This document shows positions 1 through 64,000 of a stretch of 64,000 nucleotides of DNA, in pieces; position 1 is the first letter of the stretch; each line of letters begins with the position of its first letter. Both the position numbers and the translations under genes were made by a program. Under the pieces are notes generated by a model. That model worked only from the letters and a program-made list of their open reading frames with translations. It searched no databases and was not told the origin of the DNA. The stretch is from Gammaproteobacteria bacterium. Lineage in GTDB: Bacteria > Pseudomonadota > Gammaproteobacteria > Pseudomonadales > Pseudomonadaceae. The stretch spans positions 1 through 64,000 of the forward strand of contig CAJCIO010000018.1 of NCBI GenBank assembly GCA_903970465.1. The letters run 5' to 3'.

Positions 1-214
1 CGAGCCGGCCTTGGGTTCGCCGCCCCAGCATTGGCCCTTCGCTTAGGCTCAGGGTGCCCGCGCTCCGGCACGCTTGCGCAGGGCACGCCCCGATGGGCCT
101 TCCATGGCCCAGCGGGGCTTAGCCGGCATCCATGCCGGCTATCCCTGCGCAAGCGTACCGGAACGCGGCCTGCTGGATGGGGCGGCGAACCCAAGGCCGA
201 CTCGAAAGCAGAAC
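1..214. repeat. Long-hairpin repeat, copy A (left end cut by window)
   Basis: The visible left arm (1-26) is complementary to the right arm at 179-214, so the whole unit can fold into a long hairpin. Inside it are smaller hairpins (GGGCC..GGCCC near 104-118 and CCGGCAT..ATGCCGG near 124-139). It is a direct copy of the unit at 2503-2737, with the main differences in the stretch after the left arm. Shared sequence continues about 10 bases past the right arm. The outer part of the left arm lies outside the window. No coding function is suggested. Confidence 0.85.
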
Positions 215-414
215 AGTGATATTTTTGGCGTCAGTCATTTTTTTGATAGCAAGGAGCTCTAGAACGGGGCTCTGGCTCCTTTGTAGGACTTTTCCGCGAA
301 ACTTTCGGAAACGCCTGACATACAGGCCCCGAGCATTTCTTCACAGTCCGTGTCTCACTCATTTTGCTGCCCCAATGGCCCTATTTTCGGCGCTGAGGGC
401 GGCGGGAGACGCGG
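215..414. other. Leader region upstream of the effector gene
   Basis: This gap lies between repeat copy A and the effector start. It is less GC-rich than the flanks. Two small inverted repeats are visible: AAGGAGC/GCTCCTT around 251-281 and TTTCCG/CGGAAA around 291-311. An in-frame TGA at 394-396 precedes the effector start. No convincing promoter or other gene is seen. Confidence 0.4.
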
Positions 415-1821
415 ATGCCCTTATGGAACACCTCCCCAGATTGGTTCGATCTGGAACTCAGGCTGAATAGCTATTTCCCTTCAGCAGGCTTTGGTGCCTT
501 CAATCGCCAAGCGGTTTTTCATTCACATAGCCCTTACGACTACTACGACACCCATCCCGCGCACCGCCTCAAGTGCGTCAAGGATGCTTTCTTCTATGCG
601 AACACGCCTGCGATGCTGCGCCTTGGCAGGCGCTTCGCCGAGATCGACATGCGCGAAGTCGTCGGCGATCTGCTGGAGAGCGTGGCCGAAATGGCCCGCA
701 TCCTGGTCGCAAGCATGCTGCTGGGCGGTGCGATCGGCGGCGCTGCGGGCAGTCTCGCTGGCGGTGTGGGCGCGATTCCGGGTGTTGCCGTCGGTACGGC
801 ACTTGGGTTGAAGGCCGGCGGCTGGGTTCTGGGCATACTCGGGCTATCTGCCATCGCCGATTTTTTTATCGACGGCGTGCCCACTATCGTCGGCGCTTAT
901 CAGCGGGGCATGAACACGGCGTGGGGCGCGCCACCCGAAAACCAACTGCCGTTCAGCCATTCTGTCGCGCAGGAATACCTGACGATTCATCAGGCCAGCG
1001 AGCAGATCGCCGAAGCGCACGAGGCGATGGTGATTCTACTCCTGAGCGCCATCGTCGCTTACCTCACCCGTAGAGGTGGCACGGGTGTTGGCTTGATGCA
1101 GCAGATGAGCAAAACCCCGCGCGGAGAGCGGCTCGCTAAGTGGATTGCCAAACATGAGCAGGCGCTGAAGCAGCATCCACTGCTGAAAGTACCCAAGCCT
1201 GCGCTGGCTGCCGGCCCCATGCGGCACGAGTCTATAAAGCCGCCGCCAGCTACGACTCGCGATTCAGGCGCGCGCCCTCGTCGTGGTCGGCGGATGGCGC
1301 GCATTGAAGTACCCTGCTTTAGTGCGAAGCGAATGCCGCATTCGAAGGTTCCGGAGTTTGATCGGCAGTTGGTGGGGCAGGAGAAGGGGTTGAACGGGCT
1401 AACAATTCATGAGTACGTGACGGGGCGGGCCGCTTTCACGGCGGGACATACGAAGCGTAATTCTCAAGCTGCTCGCGATGCTCGGGCTGAATTTGAGGAG
1501 AATCTAAAGAGTGACTTCGGTAAGAAATTTTCTCGCCTCGGGCACCTGCCCCATGATGCCAAGGCGTTCGCGGCACGCGAGGCCAAAGATAAAATGCGTA
1601 CTTTAGCAGCGCTCCATAATCCCGATTTGATAAGTGGAGGGGCTGACGTTATCGACGATTTCGGGGATCGCCGGGTCAATTCAAGCATCGGTCCCCAGTG
1701 GAGAACTCGAGTGAAACATCTTGATGACGCGGTTGAGCTCTATCTTAAGGCATCAGGTGGGGATCCCGGCTTCAATGCGAAGCTGGAGACTATGAACGCC
1801 AGCCTCGAACGATGTAAGTAG
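415..1821 (+). CDS. Tde1-like type VI secretion DNase effector (Ntox15/HxxD toxin)
   Basis: Predicted 468-residue antibacterial effector. Residues 1-65 carry the PYDYYDTHPAHR type of motif found at the head of Pseudomonas Tde-like proteins. Residues 95-150 form a glycine-rich hydrophobic stretch like the glycine-zipper region that helps Tde1 cross the target inner membrane. The C-terminal part from about residue 300 resembles the Ntox15 (Toxin_43) nuclease fold, with the HxxD motif at H401-N-P-D404. ATG 415 follows GGGAGA at 403-408, and an in-frame stop at 394 excludes a longer form. The immunity gene follows by 11 bases. The toxin half is AT-richer than the N-terminal half, which suggests a swapped C-terminal module. 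Nuclease activity and T6SS delivery are inferred from the family; no VgrG or adaptor gene is in the window. Confidence 0.85.
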   Translation: MPLWNTSPDWFDLELRLNSYFPSAGFGAFNRQAVFHSHSPYDYYDTHPAHRLKCVKDAFFYANTPAMLRLGRRFAEIDMREVVGDLLESVAEMARILVASMLLGGAIGGAAGSLAGGVGAIPGVAVGTALGLKAGGWVLGILGLSAIADFFIDGVPTIVGAYQRGMNTAWGAPPENQLPFSHSVAQEYLTIHQASEQIAEAHEAMVILLLSAIVAYLTRRGGTGVGLMQQMSKTPRGERLAKWIAKHEQALKQHPLLKVPKPALAAGPMRHESIKPPPATTRDSGARPRRGRRMARIEVPCFSAKRMPHSKVPEFDRQLVGQEKGLNGLTIHEYVTGRAAFTAGHTKRNSQAARDARAEFEENLKSDFGKKFSRLGHLPHDAKAFAAREAKDKMRTLAALHNPDLISGGADVIDDFGDRRVNSSIGPQWRTRVKHLDDAVELYLKASGGDPGFNAKLETMNASLERCK

Positions 1822-1832
1822 GAGTAAGCGTA

Positions 1833-2450
1833 ATGGATGAATATTTCGGAATGTTTCTCGAGGAATTCGGTGAGCCATTCAACCGCAGAGAAGTACCTAT
1901 TTCAAGTTTGGAGCGCTACCGTCATCGGCTGCCCGAGCAACTGCTGAAATATTGGAAGGAGTATGGATGGGCGGGCTATGGGAGGGGGTTATTTTGGATT
2001 GTCAATCCTCAGGAGTATGAGGGAGTGATCAGTGCTTGGCTCCAGGGCACGGAACTAGATGACAAAGACAAATTTCATGTCATAGCTCGGAGTGCTTTTG
2101 GCCAGATTTTCCTGTGGGGAGAAAAGTTCGGCCCCGCTGTTCGTCTCTCAACACTCAATTCATATGCGATTGTTTCAAGTGGCTTTAATAGTCCTCCAGA
2201 CGATTTGGATTTCGAGGTGAAATGTTTTTTTGCGTTTCTAGATCAACCGACTCGTGACCCCGATGTTTATTTTGAAAGTGCACTGCGTAGACTGGGACTC
2301 TTGAATGATACGCAAATGTACGGATTCGTTCCTGCGCTGGCGTTAGGTGGGCAACGAGATGCAGAAAATCTCGAGAGGGTCAGCGCGGTTGAACATATGA
2401 CATTCCTGGCCCAACTCGATCAGCTCACGATTCTCCGTTTACCCGAGTAG
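1833..2450 (+). CDS. Tdi1-like immunity protein (GAD-like plus DUF1851)
   Basis: Predicted 205-residue cytoplasmic immunity protein for the upstream DNase effector. The N-terminal half (FLEEFGEPF, then RLPEQLLKYWKEYGWAGYG) matches the GAD-like domain. The C-terminal half, including FGQIFLWGEKFGP and the tail near VEHMTFLAQLD, matches DUF1851, the domain pair of Agrobacterium Tdi1. It has no signal peptide or membrane segment, as expected for a protein that neutralises a nuclease inside the cell. A GGAGTAAGCG stretch precedes the ATG. Its base composition is clearly AT-richer than the chromosome around it, a sign of acquisition. The pairing with the toxin is inferred from adjacency and family. 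Confidence 0.85.
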   Translation: MDEYFGMFLEEFGEPFNRREVPISSLERYRHRLPEQLLKYWKEYGWAGYGRGLFWIVNPQEYEGVISAWLQGTELDDKDKFHVIARSAFGQIFLWGEKFGPAVRLSTLNSYAIVSSGFNSPPDDLDFEVKCFFAFLDQPTRDPDVYFESALRRLGLLNDTQMYGFVPALALGGQRDAENLERVSAVEHMTFLAQLDQLTILRLPE

Positions 2451-2502
2451 CAAGCTCGCCCGTAAGCAGCGAATTGATTGGGCGCAAGATGGGATCGGGG
2501 TG

Positions 2503-2737
2503 GTTCTGCTTTCGAGCCGGCTTTGGGTTCGCCGCCCCAGCATTGGCCCTTCGCCTAGGCTCCGGCTCTTGAGATCGTGAGCCCGCGTTCCGGCACGCTA
2601 GCAGGGCACGCCCCGATGGGCCTTCCATGGCCCAGCGGGGCTTGGCCGGCATCCATGCCGGTCATCCCTGCGCAAGCGTACCGGAACGCGGCCTGCTGGA
2701 TGGGGCGGCGAACCCAAAGCCGACTCGAAAGCAGAAC
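2503..2737. repeat. Long-hairpin repeat, copy B
   Basis: A complete unit of about 235 bases. The left arm (2503-2538) and right arm (2702-2737) are reverse complements over 36 bases with a single mismatch. The interior repeats the small hairpins of copy A. Copies A and B lie in the same orientation on either side of the effector and immunity genes, so they are direct repeats that could recombine. No open reading frame in it looks real. Confidence 0.9.
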
Positions 2738-2793
2738 AGTGATATTTGTGCCGTTGCTTCAAAAAAGCTTTAGGACGCTCCCCAAATCTCGGC

Positions 2794-3014
2794 TGGTCCT
2801 TTGCTGCGGGCCTGTGCGGCTCGCCCCTTCCAGCAGGCCGCGTGGAGGCACCTGAAGAGAGGGAGATCCCGGCAGGATGCCGGGTCAGGCGCGTTAGGCC
2901 ATGGATGGCCTATTGCGCCGTGCCCTCTCTTCAGGTGCCGGAGCGCGGGTACCCTGAGCCCAAGCGAAGGGCCAATGGGCAGGGCGAGCCGCACAGGCCC
3001 GCAGCAAAGGACCA
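2794..3014. repeat. Long-hairpin repeat, copy C (related, inverted, different arms)
   Basis: The outer arms at 2794-2826 and 2982-3014 are perfect 33-base reverse complements but differ in sequence from the arms of copies A and B. A second, nested 17-base perfect inverted repeat lies at 2847-2863 and 2923-2939. Read on the minus strand, the interior contains the CATTGGCCCTTCGCTTGGGC and GCGGCCTGCTGGA blocks of copies A and B in the same order. It is therefore a member of the same family in opposite orientation with a replaced outer stem. The remaining 3015-3123 shows nothing recognisable. Confidence 0.85.
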
Positions 3015-3123
3015 CACCCCACTCTCCAGCCCACCGGAGCGTGCCCAAACCCAAACACGAGATGCTGGTCCCATTTGCACCAGCCTGCCGCAGGAACCAT
3101 CACGCGCAGCATCCGGCCCGATC

Positions 3124-4428
3124 CTAATGCGTTTGCCCCACCTGCCCGAGAGCCGACTTATCCATCGACTCACCGCCATCCCTGACACCCTGCGGATGCT
3201 CTTCAGTCATATCCGCACCGGTCGCGTCGGGCAGGCACAGCGCCGCAATGAATGCGATCGCATAGGAGCTGATCGCGAACACCCCCATGGCCGTTGGCAA
3301 CCCCATTCCGGTCGAAGCAAAGCCCACCGCCGCTGGCATGATCGAGCCGAAGCCGCGACCGAAGCTGGTACAAAAGCCTGCTCCATTGGCGCGGATGCGA
3401 GTGGGGTAGAGCTCAGCGAAGGCGACCGGCAATCCGGATGCCAAGCCACCTTGAAACGCACCGAGCAACAGCCCCAGGCCTAGGGTGACAGTCATGTTGA
3501 TCGGCGCGAAGGTATAGACCGAAACCACGCAGGCCTGGCAGACCAGGAACAGCAGGAACGCCCGGCCGCGGCTGATATGGTCGCTGATGCGCCCATACAC
3601 GAACGGCCCCAGCAGCGAGCCGATGATATTCACCGCCAGATAGCCCGAGGTCGAGGCCACCGGCAGATTGAGCACCATGCGCATATAGGTGGGCAGCCAG
3701 GTGATCATGATGTAGGCGCCACCGAAGATACCGCTGGCCAGCACCGTACTGATCAGCGTGACGCGCCGATGTTGCGCGCCGAAGATGTCCTTGATGTTGA
3801 GCTTTTGGCGTTGCTGACTGGCGGCCTGGGTGAAGGCCGCGGACTCTGGCACCAGGCGACGGATGAACCAGATCAGAAAGGCCGGCAGCAAGCCGATGGC
3901 GAAGAACGCGCGCCAGGCGATGTGTTCGGGCAGCCAGGCGAAAACCACGGGCATCAACGTCAGCGAAATCGCGTAGCCGACGGCATAGCCACTCTGCACC
4001 GATGCCGCCACGCGACCGCGCAGCGCCGGGGTGATGGCTTCACTGATCAGCACCGCGCCGACCACGGCCTCACCGCCGTAACCGATGCCCTGCAGGAAAC
4101 GCACCGGCAAGAATTCCCAAAAGGTGCTGCACAGCCCCGCCAGGCAGGTGAACGCCGCCACCCACAGCACCGTTCCCTGCATCACCTTGATGCGCCCATA
4201 GCGGTCGGCAAGCAAGCCTGCACCCCAACCACCCAAGGCACTCCCAATCAACGACACCGAACCCAGCAACCCGGCATCCGACTTGGTCAGGGCCAGCACG
4301 GTCATCAACACCGGCATCATCAGTGCGTAGATGGTCGAGTCCATCGAATCGAGGGTGAAGCCCCCGAAGCAGGCCCAGTAAGTGCGTTTTTCCGTCGGCG
4401 TGAGTGCCGAGTACCAACCCAAGCGCAT
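3124..4428 (-). CDS. MFS transporter, aromatic or organic acid symporter type
   Basis: A 434-residue inner-membrane major facilitator with twelve predicted hydrophobic segments. Family marks are the GGWGAGLLADRYGR loop between helices 2 and 3 and the RFLQGIGYGGE segment after helix 4. LVPESAAF and AELYPTRIRA lie in the second half, as in the sugar-porter and aromatic acid:H+ symporter branches. The C-terminal tail (about 30 residues) is hydrophilic. An AAGGA lies 8 bases before the ATG on the minus strand. The gene is monocistronic and its leader folds into a hairpin that includes this site. The substrate is not determined; a nearby shikimate dehydrogenase-like gene hints at a cyclic acid. 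Confidence 0.85.
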   Translation of the reverse strand: MRLGWYSALTPTEKRTYWACFGGFTLDSMDSTIYALMMPVLMTVLALTKSDAGLLGSVSLIGSALGGWGAGLLADRYGRIKVMQGTVLWVAAFTCLAGLCSTFWEFLPVRFLQGIGYGGEAVVGAVLISEAITPALRGRVAASVQSGYAVGYAISLTLMPVVFAWLPEHIAWRAFFAIGLLPAFLIWFIRRLVPESAAFTQAASQQRQKLNIKDIFGAQHRRVTLISTVLASGIFGGAYIMITWLPTYMRMVLNLPVASTSGYLAVNIIGSLLGPFVYGRISDHISRGRAFLLFLVCQACVVSVYTFAPINMTVTLGLGLLLGAFQGGLASGLPVAFAELYPTRIRANGAGFCTSFGRGFGSIMPAAVGFASTGMGLPTAMGVFAISSYAIAFIAALCLPDATGADMTEEHPQGVRDGGESMDKSALGQVGQTH

Positions 4429-4431
4429 AGC

Positions 4432-4465
4432 GGATGTCCTTTTTTGTTTTGATTAGAGGACATCC
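4432..4465 (-). promoter_or_regulatory. Leader hairpin covering the MFS ribosome binding site
   Basis: GGATGTCCT (4432-4440) and AGGACATCC (4457-4465) are perfect 9-base complements separated by 16 bases. In the minus-strand transcript, the arm next to the start codon contains the AGGA of the ribosome binding site, 8 bases before the ATG. The stem could mask translation, or the DNA palindrome could be an operator. The role is inferred. Confidence 0.5.
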
Positions 4466-4671
4466 TAAAGGCCTTGCCCTTGAGGCTCGGTACGAAAGGC
4501 TGATGGAGCGGCCGCTTTTGTTTATTGGGTCGTGCTAGCGCGGGTTGAGCATCGGTGCACCATGGCCCCGCAGATGCGTCGGCGACGTCATTGCCGGCTC
4601 ATTTCGATTGAACGTTCGGCTGCCAGCTCTTTTCCAACAGACATTATCGGTACGCTGAGGAGAGTGTCAGG

Positions 4672-5103
4672 GTGACCAAAACCATCACTGCCCACGATCT
4701 CGATATTGCCCTTGAGCACGGCGATGAAGCTGCGCTGTTCAAATGGCTGCTCGCCAGCTTTCTCATGGGCAAGCGCATCAGCGCCAGCATCGCCGCCGAG
4801 GCCTATCGGGTCATCGTCATCAAGCACCAGCGGGATACGCCGCGCAAATTGGCCAATTGCAGCCATCGCGAGCTGGTGGCGATGCTGGGTGAGGCGCGGT
4901 ATTCGCGTTATGACGAATCCACCGCCGAGCGCCTGGTGCTGCTCGCCCACCAACTCCATGACGAGTATGGCGGCAAGGTCACCACCCTCCACGCGCAAAG
5001 CGCCGACCGCCATGAGTTCGAACAGCGCTTGCAAGCATTCAAGGGCATCGGGCCCAAGACGGTGGAGATCTTCATGCGCGAGGCGGCCAAGGTGCTGTAT
5101 TGA
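4672..5103 (+). CDS. Small helix-hairpin-helix (endonuclease III-like) protein
   Basis: A 143-residue cytoplasmic protein. The C-terminal FKGIGPKTVEIFMREA (about residues 122-137) is a helix-hairpin-helix of the HhH-GPD type used by base-excision DNA glycosylases to grip DNA. The N-terminal half is helical (FKWLLASFLMGKRIS). It is much shorter than endonuclease III (about 210 residues). It shows neither the downstream catalytic aspartate segment nor the four-cysteine iron-sulfur cluster, so catalysis is uncertain. GTG 4672 follows GAGGAGA at 4657-4663 and is preferred over internal ATGs. A role in DNA binding or repair is inferred only from the hairpin. Confidence 0.8.
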   Translation: MTKTITAHDLDIALEHGDEAALFKWLLASFLMGKRISASIAAEAYRVIVIKHQRDTPRKLANCSHRELVAMLGEARYSRYDESTAERLVLLAHQLHDEYGGKVTTLHAQSADRHEFEQRLQAFKGIGPKTVEIFMREAAKVLY

Positions 5104-5176
5104 GCCGCCCGGCGGCGATGTCCACGCTATGCTGCAACGGGTCACGACAATAATCACAAGACGTTCGGGGTACATC

Positions 5177-5437
5177 ATGCTTTCTCATCTACAACTGCGA
5201 CACCTTCTGGAATCGGCGTTTCTGCCCAGCAAATGCAGGTGTGAAATAGACTCCAAAGGCATCATGACCGTGCATTTCGTCAACCCCCGAAACGGCAAAA
5301 TCGATCTGACGGTGGGTGACATAGCCGCGAACAAATTGGCATCGGGCCGGGCTATTGCCAACCTCATCGGTGACCTGAAAGAGCAGCACCGGCGCATACC
5401 GCAGGAAGTCCAGGAACGTCGGCGCCATCGACGCTGA
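5177..5437 (+). CDS. DUF1652 family protein
   Basis: An 86-residue small cytoplasmic protein. The start MLSHLQLRHLLESAFLPSKC and the later LTVGDI and SGRAIANLIGDL match the DUF1652 family, which is widespread and often multicopy in Pseudomonas and has no established function. ATG 5177 is chosen because the family begins at this methionine; the same frame is open further upstream but there it overlaps the preceding gene. The C-terminal end (QEVQERRRHRR) is strongly basic. No operon partner is evident. Confidence 0.8.
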   Translation: MLSHLQLRHLLESAFLPSKCRCEIDSKGIMTVHFVNPRNGKIDLTVGDIAANKLASGRAIANLIGDLKEQHRRIPQEVQERRRHRR

Positions 5438-5492
5438 TGGCTGTAGCTGGCAATCTTCCCCGATAATATCAATAACAACGTCGGAGGCCCCC

Positions 5493-6302
5493 ATGATCGG
5501 TGGCGCAACGCAGCTGGTCGCGATCGTCGGTTCGCCTATTGCCCAGGTCAAATCCCCGGTCAATTTCAATACCTGGTTCCAGGACAACGGCCTGGACCTG
5601 AGCATGATTCCTATCGAACTAAGCGCCGACGCCCTTGCGGCGTTCATCGAATGCCTGCGCGGCTGGCAAAATATGCGCGGTTGCGTCATCACCGTGCCGT
5701 ACAAGCAGGTGGTCAGCAAGTATCTGGATCACCTCAGCCCACGGGCCACGCTGTTGCGCTCGGTGAATGTGATCAGGCGCGAGGCCGATGGCACCCTGCT
5801 GGGCGATAACGTCGATGGCGAAGGTTTTTTGACTGCCGCGCGGCAACAGGGCTTCGAGCCCCAAGGCCAGAAAGCTCTGGTGCTCGGAGCGGGCGGTGTA
5901 GGCAGCGCGATTGCTTGCTCGCTGTGCGAAGCCGGCCTCAGTGAATTAGTACTCACCGACCTCGACAGCGGGCGTGCCAAAGCCTTGGCCGATGTGCTGC
6001 ACAATGCCTTCCCGGCGGTGCGCATTGGCCTGGCATACCACTCACTCGCAGGCTTTGCGCTGGTCGCCAACGCCTCGCCGGTCGGTATGCTCGATACCGA
6101 TGAACTCCCTCTGCCTGCTGCCATGCTCGAGACGCTGACGTCGGGCTGCCTGGTGGCTGATGTGGTGACCACGCCTGCTGTCACGCCATTTTTGCAACGG
6201 GCCCAGGCGCTTGGCGCACTCATCCAGACTGGCCCGCAGATGGCGCGTGCGCAGATGGGTAATCTTGGAGCGTTCATGGGTGTGACGGCGTTGGGTATCT
6301 GA
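5493..6302 (+). CDS. Shikimate dehydrogenase-like oxidoreductase (AroE paralogue)
   Basis: A 269-residue NAD(P)-dependent dehydrogenase of the shikimate/quinate family. Catalytic lysine K71 (ITVPYK) and aspartate D108 (NVDGEG) are present. The Rossmann loop GAGGVGSA and the NASPVGM motif are clear. In the substrate pocket motif, normally SxSP, the first serine is replaced by valine (V19-K-S-P). The usual NTDG reads NVDG. These changes suggest a substrate other than shikimate, as in AroE-like, YdiB or RifI-type paralogues; the housekeeping aroE is presumably elsewhere. A GGAGG lies 5-9 bases before ATG 5493. Confidence 0.88.
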   Translation: MIGGATQLVAIVGSPIAQVKSPVNFNTWFQDNGLDLSMIPIELSADALAAFIECLRGWQNMRGCVITVPYKQVVSKYLDHLSPRATLLRSVNVIRREADGTLLGDNVDGEGFLTAARQQGFEPQGQKALVLGAGGVGSAIACSLCEAGLSELVLTDLDSGRAKALADVLHNAFPAVRIGLAYHSLAGFALVANASPVGMLDTDELPLPAAMLETLTSGCLVADVVTTPAVTPFLQRAQALGALIQTGPQMARAQMGNLGAFMGVTALGI

Positions 6303-6334
6303 TGACCGCAGAAATGTTTTGAAACATTCTCATC

Positions 6335-7588
6335 GTGACGGGTCAACCGTTCACACTCCAAAGACGTCATTACATGAAAACGCCTCGCCCCGCCGCGCGC
6401 CTCGATGTCCTCAATGATCTGCGTAACCTCAAGATGGCCCGTTCCGCACACGCCTATGTGCGTGGCAGCACCGTGCAGTTCTACGAGTGGCTGCACACCC
6501 AAGTCGGGCGTCGTCTGCCCAGCGGTCCGGCCGTGTGGATCTGTGGCGACTGCCATGCCGGCAACCTCGGCCCTACCGGCGACTTGAAAGGCAAAACCGA
6601 CATTCATATTCGCGACCTCGATCAGACAGTCATCGGCAATCCTGCCCACGATCTGGTGCGCCTGGCCTTGTCCCTGGCGACCGCAGCACGCGGTTCGGAC
6701 CTGCCGGGCGTGGCCACTGCGCAGATGCTCGAAGAAATGATGCGCGGCTACGAGCAGGCCTTCGAGGGCGATAGCGATGACGAGCCCCCGAGACCTGCTC
6801 AGGTAAAGGCCGGCATGCGTAGCGCAGTGGCGCGGACCTGGAAGCACCTTGCCCAGGAACGTATCGAAGACACGCGGCCCACGATTCCGTTGGGCAAGCA
6901 TTTCTGGTCGTTGTCAAAGGCCGAGCGCAGTGCCGTTGCCACCCTGTGCGATACGTCTGAAATGCACAGCCTGGTGACCGCCCTCAAAGGCCGCTCGCGG
7001 GATGACGACGTCGAGTTGCTCGACGCTGCTTATTGGGTCAAAGGTTGCAGTTCACTGGGGCTGCTCCGGTATGCGGCGCTGCTCGCTGTGGGCAAGGGCG
7101 ACGACGTGGATTACTGCCTGGTGGATATCAAGGAAGCCGTGCGCGCCGCAGCGCCGCGGGTGCCGAGGGCGAAAATGCCACGTGACAACGGTCAGCGAGT
7201 GGTGGAGGGCGCTCGCGCTTTATCGCCGGGGCTGGGCGACAGGATGATCGCTGCGCGCATGCTCGACCACGGCTTTTTCATTCGCGAATTGTTGCCTCAG
7301 GACTTGAAGCTCGAACTCGATCAACTGAGCCAGCGCGAAGCGATGTCCGCCGCCGGCTATCTCGCCCGAGTCGTTGGCCTGGCGCACGCGCGCCAGATGG
7401 ATCTGGCCACGCGCTCATCGTGGATAAAAGACCTGCAGCGCAACCGCACGCAGACGCTCGATGCCCCTTCGTGGCTATGGTCGAGCGTGGTGCAGTTGGT
7501 CGGTGACCATGAGAAGGGCTATCTGGAGCATTGTCGTCGGTATGCGATGGAGCAAGAGCGCAGTGCCACCCGCGCAGAACGTCGGTGA
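6335..7588 (+). CDS. DUF2252 domain protein
   Basis: A 417-residue cytoplasmic protein of the DUF2252 family, which has a kinase-like (phosphotransferase) fold and no proven substrate. Marks are VWICGDCHAGNLG, DIHIRDLDQTVIGNPAHDLVRL and, later, DYCLVDIKEA, in the order expected for the family. The HD-type residues in GDCHAGN and RDLDQ would be the nucleotide-handling positions. The GTG at 6335 has no strong ribosome binding site; ATG 6374 (MKTPRPAARLDVL) is an equally good start. It stands alone, convergent with the EthD gene. Confidence 0.82.
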   Translation: MTGQPFTLQRRHYMKTPRPAARLDVLNDLRNLKMARSAHAYVRGSTVQFYEWLHTQVGRRLPSGPAVWICGDCHAGNLGPTGDLKGKTDIHIRDLDQTVIGNPAHDLVRLALSLATAARGSDLPGVATAQMLEEMMRGYEQAFEGDSDDEPPRPAQVKAGMRSAVARTWKHLAQERIEDTRPTIPLGKHFWSLSKAERSAVATLCDTSEMHSLVTALKGRSRDDDVELLDAAYWVKGCSSLGLLRYAALLAVGKGDDVDYCLVDIKEAVRAAAPRVPRAKMPRDNGQRVVEGARALSPGLGDRMIAARMLDHGFFIRELLPQDLKLELDQLSQREAMSAAGYLARVVGLAHARQMDLATRSSWIKDLQRNRTQTLDAPSWLWSSVVQLVGDHEKGYLEHCRRYAMEQERSATRAERR

Positions 7589-7591
7589 CCG

Positions 7592-8461
7592 CTACAGCAC
7601 GCCTTTCAGGAGAAGATGCTCCACCTCGGGTGCCTGCTGGTTGATCGCGCCCAGATAGTCGATCAGGCCGGCAGCGCGACTACCGCGCAACCCGGCGGTG
7701 GTGAGCTTGCCGTCTCGTACGTAGGTATAGAGCCCGGAAACTGCGAATGCCTTCAATTCGGCGACGTGCCTTGCCTGTCCGGCGAGGGTCGCCTTGAACA
7801 CCTCGCTATCGAAGAAGCGACGTCGAGCCAACGGGCTTTCAAACGCAATCTCCATGATGGCAAGTTCGGCACGTGCCGCGTGGGCAAAATGCTCGACGTT
7901 GGGCGAGGGCGGGTGCTGGTTGTCATTGATGAAGGGCGTGGTCAGGTGCAGACAAAGTTTCTGCACTTCAGGCGCGCTGGCCAGGACCTCGGCCAGCTCA
8001 TTGGCCAAGTAGTCGTGCAGTTGCGCGAGCCCTGCGCGCGGACTGAAGTGCACGTGAATACGGTCGTGGTGGTCCGCGCCGTTGTAGATTTCATCGCCAA
8101 GCCGATTCACCCGCGTTACGGAGCCTTCGGGCAAGTCATAGGCGAGGGTTTCGTCGAACATGTTCTGTTCGTCCGAGAACAGTAGCGGGCTTGCCTGCTG
8201 GAATTGTTGCTGATTGGCGGCAGAGGTGAAGCCGATCTCCACACCGCCATCGAGCTCGTAATCGGCGATTTGTTTCACACCATCGGCCAACGGCCACAGG
8301 TGAGCATCCTGACTCCGGGAAAAGTGGTGCTGGATGTAAAGCCCCAAGCCAGGCAAACGCGAACACAGCGGCCCGTGAACATCGCGCCAATAGGTCGCGA
8401 ATATCTCATGGGGCACGCGTTCGCGTCGTTTGACGGTGGTGTAGCTGTTGATCTCGATCAC
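7592..8461 (-). CDS. EthD domain-containing protein
   Basis: A 289-residue protein with two EthD-like ferredoxin-fold halves. The first (FATYWRDVHGPLCSRLPGL) contains the usual WRDVHGP motif. The second begins near residue 165 (DRIHVHFSP). EthD proteins are small accessory or catabolic proteins of unclear chemistry. A longer frame extends to 8593. However, the GTG at 8461 gives the family start VIEINSYTTV and has AGAGG 7 bases upstream, so the short form is chosen. It lies 104 bases downstream of the purine nucleoside permease gene on the same strand and may be cotranscribed. Confidence 0.82.
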   Translation of the reverse strand: MIEINSYTTVKRRERVPHEIFATYWRDVHGPLCSRLPGLGLYIQHHFSRSQDAHLWPLADGVKQIADYELDGGVEIGFTSAANQQQFQQASPLLFSDEQNMFDETLAYDLPEGSVTRVNRLGDEIYNGADHHDRIHVHFSPRAGLAQLHDYLANELAEVLASAPEVQKLCLHLTTPFINDNQHPPSPNVEHFAHAARAELAIMEIAFESPLARRRFFDSEVFKATLAGQARHVAELKAFAVSGLYTYVRDGKLTTAGLRGSRAAGLIDYLGAINQQAPEVEHLLLKGVL

Positions 8462-8565
8462 AAGAGGGCCTCTTTCAGCTGCAGGAATGACGAAACAGTT
8501 GATCGGTGAGATCGTTGAGTCGTTCAGTTTTCCCGCTCGCTGAAAGAAGCAGTGCATTGATGCAC

Positions 8566-9609
8566 TCAGCTGGCCGGCACGCCTTTCTCCCACTCGCCCC
8601 AGTGCTCGACGATGTTCTGCACCAGTGGATTGCCCGCGCGGTAGAGGTTCTCCAGCGCCGGCACGAAGCCGCCCTGATCGGCGTACTTGAGCAGATTGTC
8701 CACCTCGCTATACCCCGGATACGGCCGATCGAAATCCGAGCCCGCGCGCACCACCGCCAGGCGCGAAATATCGACTTTGCCGGCACGACTGGCGCGCAAC
8801 AGGGCCTCGTAGGTGGAGTTGTCCTCCTGCTGGGTGGTGCAGTACGTGCCCTTGTTGTCGGTCAGCAACTTGGTCCACACCTCGGCCCGTTCGCTCAGCC
8901 GCGTGCCCGAAAACCAGGTATTGCCCGCCAGAGTGTCGCATTGAGTGACCTTGGGCGCCTGGTTGGCCGGCGCGTAGGGGTAATGCTGGCGCCAGGCAGT
9001 GGATTCCTTGCTCTCGCTCAGCACCACGTCCTTGGACAGCGCCAAGGCCTTGGCCTGCAGCACAGGGTTGAGCTCGAAGACTTCAGTCTTGTAGTCCAGC
9101 GGCGGTTTTTCGTTGGGGCCCTTGGTGTTGATGCCGATATAGCCGGTCGGCCAGCTCTTGGGCACATCGCGGGAATCGATTTCCCATTGCGTGCCGAACT
9201 CCACCAGATAGTGCGCCCAGGCCGCGGTGCCGATCGTGCCGTGGTGCGGGTTGATACCCGCGATGCCCGCGACCACGAAGTAGGTCTTGCGCAGGTCGAA
9301 CTCGCTGGACAGGCCAAGCGCCAAGGTGGACGCGGCGGCGTTAGTCTGGCCCATGCCGGTGACCATCAGGCAGACCTGTTGCGCGTTGCAGCGCACCGCC
9401 GGGTATTCGGCCGACAGCCCCGGCACCTTGATCTCCTGGGTCAGCTTGAGGCGATCGATCCAGTTTTGCGCCTCGGGGGCGAACATGGTGATCAGCATGA
9501 CTTTCGGCGCTACCGGGGTGGCGGGCGCAGTGGCGGCCCAGGCGGTGCTGGTACCGAGGGCGGCGACGGTGAGGCCGATGCCGGCGGCGAGACGAGAACA
9601 AACGAACAT
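8566..9609 (-). CDS. Purine nucleoside permease (NUP family, periplasmic)
   Basis: A 347-residue NUP-family protein. The first 25 residues form a Sec signal peptide ending near STAWA. The mature part has MFAPEAQNWI, VTGMGQTNAAAS and FVVAGIAGINPHHGTIG, which characterise this nucleoside phosphorylase-related family. Members are described as purine nucleoside permeases, and a periplasmic nucleoside-binding or cleaving role is plausible. It is divergent from the tsx-cdd-nupC-deoA operon, so the two transcripts together look like a nucleoside uptake and salvage locus. The exact activity of this family remains poorly defined. Confidence 0.85.
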   Translation of the reverse strand: MFVCSRLAAGIGLTVAALGTSTAWAATAPATPVAPKVMLITMFAPEAQNWIDRLKLTQEIKVPGLSAEYPAVRCNAQQVCLMVTGMGQTNAAASTLALGLSSEFDLRKTYFVVAGIAGINPHHGTIGTAAWAHYLVEFGTQWEIDSRDVPKSWPTGYIGINTKGPNEKPPLDYKTEVFELNPVLQAKALALSKDVVLSESKESTAWRQHYPYAPANQAPKVTQCDTLAGNTWFSGTRLSERAEVWTKLLTDNKGTYCTTQQEDNSTYEALLRASRAGKVDISRLAVVRAGSDFDRPYPGYSEVDNLLKYADQGGFVPALENLYRAGNPLVQNIVEHWGEWEKGVPAS

Positions 9610-10162
9610 AGAAGCTCCATGCCAAATGAATGGGTTACCTGCTTGCTGGCTGCACCCGATGCAGCGCAGTCACGACCAGGGCTTGTGGACTTAGCAGGAT
9701 GCGGGCCAATAAGTTGTCCGCTCCGTCAAGTATTGCCCACGCAGCCGAATCTGCAATACCGGGTTACAAAGGCGGCATTGTGCCATGCCAGCGATTGCGC
9801 CAAAACCGCGCACCCCGCACAAACCAGGTGCTCCGAAGTAGATCAAATGGTCAGAAAAAACCTGACCGATCACTCAGACTCCCGTAAACGCTGGGCGCGA
9901 GCCGAATGGCATGCATTCTGCTTTAGAGACATCCGCTAAATGGGCAGGTATTCAATGAGTGAATATCTGTAGGAAGTTTCTGAAAAGGATCGGATTGATG
10001 CCGCGAATAATGTATTAGTTCGACGCAACGTCGAATATTCCCCTCTGCTCTTCAAACACTGAGCAATCGATAGACGAATCCGCCGACGGGCCACAGAGGT
10101 CAGGGTGCAACTGTGCCCGGACGCTGAAGATGGCCGGGCAAGTGCGTGCCAAGGAGTTTCTA
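9610..10162. other. Divergent intergenic region, nucleoside genes
   Basis: A 553-base gap between the NUP gene and tsx. It contains a GGTCAG/CTGACC inverted repeat around 9849-9867 and a sigma-54-like element at 9907-9922. No gene is supported. The length suggests that regulators of both transcripts bind here. Confidence 0.4.
9907..9922 (+). promoter_or_regulatory. tsx: Candidate sigma-54 promoter for tsx operon
   Basis: TGGCATGCATTCTGCT has the -24 GG and -12 GC with exactly 10 bases between them, as required for RpoN promoters. It reads toward tsx, about 240 bases upstream of its start. The match is by eye only, and the enhancer-binding regulator is unknown. Confidence 0.4.
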
Positions 10163-11137
10163 GTGAATACCAGTGCAGTGCGTCATGCAGTTTCACGTCG
10201 GCGGACAATAGTGTCGAATACCCTCGGTATCGCCGCCTTGAGCCTGACCGGCAGCGTTTCATGCTGGGCCGCCACGACGCCGGCCAAGGGCGTCGACAGT
10301 GCTCAGGGCGAAGGCTTGAGTTATGAAGTCGCACCGGCCAATACCAATCAGAAAGCCGCCCCTTGGTATAACCAGAACTTCACTCTGATCGGCAGCAAGG
10401 ACATCAGTTTCGGTCCGCGACCGTCAGATGATATCTACCTCGAATACGAGTATTTCGGCCGCAAGGGTCCGTTCGAACTGTACGGCTATATCGACGCCCC
10501 GAAGATCCTCGGCATCGGCAACAGCAACGACAGCGGCGCCTGGGACAAGGGCTCGCCGATCTTCATGGAGCACGAACCGCGTATCTCCATTGACGAGTTG
10601 GTCGGCCGCAAGCTGGGTTTCGGGCTGTTCAAGGAGTTCTACATTGCCTTCGACTGGATCTACGACATGGGCCACAACAAGGCCGGGCGGGCCAACACCC
10701 TGTATACCGGCCTGGGTACCGATATCGATACCCACAGCCCCGTCAATCTGTCGGCCAACTTCTACGCGCGGCGCCAGTGGGAGAACTACGGCGCGTCCAA
10801 TGAAAACTCCTGGGATGGCTATCGAGCGCAACTAAAATATATATTGCCCCTGGGCAAGTATTCCAACGGCGCTTCGCTGACCTATGTAGGCTTCACCAAC
10901 TTCGACTTCGGTTCGGACCTGCACGACGAGCCCGGTTCGCCGCGCACCGCCAATGCAACAGTGGCGACTAACGTTCTGCTGTACTCATTTACCCATCTGC
11001 GCTTCATGGCAGTTGGCCGCTACTTCCATAATGGCGGGAACTGGAAAGACGGCAGCCAACTTGATTTTGGTGATGGGCCTTTTGAAGCACGTTCCAATGG
11101 TTGGGGTTACTATTTCGGCGTCGGCTATCAGTTCTGA
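10163..11137 (+). CDS. tsx: Tsx-type nucleoside-specific outer membrane channel
   Basis: A 324-residue outer membrane channel for nucleosides. The precursor has a signal peptide ending near SVSCWA. The mature part has the family segments WYNQNFTLIGSKD, EYFGRKGPFELYGY and DWIYDMGHNKAG, and it ends in an aromatic residue (GYQF), as beta-barrels do. GTG 10163 is chosen because AAGGAG lies 6 bases before it; the frame extends further upstream without a good site. It heads the operon with cdd, nupC and deoA, giving outer membrane entry, deamination, inner membrane transport and phosphorolysis in one transcript. Confidence 0.92.
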   Translation: MNTSAVRHAVSRRRTIVSNTLGIAALSLTGSVSCWAATTPAKGVDSAQGEGLSYEVAPANTNQKAAPWYNQNFTLIGSKDISFGPRPSDDIYLEYEYFGRKGPFELYGYIDAPKILGIGNSNDSGAWDKGSPIFMEHEPRISIDELVGRKLGFGLFKEFYIAFDWIYDMGHNKAGRANTLYTGLGTDIDTHSPVNLSANFYARRQWENYGASNENSWDGYRAQLKYILPLGKYSNGASLTYVGFTNFDFGSDLHDEPGSPRTANATVATNVLLYSFTHLRFMAVGRYFHNGGNWKDGSQLDFGDGPFEARSNGWGYYFGVGYQF

Positions 11138-11166
11138 ACTGGCAGCACTCCCTTATTGACGAGCAC

Positions 11167-11586
11167 ATGATAAATCCAATGACTGAAACCTGTGATCATC
11201 ACGGCTTGCTGGCCGAGGCCAGAGCCGCCGCGCAACACACCTATTCGCCCTACTCGAAGTTCCCCGTGGGCGCCGCGCTGTTGACTGCCGAGGGCGCGAT
11301 CATTCATGGCTGCAACGTCGAGAACATCTCCTACGGGCTGACCAACTGCGCCGAACGTTCGGCGCTGTTCGCGGCCATCAGTCATGGTTTGCCGCCGCGC
11401 AGCTTCAGGGCGATGGCAGTGTATGCGCCCAACGTTGCGCTGATCAGCCCCTGCGGTGCCTGTCGACAGGTGTTGCTGGAGCTGATGGCGCCTGACGCCG
11501 TGATCATCTGCGCGGGCAGTGATCCGGCGGCCACCCGGGTCTGGACGCTTGACCAACTGTTGCCCGGCGCATTCGACGCCTTCTGA
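11167..11586 (+). CDS. cdd: Cytidine deaminase
   Basis: A 139-residue homotetrameric-type cytidine deaminase that converts cytidine or deoxycytidine to uridine or deoxyuridine in the cytoplasm. The zinc site is complete: CNVEN (substrate), NCAERSALF with the catalytic glutamate, and SPCGACRQ with two zinc cysteines. The length fits the short class. ATG 11167 is taken; ATG 11179 (MTETCDHH) is an alternative and neither has a strong ribosome binding site. It lies 29 bases after tsx and 43 bases before nupC. Confidence 0.95.
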   Translation: MINPMTETCDHHGLLAEARAAAQHTYSPYSKFPVGAALLTAEGAIIHGCNVENISYGLTNCAERSALFAAISHGLPPRSFRAMAVYAPNVALISPCGACRQVLLELMAPDAVIICAGSDPAATRVWTLDQLLPGAFDAF

Positions 11587-11629
11587 GCCACGCCACGCAA
11601 TCACCCCTCGGGGGTTCGGAGATAACTGC

Positions 11630-12895
11630 ATGATCAGTCTTGTCGGCATGGCGGTCCTCGTGCTCGTCGCCATCCTGTTGTCCACCCAGCGCCGTGCCAT
11701 CAAGTGGCGTACGGTGTCTGTCGCCCTGGCCTTGCAGGTACTCATTGGCGCCTTTGCCCTGTACGTGCCCTGGGGCCAGGAGGCGCTCGGTTCGTTATCG
11801 GGCGCGGTGGCGTCCTTGCAGCTGTACGCAGACAAAGGCATTGCCTTCATGTTTGGCGGCCTCGGCTCGCCGCACATGTTCGAGCTGTTCGGCAGCGGCG
11901 GTTTTGTCTTTGCCATCCGCGTGCTGCCAATGCTGGTGTTCTTTGGCAGCTTTATTTCGGTTCTGTACTACATCGGCGTGATGGGCTGGGTGATTCGTCT
12001 GCTGGGCGGCGTGCTGCGCTGGTTGCTGGGCACCAGCCGCGTCGAATCGATGGTGGTGACCTCGGCGATTTTCGTCGGCCAGTCCGAAGTGCCGCTGGTG
12101 GTACGGCCCTTTATCGCTAGGATGACCCGCTCCGAATTGTTCGCGGTGATGGTCGGCGGTTTCGCTGCCGTGGCCGGTTCCGTGCTGCTGGGCTATGCGG
12201 GCCTGGGGGTCGAACTCAAATACCTGATCGCCGCGTGCTTCATGTCCGCACCGGGGGCCTTGCTGATGGCCAAGCTGATGGAGCCAGAGACCGAAGTGGT
12301 CAACGACGACATGATGCTCGAAGAGCTCAAGGACCCGGAAAACCGTCCGGCCAACATCGTCGATGCCGCTGCCGAAGGCGCACAGGTCGGCTTGCGTCTG
12401 GCCATGGCGGTGGGCGCGATGCTGATCGCCTTCATCGGCCTGATCGCGCTGCTCAACGGGCTGCTGGGCTGGGCCGGCGGCTGGTTGGGCTATCCGCAAC
12501 TGACCCTGCAACTGATCCTCGGCTATGTACTCGCGCCGGTGGCGTTTCTGATCGGTGTGCCGTGGCACGAAGCGGTGCTGGCGGGTGGATTCATCGGCGA
12601 GAAGCTGACCCTCAACGAGTTCGTCGCCTACGCGGATCTGGCCAATTACCTCACCCCTGAAAAGGCCAGTGCCGCCGGTGTCTCGGTGTTGTCGGTGCAC
12701 ACTCAAGTCATCGTCACCTTCGCGCTGTGCGGGTTCGCCAATCTGTCGTCGATCGCCATTCAATTGGCCGGCCTCAGTGGTATCGCGCCGCAGCGCCGTC
12801 ACGAGTTGGCACGCCTGGGGTTGCGGGCGATGATCGGCGGTACCTTGTCGAATTTGATGAGCGCGGCCATCGTCGGCTTCTTTATTTCGCTGTAA
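11630..12895 (+). CDS. nupC: Concentrative nucleoside transporter, NupC type
   Basis: A 421-residue CNT-family nucleoside:cation symporter of the inner membrane. Visible marks are GGLGSPHMFELFGSGGFVFA, FVGQSEVPLVVRPF (the QSE nucleoside-contact region) and CGFANLSSIAIQLAGL near the C-terminus. ATG 11630 follows CGGAGAT. A charged loop (residues about 218-245) separates the two transport halves. It lies between cdd and deoA, so imported pyrimidine nucleosides can be passed directly to salvage enzymes. Confidence 0.93.
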   Translation: MISLVGMAVLVLVAILLSTQRRAIKWRTVSVALALQVLIGAFALYVPWGQEALGSLSGAVASLQLYADKGIAFMFGGLGSPHMFELFGSGGFVFAIRVLPMLVFFGSFISVLYYIGVMGWVIRLLGGVLRWLLGTSRVESMVVTSAIFVGQSEVPLVVRPFIARMTRSELFAVMVGGFAAVAGSVLLGYAGLGVELKYLIAACFMSAPGALLMAKLMEPETEVVNDDMMLEELKDPENRPANIVDAAAEGAQVGLRLAMAVGAMLIAFIGLIALLNGLLGWAGGWLGYPQLTLQLILGYVLAPVAFLIGVPWHEAVLAGGFIGEKLTLNEFVAYADLANYLTPEKASAAGVSVLSVHTQVIVTFALCGFANLSSIAIQLAGLSGIAPQRRHELARLGLRAMIGGTLSNLMSAAIVGFFISL

Positions 12896-12913
12896 TGCAG
12901 GAGGTCGACAGCC

Positions 12914-14236
12914 ATGTGGCTCGCTCAGGAGGTGATTCGCCGCAAACGTGATGGGGGCGTGCTCGACGCCGACGATATCCGTCGTTTCGTCGCCGGCATC
13001 AGCGACTCGAGCCTCAGCGAAGGCCAGGTCGCTGCGTTCGCCATGGCGGTACTGCTCAAAGGCATGAACATCGAAGAGCGCATCGCCTTGACCGCGGCGA
13101 TGCGCGACTCCGGCCAGGTGCTGCACTGGGACCTGCCAGGCCCGGTGGTGGACAAGCATTCCACCGGCGGCGTGGGCGACATGATCAGCTTGCCGCTCGC
13201 GCCGTTGCTGGCGGCCTGCGGCTGTTTTGTGCCGATGATCTCCGGACGCGGGCTCGGGCACACCGGAGGCACCCTCGACAAACTGGAGAGCATTCCCGGT
13301 TACGACTGCCAACCGAGCCTGGAGCGCTTTCGTCAGATCGTCGCCGAGGCAGGCTGCGCGATCATCGGTCAGACAGCCGACCTGGCGCCGGCCGACAAGC
13401 GCCTGTACGCCATCCGCGACATGACCGGCACGGTGGAGTCGCTGGACTTGATCACCGCGTCGATCCTCTCGAAAAAACTCGCCGCCGGCCTCGACGTGCT
13501 GGTGATGGACGTCAAGACCGGCAACGGTGCGTTCATGGCCCAGGCCGAGGACGCTATCGAGCTGGCCAAGAGCATTGCCGCCGTGGCCAACGGAGCAGGG
13601 GTGCGCACCACGGCGTTGGTGACCGACATGAACCAACCGCTGGCCCGCAGCGCCGGTAACGGCCTGGAAGTCGCCGAGGCGGTGGCGTTGCTGCAAGGGG
13701 AGGTGCGCAGCCCGCGGCTGTGGGAGCTGACCCTCACCTTGGCCGAGCAGGCGCTGCTGTCAGCAGAGCTGGCGGACACCGAAGCGCAGGCGCGGGCACA
13801 ATTGCTGGAGGTGTGGCGCAGTGGCGCGGCGCTGCAACGCTTTGGGCAAATGATCACGGCCTTGGGCGGGCCGCAGCATTTCACCCAGGCGCCTCAGAAC
13901 TACCTGCCAAAAGCGGCCTTCAGCAGGCCGGTGTGGGCGGAGCTGAGTGGCACGGTGAGCGCTGTCGATACTCGCGCGGTGGGCATGGCGGTGGTCGAAC
14001 TGGGTGGCGGACGGCGTCACCCGCAGGACGAGGTAGACCCTGCGGTGGGCTTCAGCGAGCTGCGCTTTATCGGTGAACAGGTCGATGACACTCAGCCGCT
14101 GGGCTGGGTCCATGGGCAAACCGCAGAAGCCACCGAGCGGGCCGCGCTAGCGCTGCAAGCGGCCTATCGTATCGGCGAGGCGGTGGACATCGGCACGCCA
14201 CTGGTGGCCGAGCGGATCACCGCCCTCAGGCCCTGA
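12914..14236 (+). CDS. deoA: Thymidine phosphorylase
   Basis: A 440-residue cytoplasmic enzyme that cleaves thymidine with phosphate to thymine and 2-deoxyribose-1-phosphate. The family signature SGRGLGHTGGTLDKLESIPG is complete, and KHSTGGVGD (phosphate loop) and KTGNGAFM are present. The length equals that of E. coli DeoA. A strong GCAGGAGG precedes the ATG. It is the last gene of the nucleoside operon. Its 3' end overlaps the convergent gene at 14226 by 11 bases. Confidence 0.96.
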   Translation: MWLAQEVIRRKRDGGVLDADDIRRFVAGISDSSLSEGQVAAFAMAVLLKGMNIEERIALTAAMRDSGQVLHWDLPGPVVDKHSTGGVGDMISLPLAPLLAACGCFVPMISGRGLGHTGGTLDKLESIPGYDCQPSLERFRQIVAEAGCAIIGQTADLAPADKRLYAIRDMTGTVESLDLITASILSKKLAAGLDVLVMDVKTGNGAFMAQAEDAIELAKSIAAVANGAGVRTTALVTDMNQPLARSAGNGLEVAEAVALLQGEVRSPRLWELTLTLAEQALLSAELADTEAQARAQLLEVWRSGAALQRFGQMITALGGPQHFTQAPQNYLPKAAFSRPVWAELSGTVSAVDTRAVGMAVVELGGGRRHPQDEVDPAVGFSELRFIGEQVDDTQPLGWVHGQTAEATERAALALQAAYRIGEAVDIGTPLVAERITALRP

Positions 14237-14489
14237 GCTGCACCGCGGCGCTGATCGGCGTAGACGACTGAAATTTCATCGCCTGGAGCCCGCAAAGGCG
14301 GTCCAGATAACGCTGGCCTTCGGGATTCAGGGTGATCTGCGCCTGGCCCTGAGCGCCGCTGTTGATGACCACGTATTTACAGGCGACCAGGACCTGCAGT
14401 TCATTGGCGTCCCCGTCGGGGATAGTCTGCCACTGACCAGAATGGATCAGCTTGAGCAGTTCCAAATGCTTTTGGTCGTATGAGTTCAT
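14226..14489 (-). CDS. Hypothetical small winged-helix-like protein
   Basis: An 87-residue protein of unknown function. The pattern MNSYDQKHLELLKLIHSGQW, then ITLNPEGQRYLDRL, resembles the small helix-turn-helix style proteins common in Pseudomonas, where the last segment is a recognition wing. I do not recognise the family. The frame is open to 14546, where another ATG lies. ATG 14489 is chosen because the extension looks non-coding, but neither start has a clear ribosome binding site. It converges on deoA with a short overlap. Confidence 0.6.
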   Translation of the reverse strand: MNSYDQKHLELLKLIHSGQWQTIPDGDANELQVLVACKYVVINSGAQGQAQITLNPEGQRYLDRLCGLQAMKFQSSTPISAAVQLRA

Positions 14490-14707
14490 AGAAAGGTACG
14501 TTCGCGAAGGTTCTGTGGGGCTACGATGATAGCTATTTAGAATCATTGTCGGGTGGGTTTATATCAGCTTTCAGATGAGAGGGTCTCGTATTCGTCATCC
14601 GCTACGCGCAAACCCACGTACAACACGTGCGCTCCTTTGAACCTGTGCCGATTCCCGCGACCCAACCCTTACAGCGCCGCGGCGGCGCGATCCCGAGAAT
14701 ACCGTCC

Positions 14708-15247
14708 ATGCGCCAGTTACTGCTGTCAGCCGTCTTCCTGCTGTTATCCGCGTGCGGCAACGTGCCGGTGGAGCATTATCGCAACGAAACCCCGCGCCTC
14801 GACCTGCCGCATTTCTTTACCGGCCAGGTGCAAGCCAGCGGAATCTTCCAGAAACGCTCGGGCGAGGTGGCGAAGCGCTTCAAGGTCGATATCAACGGCC
14901 ATATGCAGGGCCCGAACCTCATTCTCGACGAGCGCTTCGTCTACAGCGACGGTACCAGACAGCAGCGCACCTGGACCCTGGTGCCCACCGGTAATGGCCA
15001 CTGGCAGGGCACTGCGGGGGACGTAATAGGCGTTGCTGAAGGGCAGGTGTCCGGCAATACCCTGCATTGGAAGTACACCCTGGACCTGGAAGTCGACGGC
15101 ACTCGGCACCCGGTGCAGCTGGATGACTGGATGTTCTTGATGGATGACAACACCTTGGTCAATCGTTCGTATATGTCCAAGTTCGGGGTGGAGGTGGGGC
15201 AGATCAGTTTGTTCTTTACGCGCAGGGCCTCAGCCAACGCTCCCTGA
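14708..15247 (+). CDS. DUF3833 family lipoprotein
   Basis: A 179-residue predicted lipoprotein. The signal peptide ends in the lipobox LLSAC with lipidation at C16. The mature part has FFTGQVQASGIFQKRSGEV and FVYSDGTRQQRTWTL, typical of DUF3833, an envelope family of unknown function predicted to form a beta-rich barrel. ATG 14708 is chosen because it starts the signal peptide; an upstream extension in frame lacks such features. It is monocistronic. Confidence 0.85.
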   Translation: MRQLLLSAVFLLLSACGNVPVEHYRNETPRLDLPHFFTGQVQASGIFQKRSGEVAKRFKVDINGHMQGPNLILDERFVYSDGTRQQRTWTLVPTGNGHWQGTAGDVIGVAEGQVSGNTLHWKYTLDLEVDGTRHPVQLDDWMFLMDDNTLVNRSYMSKFGVEVGQISLFFTRRASANAP

Positions 15248-15397
15248 TGGCTGCCGTCAATAGGCGAACCGCGCGGCCTTGTTGTACCAGGCAAAATACC
15301 GATCTGGCGACTGGCCCGCTAATTGCTCCCCACCCCATAACCTGCTGTTAAGCGTCAGCCGTTTCCCGGCCGCCGGTCAGGTCATCGGGGGAGATCA

Positions 15398-16309
15398 ATG
15401 CAGTCGCTCAACCTGCGCCAGATAGAAGTGTTCCGCGCGGTGATGATCACCGGTTCCATCAATGGCGCCGCGCAATTGCTGTTGGTCTCCCAGCCGGCGG
15501 TCAGCCGCATGCTCTCGCACACCGAGGCGCGCATCGGCTTTCAGTTGTTCGAGCGGGTCAAGGGGCGGTTGTACCCTTCGCCCGAGGCGCGGCGATTGTT
15601 TACCGACGTCGAATCGGTGTACCGCGACATTCAGCGGGTCAACACCACGCTGCATGATCTGGTTCAGCAACGCCACGGCGTATTGCGCATCGCCAGTAGC
15701 CCCAGCCTGGGGCATCAAATGGTCCCTGACGCTATCGCCGCCTTCCGCCGGTGCAACACCGATATCCGCGTAAGCCTCGAATGCCTGCGCCATGTGCTGC
15801 TGCGCGATCGCTTGCTCGATCAGCAGGCCGACCTGGGCATCTCGTTATTCCCCATCGATCATCCGAATCTGCGCGCCGTGCCGCTGAGCGATATTCGCGT
15901 GCTGATGGTCTGTCCTGCGGGTCACGAGCTGACGCGTGTGCCGGCCGACGAACTGCCCCAGGCCCTGGCCGCCGCGCCCTTTGTCGGCTATCCAGCGGAC
16001 ACGCCGTTCTTCAGTTTCGTCAAGCCGGCGTTCGAGCGCGTGGGCCTGGCCTATCGACCGGACATCGACGTCGACTCGCCGCATCACGCCTGCGCGTTGG
16101 TCAAGAACGGCGCCGGTTTTGCGCTGGTCGACGAGATTTCCTGGCGTGCCTCGGGGACCGAACGCATGGCCGTGCTGCCGATCCTGATCGACGAGCGCCT
16201 GACGGTCAGCCTGGTGCACCTGCGTCGCGAACCCCTCGCGCAGCTGGCCCAGACCTTTGTGGAGCAACTGCGCGGCACTTTGAACGACAGCGGGTTCGAA
16301 CTCTTTTGA
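15398..16309 (+). CDS. LysR-family regulator of the D-amino acid locus
   Basis: A 303-residue LysR-type transcription factor. The N-terminal helix-turn-helix is at residues about 18-45 (GSINGAAQLLLVSQPAVSRM), followed by the effector domain with HGVLRIASSPSLG at its start. It resembles the OccR/NocR branch that responds to amino acid derivatives. A GGGGGAGA site precedes the ATG. It is the first gene of the locus and reads in the same direction as the catabolic genes, 190 bases ahead of them. An inverted repeat in that gap is a candidate target. The effector is unknown; a D-amino acid derivative is inferred. Confidence 0.88.
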   Translation: MQSLNLRQIEVFRAVMITGSINGAAQLLLVSQPAVSRMLSHTEARIGFQLFERVKGRLYPSPEARRLFTDVESVYRDIQRVNTTLHDLVQQRHGVLRIASSPSLGHQMVPDAIAAFRRCNTDIRVSLECLRHVLLRDRLLDQQADLGISLFPIDHPNLRAVPLSDIRVLMVCPAGHELTRVPADELPQALAAAPFVGYPADTPFFSFVKPAFERVGLAYRPDIDVDSPHHACALVKNGAGFALVDEISWRASGTERMAVLPILIDERLTVSLVHLRREPLAQLAQTFVEQLRGTLNDSGFELF

Positions 16310-16368
16310 GCCTAGGTACAGACTCGTGGGCTTGCGGGTTCGGCGGCGAAGCTCCGTTATTAACAACA

Positions 16369-16391
16369 GTGATTAACAACAGGTTAATCAC
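16369..16391. promoter_or_regulatory. Candidate operator upstream of the D-amino acid operon
   Basis: GTGATTAAC and GTTAATCAC are perfect 9-base inverted arms separated by 5 bases. The site lies between the LysR gene and the N-carbamoyl hydrolase gene, about 110 bases before the latter. It is AT-rich in a GC-rich region. Binding by the adjacent LysR protein is inferred. Confidence 0.5.
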
Positions 16392-16499
16392 GGCCCACGT
16401 ATTGGCATGCGACAGCGCGCGCCGACCCTCCCACACTGGGCTCCTCGTATCGCAACAAGGTTCGCCGGCACCGCGCCGGTCTTGGGGAGGAAACACCAC

Positions 16500-17423
16500 A
16501 TGCGCGAAATCACCATCGGCGGCGCTCAATTGGGCGCCATCCAGAAGACCGACTCCAGGGCCTCAGTGGTCCAGCGCATGCTGGTGCTCCTAGAGCAGGC
16601 GCGCCAACAAGGGTGCGAACTGGTGGTGTTTCCGGAGCTGGCGCTGACGACGTTTTTCCCGCGCTGGTTCATGCCCGATCAGGCGGAAGTCGACACTTGG
16701 TTCGAAGCCGAGATGCCCAGCGAGGCGACCCGTCCGTTGTTCGATTTTTCCCGGGAGCATGGCATCGCCATCTCGTTTGGCTACGCCGAGCTGACGCCCG
16801 AAGGGCAGCACTTCAACACTTCGATCATCACCGATCGGCAAGGCAACATCGTCGGCAAGTACCGCAAAGTGCACTTGCCGGGGCACGTCGAATTCGACAC
16901 TGCGCGAGATTTTCAACACCTGGAAAAACGCTATTTTCTGCCCGGCGATTTGGGCTTCCCGACCTGGGAAAGCCAAGGCGCCGTGATGGGCATGTGCATC
17001 TGCAATGACCGGCGCTGGCCGGAGACTTATCGGGTCATGGGCCTGCAAGGGGTCGAGCTGATCACCTTGGGCTACAACACGCCGTCGATCAATTCGCAAA
17101 AGCGTGGCGAAGGTGAAGAGCACCGGCTGTTCCATTCCGAGCTGTGCATGCAGGCCGGTGCTTATCAGAATGCGACCTGGGTGGTCGGCGTGGCCAAGGC
17201 CGGGGTCGAGGACGGTTTTCCGTTGATGGGCGGCAGCGTGATTGTCGACCCCAATGGTTTCGTGGTGGCCAGGGCGCAAGGGCAGGGCGATGAACTGATC
17301 GTGCATGCCTGCGACATGGACCTGTGCAACTTCGGCAAAACCACGATCTTCGATTTCGCCCGCCACCGGCGCATCGAACACTACGGCATCATTACCCGTC
17401 AGACGGGCGTGCAACGCCCCTGA
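16500..17423 (+). CDS. N-carbamoyl-D-amino acid hydrolase
   Basis: A 307-residue nitrilase-superfamily enzyme that hydrolyses N-carbamoyl-D-amino acids to D-amino acid, CO2 and ammonia. The catalytic triad is intact: E46 (VVFPELALTTFFPRW), K123 (GKYRKVHLPGH) and C168 (MCICNDRRWPETYRVMGL). These segments and QHLEKRYF match the Agrobacterium D-carbamoylase closely, including its length of about 304. ATG 16500 follows GGGGAGGAAA. It is the first structural gene of the operon. No hydantoinase gene is present, so the substrate would have to be imported or made elsewhere. Confidence 0.92.
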   Translation: MREITIGGAQLGAIQKTDSRASVVQRMLVLLEQARQQGCELVVFPELALTTFFPRWFMPDQAEVDTWFEAEMPSEATRPLFDFSREHGIAISFGYAELTPEGQHFNTSIITDRQGNIVGKYRKVHLPGHVEFDTARDFQHLEKRYFLPGDLGFPTWESQGAVMGMCICNDRRWPETYRVMGLQGVELITLGYNTPSINSQKRGEGEEHRLFHSELCMQAGAYQNATWVVGVAKAGVEDGFPLMGGSVIVDPNGFVVARAQGQGDELIVHACDMDLCNFGKTTIFDFARHRRIEHYGIITRQTGVQRP

Positions 17424-17439
17424 ACCGGAGAGACCCGCT

Positions 17440-18294
17440 ATGCGCAGCCTGTACTTGAATGGGGCGTTCGTCCCCGAAGACGAAGCGAAGATTTCGGTCT
17501 TCGATCGCGGCTTCATGTTCGCCGATGCGATCTATGAAGTGACCGCAGTGCTGCACGGCAAGTTGGTGGACTTCGATCTGCATCTGGCGCGCCTGGCGCG
17601 GTCACTGGCAGAGATGGCGCTGGTGCTGCCGATCGACAACGCGCAACTGTTGGCGATCCATCGCGAGCTGATCGAACGCAACGCTTTGCATGAAGGCCTG
17701 GTGTACCTGCAGGTCAGCCGTGGTACCGAAGACCGCAACTTCCTCTATCCACCGGCCGGTAGCCCGCCGACGGTGGTGCTCTATACCCAGGCCAAAGTGG
17801 TGCTCGAAAGCCCCCTGGCCAAACGGGGCATGAACATCATCGGCCTGCCCGACTTGCGCTGGGGCCGCAGCGATATCAAGACCACCCAGTTGCTCTACGC
17901 CTGCATGGCCAAGGAACAGGCCAAGGCCCAAGGCGCGGACGATGCCTGGTTGGTGAAGGACGGCTTCGTCACGGAGGGCACTTCCAACAACGCCTTTATC
18001 ATTACCCACGACGGCGCAGTGGTAACGCGCGAGCTGTCCCGCGCCTTGTTGCCCGGCATCACCCGTGGCGCATTGATCACGCTGGTCAAAGAGCACGACC
18101 TGCGCCTTGAGGAGCGCGCCTACACGCTTGCAGAGGCGCAAAACGCCGCCGAGGCGTTCATCACCTCGAGCACGTCATTCGTCTATCCGGTGGTGACCAT
18201 CGACGGTCAGTCCGTGGCTGATGGCAAACCTGGTGTGCTGACCCAACGACTGCGCCAGCTGTATATCGACCATGCGCTTGCGGTGATCGCCTGA
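17440..18294 (+). CDS. dat: D-amino acid transaminase
   Basis: A 284-residue fold-type IV PLP enzyme that interconverts D-amino acids and 2-oxo acids. The PLP lysine is K147 (RSDIKTTQLL). FDRGFMFADAIYEV at residues 21-34 and EGTSNNAFI after the lysine fit D-amino acid aminotransferases rather than branched-chain ones. The length is the same as Bacillus DAT (about 282). The ATG follows CCGGAGAG and lies 16 bases after the carbamoylase gene, indicating cotranscription. It would deaminate the D-amino acids released by the two deblocking enzymes of the locus. Confidence 0.9.
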   Translation: MRSLYLNGAFVPEDEAKISVFDRGFMFADAIYEVTAVLHGKLVDFDLHLARLARSLAEMALVLPIDNAQLLAIHRELIERNALHEGLVYLQVSRGTEDRNFLYPPAGSPPTVVLYTQAKVVLESPLAKRGMNIIGLPDLRWGRSDIKTTQLLYACMAKEQAKAQGADDAWLVKDGFVTEGTSNNAFIITHDGAVVTRELSRALLPGITRGALITLVKEHDLRLEERAYTLAEAQNAAEAFITSSTSFVYPVVTIDGQSVADGKPGVLTQRLRQLYIDHALAVIA

Positions 18295-18409
18295 TCATCC
18301 TTCGCCACCGCCCAGGCGTGCACAGAGACGCCGGGCCTTGCCACCGATTTGTGCATCAAACAGCAAGACTGCCGACACCGACCCTAGCCCTTTGCAAGGA
18401 ATGTTGAGC

Positions 18410-20008
18410 ATGCAAGCACGTCAATCCCGCTCCCTGATCGCCAAGCTGTTGTTACCCCTCGGCCTGGCCGCCGCCCTCACTGCGCCGTTCGCCCTGGCTG
18501 CGGAAAAAACCCTGCACGTGGTGATGTCCTCCTCCTTGCGCGTGCTCGATCCCATCGCCACCACGGCGCAGATCACCCGCAACCATGCCTACATGATCTA
18601 CGACACCTTGATCGGCATGGACGAGCATTTCACCCCGCAGCCGCAAATGGCCGACTGGACCGTCTCGGCGGATGGCCTGACCTACACTTTCACGCTGCGT
18701 AACGGCCTGCTGTGGCATGACGGCAAAGCGGTGACCGCCACTGATTGCGTGGCCTCGCTCAAGCGCTGGGCGCACTTCGATGTCGGTGGCCAATTGATGA
18801 TGAAGTACACCTCAAGCATCGTCGCCACTAACGACAAGACCCTCACCCTGACGCTCTCCAAACCCTTCGGTTATGTCTTGCAGTTGCTCGCCAAACCATC
18901 GTCCGTGGCGGCGTTCATGATGCCCGAGCGTGTCGCCAACATCCCGGATGGCCAGACCATCACCGACTACACCGGTTCGGGTCCCTATGTGTTCGTGGCC
19001 AAGAAGTTCGACCCCGGTAACCGCGTCGTCTACGAAAAATTCAAGCAGTACGTGCCGCGCAAGGAACCGGCCAGCGGTACGGCGGGCGGCAAGGTGGTCA
19101 AGGTCGATCGGGTCGAGTGGATCAACATGCCCGACCGCATGACCGCGATCAACGCGCTGTCCTCCGGCGATGTGGATTTCATCGAGCAATTGCCCATCGA
19201 TCTGCTGCCGATGGTACAGGCCGATCCGAACCTCAAGACCGGCGTGTTGAGCAAGTTGGGCAACATGACCGGCGGGCGGATGAACTTCCTGTATCCACCG
19301 TTCAACAACCCCGACATTCGGCGCGCGGCCTTGCTGGCGCTGAACCAGAAGGACGTCCTCGATGCGCTGGTCGGCAACCCTGAGTACTACCGCCAGTGCG
19401 CGTCGGTATTCGGTTGCGGCACCCCGCTGGAAACCCAGGCGGGCGGCGAATCGCTGACCAGCGGCGGCAACCTTGAGGCGGCCCGCGCGCTGCTGAAAAA
19501 GGCTGGCTACGACGGCACCCCCGTGGTGATCATGCAGCCCACCGACGTACCGAGCCAGGCGCCGCAACCGGTGGTCGCGGCCCAGGCGTTGCGCAAGGCC
19601 GGCTTCGTCGTCGATCTGCAACCCATGGACTGGCAGACGTTGATCTCGCGTCGTGCCAACCAGAATCCGCCCGCCCAGGGTGGCTGGAATCTGTTCTTCA
19701 CCTATTGGAACGCCGAGACCATCTGGAACCCGGTGGTCAATCCAATGCTCGACGGTGGCGGGCAGAAGGGCGCGTGGTTCGGCTGGCCGACCGATGCGCA
19801 GATGAACCAGCTGCGGGTCGATTTCGTGACCGCCACCGATTCGGCTAAACAGAAGGCCATCGCCGTCGAAATCCAGCAGCGCGCCATGGATCAGGTGAGC
19901 TATATCCCGCTGGGTCAGTACAACGATGTCGCCGCCTGGAACAACCACGTCAGCCACTGGGTGGCGGGACCGTCCACGGTGTTCTGGAACGTCGAGAAAA
20001 CCGACTGA
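18410..20008 (+). CDS. Peptide-type ABC transporter substrate-binding protein (SBP family 5)
   Basis: A 532-residue periplasmic binding protein. The signal peptide spans about residues 1-32 and ends in FALAAE. The mature protein has LHVVMSSSLRVLDPIATT at its start and GLTYTFTLRNGLLWHDGKAV, the SBP_bac_5 signature of dipeptide and oligopeptide binding proteins. ATG 18410 is chosen with AAGGA 9 bases upstream; ATG 18401 overlaps that site. It begins the importer block of two permeases and a double ATPase. The gene context suggests that it binds N-acyl or N-carbamoyl D-amino acids or D-peptides. Confidence 0.9.
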   Translation: MQARQSRSLIAKLLLPLGLAAALTAPFALAAEKTLHVVMSSSLRVLDPIATTAQITRNHAYMIYDTLIGMDEHFTPQPQMADWTVSADGLTYTFTLRNGLLWHDGKAVTATDCVASLKRWAHFDVGGQLMMKYTSSIVATNDKTLTLTLSKPFGYVLQLLAKPSSVAAFMMPERVANIPDGQTITDYTGSGPYVFVAKKFDPGNRVVYEKFKQYVPRKEPASGTAGGKVVKVDRVEWINMPDRMTAINALSSGDVDFIEQLPIDLLPMVQADPNLKTGVLSKLGNMTGGRMNFLYPPFNNPDIRRAALLALNQKDVLDALVGNPEYYRQCASVFGCGTPLETQAGGESLTSGGNLEAARALLKKAGYDGTPVVIMQPTDVPSQAPQPVVAAQALRKAGFVVDLQPMDWQTLISRRANQNPPAQGGWNLFFTYWNAETIWNPVVNPMLDGGGQKGAWFGWPTDAQMNQLRVDFVTATDSAKQKAIAVEIQQRAMDQVSYIPLGQYNDVAAWNNHVSHWVAGPSTVFWNVEKTD

Positions 20009-20043
20009 TTGCTGCATCACGCTTGTTGCGTTCGGAGGCTTCG

Positions 20044-20985
20044 ATGCTGGGTTATTTTTTTCGACGTGTGCTGGCGGCAGTCCCGGTGATGCTGGTGGTC
20101 GCACTGTTCGTGTTCCTGCTGCTGCGCCTGTCGCCCGGCGATCCTGCGGCGATCATCGCCGGTGACATGGCCAGCCCCGAGCAACTGGCGGCCATCCGCC
20201 AGAACCTCGGCCTCGACCAGCCGCTGTACCGGCAGTTTTTCGTGTGGATCTGGCAGTTGCTGCACGGTGATTTCAGCACCTCGCTGATGGCCCATACACC
20301 AGTGCTGAACATGATCGGCCAGCGCCTGGAGCCGACGCTGAGTCTGGCCTTGGTGTCGATGCTGTTTACCCTCCTTGTCTCGGTACCGCTGGGCGTGTTG
20401 GCGGCCTGGAAACACGGCAGCTGGATCGACAACCTGGTGATGTCGACCTCGGTGCTGGGCTTTTCCATTCCGGTGTTCGTGATTGGCTACGTGCTGATCA
20501 CGGTGTTCGCCCTGGACCTCAAGTGGTTGCCGGTACAAGGCTTTCGCAGCCTGGGCGATGGCCTGGTGCCGTTCGCGCAACGGATCGTGTTGCCGGCCCT
20601 GACCTTGTCCTCGGTCTACGTGGCGCTGGTGGCACGCATGACGCGCGCGAGCATGCTCGAAGTGCTCGGTGAAGATTACATCCGCACCGCCCGCGCCAAG
20701 GGCCTGAACGAGGTGCACGTGTTGTTTCGCCACGCGCTGCGCAACGCGATGATCCCGATCCTCACGGTCATCGGCACCGGCTTTGCGCTGATGATTTCCG
20801 GGGTGGTGGTCACCGAAAGCGTCTTCAATATTCCAGGCTTGGGCCGGCTGATTGTCGACGCCGTGCTGGCCCGCGACTATCCCGTGATTCAAGGCATGAT
20901 CCTGCTGACCAGCGGTGTGTATGTCGTCATCAATCTGCTGATCGACCTGTCGTACGCGGTCAGTGATCCGCGCATCCGTTACTGA
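20044..20985 (+). CDS. ABC transporter permease, DppB/OppB type
   Basis: A 313-residue inner-membrane permease with six hydrophobic segments. The N-terminal segment MLGYFFRRVLAAVPVMLVV and LRLSPGDPA are typical of the first permease of peptide importers. The ATPase-contact loop is EDYIRTARAKGLNEVHVLFRH. GGAGG lies 5 bases before ATG 20044. It lies 35 bases after the binding protein gene and forms a pair with the next permease. Confidence 0.92.
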   Translation: MLGYFFRRVLAAVPVMLVVALFVFLLLRLSPGDPAAIIAGDMASPEQLAAIRQNLGLDQPLYRQFFVWIWQLLHGDFSTSLMAHTPVLNMIGQRLEPTLSLALVSMLFTLLVSVPLGVLAAWKHGSWIDNLVMSTSVLGFSIPVFVIGYVLITVFALDLKWLPVQGFRSLGDGLVPFAQRIVLPALTLSSVYVALVARMTRASMLEVLGEDYIRTARAKGLNEVHVLFRHALRNAMIPILTVIGTGFALMISGVVVTESVFNIPGLGRLIVDAVLARDYPVIQGMILLTSGVYVVINLLIDLSYAVSDPRIRY

Positions 20986-20995
20986 GGACAAGGCC

Positions 20996-21871
20996 ATGAG
21001 CAAACCCGATTCCCTGAGCCTGCCAGCACCCAGGCGTCGCCTGATCATCTTGCCGCGCATGCCGTGGACTTCGGCGCTGGCTCTGGTGGTGCTGGTGCTG
21101 ATTATCGCCATGGCGGTCTTTGCGCCCTGGATCGCCAACCACGACCCCATCGCCTTGGCGCCAGCCATGCGCCTCAAACCGCCCAGTGCCGAGTTCTGGC
21201 TGGGCACCGACGCCTATGGTCGCGATCTGTTTTCGCGCATCGTCTTTGGTGCACGCATCTCGCTCACCGTGGGCGTCGGCGTCACTGTGCTGAGTATCCT
21301 CATCGGCCTGCCTCTGGGGCTGATCGCCGGTTATTTCCGCGGCCTGGACGCGTTGTTGATGCGGATCATGGACGGCCTTATGGCGATCCCCGGGATCTTG
21401 CTGGCGATCGCCATCGTGTCCCTCAGCAGCGCCGGGATCTGGACGGTAATGATCGCCATCATGGTGCCGGAGATTCCGCAAGTGGTGCGCCTGGTGCGCG
21501 CGCGGGTGCTGTCGACGCGTGAAGAGCCCTACGTCGAGGCCGCCATGTTGATGGGCACCTCGGCCTTCAAGATCCTCACTCGCCACCTGATGCCTGACAC
21601 GCTGGCGCCGCTGATCGTGCAGGGCACTTACATCTGCGCCTCGGCGATCCTCACCGAGTCGATCCTGTCGTTTCTGGGCGCAGGCATCGGCACCGAAATC
21701 CCCACCTGGGGCAACATCATTGCCGAGGGCCGGGTGTACTTCCAGCTCAAGCCCTCGCTGGTGCTGTGGGCCGGGCTGGCGCTGTCGTTGTGCATCCTGT
21801 CGATCAACCTGCTGGGCGACGCCGCACGGGATGCGCTCGACCCTCGCATGCAGCAGAGGGGCAAGGCATGA
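20996..21871 (+). CDS. ABC transporter permease, DppC/OppC type
   Basis: A 291-residue second inner-membrane permease. It has the N-terminal membrane anchor, then FWLGTDAYGRDLFSRIVFGAR, the landmark of DppC-type permeases, and the coupling loop REEPYVEAAMLMGTSAFKIL. The start follows AGGACAAGG. Its stop overlaps the start of the ATPase gene (ATGA), which indicates translational coupling. It would form the membrane channel with the preceding permease. Confidence 0.92.
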   Translation: MSKPDSLSLPAPRRRLIILPRMPWTSALALVVLVLIIAMAVFAPWIANHDPIALAPAMRLKPPSAEFWLGTDAYGRDLFSRIVFGARISLTVGVGVTVLSILIGLPLGLIAGYFRGLDALLMRIMDGLMAIPGILLAIAIVSLSSAGIWTVMIAIMVPEIPQVVRLVRARVLSTREEPYVEAAMLMGTSAFKILTRHLMPDTLAPLIVQGTYICASAILTESILSFLGAGIGTEIPTWGNIIAEGRVYFQLKPSLVLWAGLALSLCILSINLLGDAARDALDPRMQQRGKA

Positions 21872-23511
21872 GCGATCAGTTCAGCGACACCCTGCGGGTC
21901 GAAAGTCTCTGTGTGAACAGCGCCGACGGCACGCCGATCCTCCAGGACATTTCATTCCATATCCGTGCCGGCGAAACCCTGTGTCTGGTAGGCGAGAGCG
22001 GTTCGGGCAAGTCGGTGACGTCACTGACCACCCTCGGCCTGTTGCCCAAGGGCGCGCTGAGCGCTGCTAGCGGGCGGATCCTGCTGGACGGCGAAGACGT
22101 GCTGCAGGTCAGCAATGCTCGGCTCAAGGCACTGCGCGGCAGCCGCATGGCGATGATCTTTCAGGAGCCGATGACAGCCCTCAATCCGGTCCTCGGCGTG
22201 GGGCGGCAGATCGACGAAGTGCTGCAGACCCACACCGCGCTGAGCGCCGCCGAGCGTCGCGTGCAGGTGATGAATGCGCTGACCCAGGTGCACCTACCGG
22301 ACATCGAGCGCATCTACGCGGCCTATCCGCACCAGCTCAGTGGCGGCCAGCGCCAGCGGATCATGATCGCCATGGCGCTGGTCCTCGAGCCACGCTTGCT
22401 GATCGCCGACGAGCCGACCACGGCGCTGGACGTCACTACGCAGCAGCAGATCCTCAAGCTGATCCGCGAGCTGCAGCAAAAACACGGTACGGCGGTGCTG
22501 TTCATCACCCATGACATGGGCGTGGTGGTGGACATCGCCGACCGCGTGTGCGTGATGCGCCAGGGCCGTATCGTCGAGTCCGGCAACGTGGCCGACGTAC
22601 TCTCCAAGCCCCGTGAGGACTACACCAAAGCCCTGCTGGCGGCGGTACCGGGCCTGGCACCGCGTGCGGCGCGCAGCGCGGTCAACAGCCAGCAAGTGGT
22701 GCTCGACGTCAGCGAACTGGGCAAGGTCTATCCGCCAGCAGGGGGTGCGTGGCACTGGTTCGGCAAGCCCCGTGAAGGGACTCGGGCAGTGCATGAGGTG
22801 TCCTTCACCCTCAAGCGTGGCCGCACCCTGGGCATCGTCGGCGAGAGCGGCTCGGGCAAATCCACCGTGGCGCGCTGCGTGATGCGCCTGCTGGCACCGA
22901 CCCATGGCGCAATCCGCGTCACCGGCAAGGATATTTCCGAGTTGTCGCCGCATAGCCTCAAGCCCCATCGCAAGCGCATCCAGATGATCTTCCAGGACCC
23001 CAATCGCTCGCTCAATCCACGCCTGAGCATCGGCAGGAGTCTGGTCGAGGGGCCGATGAACCATGGTGTCTCCTTCGCGCAGGCCTGGGCGAGCGCTCAG
23101 CAATTGCTGGAGCTGGTGGGGCTGCCCGCCGACGCCATCGAGCGCTTTCCACATCAGTTTTCCGGTGGTCAGCGCCAGCGCATCGCTATTGCCCGCGCCC
23201 TGGCCATGGAGCCGGACGTGATCGTCGCCGACGAGGCTGTTTCGGCGCTCGACGTCTCGGTGCAGGCGCAAGTGCTGGAGTTGCTGCAAGCCATTCAACA
23301 GCGCATGGGTGTGGCCATTCTGTTCATCACCCACGACCTGCGCGTTGCCGCGCAATTGTGCGACGACGTGCTGGTCATGCACCGCGGGCAGGTCATCGAG
23401 TACGGCCCGGCGGCGGCTGTACTTGGCGATCCGCAGCAGCCCTATACCCAGCAGTTGATGGATGCGGTGCCCGGCAAGGGCTGGGATTTTGCAGCAGGCC
23501 AGAGGATTTGA
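21868..23511 (+). CDS. ABC transporter double ATPase (DppD-DppF fusion type)
   Basis: A 547-residue cytoplasmic ATPase with two complete nucleotide-binding domains in one chain. Each has a Walker A (GESGSGKS near residues 45 and 325). The signatures are [12 protein letters not shown] and [12 protein letters not shown], and the Walker B sites are LLIADEPT and VIVADEAVS. In the second Walker B region the usual DEPTS reads DEAVS, which keeps the catalytic glutamate. The C-terminal oligopeptide-transporter extension [12 protein letters not shown] is present after the second domain. The start overlaps the preceding stop by 4 bases, and the D-aminoacylase gene starts 2 bases after its stop. Confidence 0.93.
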
Positions 23512-23513
23512 GC

Positions 23514-24962
23514 ATGACGTTCGATTTGCTGTTTCGCGCCGTGACGATCGTCGACGGCACTGGTGCCGCACCCTATGTCGCCGACCTGGCCACTCAGGGT
23601 GATCGCATCGTGGCCCTTGGCGATCTGAGCGGCTATCACGCGCAACGGATCATCGATGGCAACGGACGCTGCCTGATGCCGGGTTTTATCGACGTGCACA
23701 CCCACGACGACACCCATGTGATTCGCAACCCCGAGATGCTCGCCAAGATCTCTCAGGGGGTAACCACGGTGATCGTCGGCAACTGCGGCATCAGCGCTTC
23801 CCCGGTGACCTTGCGCGGTGCTCCCCCTGACCCGATGAATCTGCTGGGCACTCGGGAGGCGTTCGTCTATCCGACTTTCCAGAGTTACATCGATGCGGTC
23901 GAACAGGCCGTGCCGAGCGTCAATGTCGCCGCCTTGATCGGCCACACCGCACTGCGCTCCAACGTCATGGCGCAATTGGATCGAGCCGCGTATGACAACG
24001 AGCTGCACGCTATGTGCCTGGCGCTCGAAGCGGCACTGGATGCCGGGGCCATCGGGCTCAGTTCCGGGCTGGCCTACACCAACGCCAAACAGGCGCCCAT
24101 GGCGGAGATGCAGGCGCTGGTGGATATCATCGGTGCGTACGGTGCGCTCTATACCACGCACATGCGCAACGAGCACGATGGCTTGCTCGACTCGCTACAG
24201 GAATCGTTCACCACGGCGCGCAACGCGGGCGCGGACCTGGTGATTTCCCACCTCAAATGCGCCGGCGCCGGTAATTGGGGCCGGGCGCCCTTGGCCCTCG
24301 CCGCACTGGAGAACGCCGCCAGCCATCAGTCCTGCAACTGCGATTGTTATCCCTATGCGGCCAGCTCGACCACGCTGGATGCCTGGCGTGTCGACGGGCA
24401 GATGGAAATTCTCATCACCTGGTCCGAGCCGCACCCGGAGATGGCTCGCCAGACCCTCAAGGACATCGCCGAGCAGTGGGGCGTATCGCAGTGGCAGGCC
24501 ACCGAGCGGCTGCGCCCGGCCGGCGCCATCTACCACATGATGAGCGAAGACGATGTGCGCAGGATTCTTGCCCATCCGCTGTCGATGGTTGGCTCCGACG
24601 GCCTGCCCAATGACCCTAATCCGCACCCGCGCTTGTGGGGCACTTTCCCTCGGGTGCTGGCGCATTATTGCCGGGACTTGAAGCTGTTCGATCTGGCCGA
24701 AGCGGTGCGCAAGATGACCGGGCTGTCGGCCGCACGCTTTCGCCTGCAAGACCGTGGCGTGCTGCGTGAGGGCGCCTTCGCCGACTTGACGTTGGTGGAC
24801 ATGCAGCGCATCGAGGACATCGCCACCTACAACGATCCGTGCCGTCAGGCGCCGGGCATCGACCTGGTGGTGGTCAACGGCGTGGTCAGCTATGAAGACG
24901 GCCGGGTGCAGGGGCGCCAGGGGCGCTTGCTCAAGCGCCAGCCTGTCGCGTTGGCGGGTTAG
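23514..24962 (+). CDS. D-aminoacylase (N-acyl-D-amino acid deacylase)
   Basis: A 482-residue amidohydrolase-superfamily enzyme that removes the acyl group from N-acyl-D-amino acids. Metal ligands typical of the Alcaligenes D-aminoacylase are visible: H62 and H64 (GFIDVHTHDD), C91 (VGNCGIS), the histidine in VISHLKCAG and the aspartate in MVGSDGLP. The length fits the family (about 480). ATG 23514 lies 2 bases after the ATPase stop, so it belongs to the operon. Together with the carbamoylase it gives a second way to unblock imported D-amino acids. Its 3' end overlaps the convergent ridA-like gene by 4 bases. Confidence 0.92.
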   Translation: MTFDLLFRAVTIVDGTGAAPYVADLATQGDRIVALGDLSGYHAQRIIDGNGRCLMPGFIDVHTHDDTHVIRNPEMLAKISQGVTTVIVGNCGISASPVTLRGAPPDPMNLLGTREAFVYPTFQSYIDAVEQAVPSVNVAALIGHTALRSNVMAQLDRAAYDNELHAMCLALEAALDAGAIGLSSGLAYTNAKQAPMAEMQALVDIIGAYGALYTTHMRNEHDGLLDSLQESFTTARNAGADLVISHLKCAGAGNWGRAPLALAALENAASHQSCNCDCYPYAASSTTLDAWRVDGQMEILITWSEPHPEMARQTLKDIAEQWGVSQWQATERLRPAGAIYHMMSEDDVRRILAHPLSMVGSDGLPNDPNPHPRLWGTFPRVLAHYCRDLKLFDLAEAVRKMTGLSAARFRLQDRGVLREGAFADLTLVDMQRIEDIATYNDPCRQAPGIDLVVVNGVVSYEDGRVQGRQGRLLKRQPVALAG

Positions 24963-25315
24963 ACCCCGGTGGCAGCGGTCAGCATGATCTCGACCAACAC
25001 GTCCGGCGAGGCCAGGTCGGCCTGGATAGTCGCACGGGCCGGCGCGGCGCCTTCGGGCAGCCACTCGCTCCAGACTTCATTCATGGCAGCGAAGTCGGCG
25101 GTGATGTCCTTGAGCCAGATCTGCGCGCTCAGCAAGCGGGTTTTGTCGCTGCCCGACTGGGCAAGCAGGGCGTCGATCTTGGCCAGTACCTGGCGGGTCT
25201 GGCCGGCGCAATCGGCGGTGCGGTCGTCTGGCACCTGGCCTGACAACCAGGCCAGTCCACCGTGGAGGACAGCGCCGCTGAGGCGTGGATTGACGGAAAT
25301 TCTCTGGATGCTCAT
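24959..25315 (-). CDS. RidA family (YjgF/YER057c) protein
   Basis: A 118-residue cytoplasmic Rid-family protein. LSGAVLHGGLAWLSGQVPDD and ARATIQADLASPDVLVEIMLTAAT contain the arginine and C-terminal glutamate region used by active imine deaminases. Such enzymes hydrolyse reactive enamine or imine products of amino acid oxidation. AGGAG lies 5 bases before the ATG. It is divergent from the DadA-like dehydrogenase gene, 145 bases away, which would produce just such imines from D-amino acids. The subfamily (Rid2 or another) cannot be fixed by eye. Confidence 0.88.
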   Translation of the reverse strand: MSIQRISVNPRLSGAVLHGGLAWLSGQVPDDRTADCAGQTRQVLAKIDALLAQSGSDKTRLLSAQIWLKDITADFAAMNEVWSEWLPEGAAPARATIQADLASPDVLVEIMLTAATGV

Positions 25316-25460
25316 GGCAACTCCTGATGCGGGGTGGGGATGCGGTGTGGACGGACAACGCTAACCACCCTCGCTTCATATAGCCATGACTAAATCGACT
25401 GTCGGCCATAACACCTTGCTAAGGCCGCCCATCTTCAGACGTGATTCAAAGGAGAATACT

Positions 25461-26708
25461 GTGCGAGTAGTGGTGGTAGGAGCAGGTGTGGTGGGGTTGG
25501 CCAGTGCCTGGTATCTGGCGCAAAAAGGCCTGCAGGTCACGCTGGTGGATCGTCACGCCGAGGTCGCCCAAGAGACCAGCTTCGCCAACGGCGGGCAGTT
25601 GAGCTACAGCTACGTGGCGCCTCTGGCGGAGCCGGGGGTGATCGGCAAGCTGCCGCACTGGTTGCTTGGTGCAGATTCGCCGTTGCGTTTCAGGCCGCGT
25701 CTGGACCCGGCACAGTGGCGCTGGTGCCTGGCGTTTCTGCGTGCCTGCACACAGGCACAGGTGCGCCGCACCATCGGCGAGATGCTCAGCCTGTCGTACC
25801 TGAGCCGCGATGCGCTGGATGAACTGCTGGCCGCCCATCCGCTGGATTTCGATCTGACGCGCACCGGCAAGCTGGTGGTGTATCGCGACTCGGCGGCGCT
25901 GGCTGCGGCCACGCCGATGGTCGACTGGCAACGCTCGCTCGGTGCCGATCAACGCCTGCTCGACGGCCCGGGATGCGTCGCGCTGGAGCCGACGCTCGCG
26001 GCGATCGGCAGCCAGTTGGCCGGAGGCATTCACACGCCGGGCGAGGCGACCGGCGACTGCCTGCGCTTCTGTCAGGGGCTGCAGAGTTTGCTGGCGCAGA
26101 GGCCTGACGTACGCCTGGCCTTGGGCGTCGAGGTGCAGGGGTTGGTGCGCGAAGGGTCGCGAGTGGTCGCCGTGCGCACCGCCGAGGGGGACATCGCGGC
26201 CGATGCCGTGGTGGTCGCCGCCGGGATGTTCAGTGTGCCGTTGCTCAAGCCATTGGGGCTGTCGCTGCCGTTGTACGGCTTGCGGGGCTATAGCCTGAAC
26301 GTGCCGCTGGACCCGTCCCTGCCGGCGCCGCGCCTGAGCGTGACCGACGCCGCGCGCAAGGTGGTCTACGCGCCGCTGGCCAGGCGCCTGCGCATTGCGG
26401 CGATGGTCGACATGGGCGTGAGCGGGGCAGATGTCGACCCGGCGCGCATCACCTTGCTCAAGCAGCAGGTCGCCGAGACCTTCCCGCAACTGGACCTCGA
26501 GCATGCTCAGGCCTGGGCCGGTCTGCGCCCCAGTACCGCGCACAGCAAGCCGATCATCGGCCGTGCCGATGGCTTCGGCAACCTGTGGCTGAACGTCGGG
26601 CAGGGGGCGCTCGGGTTCACCTTGGCACTGGGCAGCGCGAAGTTGTTGGCCGCGCAAATGAGCGGTGATGCCTTGCCGATCGATCCGGCGCCGTTTCAGT
26701 TGCGCTAG
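25461..26708 (+). CDS. DadA-like FAD-dependent D-amino acid dehydrogenase
   Basis: A 415-residue flavoprotein that oxidises D-amino acids to 2-oxo acids and ammonia, passing electrons to the respiratory chain. The N-terminal dinucleotide fold is VVVVGAGVVGLASAWYLAQ, followed by ETSFANGGQLSYSYV, a D-amino acid dehydrogenase hallmark. Near the C-terminus, WAGLRPSTAHSKPIIG and NVGQGALGFTLALGSAKLL bind FAD. GTG 25461 is selected by AAAGGAG 6 bases upstream and by the start of the FAD fold. It is slightly shorter than DadA (432). No racemase follows it, unlike in dadAX operons. Confidence 0.92.
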   Translation: MRVVVVGAGVVGLASAWYLAQKGLQVTLVDRHAEVAQETSFANGGQLSYSYVAPLAEPGVIGKLPHWLLGADSPLRFRPRLDPAQWRWCLAFLRACTQAQVRRTIGEMLSLSYLSRDALDELLAAHPLDFDLTRTGKLVVYRDSAALAAATPMVDWQRSLGADQRLLDGPGCVALEPTLAAIGSQLAGGIHTPGEATGDCLRFCQGLQSLLAQRPDVRLALGVEVQGLVREGSRVVAVRTAEGDIAADAVVVAAGMFSVPLLKPLGLSLPLYGLRGYSLNVPLDPSLPAPRLSVTDAARKVVYAPLARRLRIAAMVDMGVSGADVDPARITLLKQQVAETFPQLDLEHAQAWAGLRPSTAHSKPIIGRADGFGNLWLNVGQGALGFTLALGSAKLLAAQMSGDALPIDPAPFQLR

Positions 26709-26804
26709 AAGGTCGCCGGGGTAGTCACTTACCCTGTCCGCACTGCGCTGGCGGTCTAATCACGATAACCAGGGGGGCTCGCTGGGGGAGCCGTACGCCT
26801 GCAA

Positions 26805-27236
26805 TCAAGCGGCGCTGACCACCGACAGGTGCTCGTGACAGGCCAGCCAGCGACCCTCCCGATAGTGAAAAACGATGGTCTCGCGCTCTTCGCACTGCAC
26901 CTCCTCACCCGCGACGCGCAGGCGCGTCGACACATCGTGGATGAAGATCGCCACCTCGCCCTGCAGGCTCACGTGGCCGTTGCTCGACTGGCACTCCAGC
27001 ACGGCGAAACCCTCGGTCTGCCACTGCGCCCACATGGCTTCATATTCGGCGCGGGTGTACAGCGGCTGGGGGAGGGTGTGGAATACGAAGGTGGCCTCAG
27101 GGCTGAAGCTGGCGAAGTAGCGCGCGGTGTCGTTGCTGGCGAAGGCCTTGACCAGATCGGCGGCGGCCTGGAGTACCTGTTCGTGTGTATGGGGGGCTTG
27201 TGAACGGGGGGCTTGCGTATGGGAGGATTGCTGCAC
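26805..27236 (-). CDS. NTF2-like (SnoaL/DUF4440) protein
   Basis: A 143-residue protein with an NTF2-like cone fold in its C-terminal 110 residues. The start of the fold is AAADLVKAFASNDTARYFA, and ETIVFHYREGRWLACHEH is the typical last strand. Such proteins are small enzymes or binding proteins, and the function here is unknown. The GTG at 27236 is chosen because GCGAGG lies 7 bases upstream and the longer frame to 27317 starts with low-complexity residues. A short serine- and histidine-rich segment precedes the fold. It is divergent from the LysR gene at 27435. Confidence 0.75.
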   Translation of the reverse strand: MQQSSHTQAPRSQAPHTHEQVLQAAADLVKAFASNDTARYFASFSPEATFVFHTLPQPLYTRAEYEAMWAQWQTEGFAVLECQSSNGHVSLQGEVAIFIHDVSTRLRVAGEEVQCEERETIVFHYREGRWLACHEHLSVVSAA

Positions 27237-27434
27237 GGTGGGCCTCGCTGATTGCTGTTGTGATTGTCTGCGGGGATTCTGGCGAGTACCGCAGGCGGGG
27301 CAAATCGGTGGGGGCAAATAATCACTTCAGGGATTCATCAACTAATGGCGCTGGCACGCGCAATTGACACACTGCCTGCGCTGGCATTGAATGCCTCGCA
27401 CCCCCCTGTGGTCATCGCCAGTGAGTCAAACACC

Positions 27435-28331
27435 GTGTTGAGAAATGTCGCCGATATGGACCTGCGCCTGCTGCGGATCTTTACCGTAGTGGTCAAATGC
27501 GGCGGTGTCAGCGCCGCTCAGGCCGAGCTCAACATGAGCCAGTCCAACATCAGCATGCACATTTCCGGGCTGGAAAAACGCCTGGGCTATCGTCTGTGCG
27601 AGCGCGGCAAGGGTGGCTTTCGGGTGACCGAGAAGGGCCAGCGGATTCTCGACGCGGCGGCCGTGCTGTTCGGTGCCGTCGATGCCTTTCGCGACGAGGC
27701 GCAGGGGCTGTCGGGGCGTCTGGTGGGCGATTTGTACCTGGGCGTGGCCGACAACATCGCGACCCTGCCCACCGCGCGCATCGATGCGGCCATCGCGCGG
27801 TTCTACCAGCGTGAGCCCGATACCCATCTGCACATCCACGTCAATTCGCCCACCGAGCTTGAGCGCGCGGTGATCGACGGGCAACTGGACATGGCGGTGT
27901 CGTATTTCAGCCGCGAGCTGCCGACGCTCGACTACCGGGCCCTGTACAGCGAAGAGATCGGCGTGTTCTGCGGTCGTCTGCATCCGCTGTGTGCCGTACC
28001 GCAGCCGGATGCCGCGCAGCTGCAGGACGCTGACTGGATCCGTCACGGTTTTCTGCCGGCCAGCCAAGTGTTGCCGATCGTGCCGCGGCGCTCATCGGCG
28101 ACCGCCCATCATATGGAAGCGGTGGTGCACGGCGTGTTGGCGGGCACTCACCTGGGCTATCTGCCCGCGCACTATGCCCAGCCGTGGATCGCCAGCGGGC
28201 AGATGCGCGAGCTGGGCGCCACGGCGTGGCGCTATGAGGTGCAGCACCGTCTGATCACCCATGTCGGGCACCCGCAGAGCGAAGCGGTGCGTGCCTTTAT
28301 CGAGGATCTGCTGGCGGTGCATCGGGCCTAG
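27435..28331 (+). CDS. LysR-family transcriptional regulator
   Basis: A 298-residue LysR-type regulator. The start MLRNVADMDLRLLRIFTVVV is followed by the helix-turn-helix (GVSAAQAELNMSQSNISMHI). The effector domain opens with SGRLVGDLYLGVADNIATLP. It is convergent with the aldehyde dehydrogenase gene and divergent from the NTF2-like gene; either, or the nearby DadA-like gene, could be its target. The start is uncertain: GTG 27435 matches relatives, ATG 27456 is possible, and no strong ribosome binding site is seen. Confidence 0.82.
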   Translation: MLRNVADMDLRLLRIFTVVVKCGGVSAAQAELNMSQSNISMHISGLEKRLGYRLCERGKGGFRVTEKGQRILDAAAVLFGAVDAFRDEAQGLSGRLVGDLYLGVADNIATLPTARIDAAIARFYQREPDTHLHIHVNSPTELERAVIDGQLDMAVSYFSRELPTLDYRALYSEEIGVFCGRLHPLCAVPQPDAAQLQDADWIRHGFLPASQVLPIVPRRSSATAHHMEAVVHGVLAGTHLGYLPAHYAQPWIASGQMRELGATAWRYEVQHRLITHVGHPQSEAVRAFIEDLLAVHRA

Positions 28332-28341
28332 CGCATGGCTG

Positions 28342-29823
28342 TCAGCCCAGGCAGCGGGTCACGTGCTTGACCGACTGATACGCCGACAACCCCCACGGCC
28401 CTAGTTCGCGGCCGATGCCGCTGGCCTTGGTGCCGCCCCAGGAGGTTTCGACGAACACCGCCTGGATTGAATTGATCCACACATGCCCGACTTCCAGCGC
28501 CGCTGCCACCCGTTGCGCGCGCTGCAGATCGCTGCTGATCACCGTGGCGACCAGACCGAAGCGGCTGTCGTTGGCGATGTCGATGGCCTGTTGCTCGGTG
28601 CTGAAGCGTTGAGTGCAGAGCACCGGGCCGAAGATCTCCTCGTTCCACAAACGGCTGCCAGTCGGTACGTCGGCATACAGCGTAGGTCGTACGAACCACC
28701 CGGGTTGCTGCACTGCCTTGGCGCCCGCCAGGCATCGCAAGCCTTCGGTCTGGGCGAGGGCGAAATAGTCGTTGACCTTCGACCATTGCGCCTGGCTGAT
28801 CAGTGGGCCCATCTCGACCTCGCCCTGTGCCGGGTCGCCCACCTTCAGAGCGTCGAAGGCAGTGGCCAGACGCTGCAGCAGGTCATCACTGATACGTTCG
28901 TGCACCACCAGGCGGGAAGTGGCCGAGCACATCTGCCCGGCGTTCCAGCAGATCCCGGCGACGATCCATTCCACCGCCTGGTCGAGGTCGCAATCGTCGA
29001 ACACCACGATGGCCGATTTGCCGCCCAGCTCCAGGGTCAGCGGCCGGCATTGCTCGGCGGCGGCGTGCATTACCTGGCTGCCCACCGCATTGCTGCCGGT
29101 GAACGAGACCTTGTCCAGACCAGGATGACTGCTCAGGGCTGCGCCTACCTGGCGGGCGCCAATGACGATATTCAATACACCCGCCGGTAGCCCGATGGCG
29201 TCGCTGATCTGCCCGTAGGCTTGCTCGATCAGCGGGGTGACTTCGGACGGATTGAGCACCAGGGTGCAGCCGGCTGCCAGCGCCGGGGCGAGCTTCCAGG
29301 CGCTGGTCACCAGCGGGAAGTTCCAGGGCACGATCAAGCCCACCACGCCGACCGGTTCGCGCCGCGTTTGTGCGACAAAGCCCGGCACCGCCAGCGGCAT
29401 GTCGCTGTCCTGGCCAGCATCGAGCTGCTCGGCGAGGGTGGCGTAGTAGTTGAAGGTAGCAATGGCGTCATCGATATCGATGCTGGCTTCGTGTTGCGGT
29501 TTGCCGTTGTTGCGCATCTGCAGCGCCAGCAGCTCGCCGCGACGTCGTTCGATCTGCTCGGCGATGCGGCGCAGGTAGCCGCCGCGCTCGGCACCACTCA
29601 AGGCGCGCCATGCAGGCAAGGCCGCGCGAGCCGCGGCGACGGCCTGATCCACTTGCGTCAGGCTGGCGCCCTGGAGTGCGGCCAAGGGTTGGGTGGTGCT
29701 GGGATCATGGACCACGATGGCTTCGTCGCCGTGGCCGGTGGCCCATTGACCCGCGATGTAGTGGGGTGTGCTCATGGAGTGGCTTGCGTCAGTGGCGGGT
29801 GTAAGCGAGAGGGCGGGGGGCAT
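28342..29823 (-). CDS. NAD(P)-dependent aldehyde dehydrogenase, betaine-aldehyde type
   Basis: A 493-residue aldehyde dehydrogenase. The catalytic cysteine lies in CWNAGQMCSATSR, the general-base glutamate in LTLELGGKSAIVV, and the cofactor loops are VPWNFPLVTSAWKLAPALAA and VSFTGSNAVGSQ. The end (SAYQSVKHVTRCLG) matches betaine-aldehyde and aminobutyraldehyde dehydrogenases. The ATG at 29823 has AGGA 9 bases upstream and is preferred. The conserved part begins at ATG 29775 (MSTPHYIAGQW), which is the alternative. The substrate is unknown; it follows a D-amino acid locus and may handle an aldehyde made from an amine. Confidence 0.9.
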   Translation of the reverse strand: MPPALSLTPATDASHSMSTPHYIAGQWATGHGDEAIVVHDPSTTQPLAALQGASLTQVDQAVAAARAALPAWRALSGAERGGYLRRIAEQIERRRGELLALQMRNNGKPQHEASIDIDDAIATFNYYATLAEQLDAGQDSDMPLAVPGFVAQTRREPVGVVGLIVPWNFPLVTSAWKLAPALAAGCTLVLNPSEVTPLIEQAYGQISDAIGLPAGVLNIVIGARQVGAALSSHPGLDKVSFTGSNAVGSQVMHAAAEQCRPLTLELGGKSAIVVFDDCDLDQAVEWIVAGICWNAGQMCSATSRLVVHERISDDLLQRLATAFDALKVGDPAQGEVEMGPLISQAQWSKVNDYFALAQTEGLRCLAGAKAVQQPGWFVRPTLYADVPTGSRLWNEEIFGPVLCTQRFSTEQQAIDIANDSRFGLVATVISSDLQRAQRVAAALEVGHVWINSIQAVFVETSWGGTKASGIGRELGPWGLSAYQSVKHVTRCLG

Positions 29824-30164
29824 GGCAATTCCTGACGTTGGCAGATTCATTGTTGTGTGGATCGCGCAGCAGGCTGACCGACGATGCGCCGCCTGGACGC
29901 TGGCGCAGGGAAGCTTAATCGCAGAGGTGGATCAGTTTGTATTCATGATTCTGGATGCTGGCATATCGAAACGCTGATGTAAGAGAAGGCCTAGCGCCAG
30001 TTCGACGCATGGCGTTGAAAGAGACCGACGGCGGTCGATGTTCTCCTTGGCCGTGCCGATAATTATTCGTTCGACCTCCAGTCGACATATTCTTGTCAAA
30101 TGATGGCACTAAGATATCATTCGGGCTGTCGTACCTTGATTCATAGCTTTCAGCCCGGTGCCCC
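29824..30164. other. Divergent gap between aldehyde dehydrogenase and GGDEF genes
   Basis: A 341-base region of mixed composition without a supported gene. The part from about 29950 to 30130 is AT-richer. A sigma-70-like element for the GGDEF gene lies at 30093-30120. Nothing else stands out. Confidence 0.35.
30093..30120 (+). promoter_or_regulatory. Candidate sigma-70 promoter of the GGDEF gene
   Basis: TTGTCA (30093-30098) and TATCAT (30115-30120) are separated by 16 bases. The element lies 45 bases before the ATG in an AT-rich stretch. The assignment is by eye. Confidence 0.35.
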
Positions 30165-31382
30165 ATGTCATCCAGCGTCCCTGATCATCCCTCTGCTGAC
30201 GATCCGCGTACACTTGCGCAAGTCGAGCAAGCCATCGCATCGGGTGTTCCTATACTGCGTTTCAACAGGGATCTGGAACGTCGTTATGAAGCCGACACTC
30301 ATCAACAGCGGCGGCAGTTTCTGACCACCATCGGCATCATCGGTGGGCTGGTCTACAACGTGTTCATGTTCAGCGACTGGCTGACCCTGCACGATATGTT
30401 CGCGTACGTGGCGCTGGGCCGGGTGTTCCTGATCACGCCGATGATCATCGGCTTCCTGGTATTGCTTCAGCACGTCAAATCACGATGGGTACTTGAAACA
30501 GTCGCGGCCACGGGCACGGTGGTGGCGTCATTGATGCCACTGGTGGTGATGATCTACAGCGACAGCCCCTATCGCATGCATTTTCAGTTGGGGATGGTGT
30601 TGATCATGGTCTACTGCACCATGATCCAGCAGATGCCGCTGCGCTATGCCGCGATAGCCATGTTCTGCATGGTGGTCATTCAGTTGGTGACGACGTATCT
30701 GGCCCACTTCGCTGACTTCATCATTTGGCAGTCCAACGCATTGCTTTTCGTTTCGACGGCTTCACTGCTGTTGATGGCCAGTTACTTCATGGAGCGTGGC
30801 AAACGCTTTAGTTATCTGTTCTCACTGCGTGGGCGGCTGCTGCAAAAGCAGTTGATGCAACTGGCGCGCACTGACTCCTTGACCCAACTATTCAATCGGC
30901 GCTACCAAGGTGAGATCCTGACCCGGGTCTGGGAGCAAGCCCAGGCAACACCGACGGCAGTGGCGATCATCCTGTTGGATATCGATCACTTCAAGGCCTA
31001 CAACGATAGCTACGGCCACCTGCAGGGCGACGCCTGCCTCAAGCGCCTCAGCGAAGCCGTCCAGCAGACAGCCGAGGACGCCGGCGCGCTGGTGTTTCGC
31101 TTTGGCGGCGAAGAGATTCTGGTGCTGTTGGTGGATGCGGATCCCAGTCGGGCCAGGGTCGTGGCCGAAGCGCTGCAAGCCGCGGTGGCTGCACTGCACA
31201 TCGAGCACCCGGCGTTGGGGGAAGGCGCGCGTGTCACCATCAGTCTTGGCATCGCCGCCGCCACTGCCCCGCAGACCAGTGCCGACGCGTTGATCGGCAG
31301 CGCCGACAGCGCGTTGTATGCCGCCAAGCATGCGGGGCGTGATTGCCTGCGGTTCGCCCGGCCTGAAAGCGTGGCGGGCTAG
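30165..31382 (+). CDS. Membrane-bound GGDEF protein (diguanylate cyclase)
   Basis: A 405-residue inner-membrane protein. About six hydrophobic helices occupy residues 52-210, preceded by a soluble N-terminal stretch of about 50 residues. The C-terminal GGDEF domain runs from about residue 235 (LARTDSLTQLFNRR) to 395. The active-site motif reads RFGGEEI, with isoleucine where phenylalanine is usual, and the metal-binding ILLDIDHFKAYND is intact, so c-di-GMP synthesis is likely. No RxxD inhibitory site is seen just before the motif. The membrane part is presumably a sensor for an unknown signal. The 3' end overlaps the convergent CHAD gene by 4 bases. Confidence 0.9.
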   Translation: MSSSVPDHPSADDPRTLAQVEQAIASGVPILRFNRDLERRYEADTHQQRRQFLTTIGIIGGLVYNVFMFSDWLTLHDMFAYVALGRVFLITPMIIGFLVLLQHVKSRWVLETVAATGTVVASLMPLVVMIYSDSPYRMHFQLGMVLIMVYCTMIQQMPLRYAAIAMFCMVVIQLVTTYLAHFADFIIWQSNALLFVSTASLLLMASYFMERGKRFSYLFSLRGRLLQKQLMQLARTDSLTQLFNRRYQGEILTRVWEQAQATPTAVAIILLDIDHFKAYNDSYGHLQGDACLKRLSEAVQQTAEDAGALVFRFGGEEILVLLVDADPSRARVVAEALQAAVAALHIEHPALGEGARVTISLGIAAATAPQTSADALIGSADSALYAAKHAGRDCLRFARPESVAG

Positions 31383-32176
31383 TGCTGGGCTCGGTGTTTT
31401 TTGGCGATGTCCGGCAACAGGCGCTGCAGGCGTTTTATCTCGGCTTCGGCCTCTGCCAGTTCTTTCACTGAGGCCTCCAGCCAAATCTGCTCCAGCGGCT
31501 GCAGGTCGGCTTGCTCCTTGACCTTCAGGCACCACTGGAAATGGTCATGCCAGGAGCCCAGCGCGGCTTGCACCGCCTTCAGCGACTTGGCGGCTTTTTT
31601 CGACAAGGGCGATAAATGCGGGAAGGCTTCGGTCAGGTAACGCGAGCGTTTTACCAGTATTCGTAATTCATGGCGGTCGAACTGCGGGTCGTTCAAGGCT
31701 GCATGCAGTTTGTCGATCTGCTTGGTCAGGGCCCTGCCGATCAAGCGCTTGAGCTTGGCAGAGTCGCGTCCGGCGTCTTCTGCGCGGAACAGTGACGGCC
31801 ATTTATCCAAGGCGACGAACAGGCGCTTGAGTGCCGCATCGCCCAGTATGGCCTTGTAGTCTGCCTGCAACCGAGCTCTTCGCGCGGCGGCCTGGGCGGG
31901 CATACCGCGTGCCTGCAACTCGATGGCCATGACTTCCAGATCCCGCGTCGGCGTGGTCAGCCGACCCACCTGTGCCGCCGCTTCGCGCAACGAGCTGGTG
32001 GCCGCGATGGAGCGCAGCGGGCTCAGCAGGCTGCGAATACGCCGGATGCAAATGCGCAAATCGTGAAGCGCCTCGTCATCGGCACTGACCTCGAGCCGCG
32101 CCCGGGCGTGAAACAACGCCACTTCCAGCTCGATGATTTCCTTCACGTACTCGTTCACGAAAGCCATTCGATCCAC
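31379..32176 (-). CDS. CHAD domain protein
   Basis: A 265-residue all-helical protein. The CHAD domain spans most of it, with the conserved histidines in EALHDLRICIRRIRSLL and FDRHELRILVKRSRYLTEAF. These basic patches bind polyphosphate, so a role at polyphosphate granules is likely. The chain is rich in lysine and arginine. It converges on the GGDEF gene. No CYTH (triphosphatase) domain accompanies it here, unlike in many family members. Confidence 0.87.
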   Translation of the reverse strand: MDRMAFVNEYVKEIIELEVALFHARARLEVSADDEALHDLRICIRRIRSLLSPLRSIAATSSLREAAAQVGRLTTPTRDLEVMAIELQARGMPAQAAARRARLQADYKAILGDAALKRLFVALDKWPSLFRAEDAGRDSAKLKRLIGRALTKQIDKLHAALNDPQFDRHELRILVKRSRYLTEAFPHLSPLSKKAAKSLKAVQAALGSWHDHFQWCLKVKEQADLQPLEQIWLEASVKELAEAEAEIKRLQRLLPDIAKKHRAQH

Positions 32177-32249
32177 CTGTTCATGCTGATCTGGCGGCTG
32201 AGGCTAGCAGAGAATGGTGACAGATTAGAAGAGCGGGCAGGGTGGCTGG

Positions 32250-33194
32250 CTAACCTTGGGGCTGCGGCCCATCGACCCAGACGAAATGATCGTTGGACAG
32301 CGTCGCCTCACCGCTCCAGCGATAAGCGCACAGCTTGCCGTCCGGTGTGCCTTTGCCGATGGAGTAGTCCAGCACGGCAATATGCGGGGTGTGGATGCGC
32401 GGGGTGCCACTGGCCCAGTAGTGACCGATGAATACGGGGCGCAGCTCGTCGTAGTTGTACAGCAGCGTCTGGGGCAATGGCAGCTGCGGCAACCGCGAGC
32501 GCAGTTGCTCATCGACGATCGCCGCACCCGCGTAGGTGTGCGCGGCACGGTCCCACCAGCGCGTGCGCGTGATGTTCCGTTGCACGCCGTCCTTGTCGAT
32601 GTAGAAGACGCCGTCGGGCAGTTGGACCTCGGTGCCTTTGAGGACGGTTTCGACGGCTCGATGGGCCAGGGAATCGCTGTCGTGCAAGATCGGCCAGGCG
32701 CTGTCCTTGATCGAGTGATCGGCGTTCAGGTACGGCGCCAGCGCATCCAGATAGCCTTGGTGCCAACAGGCGTGTACCGCGCGAATCTCGCCGGTATCCA
32801 GATAGACCGGCAAGGTCTTGAACCAGGCGATCAGCTCTTTATGCTGCCTGGACTCGAGCGCCACCTCGCGGATGAAGGCCTGGTGCTGATGGCTGTTCTT
32901 CTCGCTTCTGGGCCGCAGATAGTCGCCGGGCCGCTCGGCATCGAGGGTGGCGAACCCTACCGCGTTGTATTCATGGTTGCCCATGATCGCTTGCGCCGAG
33001 CCGGCATCGACCATGGCGCGAACGATATTGACGGTGTGCAGTTGCTGCGGGCCGCGGTCGACATAATCGCCAAGGAACACCGCCTGGCGCTCGGCGTGGC
33101 GCCAGGCCGACCCGCGCTTGTGGTAGCCGAGCTTTCGCAGCAATGCTTCGAGGCGCTCGGCATAGCCGTGGATGTCGCCGATCAGATCCAGCAT
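32250..33194 (-). CDS. Metallophosphoesterase (calcineurin-like, ApaH/PrpE related)
   Basis: A 314-residue two-metal phosphoesterase. The motifs come in order: LIGDIHG (residues 4-10), FLGDYVDRGP, MGNHEYNAV, then the later histidines in HACWHQGY and FIGHYW. It resembles serine/threonine phosphatase-like and diadenosine tetraphosphatase-like enzymes; the substrate is unknown. AAGGAGA lies about 6 bases before the ATG. It lies 73 bases upstream of the CHAD gene on the same strand and may be cotranscribed. Confidence 0.88.
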   Translation of the reverse strand: MLDLIGDIHGYAERLEALLRKLGYHKRGSAWRHAERQAVFLGDYVDRGPQQLHTVNIVRAMVDAGSAQAIMGNHEYNAVGFATLDAERPGDYLRPRSEKNSHQHQAFIREVALESRQHKELIAWFKTLPVYLDTGEIRAVHACWHQGYLDALAPYLNADHSIKDSAWPILHDSDSLAHRAVETVLKGTEVQLPDGVFYIDKDGVQRNITRTRWWDRAAHTYAGAAIVDEQLRSRLPQLPLPQTLLYNYDELRPVFIGHYWASGTPRIHTPHIAVLDYSIGKGTPDGKLCAYRWSGEATLSNDHFVWVDGPQPQG

Positions 33195-33283
33195 GAAAAT
33201 CTCCTTTTCATCATGCCGTCCAGTGTAAGGGCTCCCAGAGTAAAAGCGCGACAGGGCTGTCGCACCCGCTTGGGGACACCCCG

Positions 33284-34924
33284 TCAGATCTTGAACTTGT
33301 TCACCAGCGTCCTGAACGACACGGCCAGGCGGGAAAGCTCCAGGGTCGACTCGTTGGTCTGGCGCGCACCGCTTGAGCTCTGGGTCGACAGGTCCTGGAT
33401 ATTCACCAGATTGCGGTCCACTTCACGCGCAACCTGCGCTTGCTCCTCCGACGCGCTGGCGATCACCATGTTGCGCTCGTTGATCTGCGAAACCCCCGCG
33501 GTGATGCGCTCCAGTGCATAGCCCGCTTCGGCGGCTTCGGTCTGGGTTTCGCCGGCCAGCACCTGGCTTTTGCTCATGGCCACCACCGCCGCATCCGCGC
33601 CGGTGCGGACCGCGTTGATCATGGTCTCGATGTCACCGGTCGAGGATTGGGTACGGTGTGCCAAGGCGCGCACCTCATCCGCCACCACCGCGAAGCCCCG
33701 GCCTTGTTCCCCGGCCCGCGCCGCTTCGATCGCCGCGTTGAGGGCCAGCAGGTTGGTTTGTTCGGCAATGGCGCGAATCACATCCAGGACCTTGCTGATC
33801 TCCCGGATTTGACCGGCCAGCAGCTCGACTTTCTGAGTGGAGTCGCCGATGCCGGTGGCCATGACGCTGATCGACTGGATGGTTTTCCTGACTTGGGTAC
33901 CGCCGGTCAACGCGTCCTTGCTGGTCTGCTCGGAGGCGTCGGAAGTGCTGACCGCGTTGCGGGCAACTTCTTCCACGGCGGCGGTCAGTTCATTGACCGC
34001 TGTGGCGGCTTGCTGGATTTCGTCATTCTGGCGAGTCAGGCCCTGGGAGCTTTCGGTGGTGACCGCGCTCAACTCTTCGGCGGCCGCGGCCAGTTGATCC
34101 GAGGCATTGGCAATCTCGCGGATGGTCGACTTCAAGTTTTCTTGCATCGTGGCGAACGCGCCGAGTAGCAGGCCGATTTCGTCTTTGCCGCCACCCTCGA
34201 CAGCGAAGGTCAGATCACCTTCGGCGATGCGTCGGGCACTTATCAGTGCGCCATTGATGGGGCGGGTAATGGCTCGAGTGATGATCAAACCGATAGTGAT
34301 GGCGAGCACGAACGCGATCAGCACGCCCAGGGCAAGCATCAGGTTCGCATGATCGTCCGTCGCCTGCGCAGCCTGGCCCGCTTCAGTGCCTTGCCGTTTG
34401 TTGGACGCGATGATCAGTTTCAACTCATTGTTGACGTTGTTGTAGGCCGGGTCTATCTGCGTCTGGAAGGTCCGCAGCGCGGTGTCCATATTGCCGCTCT
34501 GGACATCCCGAGTCATCTGGTTGGCCAGGGCTATATAGGCGGGCCAGTCTTTTTCGAACTGGTCGCCGGCGACGCGCTCGTCATCTTCCAGGGGCGTCTG
34601 GCGGTACTGTTTGAACTGGCTTTCGACATCTTGCTGATTGTTGTTCATCGACTGAATGGCTGCGTCGATGTCGGCTTGCGTGCCTTGGGTCAACTTCAGC
34701 AGGAGGATCTTGTGCACGTCACGATAGTGAGCGATGGCGCTTGCCCGTGCATTACTCGTGTATTCGATCGAAACAAGGCTGTTGGTCAGAATATCCTTGA
34801 GATTGGCACTGATCGAACTGATACCCAGATGCCCGACGAAACCAACGCCGAGCGTGATGCACGCACAAAGCACAAAAGCCGTGAGTAGCTTGGTCGCCAG
34901 TTTGATGTCGTTCAGGAAGGTCAT
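33284..34924 (-). CDS. Methyl-accepting chemotaxis protein
   Basis: A 546-residue inner-membrane chemoreceptor. The order is a first membrane helix (residues about 12-32), a periplasmic four-helix-bundle (4HB_MCP) sensor (about 35-185), a second membrane helix ([19 protein letters not shown]), HAMP ([20 protein letters not shown]) and the signalling domain. The CheA/CheW hairpin tip is [20 protein letters not shown]. It ends in NKFKI with no CheB/CheR tether pentapeptide. The ligand is unknown. A sigma-28-like element lies about 73 bases upstream. Confidence 0.94.
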
Positions 34925-34997
34925 TTTTCAATTCTCTGGTTTTTGATCGGGGTGAAAAATGCAAGGCGTTGGCATCATCGTGCCACCTTCTTTCAGC

Positions 34998-35024
34998 CTA
35001 TCGGCCAAGCGAGAGGTTTCTGAA
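34998..35024 (-). promoter_or_regulatory. Candidate sigma-28 (FliA) promoter of the chemoreceptor gene
   Basis: On the minus strand, GCCGATAG (complement of 34998-35005) is a near-perfect FliA -10 box. A TTCAGAAA upstream block (complement of 35017-35024) lies 11 bases away. FliA promoters commonly drive chemoreceptor genes. The -35 match is weak. Confidence 0.5.
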
Positions 35025-35119
35025 CGAAATACCGGGTGAAATTATTTATAACCTTGGCTGAGCAGCGCCGGGCATGACTCGACGCATAGACTGCCTGCGC
35101 GCCGAGTTCAGTCTGTCAG

Positions 35120-36166
35120 TCAGTCCTCCACGCCAAAATCCAGCACCACTTTCATCGCCCGGCTCTTGTCCGAGGCCAGTTCGAACGCCTCGACCGCTTG
35201 CTGGAAGGGCACCGTGTGGGAGATCACCGGACGCACGTCGATGATCTTGCGGTTGAGCAAGTCCACGGCCTGGGCGAATTCCGGATGAAAACGAAAGGTG
35301 CCGCGCAGATCGATTTCGCGGCTGACCAGCAAATTCAACGGCACAGATACATCGCCGCCCAGACCGACGGTCACCACCACGCCGCGCGGCGCGACGCATT
35401 CCAGGCCGTCACGCAGGGCTTGGGCGCTGCCGGAGACTTCGAACATCGCGTCGAAATAGCCCTTTTCGGCGGTGTAGCGCTGCAACGCATCGGGCTCGAT
35501 GGCCAGGTTGTGGGTGCGGTTGGCGCCCATCTTTTCGGCGCAGACCAGGGGGCCGTCGGCCAGGTCGACGGCGACGATCTGCCCGGCACCTGCGGCGCGC
35601 AGACTGCCGATCAACAGATTGCCGATGGGGCCGCAACCGGTCACCAGCACGCGCTTGCCGAAAATCGCTCCGGCGCGCTGGATGGCATGCAGGCCCACGG
35701 ACAGCGGCTCGGCCATGGCGCCCTCGGCCAGGCTGACATGATCGGCCAGCGCGTGGGCCTGATGCGTGTCGATCACCAGTGATTCCTGAAACGCGCCCTG
35801 GATATGCGGGAACGGCATGGCGCTGCCGTAAAAGCGCATGTGCAGGCAGTGATTGGGCAGGCCCTGCTGGCAGAAGCGGCAACCACCACAAGGCCGAGAG
35901 GGCGATACCGCAATCCGCTGACCGACCCGCAGCGGCCCGGCGTCACTGCCCACGGCGTCGATCACTGCGGACACTTCATGGCCCAGCACCATGGGCTCGC
36001 GCAGGCGCACGGTGCCGAAACCGCCGTGCTGGTAGTAGTGCAGATCAGAGCCGCAGATACCGCCCCGGGCAATACGCACGCGAAGCTGGTGGGGGGCCAG
36101 GGGCTGGGGTTGAGGTTGAGGTTCGACCCGCAGGTCTTTCGAAGCGTGGCAGACAATGGCGTGCAT
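35120..36166 (-). CDS. idnD: Zinc-dependent L-idonate 5-dehydrogenase-like enzyme
   Basis: A 348-residue medium-chain dehydrogenase. The catalytic zinc ligands are in GGICGSDLHYYQHGG and LGHEVSAVI. The structural zinc cysteines are CGGCRFCQQGLPNHC. The NAD fold is VTGCGPIGNLLIGSL. The SDLHYY motif is typical of L-idonate 5-dehydrogenase, which oxidises L-idonate to 5-ketogluconate. The next gene on the strand (upstream, 36197) encodes the gluconate 5-dehydrogenase partner. Other sorbitol/threonine-type substrates cannot be excluded. Confidence 0.85.
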   Translation of the reverse strand: MHAIVCHASKDLRVEPQPQPQPLAPHQLRVRIARGGICGSDLHYYQHGGFGTVRLREPMVLGHEVSAVIDAVGSDAGPLRVGQRIAVSPSRPCGGCRFCQQGLPNHCLHMRFYGSAMPFPHIQGAFQESLVIDTHQAHALADHVSLAEGAMAEPLSVGLHAIQRAGAIFGKRVLVTGCGPIGNLLIGSLRAAGAGQIVAVDLADGPLVCAEKMGANRTHNLAIEPDALQRYTAEKGYFDAMFEVSGSAQALRDGLECVAPRGVVVTVGLGGDVSVPLNLLVSREIDLRGTFRFHPEFAQAVDLLNRKIIDVRPVISHTVPFQQAVEAFELASDKSRAMKVVLDFGVED

Positions 36167-36196
36167 GAAGCTCTCCGGGTCTTTTGGTTTTCGAGG

Positions 36197-36970
36197 TCAG
36201 AGCGAAGCGGTGATGCCGCCGTCGACATAAAGAATATGGCCGTTGACGAAGCTGGCCGCGTCGCTGGCCAGAAACACCGCAGCGCCGGCCAGTTCGGCGA
36301 CGTCACCCCAACGGCGGCTGGGGGTGCGCTTGACCAGCCAGTCGCTGAACTCGGGGTCGGCCACCAGTTTGGCGTTGAGTTCGGTCTTGAAGTAGCCGGG
36401 GCCGATGCCGTTGATGGTCAGGCCGTGGGGCCCCCAATCGATGGCCATGCCCTTGGTGAGCATTTTCAGCGCGCCTTTGCTGGCCGCGTACGGGGCGATG
36501 CCAGGGCGGCCGAGTTCGCTTTGCACCGAGCAGATATTGATGATGCGCCCGCGCTGGCGCGGGATCATCACCCGTGCGACCGCCTGGCCCACCAGAAACG
36601 CGCTGTCCAGATTGGTGCTGAGCAGTTCGCGCCAGTGCTGCTCGCTGTAGTCCTCCAAGGGGCCGCGGCGCTGCATGCCAGCGTTGTTGACGAGGATTTC
36701 CAGCGGCCCCAGGCGCGCTTCGATATCGGCCACGGCGACCTGGATGGCGCTGCTGTCGGTCACATCGAAGGCCTGGGTGTGCACCTCAAGGCCTTCTGCG
36801 GCCAACAGCGCAGCACTGTCGCGCAAGGTGCTTTGGTTGCGGCCATTGAGGATCACCCGAGCACCGGCCTGTGCCAGGCCGCGGGCAATGCCCAGGCCGA
36901 TGCCGGCGCTGGAGCCGGTGATCAAGGCGAGGCGGCCGTCGAGGCGGAAAGTATCTAGAACATTTGGCAT
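36197..36970 (-). CDS. idnO: SDR oxidoreductase, gluconate 5-dehydrogenase-like
   Basis: A 257-residue short-chain dehydrogenase. It has the cofactor loop ITGSSAGIGLGIARGLA, NNAG (VNNAGMQRRGP) and the catalytic tyrosine and lysine in YAASKGALKML, with the serine in NICSVQSELG. The end, DAASFVNGHILYVDGGITASL, is typical. The N-terminal FRLDGRLALITGSS fits IdnO/Ga5DH, which reduces 5-ketogluconate to D-gluconate. ATG 36970 has AAGGG 8 bases upstream and is preferred over the frame start at 37054. It lies 30 bases ahead of the idonate dehydrogenase-like gene, forming a two-gene operon. Confidence 0.87.
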   Translation of the reverse strand: MPNVLDTFRLDGRLALITGSSAGIGLGIARGLAQAGARVILNGRNQSTLRDSAALLAAEGLEVHTQAFDVTDSSAIQVAVADIEARLGPLEILVNNAGMQRRGPLEDYSEQHWRELLSTNLDSAFLVGQAVARVMIPRQRGRIINICSVQSELGRPGIAPYAASKGALKMLTKGMAIDWGPHGLTINGIGPGYFKTELNAKLVADPEFSDWLVKRTPSRRWGDVAELAGAAVFLASDAASFVNGHILYVDGGITASL

Positions 36971-37196
36971 CTGAAGGCCCTTATATAGAGAGGGTTCTGT
37001 CGGGCAAGAGGTATGACGATTATTACTAAAGCCCAGAGTGGCGCTCAGGTCCAATCAGCATTCCTGATGGGGCTGTCAGGATTGCTGACAGGGATCGCGC
37101 TTGATAAAGCGGTCTTGATGTCGCAGGTGTTCTGGAGACACGCCAAACCCCTTACACTTGAACCTCTTCATCGTAGTCCTGACAGGCTGATCAGCA

Positions 37197-38375
37197 ATGG
37201 CGCTCGACCCCCTCACCATGTTGACCCTCTCCATCGCCCTGGCAGCCGCTGCCGCACTGTACCTGGCGGTGGAGTGGCGCAGCGTGCGCGAGCGTTCGTT
37301 ACTGCTCTGGAGCGCCGGCTTCGCCCTCATCAGTGTGGGCTCGACCCTGGCCTTGCTGCGCAGCAGCGGCCTGTTGCTGATCGGCATCTGGTTCGCCAAC
37401 GGTCTGCTGGTCACGGCTCACTGGCTGTTTTTGCTGGGGGTGGCGCGTTTCACCCAGGCGCGTCTGGGGCGGGCCTGGTATCTGATCTTCGCGCTGTGGG
37501 TGGCGATGCTGCTATTACCGGGTGGGCCGTTGTGGTCGACGGTCATGTTGATCATCAATTCCACGCTGGTGGCGCTGTTGATGCTGCGGGCCAGCCTGCT
37601 CCTGCGCCCCCACGGCAGGTCCCTGAGCGTGGGGGCGGTGCAGCTGCGTTACGTACTGCTGTTGCATGGGGTTTTCTATCTGATCAAAGCCATCACGGCG
37701 GCGCTGCCCGGCACGTTGATCGACCTCGCGACCTTTGGTGGGCAGATCATTCGTATTTCGCTGGTCGAGGGGGTCATGGCGATCATGCTGATCGCGCTGT
37801 CGATGACCGGCACCGAACGCTACCGACGCGAGCGGCACATCGCCCGGTTGGCCGCCCGCGATCCGTTGACGGCCCTGTATAACCGCCGCGCCCTCGAAGT
37901 CAGGGCGCCGCGGGTGTTCGCCGAGGTCGGGACGGGCCGCCCAGGCGCGTTGCTGCTGATCGACATCGATAACTTCAAGCTGGTCAACGACCTTTACGGC
38001 CATACCGCCGGCGACCGCCTGCTGGTCGAGCTGAGCGAGATGATCCGCCGGTTGCTGCCCGAACGGGCGCTGGCGGCACGACTGGGCGGTGACGAGTTCG
38101 TGCTGTTGCTCGGTAACGCCTCCGTTGAAGCTGTCGTCGAGCTGGGCGGTGCGCTGCGCGCGCGATTCCATCAGGCTGCAGCGCAGGCGTTCACGACGCC
38201 CGCCGCAGTGACCTTGAGCATCGGTGTCAGTCTGTTCGACCAGCCGCCCGCCAGCCTGGCGGCCTTGATCGAGCAGGGCGATGCTGCGCTGTACGAATCC
38301 AAGCGCGGCGGGCGCGACAGTATCCGTCTGGTCGATCGAACCGTTGCCGCGGACGGGCCGCTCGGCGCCGATTGA
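37197..38375 (+). CDS. Membrane-bound GGDEF protein (diguanylate cyclase)
   Basis: A 392-residue inner-membrane protein with about seven hydrophobic helices in residues 5-205. The cytoplasmic GGDEF domain runs from about residue 220 (ARDPLTALYNRRALE) to 375. The active-site motif RLGGDEF and the metal site LLIDIDNFKLVNDLYGH are canonical, so it should make c-di-GMP. No RxxD inhibitory site is visible upstream of the motif. It is divergent from the idnO-like gene and convergent with the nitronate monooxygenase gene. Confidence 0.9.
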   Translation: MALDPLTMLTLSIALAAAAALYLAVEWRSVRERSLLLWSAGFALISVGSTLALLRSSGLLLIGIWFANGLLVTAHWLFLLGVARFTQARLGRAWYLIFALWVAMLLLPGGPLWSTVMLIINSTLVALLMLRASLLLRPHGRSLSVGAVQLRYVLLLHGVFYLIKAITAALPGTLIDLATFGGQIIRISLVEGVMAIMLIALSMTGTERYRRERHIARLAARDPLTALYNRRALEVRAPRVFAEVGTGRPGALLLIDIDNFKLVNDLYGHTAGDRLLVELSEMIRRLLPERALAARLGGDEFVLLLGNASVEAVVELGGALRARFHQAAAQAFTTPAAVTLSIGVSLFDQPPASLAALIEQGDAALYESKRGGRDSIRLVDRTVAADGPLGAD

Positions 38376-38415
38376 CGGCACTCGACGAGGCTATCGAGTG
38401 GGCAGCCACCCGGCC

Positions 38416-39489
38416 TCAGCGAGCGATCGCAGCGGCATATTCCTTCATCAATACCTCCACCAGTTCACCGGCAGGCATCGCCCTGGCCAGCGGCGCGCCT
38501 TGCCCGGCCCATTGCGCAGCGAAGTCGTTGCTGCCCTGGCTCGCGGCCAACGCGTGCAGGGCTTTACCGGCGTCGTAGGCGAGGGGGTATTCGGCAGGCA
38601 GGGGCATGTTCGTTGCCGAATGCTCCACATACAGCCGATTGACCAGGCCCCTGGCAGGGCGCCCGGAGACGCTGCTGGTGATACGCGTGTCGTTGGCCCG
38701 AGCGCTGCCCAACGCCGCCCGGTGCGCGGACGTGGCGGATGATTCGGGGCTGAGAATGAAGGCCGTGCCCAACTGCACCGCACTGGCGCCCAGCTGCAAG
38801 GCTGCCGCGATGCCGGCGCCATCCATGATGCCGCCGGCTGCGATCACCGGCAGGTCGAGGTGAGTGGTGATCAACCGCAACAGCGCGAACAGGCCCAACT
38901 GCGCGTCCTTGCCGGGTGCATCATCGAACACGCCACGGTGGCCGCCGGCTTCGACGCCTTGGGCGACGATGGCATCGACGCCGTGGTCGGCGAGGCTCTG
39001 CGCCTCCTGCAGCGTCGTCGCGCAGCCGAGGGTGTAAATGCCCGCGGCCTGCATCTGCTCGATCCACGCGGCGGGCGGCACACCGAAGTGGAAGCTCACC
39101 ACTGCGGGCCGTTCTTCAATCAGCATGTGCAACATGGCGCTGTCGGCGAGGAACGAAGTGTAGATCTCCCTCAGGCTCGTCGGCGGTTCGCCACCCAAGG
39201 CTTTGAACAACGGCCCCAGATGCGCCAGCCAGGCCGCATTGCGGGCGTCGTCGAAGCGCGCTGGCGCATGGCAGAACAGGTTGACGTTGAAAGGGCGCTC
39301 GGTCAGGGCGCGGGTCTGGTGGATCAGCGTTCGCCCCTGTTCGGCGGTGCTGGCCCCAAGGCCGATGGAGCCCAGACCGCCGGCGTTGGACACCGCCGCC
39401 GCCAGCGACGGGGTGGAGACGCCGACCATCGGCGCCTGGATGATCGGGTAATCGATGTGCAGTCGCTGCAGCAAGGCAGAGGTATTCAT
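38416..39489 (-). CDS. Nitronate monooxygenase (FMN, 2-nitropropane dioxygenase family)
   Basis: A 357-residue flavoenzyme that oxidises nitronates such as propionate-3-nitronate. The FMN barrel is evident: [20 protein letters not shown] at the start, GGHRGVF in the middle, and [18 protein letters not shown] with [11 protein letters not shown] near residue 240. HFGVPP is the class-I segment. ATG 39489 has AAGGGA 7 bases upstream; the open frame to 39603 is ignored. It is divergent from hppD. Confidence 0.9.
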
Positions 39490-39623
39490 TGCTGGGTCCC
39501 TTGTTCTTCGCGAATTGATTTCAAGTGGTTCCATCAGGCTACCGACGCTGCGCATCGCAGTGGGCGGGGCACGCGCAGCCTTCCAATTGACAGCCCACAA
39601 CAATCGGGGGAGATTGCCCCAAG

Positions 39624-39638
39624 CGTAACCACATTACG
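39624..39638. promoter_or_regulatory. Inverted repeat between nitronate monooxygenase gene and hppD
   Basis: CGTAA and TTACG flank a 5-base centre in the 304-base divergent gap. It lies 135 bases from the nitronate monooxygenase start and 156 bases from hppD. It resembles a regulator half-site pair; the protein is not known. Confidence 0.35.
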
Positions 39639-39793
39639 TTTATAAGGATAAAAGAATCCATGAAGGTTCTAGGTTTGCAGATGATCCACGGTGACTTCCT
39701 GGCGTGCAGCGTGCGCGGTATCCCGTGTGCACCGCCGGCAGATCAGTAGATAGGGATGTTTTCTACTTTTCTTGTTCTGACCGGATATCAACC

Positions 39794-40870
39794 ATGACTG
39801 ATCTCTATGACAACCCCATGGGCCTGATGGGCTTCGAGTTCATCGAATTCGCCTCGCCCACTGCCGACACCCTGGAGCCTGTATTGGCAATCATGGGTTT
39901 CAGCAAAGTCGCCCAGCATCGCTCCAAACAGGTGACGCTCTACCGTCAGGGCGCGATCAATATCATCGTCAACCATGAACCTGGCAGCCCGGCCGCGTAT
40001 TTCGCCGCCGAGCACGGCCCCTCCGTGTGTGGCATGGCCTTTCGCGTGCGCAACGCCCATCTTGCCTACAAGCGTGCACTGGAGCTTGGCGCCCAGCCGG
40101 TCGAGATTGCCACCGGGCCCATGGAGCTGCGCTTGCCTGCTATCCGCGGGATCGGTGGCGCGCCGCTGTACCTGATCGATCGCTTCGGCGAAGGCACCTC
40201 GATCTACGACATCGATTTCGAGTTCATCGAAGGCGTCGACCGTCACCCGCAAGGCGCCGGGCTGAAGCTGATCGACCACCTGACCCACAACGTCTACCGC
40301 GGCCGCATGGCCTACTGGGCGAACTTCTACGAAACCCTGTTCAACTTTCGCGAGATCCGCTACTTCGACATCAAGGGCGAATACACCGGCCTGACCTCCA
40401 AGGCCATGACCGCCCCCGACGGCATGATCCGCATCCCGCTGAACGAGGAGTCGTCCAAGGGCGCTGGGCAGATCGAGGAATTCCTCATGCAGTTCAACGG
40501 CGAGGGCATCCAGCACGTGGCCTTTATCACCGACGACCTGATCAAGACCTGGGACGCGCTCAAGGCCCTGGGCATGCGCTTCATGACCGCGCCGCCCGCC
40601 ACTTACTACGAGATGCTGCAGGGGCGACTGCCTGATCACGGCGAGCCGCAGGACGCGTTGCAATCGCGCGGCATCCTGCTCGATGGCACTTCGCAGGGCG
40701 GCCGACCGCGCTTGTTGTTGCAGATATTCTCCGAAGCGCTCATGGGGCCGGTGTTTTTCGAGTTCATCCAACGCAAGGGCGATGACGGCTTCGGCGAGGG
40801 CAATTTCAAGGCGTTGTTTGAATCCATCGAGCGCGATCAAGTACGCCGCGGGGTATTGGCGGCCGACTGA
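39794..40870 (+). CDS. hppD: 4-hydroxyphenylpyruvate dioxygenase
   Basis: A 358-residue non-haem iron dioxygenase that converts 4-hydroxyphenylpyruvate to homogentisate in tyrosine degradation. The two glyoxalase-like domains are complete. The iron ligands are the histidine in [12 protein letters not shown], the histidine in [11 protein letters not shown] and the glutamate in [12 protein letters not shown]. The length equals that of the Pseudomonas enzyme (about 358). The gene stands alone; homogentisate dioxygenase genes are not in the window. Confidence 0.97.
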
Positions 40871-40979
40871 GTCGTTGCGGCTCGGGTGATGATGTCAGGG
40901 CCCGGCAATACCGGGTGCCGGCCCTGATTCGAGGCCTCTATCAGGCCGAGCCGGGCGTTACCCCTGGCTGTTCATTGGC

Positions 40980-41675
40980 CTATTGTTTGTACGGTGTCCC
41001 GCCGCCTTTACGCGATGAGAGCGACTCGGCCAAGCGCTGCGCGCCATTGGCTATGCCGGTTTTCGCTGCTGTAAAAGCGCCGAAGGTGGAGCTGATGTCA
41101 TACACCGTGGGGTACTGACGGGTGATGTAGGATTCGAGCAGTTGCGACGTGGAGGCATCGTAGATTTCCACGGCATACGTGACCGAACCCGTAAAGGTGC
41201 CGGAATGGCCACGCATGGACTGAACAAGGTTATAGGAGCCCATACCGATATCGAACCTTGAAAACGTCGACAGGCCCGGCGTGGTCGTTGCGGCGCCCGT
41301 CAAGGTGATACGGATATCAAGGGTTCCGTCGGAAGGCGTTGAGGTAAATCGAAAGTAGCGACCCAGTGCCTCTGAGAACGAGGAGGTCATCTCGTTTGCC
41401 AACATCCTCTTGTCACGGGCCTGCATATCGCCAAACTGGTTGTCGGTCCCTTCGTAGATAACCACGGGCTCCAGCATTATTTTCTGGTATCTCCCCCAAT
41501 CGACTGGCCGCATATAACGATAAGGGATGCTGTAGGCATCCGCTTTATCGTTCAAGCGCATTTGCCCGGAAGAATCTATCTGGGAATACGGGTGAGGACT
41601 CTGGCTAGAGCAGCCCACTACCAAGGTACTTAAAACGCAGAGCAGCAACACGTGTTTGGGGCCGATGTTGGACAT
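40980..41675 (-). CDS. DUF3313 family lipoprotein
   Basis: A 231-residue predicted lipoprotein. The lipobox LVVGC gives lipidation at C22. The mature part (YRYMRPVDWGRYQKIMLEPV; later FRFTSTPSDGTLDIRITLTG) matches DUF3313, an envelope family of unknown role. ATG 41675 is set by GGAG 6 bases upstream; ATG 41681 overlaps that site. It is divergent from a TetR gene, with two palindromes between them, and is likely its target. Confidence 0.83.
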   Translation of the reverse strand: MSNIGPKHVLLLCVLSTLVVGCSSQSPHPYSQIDSSGQMRLNDKADAYSIPYRYMRPVDWGRYQKIMLEPVVIYEGTDNQFGDMQARDKRMLANEMTSSFSEALGRYFRFTSTPSDGTLDIRITLTGAATTTPGLSTFSRFDIGMGSYNLVQSMRGHSGTFTGSVTYAVEIYDASTSQLLESYITRQYPTVYDISSTFGAFTAAKTGIANGAQRLAESLSSRKGGGTPYKQ

Positions 41676-41865
41676 GGTCATCTCCGATTGGATTAACGGG
41701 CAAAGCCACTGCATTGATGGAATGTGTTGTCGCCGGGACTGCGACGGTCAGATCTGGATCGCCGACCGCTCAGCCGACCGGCGTATCGGCACCCAAAAGT
41801 CCGTTTTGCGCGTGCCACCTTCACCGCTTGGCTCCTATACAATCAGGTGCTAGAGAGCTATTAAA

Positions 41866-41881
41866 TGTACGGTGCTGTACA
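41866..41881. promoter_or_regulatory. Candidate TetR operator 1
   Basis: TGTAC-N6-GTACA is a perfect spaced palindrome in the 273-base divergent gap between the DUF3313 lipoprotein and TetR genes. It shares the GTAC core with the second site at 41919. Confidence 0.5.
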
Positions 41882-41918
41882 CTTTTAGCGATGTCGTCCA
41901 GCGCTGTCAATCAAAAGC

Positions 41919-41932
41919 GTACATATATGTAC
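41919..41932. promoter_or_regulatory. Candidate TetR operator 2
   Basis: GTACATATATGTAC is a perfect 14-base palindrome ending 16 bases before the TetR start codon. The position suggests autorepression. Confidence 0.55.
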
Positions 41933-41948
41933 TGTTTTGGGAGGGGTA

Positions 41949-42590
41949 ATGAAGGTTCGTACCGAGGCGCGTCGCGCAGCCATTGTGGAGATAGCCGCTG
42001 CTGTCTTCCTTGAGATGGGCTATGAGGGCGCTTCCATGAACGAGGTCTCGAAGCGCCTGGGAGGCTCTAAAGCGACGCTTTACGGGTATTTTTCCAGCAA
42101 GGAGGCGTTGTTCGTTGCAGTGGTGGAGATGTATGGGACGTCCAGTTTGTACGAGGCGATCGCTGGATTGCTGGAACCGGTCGAGCACCTTGCGCTCGAA
42201 GCGCAGTTGCTGCGATTCGGACGAATGATGATGGCCATTCTCATGAATGACTCAACCGCGATCAAAGTCTATCGACTGGTTTTGTCGGAGTCGGGACGTT
42301 CGGATATCGGCGAGCTTTTTCATGATGCGGGCCCCAACCAGTGCGTCGAGGCGCTTTCGCAATTGATGTCCCGGGCCATGGCGCAAGGAGAGCTGAAAGA
42401 GGCCTGTGCGAAGTTGAGGGCCAAGCAGTTTCTTTCGTTGCTGACGGCGCAAACGGGTGAACGACTGTTTCAACAGGCGCCAGCCTCCATGTCACTGGTT
42501 GAAATCGAGGAACTGGTGGCCAATGCGGTCGAGATGTTCCTCGGCGGTGCCGGAGTACCGGCTGCGTTATCGACTTCAGGCAAGCCGTAG
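41949..42590 (+). CDS. TetR-family transcriptional regulator
   Basis: A 213-residue TetR/AcrR-type repressor. The DNA-binding domain has FLEMGYEGASMNEVSKRLGG followed by SKATLYGYFSSKEALF, the usual recognition helix region. The C-terminal helical ligand domain has the TetR_C_11/AefR-like look. GAGGGG lies before the ATG. It is divergent from the DUF3313 lipoprotein, and two GTAC-containing palindromes just upstream are candidate operators for both genes. The inducer is unknown. Confidence 0.9.
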   Translation: MKVRTEARRAAIVEIAAAVFLEMGYEGASMNEVSKRLGGSKATLYGYFSSKEALFVAVVEMYGTSSLYEAIAGLLEPVEHLALEAQLLRFGRMMMAILMNDSTAIKVYRLVLSESGRSDIGELFHDAGPNQCVEALSQLMSRAMAQGELKEACAKLRAKQFLSLLTAQTGERLFQQAPASMSLVEIEELVANAVEMFLGGAGVPAALSTSGKP

Positions 42591-42603
42591 CGGCGCGGCG
42601 ACG

Positions 42604-43554
42604 TCAGCGACCCTCATCACTGGCCTGGTCAGCCGCCGCAGTGGCGAAGAGAGGCGTCGTGAAAGGGGTGATGGCTGCCTGCTTTATCAACCAATCCCTG
42701 AACACCCGCACATGCTGCTTCTGATATTTACGCTCCGGGGTTACCGCCCAATAGGATTCTCCCGAGCGCACCGGATTGCCGAACGGCGTGTGCAGTTCGC
42801 CGCTGCGCAGCTCGCGCTCGACGTAATGCACGGGGACCACTGCCAGTCCCAGGCCGCTGACCGCCGCACTGATGAGCATTTCGCTCTGGGCGAAGCGCAC
42901 GCCCTGGATCACCCCGTCGTTGTTCAGCCCCGACGCGCGCAGCCACTGCAGCCACAGGCTGGGCCGGCTGGCGTTCTGCAGCGTGGGGATTTGCGCGAAG
43001 TCCAGGCGATCGCGTTTTTCGCCCTGGGCAATGAGCTTGGGCGAGGCCACCACCACCAGCTCTTCGGCGAACAGCTCCTGGGCCCGGGCTTCATGCCAGG
43101 CGCCCGTGCCGCGCATGATCGCGATGTCGAACCGGCAGGTCTTGAAGTCCACCTCGGCGGCCAGTGGATTGACCTCCACGGGCACTTCGGGGGCCAGCCG
43201 AACGAAATGCGCCAAGCGCGGTGCCAGCCAGCGTGAAACGAAGGTGGGATTAGCCTCGATCATCAGCGAGGCGTCCGTTTTGCGACCACGCACCAGGTCG
43301 ATGGAGGCTTCTTCGAGCTTGTTGAGGGTGTGCACCACATCGCTCAAGTACTTGCTGCCGGCATCGGTGATCACCAGCCGCGAACCCGCGCGTTCGAACA
43401 GCCGCAGGCCGAGGAACACCTCCAGGTTGGTAATCTGGCGGCTGATGCCGCTCTGGGTGACGAACAGGTCCTCGGCCGCCCGGGTGAAGCTCAAATGCCG
43501 CGCGGCCGCCTCGAAGGCCTGCAGCGCAGCGAGTGAGGGGAGAAATCGGCGCAT
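42604..43554 (-). CDS. LysR-family regulator, GcvA type
   Basis: A 316-residue LysR regulator of the GcvA branch. The start MRRFLPSLAALQAFEAAARH is followed by the helix-turn-helix (FTRAAEDLFVTQSGISRQI). The effector domain includes MRGTGAWHEARAQELFAEEL. It is divergent from the amino acid ABC/enolase/oxidase operon, separated by 227 bases, and is the likely regulator of that operon. Confidence 0.9.
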   Translation of the reverse strand: MRRFLPSLAALQAFEAAARHLSFTRAAEDLFVTQSGISRQITNLEVFLGLRLFERAGSRLVITDAGSKYLSDVVHTLNKLEEASIDLVRGRKTDASLMIEANPTFVSRWLAPRLAHFVRLAPEVPVEVNPLAAEVDFKTCRFDIAIMRGTGAWHEARAQELFAEELVVVASPKLIAQGEKRDRLDFAQIPTLQNASRPSLWLQWLRASGLNNDGVIQGVRFAQSEMLISAAVSGLGLAVVPVHYVERELRSGELHTPFGNPVRSGESYWAVTPERKYQKQHVRVFRDWLIKQAAITPFTTPLFATAAADQASDEGR

Positions 43555-43781
43555 GAAAGGGGTCCTCGATAGTCGGCCCCATGATTTTTAGTCATGACGA
43601 ACCCAGTTTTCAAGTCTTCAGTTCCATTCATATTTATGTCATCAATAAGCGTCATAGAGCTTTGCTCATGGCTCAAGCCCCGTTTCGAGAGGCGCCAGTG
43701 TCTTTTTTCGCCTGCCAAGAAAAGTTGTGTGATGGACAACCAGATAAACACCTGCAAACGGCTAACGGGGAAGACGGTTAC

Positions 43782-44621
43782 ATGATTACACGCAGAACAT
43801 TCAGCAAACTGCTTGGCGCCACCGTGATCGGCACCTCCACCGGGCTTGCGTCAATGGCGGCCAGCGCCGCCGCTGGCAGCTCGCTGGAGCGGATCAAGGC
43901 CTCGGGCGTGCTGCGCATCGGCGCCATTCCCGATGGTGCTCCCTACTACCAGAAGAGCCTGACTGGCGGTCCATGGCGCGGTTTCTATATCGATATCTGC
44001 CAGCAGCTGGCGGATGATCTGGGCATCAGACTGTCGATCGTGGAGACCACCTGGGGCAACTCGGTGCTGGATCTGCAAACGCAGAAGTCCGATGTGTTCT
44101 TCGGCCTCAATCCCACCCCGGAACGCCAAAAAGTCATCGACTTCTCCGGCCCGGTGTTCAAGAACTCGTTCACCTTCATCGCCAGGAAGTCCGTTACCGC
44201 CAAAAGCTGGGATGACTTCAACAACGCCGACATGCGCATCGGCGTCGACGCCGGCTCTTCCCACGACTCCGCTGTCACGCGCCTGGCGCCGAACGCCACC
44301 GTGTCACGGCTCAAGACCGCCAGCGATGCCACCGCCGCGCTGCAGTCAGGACGGGTGGATGCGCAGTGCCTGGTGATGGTGCTGGCCTTGGCGTTGCGCG
44401 CCAAGAACCCCGCGATCGGCGAACTGATCGTGCCCACGCCGGTAAGCTTCACCACCTCCAACGCCGGTTTTCGCCGTGAAGAAGACACCAGCTGGCGCGA
44501 CTTCGTTGACAACTGGATCACCGCGCACCGGGACAACGGTTTCATCAAGGCCACGATCATGCGCAACATGGAACTGGTCGGCGTCACCCAGAAAGACTTC
44601 CCCAGCGGGTTCGAGATCTGA
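43782..44621 (+). CDS. Polar amino acid ABC transporter substrate-binding protein
   Basis: A 279-residue SBP family 3 protein. The N-terminus MITRRTFSKLLGATVIG has a twin-arginine-like motif, so export may use Tat rather than Sec. The mature domain begins with LERIKASGVLRIGAIPDGAP and has the family pattern PWRGFYIDICQQLADDLG and FFGLNPTPERQKVIDFSGPV. GGGGAAG lies before ATG 43782; the open frame further upstream is ignored. It is the first gene of an operon with one permease, an enolase-like enzyme and an oxidase. The ligand is unknown. Confidence 0.88.
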   Translation: MITRRTFSKLLGATVIGTSTGLASMAASAAAGSSLERIKASGVLRIGAIPDGAPYYQKSLTGGPWRGFYIDICQQLADDLGIRLSIVETTWGNSVLDLQTQKSDVFFGLNPTPERQKVIDFSGPVFKNSFTFIARKSVTAKSWDDFNNADMRIGVDAGSSHDSAVTRLAPNATVSRLKTASDATAALQSGRVDAQCLVMVLALALRAKNPAIGELIVPTPVSFTTSNAGFRREEDTSWRDFVDNWITAHRDNGFIKATIMRNMELVGVTQKDFPSGFEI

Positions 44622-44671
44622 GCCGTTCGGCGACTGATCCACACACTGGGTTCTTGATCTGAGGTGTCGAC

Positions 44672-45334
44672 ATGTACACGTGGGATTTCTCTGTCCTGTG
44701 GGAATACCGCTGGCTGTTTCTGCAGGGTCTTGGCCTGACGGTATCGTTCACGGTGGCCATCGTCATCGGCGGCCTGGCGCTCGGCATGCTCGCCGCCATG
44801 GGCTTGCTGTCACGCTGGCGGGTGGTGCGCACCATCGCGCTGATGTTTACCGAGGTGTTTCGGTGCACACCGGTGCTGGTGCAACTGATCTGGTTCTACT
44901 ACGCGCTGCCGATTCTGGCCGGCATCGAGATGACCCCGATCACGGCGTCGATAGTGGCGTTGTCCTGTTATGGCGGCGCGTTCTACGCCGAAATCATCCG
45001 CGGCGGTATCGTTTCCATCGACCCCGGCCAGCGTGAAGCGGGCACCGCGCTGGGCCTCAACCCGGCGCAGAACATGGTGTGGATCATCCTGCCCCAGGCA
45101 CTGCGGCGCATGGTACCGGCGCTGATGAACCAGTCGATCATGCAGTTCAAGAACACTTCGCTGGTTTCGGTGCTGGCAGTGCCCGATCTGGTCTATCAAG
45201 GCCAGATGGTTGCCCACGACAGCTTTCGGCCACTGGAAACCTACACCGCCGTGGCACTGGCCTACTTTGTGATTCTGTTTCCGCTGACCTTGATCGTGCG
45301 TTACCGCGAGAAGAAAGCCGCCGACGCCCGTTGA
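44672..45334 (+). CDS. Polar amino acid ABC transporter permease
   Basis: A 220-residue His/Glu/Gln-type permease with five hydrophobic helices. FLQGLGLTVSFTVAIVIGGL is the first, and the ATPase-contact loop is QREAGTALGLNPAQNMVWII. EVFRCTPVLVQLIWFYYALP is a family hallmark. It lies 50 bases after the binding protein gene. The second permease and the ATPase that usually complete such systems are absent from this operon, so they must be supplied from elsewhere or the permease acts as a homodimer. Confidence 0.9.
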   Translation: MYTWDFSVLWEYRWLFLQGLGLTVSFTVAIVIGGLALGMLAAMGLLSRWRVVRTIALMFTEVFRCTPVLVQLIWFYYALPILAGIEMTPITASIVALSCYGGAFYAEIIRGGIVSIDPGQREAGTALGLNPAQNMVWIILPQALRRMVPALMNQSIMQFKNTSLVSVLAVPDLVYQGQMVAHDSFRPLETYTAVALAYFVILFPLTLIVRYREKKAADAR

Positions 45335-45397
45335 ACGGGCCTCTTCAATAGTGATCAGCCGTGCGCCTCGAGCGCTGCGGGCGTTGGAGTCATGAGC

Positions 45398-46525
45398 ATG
45401 GAAACTGAAACGATCGACAGGCTGCGCGTGTTTCTGATCGAAAGCCCGATCAAGATGGCCCGCCTGCAAGGCGTGGGTAACGTCAAGGGCAGCGTCAAGC
45501 GCGTGTTGGTGGAGCTGACCTCCACCTCGGGCATCGTCGGCTGGGGCGAGGCGGCGCCATGGGAGGTGTTCACCGGCACCGCCGAAGGCGCTTTCGCGGC
45601 GATCGATCTGTACCTGCGCGGGCTGGTGCTTGGCGCGCCGATCCGGGCGATCCGCGCCACCACCCTGGCAATGGATGTCGCGCTGATGGGCCATGGCGAG
45701 GCGAAGCTGGCGATCGAGACGGCGATGTTCGACATCCTCGGTAAATCCTCCGGGCTGTCGGTGGCCGATCTGCTCGGAGGGCGGGTGCGGGATCGCATCC
45801 CGTTGTCGTTTTCCATAGCCGACCCGGATTTCGCCGCCGATCTGCAGCGGATGCGCGAGATGGTCCCGGCCGGCAACCGGATCTTCAAGGTCAAGACCGG
45901 GGTCAAGCCCCACGCCGAAGACATGGCTCACCTGGAGGCGATGCGCAGCGAGTTCGGTGACGCCATCGACCTGCGCCTCGACTACAACCAGGCACTGGAG
46001 CCGTTCGGCGCGATCAAGGTCTTGCGCGATGTCGAGCGTTTTTGCCCGACCTTCATCGAGCAGCCGGTGCCGCGCAATTGCCTCGCGGCCATGGCCTCGT
46101 TCGCCGATGCTCTCGACACACCGATCCTCGCTGACGAGAGCTGCTTCGATGCCCGCGACCTGATGGAGATCATCCGCCTCGGTGCCGCGGATGCCATCTC
46201 GGTCAAGCTGATGAAGGCCGGCGGTGTGCTCAAGGCCCAAGGGCTGATGGCGATTGCCGACACGGCCCATATACCGGGCTATGGCGGCACCCTGTGGGAA
46301 GGGGGTGTGGCGCTGGCTGCGGGCACCCAGTTCATCGCCGCGACGCCGGGCATGTCGTTGGGCTGCGAGTTCTATATGCCCCATCACGTGTTGACCGAGG
46401 ACGTGCTGGAGGAGCGCATTCCCAATCGTGACGGTGCGGTGATCGTGCCGACCGGGCCAGGCCTGGGGATCTCGGTGAGCGAAGCGTCATTGCGCGGCAA
46501 CGCCCGGGTACTGGCCGAACGATGA
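45398..46525 (+). CDS. Enolase-superfamily enzyme, muconate-lactonizing/racemase subgroup
   Basis: A 375-residue enolase-superfamily enzyme. The capping domain comes first. The barrel has the KxK motif (FKVKTG), metal ligands in DLRLDYNQ, FIEQP and ILADES, and the second catalytic lysine in AISVKLMKAGG. This residue set fits the muconate-lactonizing subgroup, which includes dipeptide epimerases, N-succinylamino acid racemases, and betaine or hydroxyproline epimerases. The neighbouring amino acid importer and D-amino acid oxidase-like gene favour an amino acid epimerase over muconate chemistry. The ATG at 45398 lies 8 bases after GGAG; 45392 is the alternative. The stop overlaps the next start. 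Confidence 0.85.
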   Translation: METETIDRLRVFLIESPIKMARLQGVGNVKGSVKRVLVELTSTSGIVGWGEAAPWEVFTGTAEGAFAAIDLYLRGLVLGAPIRAIRATTLAMDVALMGHGEAKLAIETAMFDILGKSSGLSVADLLGGRVRDRIPLSFSIADPDFAADLQRMREMVPAGNRIFKVKTGVKPHAEDMAHLEAMRSEFGDAIDLRLDYNQALEPFGAIKVLRDVERFCPTFIEQPVPRNCLAAMASFADALDTPILADESCFDARDLMEIIRLGAADAISVKLMKAGGVLKAQGLMAIADTAHIPGYGGTLWEGGVALAAGTQFIAATPGMSLGCEFYMPHHVLTEDVLEERIPNRDGAVIVPTGPGLGISVSEASLRGNARVLAER

Positions 46526-47817
46526 GTACGCCAGCGGATGTGAAAGACTGCCCGGCGGCCCGCCATATCGTCGTCATCGGTGGCGGGATCGTCGGTGCCT
46601 GCTGTGCCTTGGCGCTGATCAAGGACGGCTATCGTGTGACCATCCTCGAACCCGGCGAGCCCGGTGGCGAACAGGCCGCCAGTTATGGCAATGGGGCGTT
46701 CCTCAGCCCGGCCTCGATCATCCCGATGTCGATGCCCGGGTTGTGGAAGAAGGTGCCGGGCTATCTGCTCGACCCCACGGGGCCGTTCACCATTCGCTGG
46801 CGCCATTTGCTGCGCCTGGCGCCCTGGTTGATGCGTTTTATCCAGGCGGGCGCCACACCCGCCAAGGCTGCCCGCACGGCCCGCGTGCTCTCCAGTTTGC
46901 TGGGCGATGCACCCACTCGCCATCTGGCACTGGCGGCCGCCTGTGGCGTGGCCGAACTGATTCGCCAGGACGGCTTGCTGTATGTCTATCCGGACCGCGC
47001 GGCGTTCGAGAGCGAAGCCTTCGCCTGGCAGCTGCGGCGTGAAAACGGCATCGCCTGGACCGAGCTGGAAGGGGAGCAGGTTCACGCCTTCGAGCCGAGT
47101 CTGAGCCGGCGCTACACCTTTGCGGTGCGCCTGCAAAGTGGTGGCCATTGCCTGGACCCAGGTGCCTACGTGCAGGGGCTGGTGCGCAGTGTCGTCGCTC
47201 AGGGCGGAGCCTTGCTCAAGGCGCGTGCCGAGGGCTTCAATGTCGTTGATGGCCAGTTGCTTGGGCTGATCACCGATCAGGGGATGGTCCCGTGCGACGG
47301 TGCGGTGATCGCCGCGGGTATCCACTCCAAGGTGCTCGCCAGCGGCGTGGGGGACAGGGTGGTGCTCGAGAGCGAGCGCGGTTACCACGTCGAAATCGCA
47401 GACCCGGCGGTCGGCCCGCGAATTCCAGTGATGCCCTCCGACGGCAAGATGGCCAACACCTTGACCCGCGGCGGGCTGCGGGCTTCCGGTCAGGTCGAAC
47501 TGGCCAGTGTCGATTCGCCGCCGGACTGGGCGCGAGCGGACATCTTGCTGCACCAACTGCTCAAGACCTATCCCGGTTTGGGCGATGAACCGGGGCGCCT
47601 GCGTATTTCGCGCTGGCAGGGCAATCGACCGTCAACCCCCGATGGCTTGCCGATCATCGCGCAGGCCAGCATGACCCCGGACGTGGTGCACGCATTTGGT
47701 CATGGCCATGTCGGCCTGGCCTCGGCACCGATGACGGGTCAGATAGTCGCGAGTCTGTTCGCCGGCAGGACGCCACCGATTGATATTGCGCCCTTCGCTG
47801 CAACGCGATTTCGCTGA
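46522..47817 (+). CDS. FAD-dependent oxidoreductase, D-amino acid dehydrogenase type
   Basis: A 431-residue DAO-fold flavoprotein. The FAD loop is HIVVIGGGIVGACCALALIK, followed by ASYGNGAFLSPASIIPMSMP, a DadA-like segment. Near the C-terminus it has GNRPSTPDGLPIIAQ and VVHAFGHGHVGLASAPMTGQ. It starts inside the stop of the enolase-like gene (ATGA), so the two are translationally coupled. The expected reaction is oxidation of a D-amino acid, or a cyclic imino acid such as D-proline or hydroxyproline, to its imine or keto form. Confidence 0.88.
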   Translation: MSTPADVKDCPAARHIVVIGGGIVGACCALALIKDGYRVTILEPGEPGGEQAASYGNGAFLSPASIIPMSMPGLWKKVPGYLLDPTGPFTIRWRHLLRLAPWLMRFIQAGATPAKAARTARVLSSLLGDAPTRHLALAAACGVAELIRQDGLLYVYPDRAAFESEAFAWQLRRENGIAWTELEGEQVHAFEPSLSRRYTFAVRLQSGGHCLDPGAYVQGLVRSVVAQGGALLKARAEGFNVVDGQLLGLITDQGMVPCDGAVIAAGIHSKVLASGVGDRVVLESERGYHVEIADPAVGPRIPVMPSDGKMANTLTRGGLRASGQVELASVDSPPDWARADILLHQLLKTYPGLGDEPGRLRISRWQGNRPSTPDGLPIIAQASMTPDVVHAFGHGHVGLASAPMTGQIVASLFAGRTPPIDIAPFAATRFR

Positions 47818-48038
47818 GGTACTGATGCAGTAATGATGTCCCCCTATTGCCCGACAGAAGTTGCAGTCTTTGGGGCCGCTTTGGGGGGGCTGGCTGGACA
47901 GGTGAAATGCCGTGGCGCGGGCATCGACTGCCGATGCCTTGACCGATCTGGGTCAGATACGCGTTATCACGCAATATCCCTTCTCGGTGTTCTGAGTGAA
48001 CAGGCGGGGCACCGTGCAGCGGTGCCTCGCCCTGCCAG
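47818..48038. other. Convergent gap
   Basis: The 221 bases between the FAD oxidase gene and the convergent cytochrome gene hold no supported gene. A GGGGCCGCTTTGGGGG block near 47871 precedes mixed sequence. No clear terminator hairpin with a T-run is seen. Confidence 0.3.
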
Positions 48039-49340
48039 TCAATGCTGGGTGACTTGCCCCAGATCATCGCCAGAGGTGTGCTTCATGTCGCCGCTGCGCA
48101 GTTTGGCCACGTCCGCCGCGCTGACGGGCGCGCCTTGGTTGCCCCAACTGCCGCGAATGAAACTCACCACATCAGCGACTTCCTGATCACTCAAGCGCCA
48201 GGCGAACGCCGGCATGGTGAAGGTCGATGGCGCCGTTTGCGTCGCCGGTAACGTACCGCCGGCCAGCACCACATGGATCAACGACGTCGGGTCGTTGCCC
48301 TGCAGTACCGGGTTGCCAGCCAATGCCGGGAACACTCGGGTGTAGCCACGGCCGTCGGTACGGTGGCAGGCCGCGCAGTTGTCGATGTACACCGAGGCAC
48401 CGCGCTGGCTGTCGTCGCCCTTCCACAAGGCGTCGCCGGCCTTCGGATCGTAGACATGCGGCTTGTCGTTCGGATCGCTGGCCGGCAAGGTCTTGAGGTA
48501 GCGGGCGATGGCGGTCAGGTCGGCCTCGCTCATGTACTGCATGCTGTGCTCGACCACGTCGCTCATGCCGCCGAACACCGCGGTGCGATCACTGCGGCCG
48601 GTCTTGAGGAACTGCACCAGCTCATCTTCGCTCCAGCTGCCCAGTCCGTCCTTGTGATCACCGCGCAGGCTTTTGGCGATCCAGCCTTCAAGCGGCGCGC
48701 TGCCGGCCAGAAACTGGCTGCCATCGGCCGGGTTGAGGGCTTTTTCCTGCAGGGTGATCGCCCGCGGCGTATGGCAAGCGCCACAGTGGCCGAGGCCTTC
48801 GACCAGATAGGCGCCGCGACTGACCACGGCATCGCTGCCGGCAGGTGCCGGTATTGGCTGCACTTTGGGCGCGAACATGCCGCGCCAGATCGCCAGTGGC
48901 CAGCGCATGCTCAAGGGCCACGGAATGTCGGTGTCCTTGTTCGCTTGCGCCACCGGTTCGACGCCGTGCATGAAGTAGGCGTACAGCGCCTTCATGTCGT
49001 CATCGCTGACACTGGCGTACGAAGGGAACGGCATGGCCGGGTAAAGGGTGCTGCCGCTCTTGCCGATGCCATGGCGCACGGCTTTGTCGAAGTCGTCAAA
49101 GCTGTAGCTGCCGATCCCCGTGGCATCCGGGGTGATGTTGGTGGAATACACGGTACCGATCGGGGTTTCCATGCCCAGGCCGCCGGCGAATGGCTTGCCG
49201 CCCTTGGCGGTGTGGCAGGCCACGCAGTCGCCGGCGCGCGCCAGGTACTCACCTTGCTTGACGAGCGGGTCGCTGCTCTCGGCCGCCATGAGGGGCAGGC
49301 TGGCGCTGAACAGCAGGGAGGCGATAAACGGTTTTTTCAT
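48039..49340 (-). CDS. Gluconate 2-dehydrogenase, tri-haem cytochrome c subunit
   Basis: A 433-residue membrane-attached cytochrome c. After a Sec signal peptide ending near LPLMAAES there are three CxxCH haem sites: CVACH (39-43), CGACH (about 185) and CAACH (about 320). This is the usual layout of the cytochrome subunit of FAD-dependent gluconate, 2-ketogluconate and alcohol dehydrogenases, passing electrons to ubiquinone. ATG 49340 is set by AAAGAG 8 bases upstream (49346 is too close to it). It is the last gene of the three-gene operon and starts 12 bases after the flavoprotein stop. Confidence 0.92.
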   Translation of the reverse strand: MKKPFIASLLFSASLPLMAAESSDPLVKQGEYLARAGDCVACHTAKGGKPFAGGLGMETPIGTVYSTNITPDATGIGSYSFDDFDKAVRHGIGKSGSTLYPAMPFPSYASVSDDDMKALYAYFMHGVEPVAQANKDTDIPWPLSMRWPLAIWRGMFAPKVQPIPAPAGSDAVVSRGAYLVEGLGHCGACHTPRAITLQEKALNPADGSQFLAGSAPLEGWIAKSLRGDHKDGLGSWSEDELVQFLKTGRSDRTAVFGGMSDVVEHSMQYMSEADLTAIARYLKTLPASDPNDKPHVYDPKAGDALWKGDDSQRGASVYIDNCAACHRTDGRGYTRVFPALAGNPVLQGNDPTSLIHVVLAGGTLPATQTAPSTFTMPAFAWRLSDQEVADVVSFIRGSWGNQGAPVSAADVAKLRSGDMKHTSGDDLGQVTQH

Positions 49341-49352
49341 GGTCATCGCTCT

Positions 49353-51143
49353 TTATGCCTGCACCAGCGGGCCGGGATTTTTCAGGTACTGCTCGCGGAT
49401 CGCTCGCGCCGACCAGTAGGTGAGGGCGGCGACCAGCCCGGTGGGGTTGTAGCCCAGGCCCTGGGGGAACGCGGAGGCCCCCGGGACGAACACGTTGTGC
49501 ACGTCCCAGCATTGCAGGTAGCGGTTGAGTGCACTGGTCTTCGGATCGGTGCCCATGATCGCGCCACCGTTGAGGTGGGTGGTCTGGTAGGCCGCGGTGT
49601 TGAAGTGCTCCTTGACCTTTTTGCCCAGCAGGGCGATGGACTTGGGGTTCATGGCCTGGGCGACCTTGCTGAGTTTGTCGACCATGAACTGGTTCATCTT
49701 GATGTCGTTTTCCTGCCAGTCGAAGGTCATGCGCAGCAGCGGCTGGCCGTACGCGTCGCGGTAGGTCGGGTCCAGGTCGAGATAGTTGGCGCGGTACGAC
49801 TGGTGCGCCCCGTGGGCGTCCATCGACACCTGATGGGTGTAGTACTCGGCGGTGGTTTTTTTCCAGGCGCTGCCCCAGGCCGGCGTGCCCGGCGGGTTGG
49901 AGGTGCCGGCGATCGGCCGGCTGCCAGCCTGGTTGACCCACATCGGCGAGCCACCGACGAAGCCATGGGGGCCGTGGTCGAAGTTGTCGGCGTTGTAGTC
50001 GTCGATGGCCACGCCATTGCCGCCCGCGCCGATGAAGTTGTTGGTGTGGGTGTCCTTGTCGAAGAACGCCTTCACGGTGCCCATGTTCTGGTAGGCGAAG
50101 TTACGCCCCACCACGCCTTCATTGGTGATCGGATCGTAGGGCTTGCCAATGCCGGACAACAGCATCAGGCGCACGTTGTTGAACTGGAACGCGCCGAGGA
50201 TCACCAGGTCGGCGGGCTGTTCGATCTCCCGCCCCTGGGCGTCGACGTAGATGACACCGGTGGCCTTACTCCTGGTGCTGTCGAGGTTGACGCGCAACAC
50301 GTGGGCGTTGGTGCGCAGCTCGAAATTGGGCAGCGGGCGCAGCGCTGGGAGGATGTTCACGTTGGGCGACGCCTTGGAGTACATGTAGCAGACGTAGCCA
50401 CTGCAAAATCCGCAGAAGTTGCACGGGCCCATCTGCGCGCCATACGGGTTGGTGTACGGCCCTGAGGTGTTCGCCGACGGCAGGTTGTAGGGTTTGAGAC
50501 CGATGTCGTGGGCGGCTTTCTGGAACAGCTGCGCCGAGTAGGTGTTTTTCTGCGAGACCAGTGGGAAGGGGTTGGAGCGATCCGGCGCATAAGGGTTGCC
50601 GCCCTTGCCATCGCCTACCAGTTGGCCTTTGACGGTCCAGGCCTGGCCCGAGGTGCCGAAGACTTTTTCGGCGTAGTCGAAGAACGGCTCGAGTTCTTCG
50701 TAGCTGACGCCGAAGTCCTGGATGGTCATGCCTTCAGGGATGAATTTCTTGCCGTAGCGTTCTTCGTAGTGGCTGCGCATGCGCAGTTCGATCGGGTCGA
50801 CCCGAAAGTGCACGCCGGACCAGTGCAGGCCCGCGCCGCCGACGCCCTTGCCGGGCAAGAAGGCGCCGAGCTGGCGATTGGGCAGGGCGACGTCGTTGAC
50901 GGTGTGGCGCACGGTGACGGTCTCTTTGGACACGTCAACGAAGAGCTTCTTGCGCACGCTGTAGGTCAGCTCGTCGATGACTTGCGGGTAGTTGCCATCG
51001 GGGTAGGTGTCCTGCATCGGGCCGCGCTCCAGCGCCACCACGTTGAGGCCGGCCTCGGTCAGTTCCTTGGCCATGATGGCGCCGGTCCAGCCGAACCCGA
51101 CGATCACTGCGTCTACTTTCTTCAATACGGTCGCCACGGTCAT
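49353..51143 (-). CDS. Gluconate 2-dehydrogenase, GMC flavoprotein subunit
   Basis: A 596-residue GMC-type oxidoreductase, the catalytic periplasmic subunit that oxidises D-gluconate to 2-ketogluconate. The FAD loop is AVIVGFGWTGAIMAKELTEA. A cysteine-rich stretch, GPCNFCGFCSGYVCY, resembles the iron-sulfur region of FAD glucose dehydrogenases. The C-terminal active-site region has HLNGGAIMGTDP and NPTGLVAALTYWSARAI. ATG 51143 overlaps the small-subunit stop (ATGA); the open frame to 51203 lies inside that gene. It has no signal peptide and probably rides across the membrane with the Tat-signal-bearing small subunit. Confidence 0.93.
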   Translation of the reverse strand: MTVATVLKKVDAVIVGFGWTGAIMAKELTEAGLNVVALERGPMQDTYPDGNYPQVIDELTYSVRKKLFVDVSKETVTVRHTVNDVALPNRQLGAFLPGKGVGGAGLHWSGVHFRVDPIELRMRSHYEERYGKKFIPEGMTIQDFGVSYEELEPFFDYAEKVFGTSGQAWTVKGQLVGDGKGGNPYAPDRSNPFPLVSQKNTYSAQLFQKAAHDIGLKPYNLPSANTSGPYTNPYGAQMGPCNFCGFCSGYVCYMYSKASPNVNILPALRPLPNFELRTNAHVLRVNLDSTRSKATGVIYVDAQGREIEQPADLVILGAFQFNNVRLMLLSGIGKPYDPITNEGVVGRNFAYQNMGTVKAFFDKDTHTNNFIGAGGNGVAIDDYNADNFDHGPHGFVGGSPMWVNQAGSRPIAGTSNPPGTPAWGSAWKKTTAEYYTHQVSMDAHGAHQSYRANYLDLDPTYRDAYGQPLLRMTFDWQENDIKMNQFMVDKLSKVAQAMNPKSIALLGKKVKEHFNTAAYQTTHLNGGAIMGTDPKTSALNRYLQCWDVHNVFVPGASAFPQGLGYNPTGLVAALTYWSARAIREQYLKNPGPLVQA

Positions 51144-51880
51144 GCCCTCTCGCCGCGAATGGAAACGGCCGGGAAGGGATACGCTTCGTTGCGCTCCACC
51201 CAATCCATGAAATCAGCGCGTGCGCCAGGGAAGCCGATCTGAGTCCAGCCGACCATGCCTTTGTTGCCGCCGTGCACTGGGTCACTGAAGAAGCCTTCGC
51301 GGCTGTTTTGCACCAGCAGGCTGAAGAATGCCTTCGCGGGCACTTCGTCGAAATGCAGCTCGCCGGACTCGATCTTGCTGAGAAACTGGTCGCGGGTAGC
51401 GCTGTCTTGCGCGGAAAACGTTTTGCCGTGCAGCGCTTTGCAAGCGGCCTCCGCGGCTTTGATGCCGAGGCGATAGATCTGTTGTGGCACCAATTGCAGT
51501 TGATAGCCCATCTCGGCCGGTGCATCGGTGACGAACGGGCCTTGCATGTACCACAGCGCGCCCGTGGCGAACGGGGTGTTCATCTGGCGATCGATAAATT
51601 CCGGCACGCCGGCTTCCAGGGCGCCAGGGCCCAGCTCATCGGCGGGGATGATGCGCGACACGGCGGCCTGGATGAAGTCCCACTCCTCGGCAGTAAAGAA
51701 ACTCGGTTGGTAGTCGTCTTTGGGGGGAGCAGGCGGCACTTTGTGTTCGGGCGCTGCGGGGGCGGCGAGCAGCGATTGGGCGCTCATGCCCAGCCCGGCG
51801 CTGGCGACGGTAACCACGGGAATCAGTGTCAGGGTCTTGCGCAGGAATTCCCGGCGCGGGTTGTCTTCTCGATCGGACAT
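51140..51880 (-). CDS. Gluconate 2-dehydrogenase, small (subunit 3) protein with Tat signal
   Basis: A 246-residue small subunit of the membrane dehydrogenase. The N-terminus carries a twin-arginine signal (NPRREFLRKTLTLIPVVTVA), which likely exports the folded flavoprotein by hitchhiking. The mature domain (FTAEEWDFIQAAVSRIIP, later FFSDPVHGGNKGMVGW) matches gluconate dehydrogenase subunit 3. It is the first gene of the operon. A perfect PtxS-type palindrome lies about 157 bases upstream. Confidence 0.93.
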   Translation of the reverse strand: MSDREDNPRREFLRKTLTLIPVVTVASAGLGMSAQSLLAAPAAPEHKVPPAPPKDDYQPSFFTAEEWDFIQAAVSRIIPADELGPGALEAGVPEFIDRQMNTPFATGALWYMQGPFVTDAPAEMGYQLQLVPQQIYRLGIKAAEAACKALHGKTFSAQDSATRDQFLSKIESGELHFDEVPAKAFFSLLVQNSREGFFSDPVHGGNKGMVGWTQIGFPGARADFMDWVERNEAYPFPAVSIRGERA

Positions 51881-52030
51881 GGTGGATCCTCATCAGCGGT
51901 TCAGGCGATGCGGCGACGTTGGCATGTTTTTATGGGGGATATTATTAGAGGGCCGTGCGCAAGGACTTGAAACCAAGGCTGCGGCAATCAGCCGCGAAAT
52001 CGGTCGGGCGCAAATGTAACCATTTGTGCG

Positions 52031-52056
52031 GCAAATTGAAACCGGTTTCAATTTGC
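52031..52056 (-). promoter_or_regulatory. PtxS-type operator of the gluconate dehydrogenase operon
   Basis: A perfect 26-base palindrome whose core TGAAACCGGTTTCA (52037-52050) is identical to the reported target of PtxS, the LacI-family repressor of 2-ketogluconate and gluconate oxidation genes in Pseudomonas. It lies 157 bases ahead of the operon start. 2-Ketogluconate, the product of this enzyme, is the known PtxS effector. No ptxS gene is in the window. Confidence 0.8.
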
Positions 52057-52086
52057 CTGGGTTTTGTTGGATTGGGGGAGTGGGGC

Positions 52087-52280
52087 AAGCCTTGCCGGCC
52101 CCTTCGCCGCCGAACGCGCACCCTTGCTCCCACAAGTGCATGCCGCATCAGCGCCATACACCCGCAGGAGCAAAGCTTGCTCGCGAAGGGGCCGGTCCTG
52201 CTTGCCCAGCACCCTAGAATCTCCCACGCCATACACCCGTGAGAGCAAGGTTGCGCGTTCGGTGGCGAAGAGGCCGGCAG
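52087..52280. repeat. REP-like repeat cluster
   Basis: Three related GC-rich units. The outer two (52094-52133 and 52239-52278) are inverted copies agreeing at roughly 36 of 40 positions. The middle one (about 52163-52195) is the core GCAGGAGCAAAGCTTGCTCG with a short stem. CGCCATACACCCG occurs twice, at 52152 and 52228. This is the usual form of Pseudomonas REP clusters (BIME-like). Confidence 0.75.
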
Positions 52281-52306
52281 CAGCAACGCAAACCTCACCT
52301 GGCAAT

Positions 52307-53200
52307 TCAGCCCAGCAACGCCCTCACCTCAGCCGTAGTCGGCGCATGCGCCCCGGCATGGCTGCACGAAACCGACGCGCAGGCGGCCGAAAAACGCAGG
52401 CGCTCTTGATAATCACTGATCCCCAGCAACCCCGAGGCTAGCCAGCCGGCCATGCTGGCATCTCCGGCGCCCACGGTATCGACCACCTCGACCTTGATGG
52501 CTGCCTGTTCGTACTCGCCTTCAAGCGTATGCAGCACCATGCCCTTTTCGCCGCGGGTGAAGAGGATCTGCGCCTGGGGGTTCAGCGCCCGCAGTTCCGC
52601 CAGCGCCTGGTGCTCGGTGAGGCCGGGATAAATCTGGCGCAAGTCCTCGTCCGAGAGTTTGATGATGGTGGCCAAGGCGACCATGGTCGGGAAGGTCTGC
52701 TCGCGGTAGGCGCTGTCCATCAGGTTGCGCCAGTTGGGGTCGTAGCTGATCTGCTTGCCAGCCTCGTGCACCTGCTGGGCGATGGCCACCAGCTTGTCGC
52801 CAAGCGGCTGACGCGCCAGGCTGATGCAACTGAAGTGGCAGAGTTGCGCGGCATCGAGCCAGCCTTGCGGCAGCTTGTCGCCGTCGAAATGCAGGTCGGA
52901 TTCACCGGCGAAAAAGTACCGGGGAGGTTGGCTGGAGGCGACGATGGCCACCAGCGGATCGCTATCGACGCGCTGGATGAAGTCCATATCCAACCCCGCC
53001 ACGCGGGACAAACGGGCGATTTCATCACCCAGTGAATCGCTACTGATCGCACCGGCAAAGGCGCTGCTCACGCCCAACTGGCTCAGGCCCCGGGCGACGT
53101 TCCACGGCGCACCGCCGGGGTATCCCTGCCAATGCCCGGGGCTGCCTTGAACGATATCGGTCAAGGCTTCGCCGAAGACGACTACATGGGGCAATGCCAT
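52307..53200 (-). CDS. PfkB-family sugar kinase (fructokinase-like)
   Basis: A 297-residue ribokinase-family enzyme. The substrate motif YPGGAPWNVARGLSQLG is near residue 27. The anion-hole and catalytic base motif VDTVGAGDASMAGWLASGLL (residues about 243-262) carries the catalytic aspartate. It resembles Pseudomonas fructokinase (MtlZ-type) more than KguK, but the substrate cannot be fixed. AGGAGA lies about 8 bases before ATG 53200; the open frame to 53305 is ignored. Its neighbours suggest sugar or sugar-acid metabolism. Confidence 0.87.
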   Translation of the reverse strand: MALPHVVVFGEALTDIVQGSPGHWQGYPGGAPWNVARGLSQLGVSSAFAGAISSDSLGDEIARLSRVAGLDMDFIQRVDSDPLVAIVASSQPPRYFFAGESDLHFDGDKLPQGWLDAAQLCHFSCISLARQPLGDKLVAIAQQVHEAGKQISYDPNWRNLMDSAYREQTFPTMVALATIIKLSDEDLRQIYPGLTEHQALAELRALNPQAQILFTRGEKGMVLHTLEGEYEQAAIKVEVVDTVGAGDASMAGWLASGLLGISDYQERLRFSAACASVSCSHAGAHAPTTAEVRALLG

Positions 53201-53368
53201 TTCTTGTTCTCCTGGGTTCGAGGTGCGTTTGCTCAGCAGCGGCTGAAGGGCACCTTTTCTATCGCGGTTCGGTGTGGATCGGGATGCCGTCCGGCGCTGC
53301 GCCAACCATACGTGGCCATTGCCGCACGTGACTAGTATCGCGTTGACTGCGGGCTGATACTTTTCTGA

Positions 53369-54295
53369 TCACGCCAGGCCCGGGAAGTGCGGCTCGTCGG
53401 TATTGCATTGGGCGCGAGCGAAATACGCCCCGGCCATCCGGATAAAGGGCGCCACCGCCGGATTGTCGTTGCCAAGGCGTGAGGCCATGTAGATCTGAGC
53501 CACTGGATCGGCATCGTGCAGGCGGCGAAATTGCAGCTGACCGGGGTACAAATGACGGGCTGCGGCGGGGACGATGGCGACCCCCAGGCCAGCGCGCACC
53601 AGCCCCAGGATCGAGTGCGTCTGGCCCAGGTAATAACGGTAGCGCGGGCTGACCCCGGCCATGGCGAACAGGCCGGCGATGCAGTCATGGAAATAACGGC
53701 CTTCGTCGGGCGAATACATCACGAAAGGCTGTTGATCGAGGTCGGCAATCGCAATCCTGGCCTGCGCCGCCAAAGGATGCTCGTTGGCCATGACCACCAG
53801 CAACGGCTCCTGGCTGATGAGCTGATAGTTGAAGCCCGCCGCTGAGGCGGACCAGCGCACAAAGCCGATATCCAGCATGTTCGCCTCCAGCGCCTGGATC
53901 TGCGCGCCGGAGACCATCTCGCGCAAGTCCACCCGTACATCCGGCAACTCGTTATCGGCGTACTCCAGCAAGCCCGGGATCATTCGGTAGCTGCTGACGG
54001 CAGTGAAGCCCAGCAGCAACTGGCCGACCTCACCACGTTCCAGGCGCCGCGCGCTGTCGGCGGCCTGTTCGGTATAGGCCAGTACGTGGCGGGCATCGCG
54101 CAAAAAGTGCTGCCCGGCAATGGTCAGCTTGACCCGGCGATTGCTGCGCTCGAGCAAGGTCACGCCCAGTGAACGCTCAAGCAGCTGGATCTGTCGACTG
54201 AGCGGCGGTTGGGTCATGAACAGACGGCGCGCGGCCCGACCGAAATGCAACTCATCGGCGACCATCACGAAACAGCGCAGTTGATGAAGCTCCAT
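53369..54295 (-). CDS. LysR-family regulator of the adjacent MFS gene
   Basis: A 308-residue LysR regulator. MELHQLRCFVMVADELHFGR is followed by the helix-turn-helix (ARRLFMTQPPLSRQIQLLER), of the CatR/BenM-like branch. The effector domain has LLLGFTAVSSYRMIPGLL. It is divergent from the MFS transporter gene, 140 bases away, so it probably controls it in response to a sugar acid or aromatic acid. Confidence 0.9.
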   Translation of the reverse strand: MELHQLRCFVMVADELHFGRAARRLFMTQPPLSRQIQLLERSLGVTLLERSNRRVKLTIAGQHFLRDARHVLAYTEQAADSARRLERGEVGQLLLGFTAVSSYRMIPGLLEYADNELPDVRVDLREMVSGAQIQALEANMLDIGFVRWSASAAGFNYQLISQEPLLVVMANEHPLAAQARIAIADLDQQPFVMYSPDEGRYFHDCIAGLFAMAGVSPRYRYYLGQTHSILGLVRAGLGVAIVPAAARHLYPGQLQFRRLHDADPVAQIYMASRLGNDNPAVAPFIRMAGAYFARAQCNTDEPHFPGLA

Positions 54296-54435
54296 GATTC
54301 AATTCTTGTATTGATCGATTCAGTCTCTATGTTAGACGCGCATCATCACTTTTCCTACTCTGGCTTCAATCCGCAGGCTTCGCGTGTCTGCGGTCATAAC
54401 AACACAGCCCTCCATGCAGGGGGCCGGAGAGCCCT

Positions 54436-55818
54436 ATGAATGCCAAGACCGCTTCCCTGGCGGTGCCGATCGCCGAGGCCAAGGTGGGCCGCCGCCGCTT
54501 CGTCATCCTCTCGCTGATCTTTGTCGTCACCGTCCTCAACTACGCCGACCGCGCCACCATGTCGATCGCCGGCACCGGCGTGGTCAAGGACCTGGGCCTT
54601 GACCCGATCATGCTCGGGATGATCTTTTCCGCCTTTGCCTGGGCCTATGCGCTGGGGCAGATCCCCGGTGGCTGGCTGCTGGACAAGTTCGGCGCCCGGC
54701 GGGTGTATGGCTGCAGCCTGGCACTATGGTCAGTGTTCACGATGCTGCAAGGCACCGTGGGCTGGATCGGCTTGGTCGGCTCCACGGCGGCCATCACCCT
54801 GTTCGGCATGCGCTTCATGCTCGGGCTGGTAGAGTCGCCAGCCTTCCCGGCCAACAACCGTATCGTCTCCTGCTGGTTTCCGACCAGCGAGCGCGGTACC
54901 GCGTCGGCGTTGTTCAACTCGGCGCAGTACATGGCGGTGGTGGTGTTCGCCCCGCTGATGGTCTGGCTGACCCACACCTTGGGCTGGGAACACGTGTTCT
55001 TGTGGATGGGCGTGCTGGGCCTGGTGGCCACGGTGTTCTGGTTCGTGCTGTACCGCGAACCGCTGAGCGATCCGCACCTGCGCGAGTCGGAACTGGCCTA
55101 CATGCGTGAAGGCGGCGCGCTGGTGGACCTGGAGGCCAATCGCAAGGCGATCAAGCCCAAACTCAAGGCCGCTGAAGTCATGCAGCTGTTCAACAATCGC
55201 ACCCTTTGGGCGATTTATCTGGGGCAGTACTGCATCACCGCGTTGACGTATTTTTTCATCACCTGGTTCCCCATCTACCTGATCAAGGGCCGCGGCATGA
55301 CCATCATGGAAGCCGGCTGGGTGGCGGCGTTGCCGGCGATTTGCGGGTTTTCCGGTGGCGTGCTCGGCGGCGTGGTGTCCGACTACCTGATTCGCCGAGG
55401 CATGCATCCATCACGGGCCCGCAAGACGCCATTCGTGTTCGGCATGGCGCTGGCGAGCAGCCTGGTGTCGGCCAACTACGTCGATGCCAACTGGATGGTG
55501 ATCGCCTTGATGGCCCTGGCGTTCTTCGGCAAGGGCCTGGCCGCGGTGGGCTGGGCGGTGCTGTCCGACACCGCGCCCAAGGGCATGGTCGGCTTGAGCG
55601 GCGGGGTGTTCAATGGCATCGGCAATATCGCCGGGATCGTCACGCCGGTGGTGATCGGCTTCTTCGTGGCCGCGACTGGTTCGTTCAACTCGGCACTCTG
55701 GTTCGTCGCCGCCCATGGCCTGATCGGTATCTTTGCCTACGTTGTGCTCGCAGGACGTTTCGAGCGCGTGGAAATTGCCCCGGCGGCTGATGGGCCCAAG
55801 GTCGCAAGCGCGACATGA
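54436..55818 (+). CDS. MFS transporter, glucarate/galactonate (ACS) type
   Basis: A 460-residue anion:cation symporter family MFS protein with twelve helices. The hallmark NYADRATMSIAGTGVVKDLGL (helix 1) and the motif GGWLLDKFGARRVYG lie in the first half. FMLGLVESPAFPANNRIVSCW is shared with glucarate, galactarate and galactonate permeases (GudP, GarP, DgoT). It stands alone, divergent from a LysR gene. Sugar-acid uptake is inferred from the family and from the gluconate and idonate genes in the window. Confidence 0.9.
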   Translation: MNAKTASLAVPIAEAKVGRRRFVILSLIFVVTVLNYADRATMSIAGTGVVKDLGLDPIMLGMIFSAFAWAYALGQIPGGWLLDKFGARRVYGCSLALWSVFTMLQGTVGWIGLVGSTAAITLFGMRFMLGLVESPAFPANNRIVSCWFPTSERGTASALFNSAQYMAVVVFAPLMVWLTHTLGWEHVFLWMGVLGLVATVFWFVLYREPLSDPHLRESELAYMREGGALVDLEANRKAIKPKLKAAEVMQLFNNRTLWAIYLGQYCITALTYFFITWFPIYLIKGRGMTIMEAGWVAALPAICGFSGGVLGGVVSDYLIRRGMHPSRARKTPFVFGMALASSLVSANYVDANWMVIALMALAFFGKGLAAVGWAVLSDTAPKGMVGLSGGVFNGIGNIAGIVTPVVIGFFVAATGSFNSALWFVAAHGLIGIFAYVVLAGRFERVEIAPAADGPKVASAT

Positions 55819-55905
55819 CACTTTGGTTGTCGAGCGTGAATGAGTACTCTGGGCGCGCAGGTTGTCTGAACCTGAACTTGATCTCTGCGCGCTACAGGAC
55901 CTTTG

Positions 55906-56931
55906 ATGACTCACCCCCGTATCGGCTTCGCCTGCATGTACCGCCACCCTGAGCGGAGCCTGTCGGCCAGCGAATTGAAACTCGTGGAAACACCGTTCAA
56001 CCCGCGCACCACCACCTTGCGCTGGATGGACAGCGTGGCGCCGCAGCTGGCCCAGGACAAGCTGGTCGAGGTCGTGACCCACAACCTCGCGGCGCAGCTG
56101 CGCTTGCTGGCCTACGCCGCCGAGCTGCCCGCGCCGCTGCGCATGGTGCGCCTGAGCAGTGACCTGCTGCCGTTCTACAGCCACGTCAAAGTCCGCGAGT
56201 TTTATCGGCAGCCCACTATTCAAGCCTGGCTCGGCGAAGGCTTCGCCGCCATCGGCGCGCTGGCCCGCCAGGCGCAGATCCGCCTGTCGTTCCACCCCGG
56301 GCAATATTGCGTGCTGGGTTCAGACCGGCCCGAGGTGGTCGAAAACAGCATTGCCGAATTCGAATACCACGCCGACATGATCCGCATGATGGGCTACGGC
56401 GTGCGTTTTCAGGACCTCAAGTGCAACGTGCACATTGCCGGCCGTCTCGGCGCGCAAGGCATACGGGCTATCTGGTCGCAGCTGTCCGAGGTGGCGCGCA
56501 ACTGCATCACCTTCGAGAACGAAGAAAAGACTTACGGCGTCGATGACTGCCTGCAACTGGCCGACCTGGCGCCTGTGGTGCTCGACATCCACCATTGCTG
56601 GATCAACGAGAACGACTACATCGCCCCGGATGATCCGCGGGTCGAGCGCATCATCGACAGTTGGCGCGGCGTGCGCCCGACCATGCACTACTCGCAGCCG
56701 CCAGAGCACTTGCAGGCACTGGGATTTTCAGCCGAGCAAAAGCTCGAGATGCCGACGCTGCTCCAGTCCGTGAACAAACGCGACCTCTACGCTCACAGCG
56801 ATCGCATGTGGAACCGCTGGACCAATGAGTACGCACTGCAGTTTTTGCCTCGGTTCGACATCATGTTCGAAGCCAAGGACAAGAATCTGGCGACGTTAGC
56901 GTTTTATCGGGAGTATCTGGAGGGTGCTTGA
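55906..56931 (+). CDS. uvsE: UV-damage endonuclease UvsE/UVDE
   Basis: A 341-residue TIM-barrel endonuclease that nicks DNA 5' to UV photoproducts and some other lesions. Start IGFACMYRHPERSL, metal ligands and active-site segments FHPGQYCVLGSDRPEV, ITFENEEKTYGVDD, VVLDIHHCWIN, MHYSQPP and DIMFEAKDKNLATL are all present in order. AGGA lies 6 bases before ATG 55906 (a TTG at 55903 is ignored). The gene is monocistronic. This pathway is patchily distributed in bacteria. Confidence 0.93.
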   Translation: MTHPRIGFACMYRHPERSLSASELKLVETPFNPRTTTLRWMDSVAPQLAQDKLVEVVTHNLAAQLRLLAYAAELPAPLRMVRLSSDLLPFYSHVKVREFYRQPTIQAWLGEGFAAIGALARQAQIRLSFHPGQYCVLGSDRPEVVENSIAEFEYHADMIRMMGYGVRFQDLKCNVHIAGRLGAQGIRAIWSQLSEVARNCITFENEEKTYGVDDCLQLADLAPVVLDIHHCWINENDYIAPDDPRVERIIDSWRGVRPTMHYSQPPEHLQALGFSAEQKLEMPTLLQSVNKRDLYAHSDRMWNRWTNEYALQFLPRFDIMFEAKDKNLATLAFYREYLEGA

Positions 56932-56954
56932 TCGGCCGCGTATCCGCGCCGGTA

Positions 56955-56973
56955 GCGAGGGAGCTTGCTCCCG
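56955..56973. repeat. Single REP-like unit
   Basis: GCGAGGGAGCTTGCTCCCG forms a small hairpin (GGGAGC/GCTCCC) in the convergent gap between uvsE and dsdA. It matches the common Pseudomonas REP core. Confidence 0.6.
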
Positions 56974-57030
56974 AAAATAGTGCCAGCAACCTGGCTGTGA
57001 CTGACATACCGCAATCGGGGCAAGCCCCCA

Positions 57031-58380
57031 CTACGGGTGGTCCGGGTGATTCAAATATCCCGCCATCTCCGCCTCCGGCACCATGCCGCCCCCCGTCGCC
57101 CAGATCAGATGAGTGGCGCCTTGCGCAATGCCGTCATGCAAGCCCAACCGGTGGGCATAGCCTTGTTGCTCGCGCAGCACTCGGGCAAAGCCAGGCGCGC
57201 CGGCCAGCGCGGAGGGCTCCAGACGCAGATGCTCGGTGCGATCCAGCAATTGCAGCAGCGCGAACAGTTCTGCGTCGGTCACTGTATAAAACCCATCGAG
57301 CATGCGTTGCATCGAGCGCCCGACGAAACCGGACGGGCGCCCGACCGCCAGGCCATCGGCGGCGGTCCGGTTGCTGATGCCGAAGTCCTGCACCGAGAGG
57401 CCGTCGTGCAGGCCGGTGTAGACGCCCATCAGCATGCACGGCGAGGCCGTCGGCTCGGCGAACAGGCAATGCACATGGTCGCCGAACGCCAGTTTCAGGC
57501 CGAAGGCGATGCCGCCAGGGCCGCCGCCCACACCGCACGGCAGGTACACGAACAACGGATGCTCGGCATCGACCACGATGTTCTGTTCGGCGAATTGCGC
57601 CTTCAGCCGTTCCCCGGCCACCGCATATCCCAGGAACAGCGTTGTCGAGTTTTCGTCATCGATAAAGTGACAGCGCGGATCGGCCTGGGCCTGCTCGCGA
57701 CCTTGCTCCACTGCCTGGCCGTAATCGCCAGTGTATTCGATCACCGTTACGCCAGCGGCGCGCAGCTTGTCCTTCTTCCACTGCCGCGCATCGGCCGACA
57801 TGTGCACGGTGGTGGCGAAGCCCAGTCGCGCGCCGGCGATACCGATCGACAGGCCCAGGTTGCCGGTGCTGCCGACGGCGATCTTGTGAGCGCGCAGCAG
57901 CGCCTGGCACGGCGCCTCGGCGAGGCGGCGATAATCGTCGTGCTCGCTCAGCAGGCCATGGCGGATCGCCAACTGTTCAGCGTGGTACAGCACTTCATAG
58001 ATGCCGCCGCGGGCCTTGACCGAGCCGGAGATCGGCAGGTGGCTGTCTTTTTTCAACAGCAGGCGCACCGGTGCAGCGATGTCGTAACGCGCGCGCAGCG
58101 CCTCGGCGAAGGCCGGTACGCTGACCAACTCGGATTCGATGATGCCGTCGCTGGCGGCCACTTCCGGGAACGCCTGGGCCAGGAACGGTGCGAAGCGTTG
58201 CAGGCGTGCGCTGGCCTGGCGGACATCATCGGCACTGAGCGCGATATCGTTCAGCGCTTCGCCCAATGGTGCGATCTGCGGGTTGAACCAGCTGACTGCT
58301 TCACCCGCCAGAATCGGCGTCAGCAACGGGAACAGAGATGTCCAGTCAGCAAGGCTTTTGCCGTACACGGATGTGATCAC
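57031..58380 (-). CDS. dsdA: D-serine ammonia-lyase (D-serine dehydratase)
   Basis: A 449-residue PLP enzyme that converts D-serine to pyruvate and ammonia, both nutrient and detoxification. The PLP lysine is K122 ([17 protein letters not shown]). The glycine loop is [12 protein letters not shown], and [17 protein letters not shown] binds the phosphate. The length equals E. coli DsdA (442). It lies 48 bases after the amidase gene on the same strand. A DsdC-type regulator or DsdX transporter is not adjacent. Confidence 0.95.
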
Positions 58381-58428
58381 AGCGGTGTCTCCAGCGGCGG
58401 CGCAGTGGTGCGCCTTGATAGGGCCTGT

Positions 58429-59961
58429 TCAGACGGCCGGGCGTCCGTCGGCGGACGTGGCATGGTCTGCGGCGGGCAGGGGCGGATGGGTCACCGGCGT
58501 CCACAGGTCCACCTCGCTACGCGCCAGCGCGGCCATGTCCGGACGCGGTCGGCACAGGTCGGTGGTGGCTTCGCAGTGGGCCTCCAGCGCCCGAGCGGCC
58601 AGGAGCAATTCCAGGTCGCCGCGAAATCTGCCGATGACCTGCATGCCGAAGGGCATGGCCAGGTGGTCTACCCCCATGGGCATCGACAACGCCGGGTTGG
58701 TCGCGAGAGTGACCACATAGGTCAGCGCCAACCAGCGGTAGTAGTTCTCCAGCTCGATGCCGTTGATGCTTTTCAAATAGGGCTCCTCCCACGGGAACGC
58801 CGACACGGGCGTGGTGGGCGAGAGGATCAGGTCGTACCGGTTGAACAGCGTCTGGAAGCGGCGAAAGATGCGGGTCTGTTCGGCATTGGCCCACACGCAA
58901 TCCTTGAGCGACAGGCGCGCGCCCATCTCGTAGTTGGCGCGCGGGTTGGGGCCGAGGGCGTCCGGGTCTTTCTCGTAGGCGGCTTGCAGGCTGCCGACAA
59001 AGGCTTCGGCGCGGACCACATCGAAGCAGCGATGGGCGTGCTGCATGTCCACTTCGATCGCTTCGCACGAGGCGAACAGGCCCTTGAGGCTTGCGATCTT
59101 GTTGCGGAACACCCGGCGGATATCATCGTCAACGTCGCACACACCGAAGTCCTCGGTGTAGCCGACGCGCAGTCGCGAGAGATCCACGCCAGCCAAGCCA
59201 TCCATCGACGCCGGCATGCTGAAGTCGTAACTCAGCGGATCGTTTGGCGCCAGACCGGCCGTGGCCGCCAGTTGCAGCCAGGTGTCGGCGACATCGCGGC
59301 CCATGGGCCCGACCACCGAAATCGGCGTCCAGCCCAGCAGCTTGCGCTCGCTGGGCACCAGGCCGGGCGATGTGCGCAGGCCGACGATGCCACATTTGGC
59401 TGCCGGAATACGCAACGAACCGCCGGTGTCGGAGCCGCTGCACAGCGGCACCATATTGGCCGCCAGCGCCGCCGCCGCGCCCCCCGATGAGCCGCCTGCA
59501 TTGAGGCGCGGGTTGAACGGGTTGCCCGTCGCGCCCCACACCGGGTTGCGGGTATTGGCGCCAGCGCCCATCTCCGGCACGTTGGTCTTGCCGACCACGA
59601 TCGCCCCGGCAGCGCGCAATCGACGCACCAGCTGGTTGTCCTGGGCCGGCACGTTGGCGCGGAACAAGGGCGAGCCATAGGTGGTGAGCAGGCCGGCGGT
59701 CTCTTCCAGATCCTTGATGCCGATCGGCAACCCGCTGAGCAACCCGCGCTGTTCGTTTCGGCCGATGGCTTTTTCAACCGCACGGGCTTCGTCACGGGCG
59801 CGGTCGAACGACGTGGCGCAGAAGGCGTTGATCTTCGGGTTGTACGCTTCGATGCGGGCGATGCACGCCTCTAGCACTTCGACCGGCGATACCTGGCGCG
59901 TATCCATCAGCGCTTTAAGCTCTACCGCGCCTTTATCGGCCAGTTCGTGGGGGATGGGCAT
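58429..59961 (-). CDS. Amidase-signature family hydrolase
   Basis: A 510-residue cytoplasmic amidase. The Ser-cisSer-Lys triad is complete: K83 (GLPIGIKDLEET), cis-Ser S158 (AGGSSGGAAAAL) and nucleophile S182 (SGSDTGGSLRIPA). The C-terminal region has LATNPALSMPMG and GMQVIGR, usual for broad amidases. The ATG at 59961 has AGGA 8 bases upstream; the frame to 60057 is ignored. It lies 99 bases below the response regulator gene and ahead of dsdA, which suggests that it may release a D-amino acid from an amide. The substrate is unknown. Confidence 0.9.
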   Translation of the reverse strand: MPIPHELADKGAVELKALMDTRQVSPVEVLEACIARIEAYNPKINAFCATSFDRARDEARAVEKAIGRNEQRGLLSGLPIGIKDLEETAGLLTTYGSPLFRANVPAQDNQLVRRLRAAGAIVVGKTNVPEMGAGANTRNPVWGATGNPFNPRLNAGGSSGGAAAALAANMVPLCSGSDTGGSLRIPAAKCGIVGLRTSPGLVPSERKLLGWTPISVVGPMGRDVADTWLQLAATAGLAPNDPLSYDFSMPASMDGLAGVDLSRLRVGYTEDFGVCDVDDDIRRVFRNKIASLKGLFASCEAIEVDMQHAHRCFDVVRAEAFVGSLQAAYEKDPDALGPNPRANYEMGARLSLKDCVWANAEQTRIFRRFQTLFNRYDLILSPTTPVSAFPWEEPYLKSINGIELENYYRWLALTYVVTLATNPALSMPMGVDHLAMPFGMQVIGRFRGDLELLLAARALEAHCEATTDLCRPRPDMAALARSEVDLWTPVTHPPLPAADHATSADGRPAV

Positions 59962-60060
59962 GGCGTCGGTCCTGGGCAAGATGTCGGGCCAAGAGTAGAA
60001 AGACTCGAGGCCCGCCACAACCAACTTATTTAGAACGCAGCCATGCTGTTTGCACAAGGC

Positions 60061-60453
60061 TCAGCCCCGGCTGTTGCGGGGCGGCAGCAGTTCTTGCAAC
60101 GCATCGCTCAGTTGCCCGATGCTGAACGGCTTGGCCACACAGTCCCGATCCGCCCATGTCTCAGGAATGCCCAGCCGGCCATAGCCGGTACAGAAGATGA
60201 ACGGGATGCCTCGATGGGCAATCTCGGCGGCGATCGGGAACGACGTGCCGCCGATGATATTGACGTCCAGAATCGCCAGATCATAATCCCCGGCGCGGGC
60301 GTATTCGACCCCTTCATCCAGCGTGCTGACATGGCTGGCGGTGGCGTAGCCGAGCTCTTCGAGCATCATCTCGATCAGCATCGCCAGCATGGTCTCGTCC
60401 TCGACGATAAACACCTTGGGGCGCAGTACGTGCTCAGTGACCGACAAGCTCAT
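60061..60453 (-). CDS. Single-domain response regulator
   Basis: A 130-residue receiver domain without an output domain. The phospho-acceptor is D63 (LAILDVNI), the acidic pair is E18-D19 (VFIVEDE), and the lysine lies in CVAKPFS. The threonine switch is in FIFCTGYG. It starts inside the stop codon of the phytochrome gene (4-base overlap), so it is its probable partner. It resembles receivers paired with HWE-type sensor kinases. It likely acts by docking to other proteins. Confidence 0.92.
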   Translation of the reverse strand: MSLSVTEHVLRPKVFIVEDETMLAMLIEMMLEELGYATASHVSTLDEGVEYARAGDYDLAILDVNIIGGTSFPIAAEIAHRGIPFIFCTGYGRLGIPETWADRDCVAKPFSIGQLSDALQELLPPRNSRG

Positions 60454-63400
60454 GAATCTCCGTCCGCTTTTTCGTGCCAGGGCAGGGTCATGCTCCAGCT
60501 CAGCCCTGTAGCGGCGAACAGCACCTGGGCCGTGCCGTCGAGCTCGCGCTCGATACTGCGGCGGATCAGTCGAAAGCCGAAACCTTCGAAGGTAGTCGCG
60601 GCGATGGGAGGGCCATCGGCTTCAAGCCAGTGAATGTTCAATGTGCGGGGGCTCGTGGTGGTGTTCATGGTGGCAGTGAGGGTGATGTGTCCACCCGGTG
60701 ATGAGTGCAGCGATGAAAGCGCCCCATGCTGCACGGCGTTGGCCATCAATTCGTGGAACACCATCGACAGCGCCAGCGAGGTTCTGGGTTCCAGCGTGAC
60801 CGGGTCGCCCAGCAACAGGATCCGGCCGGTGCCGCCTTCGGGTCGCTGCAGTTGCGCAATCAGATCCTCCAGCTCGCTGGACAGCCACTCTGCCCGCGCA
60901 AGGGCATCGTGGGCCTGGCTGAGGGCCAGGAGACGGGCATCGAAACTCTGGCGAAACGTCGCCAGGGAATCGGAGTTGCTGGCCGTCAGGGACGCTATCG
61001 CCTGCACCGTCGCCAAGGTGTTTTTGACTCGATGATTGAGCTCGTTGAGCAACCCCGCGCGGGTGGCGCGATCCTCCAGTTGCTGGCGCTCGAGCTTGCC
61101 CGAAATCGACTGGGCCAGGCGCGCAGTGGTGCCGCTCTGCTTGAGCACCGCCAGCTCGCTACCGATCGCCGGCCCCGAGTGAGCGGGCAAACTGAAGGTA
61201 AAGATGCTGCCGCAACCGGGTTCGCTATGGGCCCACAGGCGCCCACCGTGGGCCGCGATGATGCCTTGCGAGATGTACAGCCCCAGGCCGTTGCCACGCG
61301 GGTTGCCTTCCTTGACCGACCAGTAGCGCTGGAATATATACGGCAGGTTCTGCGCCGGGATGCCGACGCCGTTGTCGGCCACCTTGAACAGCACGTCTGC
61401 GCCATCGACGATCACATCGATGTCGATGGTGCCGCCCTGCGGCGTGAATTTGATCGCATTGCCGACCAGGTTGGACAGCACCTGGAAAATCCGTTCCGGG
61501 TCAGCATTGATCACCAGGCCGTCGGCTGCGGTGCAATTGAGTTCGATCTGCTTGGCAGTGGTCAGGGTCACCAGCAAGGCGCAGGTTTCCTCCAGCAGGC
61601 GGGTGACGCTCAGCGGCTGACAGGACAGCTGGTAGCGGCCGGCTTCGATCCGAGCGGTGTCGAGCAGGTCTTCGAGCAGGCTGTTCATGCGCGTCGTGGC
61701 ATTTTCGATAGTGGCCAGCGCGCGGCGAATGTGGCGGTTTTCAAGAATGCTGTCGCTGACCGCCCAGCGTTGCATCATCCCGCACTGCATGATGATGATC
61801 GACATCGGGTTGCGCAGATCATGGGAGACCACCGCCACCAGTTCATCGCGCATGCGCACGGCCTCCTGCTCGCGCTGCACCTGGCGTTCCAGGTCGTGCT
61901 CGAGCGCCGAACGGCGAATATCCTCGGCGGCATACAGATCGCCTCGCGACCACGGCTGGGCGATGCCGACGACCTGTTCTTCCCACACGTCGAACGATTG
62001 CCGTGGATGCAGGCGGTGGCTCGACGCGCCGGTCGACCCAATCCGCAAATGGTCGGCTGGATTGCCACTCCATTGCATGTTGGACGTGAGCTGCGGGCGG
62101 AACCAGATCACCGCGTTGTCCACAGGCTTGGGCAGCACGAAGGCGATCACGCCGCTGGCCACGTCACGGTAAGCCGCGGCCGGAGGGTGTTCCTGTTGCA
62201 GCGCGGCGCTATGGAACAGGCCCAGGCCTTGCAGCCCCTGGGTGCGTTCCTTGAGCTTTTGGCTGTTCAGGCCGACATCGCGGATCCACCGGTGCAAGGC
62301 GCGCACCTGAGCGGGCGTCGGGCAACTGCCGAACAGCTGCAGGTCATCTTCGATCAGCACGGCGACCCCGGTGGCCTGGGTCAAGGATTGCAGCAGTTCG
62401 GCGCGTGTCGCCAGCCCGGCGAGGATTTCCCGGTCGGCGCTGGCCATGGCCTCGGCCAGTTGCCCGAGCATCGTGACCTTGTCTTCGCGATCATGCTGGA
62501 TCTGGGTGGCGACGATGGCGCAGATCTTCACCGACAGCAGCTGGCCGATCAGGGCGCAGGCGTCGCGGTATTCGCGGGGCACCAGCAACGGGGCAGGGTG
62601 GCTGCAGGTGATCAGCCCCCAGAGTTCACCGTCCTCCAGCAGTGAGATGCTCATCGAGGACTGCACGCCCATGTTTTTCAGGTATTCGCAGTGCACGGGC
62701 GACACGCTGCGCAGCGTCGCGAAGCTCAGGTCCAGCGGTTGTCCGCTATCCGGTCGCAGCACTGGTACCAGCGGCACTGGGACATAGGTGGCATCGGGGA
62801 TCACCCGAATCCAGTTCAAGCGATACAGCGCCCGCGCCTGGGCGGGGATGTCCGAGGCCGGAAAGTTCAACCCGCTGTAGCTGGGCAGGCTGCCCGTCAG
62901 CGCTTGCGCCACTACCTTGCCGTGACCCTCGGGTTCGAAACGGTAGATGATCACCCGGTCATAGCCGGTCAGCGCTTGAATCTCGTGGACGCTGATATCG
63001 AACAGCGTCTCCAGGTTGCTGGTGGCCTGCAGGTTGCGCAGCACGCGGGTGATGGTCCTTGACTGCTCCTGCACCGGCTGCACAAAGGGCTCGAGCTCGA
63101 TGATCAGCAGGTCTTCATGGTGGTGTAGCGCCGCGCTGTAGTCGGCGTCGCCAACACTGACGCGGATGTGATCGCCATCGGCGCTCGGCCCTTCGGCGTA
63201 CGCCTGCTCGATCAATTGCGCCTGTTGTGCCGGTATCAATACTGACAAAGGTTTACCCAGCAGCGCGTGGCATTCGAGCCCTATGGCGCGGGCCAAATTG
63301 GCACTGACCTGCTCGATCCGCAGGGGCTGGCCGGCCAGGCTGAGCAAGAAGCCGTGGGGCTGTATGGCACCGGGTACCCGAATGGGCTCATCGGCGCAGG

Positions 63401-63458
63401 CGGCCAGCGCGGCATCGAGTGTGGTGACGCTGCTTGCATCCAGGGTTTGGTCGAGCAT
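60450..63458 (-). CDS. bphP: Bacteriophytochrome with two histidine kinase modules
   Basis: A 1002-residue red/far-red photoreceptor kinase. PAS, GAF and PHY domains fill residues about 20-520. The biliverdin-binding cysteine is C21, just before EPIRVPGAIQPHG, and the GAF motif FPASDIPAQARALY is intact. A classical HisKA follows, with H546 (VVSHDLRNPM) and an HATPase with NLVGNAIKFTPQ, DNGVGIP and NGLGLYISQ. After a linker a second kinase core appears: H809 in ELNHRVKNTLATVQAI, an N-box HELMANAVQHGAL and a G-box EGFGFRLIRRS, of the HWE/HisKA_2 type. The usual length is 730-770 residues. No haem oxygenase (bphO) gene is in the window. Confidence 0.93.
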   Translation of the reverse strand: MLDQTLDASSVTTLDAALAACADEPIRVPGAIQPHGFLLSLAGQPLRIEQVSANLARAIGLECHALLGKPLSVLIPAQQAQLIEQAYAEGPSADGDHIRVSVGDADYSAALHHHEDLLIIELEPFVQPVQEQSRTITRVLRNLQATSNLETLFDISVHEIQALTGYDRVIIYRFEPEGHGKVVAQALTGSLPSYSGLNFPASDIPAQARALYRLNWIRVIPDATYVPVPLVPVLRPDSGQPLDLSFATLRSVSPVHCEYLKNMGVQSSMSISLLEDGELWGLITCSHPAPLLVPREYRDACALIGQLLSVKICAIVATQIQHDREDKVTMLGQLAEAMASADREILAGLATRAELLQSLTQATGVAVLIEDDLQLFGSCPTPAQVRALHRWIRDVGLNSQKLKERTQGLQGLGLFHSAALQQEHPPAAAYRDVASGVIAFVLPKPVDNAVIWFRPQLTSNMQWSGNPADHLRIGSTGASSHRLHPRQSFDVWEEQVVGIAQPWSRGDLYAAEDIRRSALEHDLERQVQREQEAVRMRDELVAVVSHDLRNPMSIIIMQCGMMQRWAVSDSILENRHIRRALATIENATTRMNSLLEDLLDTARIEAGRYQLSCQPLSVTRLLEETCALLVTLTTAKQIELNCTAADGLVINADPERIFQVLSNLVGNAIKFTPQGGTIDIDVIVDGADVLFKVADNGVGIPAQNLPYIFQRYWSVKEGNPRGNGLGLYISQGIIAAHGGRLWAHSEPGCGSIFTFSLPAHSGPAIGSELAVLKQSGTTARLAQSISGKLERQQLEDRATRAGLLNELNHRVKNTLATVQAIASLTASNSDSLATFRQSFDARLLALSQAHDALARAEWLSSELEDLIAQLQRPEGGTGRILLLGDPVTLEPRTSLALSMVFHELMANAVQHGALSSLHSSPGGHITLTATMNTTTSPRTLNIHWLEADGPPIAATTFEGFGFRLIRRSIERELDGTAQVLFAATGLSWSMTLPWHEKADGDS

Positions 63459-63851
63459 GACGCGGCCTCCTAGGGTTTCAGGCGGGTACGGCTGGACGCT
63501 GCAATCGACAGACGGATCGATGCAGTAAGGTTTTCAGCCGGCCACAGTGAAGCAGGGGCGATCAGAGGCCCGGATGGACGCGCAAGGCTATGCGAGGTTA
63601 CCGCGAAGGTGCGGCGTAAAGACGTGGGGGTGGCAGGCCGGCTTGATGAGGGGATGGGCAGCGTGGCCTGCCTGAGGACGCGTCACCATAACAGGAGATG
63701 GCGGCATGCGTATGGTCTTTGGTCGATCTGCGCTGGCAGCCGGTCGGGGACCGGCGTATCGTTCGCACCGCGCGGGCGTTCGGCAAGGCCCGCAAGCCCG
63801 AAAACGGGCACCGTGAACGCCTTGCCAGCCTCTTCTGTTCGAGTACCGATA
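63459..63851. other. Gap between phytochrome and MATE genes
   Basis: A 393-base divergent region with short hairpins: GCCGGTC/GACCGGC near 63736-63752 and GCCCG-AAAA-CGGGC at 63796-63809. The latter is near the MATE start and could be a leader stem. AGGAGATGG at 63693 precedes a 36-codon frame that is probably spurious. Confidence 0.35.
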
Positions 63852-64000
63852 ATGACGCTTGCCCGCGCCAGATTTACCCAGGGCTCTGTTGCTGGTCATC
63901 TGATCGAGACTGCCAGCACGAGCGCATTGAGCCTGCTCGCGGTATTTCTGGTCGATATCTTTACCCTGATCTATGTGTCCAGGCTCGACGATCAGGTCGC
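63852..64000 (+). CDS. MATE-family efflux transporter (5' part only)
   Basis: The first 49 codons of a gene cut by the window end. RFTQGSVAGHLIETASTSAL followed by the hydrophobic segment SLLAVFLVDIFTLIYVSRL matches the N-terminus of MATE multidrug or metabolite antiporters, with the first membrane helix visible. The ATG at 63852 is the most likely start. The rest of the protein is outside the window, so the assignment rests on a short stretch. Confidence 0.65.
   Translation, partial: MTLARARFTQGSVAGHLIETASTSALSLLAVFLVDIFTLIYVSRLDDQV

Follow-up and report, generated by a model that had tools for sequence, protein, structure and literature searches.

A BphP2-type bacteriophytochrome of Pseudomonas with two kinase cores of different families and an overlapping receiver gene

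In the literature covered here, each phytochrome kinase that is described drives one kinase core, and a gene found in 64,000 nucleotides of Pseudomonadaceae DNA (the whole stretch analysed, referred to as the window) raises the question of what a phytochrome with two such cores might phosphorylate. The gene, at 60450–63458 on the reverse strand, to which all window coordinates below also refer, is a single unbroken open reading frame for a bacteriophytochrome of 1002 amino acids with the domain order PAS–GAF–PHY–HisKA–HATPase_c–HWE. An AGGAGG resembling a ribosome-binding site (63466–63471) lies seven bases 5' of its ATG.

All three sensor domains score above their Pfam cut-offs: PAS_2 (residues 21–124, 63087–63398), whose first residue is C21; GAF (residues 148–303, 62550–63017), with ASDIP at 201–205; and PHY (residues 333–520, 61899–62462), with the tongue motif PRQSF at 485–489. 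C21, which we take to be the biliverdin-binding cysteine expected of the family, is kept in 11 of 11 full-length rows of the alignment. Since the NCBIfam equivalog NF041576 reaches 308.3 bits over residues 16–529 against a cut-off of 1040, the protein is classed as a phytochrome by its domains and not as an NF041576 equivalog; on domain content it qualifies as a bacteriophytochrome, with red/far-red photoconversion of a biliverdin-bound form predicted. The marker of bathy phytochromes is a glycine eight residues before PRXSF (PMC12362586), and that position is G in 8 of 12 rows (window included), S in two and D in two.

The first of the two cores opens with a HisKA phospho-acceptor domain (residues 536–607, 61638–61853; 56.0 bits against a cut-off of 26.9), in which SHDLRNP carries H546 (codon 61821–61823), and continues with HATPase_c (residues 653–759, 61182–61502; 111.5 bits against 26.4), with N663 and N667, DxGxG at 695–699 and GxGLG at 722–726; it therefore has both domains and all the H, N, D and G motifs of a HisKA histidine kinase. 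A linker (residues 760–805, 61044–61181), aligned without gaps in 13 rows and bearing the conserved pattern LKQ...RLAQSI...LERQ, leads to an HWE_HK phospho-acceptor domain (residues 806–882, 60813–61043; 83.1 bits against 22.8), in which NHRVKN carries H809 (codon 61032–61034), and to an HWE-type ATP-binding domain (residues 883–995, 60474–60812) with H902, E903, N907, W944-x-E946 and G959/G961. HWE kinases have been defined by a conserved N-box histidine, a W-x-E motif in G1 and the absence of an F box (PMC2222644); on the first two of these features the second core agrees, with invariant H902 and W944-x-E946, and its HWE_HK domain is above cut-off. A profile of the HWE half also hits 5epv, a blue-light-activated kinase of known structure (E 3.5e-36).

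Pfam, motif reading and alignment thus bear out a preliminary description of the locus, which had read from the letters a PAS–GAF–PHY sensor followed by H546 and H809, each with its own ATPase motifs, and had called for a domain search of the C-terminal part, which returns HWE_HK. It had also put the protein at about 250 residues longer than usual, and the excess over Pseudomonas syringae BphP1 (PsBphP1; residues 1–745, PMC11316798) is 257. An AlphaFold model of residues 500–1002, built from the 11-row alignment A4 (without L060, L061 and G094), has a mean pLDDT of 62.1 and a pTM of 0.43, with both phospho-acceptor domains poorly predicted, and ordinary histidine kinases take its top Foldseek ranks; given this low confidence, the arrangement of the cores in the model is not used as the basis for any claim.

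A survey for the same layout finds it in 14 Pseudomonas genomes, 12 of which have an intact frame, one of these on the complete chromosome of Pseudomonas sp. KUIN-1 (L062); the frame is broken into several pieces in L060 and into two in L061. Full-length copies with 70–73% identity to the window protein are present in P. syringae pv. cilantro, P. congelans, P. amygdali, P. tremae and P. viridiflava, and the BphP2-type tandem phytochrome occurs in the P. syringae group, P. graminis and some other Pseudomonas. Of the catalytic or near-catalytic positions in the two cores, 21 show no change in any row that covers them; for 19 this means 13 of 13 rows, for H546 and D547 it means 12 of 12 (L060 is short). 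R963, which is Q in L057, is the one varying position, and the loss of ATP-binding residues from one core, which the preliminary description had allowed for, is seen at none of the examined residues of either core in the 13 rows.

Median dN/dS is lowest in the HisKA phospho-acceptor domain (0.065), followed by the HWE phospho-acceptor domain (0.102), the HATPase_c domain that goes with HisKA (0.108), the sensor (0.123), the linker (0.157) and the HWE ATP domain (0.183), which is the fastest-evolving domain. These values come from 11 full-length copies of the 13 rows, a set to which G094 does not belong, giving 55 pairs, of which 44–55 were left once saturated-synonymous pairs had been dropped. 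Judged by these ratios, both cores are under purifying selection, and decay of one core is rejected for the family on the residues and dN/dS alike, though the L060 and L061 frames are broken. H546 and H809 are 263 residues apart in 12 of 12 rows, which is no evidence for a rigid linker, as the sensor half is equally constant (C21 to H546, 525 residues in 10 of 11).

The gene that follows the kinase encodes a stand-alone receiver of 130 amino acids (60061–60453), with D63 (codon 60265–60267) in AILDVN and the motif PFIFCTGY. Its ATG shares four bases with the TGA of the kinase (ATGA, 60450–60453); the single receiver previously described is thus present, and the translational coupling ascribed to it is what this overlap would suggest. 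At all 12 named loci other than the window a receiver frame lies 3' of the kinase, with a four-base start/stop overlap at 11 (one with GTG), while the twelfth starts four bases past the stop.

Outside its own clade, the window receiver is nearest to receivers that adjoin HWE kinases (37–47% identity, E 3e-32 to 4e-21, E values being from a small receiver set), and next nearest to the REC fused to the HWE phytochrome of the same genome (E 1e-19). Two receivers adjoin the genome's HisKA phytochrome, one giving E 0.009 and the other no score against the window receiver. A third, weak HWE_HK match in the genome (C184) also has a receiver next to it, but the score of that receiver is far lower (E 4e-9), so not all HWE-linked receivers are close to that of the window. 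As a single-domain receiver linked to an HWE/HisKA2 kinase, with PF-x-F-x-x-G-Y, it resembles the FATGUY receivers MrrA and SdrG; the FATGUY motif is PFXFATG(G/Y) (PMC5964349), from which PFIFCTGY departs only in having C for the A of FATG, and 11 of the 13 tandem-family copies compared have S for the T. MrrA takes phosphoryl groups from HWE kinases and from a HisKA kinase, and hands them on to other kinases (PMC5964349), so the donor is not fixed by the type of receiver.

The tandem layout, whose novelty the preliminary description had implied, is already known: in 2005 P. syringae PSPTO2652 was flagged, by domain content, as a phytochrome with an additional C-terminal histidine kinase (PMC554113). 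A 2007 paper types this protein, BphP2 (PSPTO2652/PSYR2385), as GAF-HK and HWE_HK, with adjacent receivers PSPTO2651/PSYR2384 and, in its table, a stand-alone REC gene 3'; a two-core description does not appear in the parts of that paper covered (PMC2222644). The extra C-terminal kinase and the 3' stand-alone REC gene are both present in the window locus, and the window protein is probably the orthologue of BphP2, a relationship traced through the P. syringae-group copies, with PSPTO2652 and PSYR2385 compared by description. BphP2 is without significant influence on swarming in B728a according to a review (PMC7691447), and searches of the openly licensed PMC literature turned up no assay of either BphP2 core. 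To these accounts sequence comparison adds that the HisKA helix is retained, that the receiver is related to HWE-linked ones and that the HWE core groups apart from those of HWE phytochromes.

The genome of the window encodes three phytochromes. One of these, L043:7673–10213, has PAS–GAF–PHY and an HWE core like the window protein, but carries a fused REC and lacks a HisKA core. In a tree of HWE cores (37 of 38 rows, L060 left out) the two HWE phytochromes examined form one clade (99/99) and the tandem proteins another (100/100), the backbone between HWE groups not being resolved; within that limit, borrowing of the HWE core from the genome's own HWE–REC phytochrome is not supported. The Pseudomonas PAS–HWE kinases L103 and L104 match the window locus in HWE core, kinase–receiver order and four-base overlap, but by Pfam they have PAS sensors and neither a phytochrome nor a HisKA core.

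HisKA and HWE also occur in one chain in an Ensifer adhaerens plasmid protein (L087:1261–4248), although its layout is HisKA–HATPase–REC–REC–PAS–HWE, with no phytochrome sensor. This is the genuine case among four plasmid matches examined, of 30 listed, that seemingly reached both cores; two were discarded as annotated kinases of 525 and 348 residues, and the third, from Novosphingobium, is a 525-residue ORF with neither histidine box by motif pattern. Plasmid-borne spread finds no support: 758 plasmid records have a match to the C-terminal half and 100 to the full protein, but not one reaches 80% query coverage. In two surveys, each of 398 genomes of the phylum and with four candidates per genome scored, only the window's genome matched over both cores among the matches listed, and rarer or divergent tandems may exist beyond these. 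The 'additional histidine kinase' of Myxococcus is not a parallel, being a separate gene (PMC11832031).

For the HisKA core the closest comparison is PsBphP1 (PDB 8u4x), which is of the same HisKA type, residues 10–744 of its 746-residue chain aligning with 14–759 of the window protein (817 bits). PsBphP1 differs in having one core, in 745 residues, and a bphO operon, with no clear receiver partner nearby (PMC11316798, PMC5654926). The helix after H546 is HDLRNPMSIIIMQCGM in all 12 tandem copies that cover the region; three of 25 BphP1-like proteins, the single-core sister group L013–L015, have the same helix with T for S, and the remaining 22 have HDLRNPMT(V/I)ISMLCGM. The phytochrome tree used here holds 18 of 24 BphP1-like rows (L026 and L069 failed the pattern and L044 was removed) and carries a long-branch warning. 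The sisters adjoin heme oxygenase genes (Pfam), and no receiver is found among the nine flanking ORFs with a Pfam match; since these proteins share nearly the same helix, the HisKA surface pre-dates the local receiver. A BphO-type heme oxygenase was not found in the window's genome, whose only heme oxygenase is of the Pa-HO type.

PsBphP1 phosphorylates AlgB (PMC11316798) and also phosphorylated Psyr_2449 in vitro (PMC5654926). KinB with a neighbouring NtrC-type regulator, which is the AlgB arrangement, is present in the window's genome, and by analogy AlgB is the leading candidate partner of the HisKA core. Against this candidate count the helix of the core, which differs from that of PsBphP1 by L to Q, among others, and the transfer from PsBphP1 to Psyr_2449.

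Considering our opening question, we give a probability of roughly 0.48 to a BphP2-type phytochrome with two working cores and two partners, one unlinked and served by HisKA, the other the overlapping receiver served by HWE. As in PsBphP1 with its one core, light would alter the PAS–GAF–PHY sensor, which would act on the HisKA core (H546) through the signalling helix, and this core would keep its ancestral, genetically unlinked partner, possibly AlgB. The HWE core (H809) and its receiver would have joined at the C-terminus together, with D63 of the overlapping receiver as the predicted site of phosphorylation. Activity of the two cores, an effect of light on the HWE core and this pairing of cores with partners are what we infer; the earlier suggestion that light could control two phosphorylation outputs survives as the best reading, helped by the receiver kinship and the HisKA helix. 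Several points count against it. HATPase_c of the first core separates the phospho-acceptor domains, and a continuous helix by which light could act on the HWE core is therefore not obvious; the HWE ATP domain evolves fastest; the C184-linked receiver is distant, MrrA takes phosphoryl groups from both kinase types, and BphP2 has no significant effect on swarming in B728a.

It is unlikely that the HWE core is the sole output and the HisKA core a light-driven dimer and regulatory module that gates it, phosphorylation again falling on the overlapping receiver. The only linked partner does have HWE-adjoining receivers as its nearest relatives, and the PsBphP1 sensor signals to its kinase through a light-driven HisKA dimer (PMC11316798), yet in the first core H546, N667, D695 and the G box are the same in every row that reaches them, and dN/dS is lowest of all in the phospho-acceptor domain of that core. 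A mere scaffold need not retain ATP-binding residues.

Less likely still is a push-pull or relay in which the two cores share the one receiver, either core working as kinase and its counterpart as phosphatase or acceptor, and light sets net D63 phosphorylation or moves phosphoryl groups between H546 and H809 by way of the receiver. This would fit the single linked receiver, the one-letter distance of its motif from that of FATGUY receivers and the ability of MrrA to accept from both kinase classes and pass to other kinases (PMC5964349), but a HisKA helix nearly the same in sisters with no neighbouring receiver suggests tuning to another partner. That cores of two families should meet on one HWE-type receiver, as an H546–H809 shuttle or as opposed kinase and phosphatase, we hold to be improbable; if true, red/far-red light would set a ratio and not a switch, and an AlgB-like HisKA pathway would be joined to an HWE pathway within one protein.

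There is only a small chance that the HWE core is active and not light-controlled, a fused kinase that shares nothing but expression and location with the sensor: core and receiver do resemble a two-gene HWE module, and from the domain order no helix is evident that would run unbroken between PHY and the HWE core, but 12 of 14 genomes keep the fusion intact and the constant spacing of the two histidines counts, weakly, in the same direction. A frameshift, assembly error or decaying fusion joining two genes, which the preliminary description had raised, is refuted for the window, for although two of the 14 copies are broken, the 12 intact ones come from separate assemblies, a complete chromosome included, and dN/dS is well below 1 over both cores.

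With both kinase units kept intact, the role of the second is a good question. A lineage with two complete cores of different families, one light sensor and one linked receiver offers a natural case in which to ask whether a single sensor helix is able to drive a pair of kinases and how partner specificity is split between the cores.

The tandem phytochrome gene (60450-63458, minus strand) is a single ORF of 1002 codons whose product contains PAS_2, GAF, PHY, HisKA, HATPase_c and HWE_HK domains, each scoring above its curated Pfam cut-off. Residues 14-759 align near end to end with PsBphP1 (PDB 8u4x; PMC11316798) at 817 bits, and the HWE core occupies the final ~240 residues, the profile of which matches 5epv, a solved blue-light-activated histidine kinase, with an E-value of 3.5e-36. 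The preliminary description had reported two phospho-acceptor histidines, H546 and H809, followed by a single receiver with its acceptor at D63, and these residues and the coordinates are confirmed. The 130-residue receiver (60061-60453, minus strand) lies 3' of the kinase, its ATG having 4 bases in common with the kinase stop, an overlap that suggests translational coupling of the two genes. A 639-codon ORF antisense to the kinase gene (60726-62645, plus strand) probably arises from high-G+C codon usage.

Such a layout was on record for PSPTO2652 of P. syringae in a 2005 paper (PMC554113), and a 2007 census (PMC2222644) enters the pairs PSPTO2652/2651 and PSYR2385/2384 under BphP2, with the REC standing alone, so the layout was known and the protein described here is a further member from another species; we infer that it is an ortholog of PSPTO2652. 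On function, a review (PMC7691447) states that swarming was not significantly affected by BphP2. One non-phytochrome protein, encoded by an Ensifer adhaerens plasmid ORF (L087:1261-4248), likewise combines HisKA and HWE cores in a single chain, arranged there as HisKA-HATPase-REC-REC-PAS-HWE.

Within the genus, full-length matches were found in 5 of 298 genomes, the window genome included, and a partial match in one more. A pattern scan of species genomes, whose patterns were drawn from the helix after H546 and so reach close relatives only, returned 13 loci, and at 12 of them the layout is tandem: Pseudomonas sp. MWU16-30317 (93% across the kinase half), P. congelans, P. amygdali, P. tremae, P. 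syringae pv. cilantro, P. viridiflava, Pseudomonas sp. CFII64, P. graminis (two), P. syringae GR12-2, P. avellanae and Pseudomonas sp. KUIN-1. Four of these 12 appear to be genomes already matched in the 298-genome search (G212, G056, G115 and G022); together with the window genome and G094 the scan loci make a total of 14 genomes. Tandem copies are intact in 12/14, the gene being broken into several frame-disrupted pieces in GR12-2 and into two in P. avellanae BPIC 631; both genomes keep the receiver frame open. Among 100 matching plasmid records, none reached 80% coverage of the full tandem protein.

Both cores are under constraint, weakest in the HWE ATP domain. In an alignment of 13 rows, 11 of them full-length, ten positions of the first core (H546, D547, N663, N667, D695, G697, G699, G722, G724 and G726) and eleven of the second (H809, R810, N813, H902, E903, N907, A908, W944, E946, G959 and G961) are invariant wherever covered, while R963 varies, being Q in one sequence (L057). 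For the 11 full-length copies (55 pairs, of which synonymous saturation removed 2, 4 and 11 in three regions out of six), the median dN/dS is 0.123 in the sensor, 0.065 in the HisKA acceptor domain and 0.108 in its ATP domain, 0.157 in the linker, 0.102 in the HWE acceptor domain and 0.183 in its ATP domain. Since many pairs show heavy synonymous change, the close pair formed by the window copy and L051 is the better guide, giving 0.147 for the sensor, 0.095 and 0.127 for the HisKA acceptor and ATP domains, 0.339 for the linker, and 0.060 and 0.226 for those of the HWE core.

As to the origin of the parts, an unrooted tree of sensor plus HisKA core, for which the tool gave a long-branch warning, separates the tandem proteins and three single-core sisters (L013-L015) from 15 other BphP1-like proteins (100/100). 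In the HWE-core tree the tandem proteins form one clade (100/100) on a long stem, and the two HWE phytochromes sampled have cores that group separately (99/99); the branching does not single out the nearest HWE group to the tandem clade. Its own clade aside, the local receiver is closest to receivers adjoining HWE kinases and is of the HWE-linked kind, the receiver beside the window genome's weak third HWE_HK match being distant from it. Two PAS-HWE kinases of the same genus (L103 and L104) are followed by a receiver in the same order and with the same 4-base overlap as the tandem gene. A simple history would be that a single-core phytochrome acquired an HWE core and its receiver a single time; no split version turned up next to the three sister genes, whose Pfam-matched neighbours encode heme oxygenase, TauE, glyoxalase, DUF4174 and beta-lactamase-family proteins. 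Single-core sisters adjoin heme oxygenase genes at L045, L046 and L047 and have the HisKA helix in common with the tandem proteins.

The window genome encodes three phytochromes, as many as are matched in MWU16-30317: besides the tandem protein, an 846-aa PAS-GAF-PHY-HWE-REC chain (L043:7673-10213, contig C120) and a 781-aa HisKA type that precedes a receiver of 153 aa and a hybrid kinase of 793 aa (L044:5055-10362, contig C57), the last of these matching PAS, HisKA, HATPase_c and, twice, a receiver domain. No match to the L045 BphO was obtained at E 0.001 in this assembly of 201 contigs, where a gap is possible for the genome taken alone, and the same search gave matches in 4/4 other tandem genomes; none was found in the near relative MWU16-30317 either. 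Eight of nine named tandem-gene genomes have BphO, one with internal stops. A BphP1 match at 50-60% identity is absent from the window genome and MWU16-30317, and also from G708, G711 and G115, three genomes that have BphO matches. The sole heme oxygenase family match in the window genome has Pa-HO (1sk7) as its closest solved structure and is located close to the gene for a TonB-dependent receptor. Pa-HO is not known to produce the IXalpha isomer of biliverdin, a point that bears on how the phytochromes of this genome obtain their chromophore.

The helix after H546 reads MSIIIMQCGM in all 12 tandem copies that cover it; L013-L015 have MTIIIMQCGM, and a different version is present in 22 other BphP1-like proteins. 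Since the Pfam-matched neighbours of L013-L015 include no receiver, the common helix makes the HisKA core look adapted to a partner that was there before the local receiver. BphP1 of P. syringae is described as phosphorylating AlgB (PMC11316798) and, in vitro, Psyr_2449 (PMC5654926), and the window genome has KinB with an adjoining NtrC-type regulator, which is the AlgB arrangement. The retained helix, taken with the HWE-linked local receiver, leads us to favour a split output to two partners, in which H546 would pass its phosphoryl group to an unlinked partner and H809 to D63, the light signal presumably reaching the HWE core with the ATP domain of the first core in between. A push-pull arrangement, in which both cores act on the local receiver, is a less likely alternative, suggested by the FATGUY receiver MrrA, which is reported to accept phosphoryl groups from one HisKA kinase as well as from HWE kinases (PMC5964349).

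The tandem layout is confirmed, and the preliminary suggestion that light could control two phosphorylation outputs is supported in part: both cores are kept and constrained, and a split output is favoured. The layout itself was already known in 2005. The interest of the tandem phytochrome lies in the fact that both of its cores are maintained.
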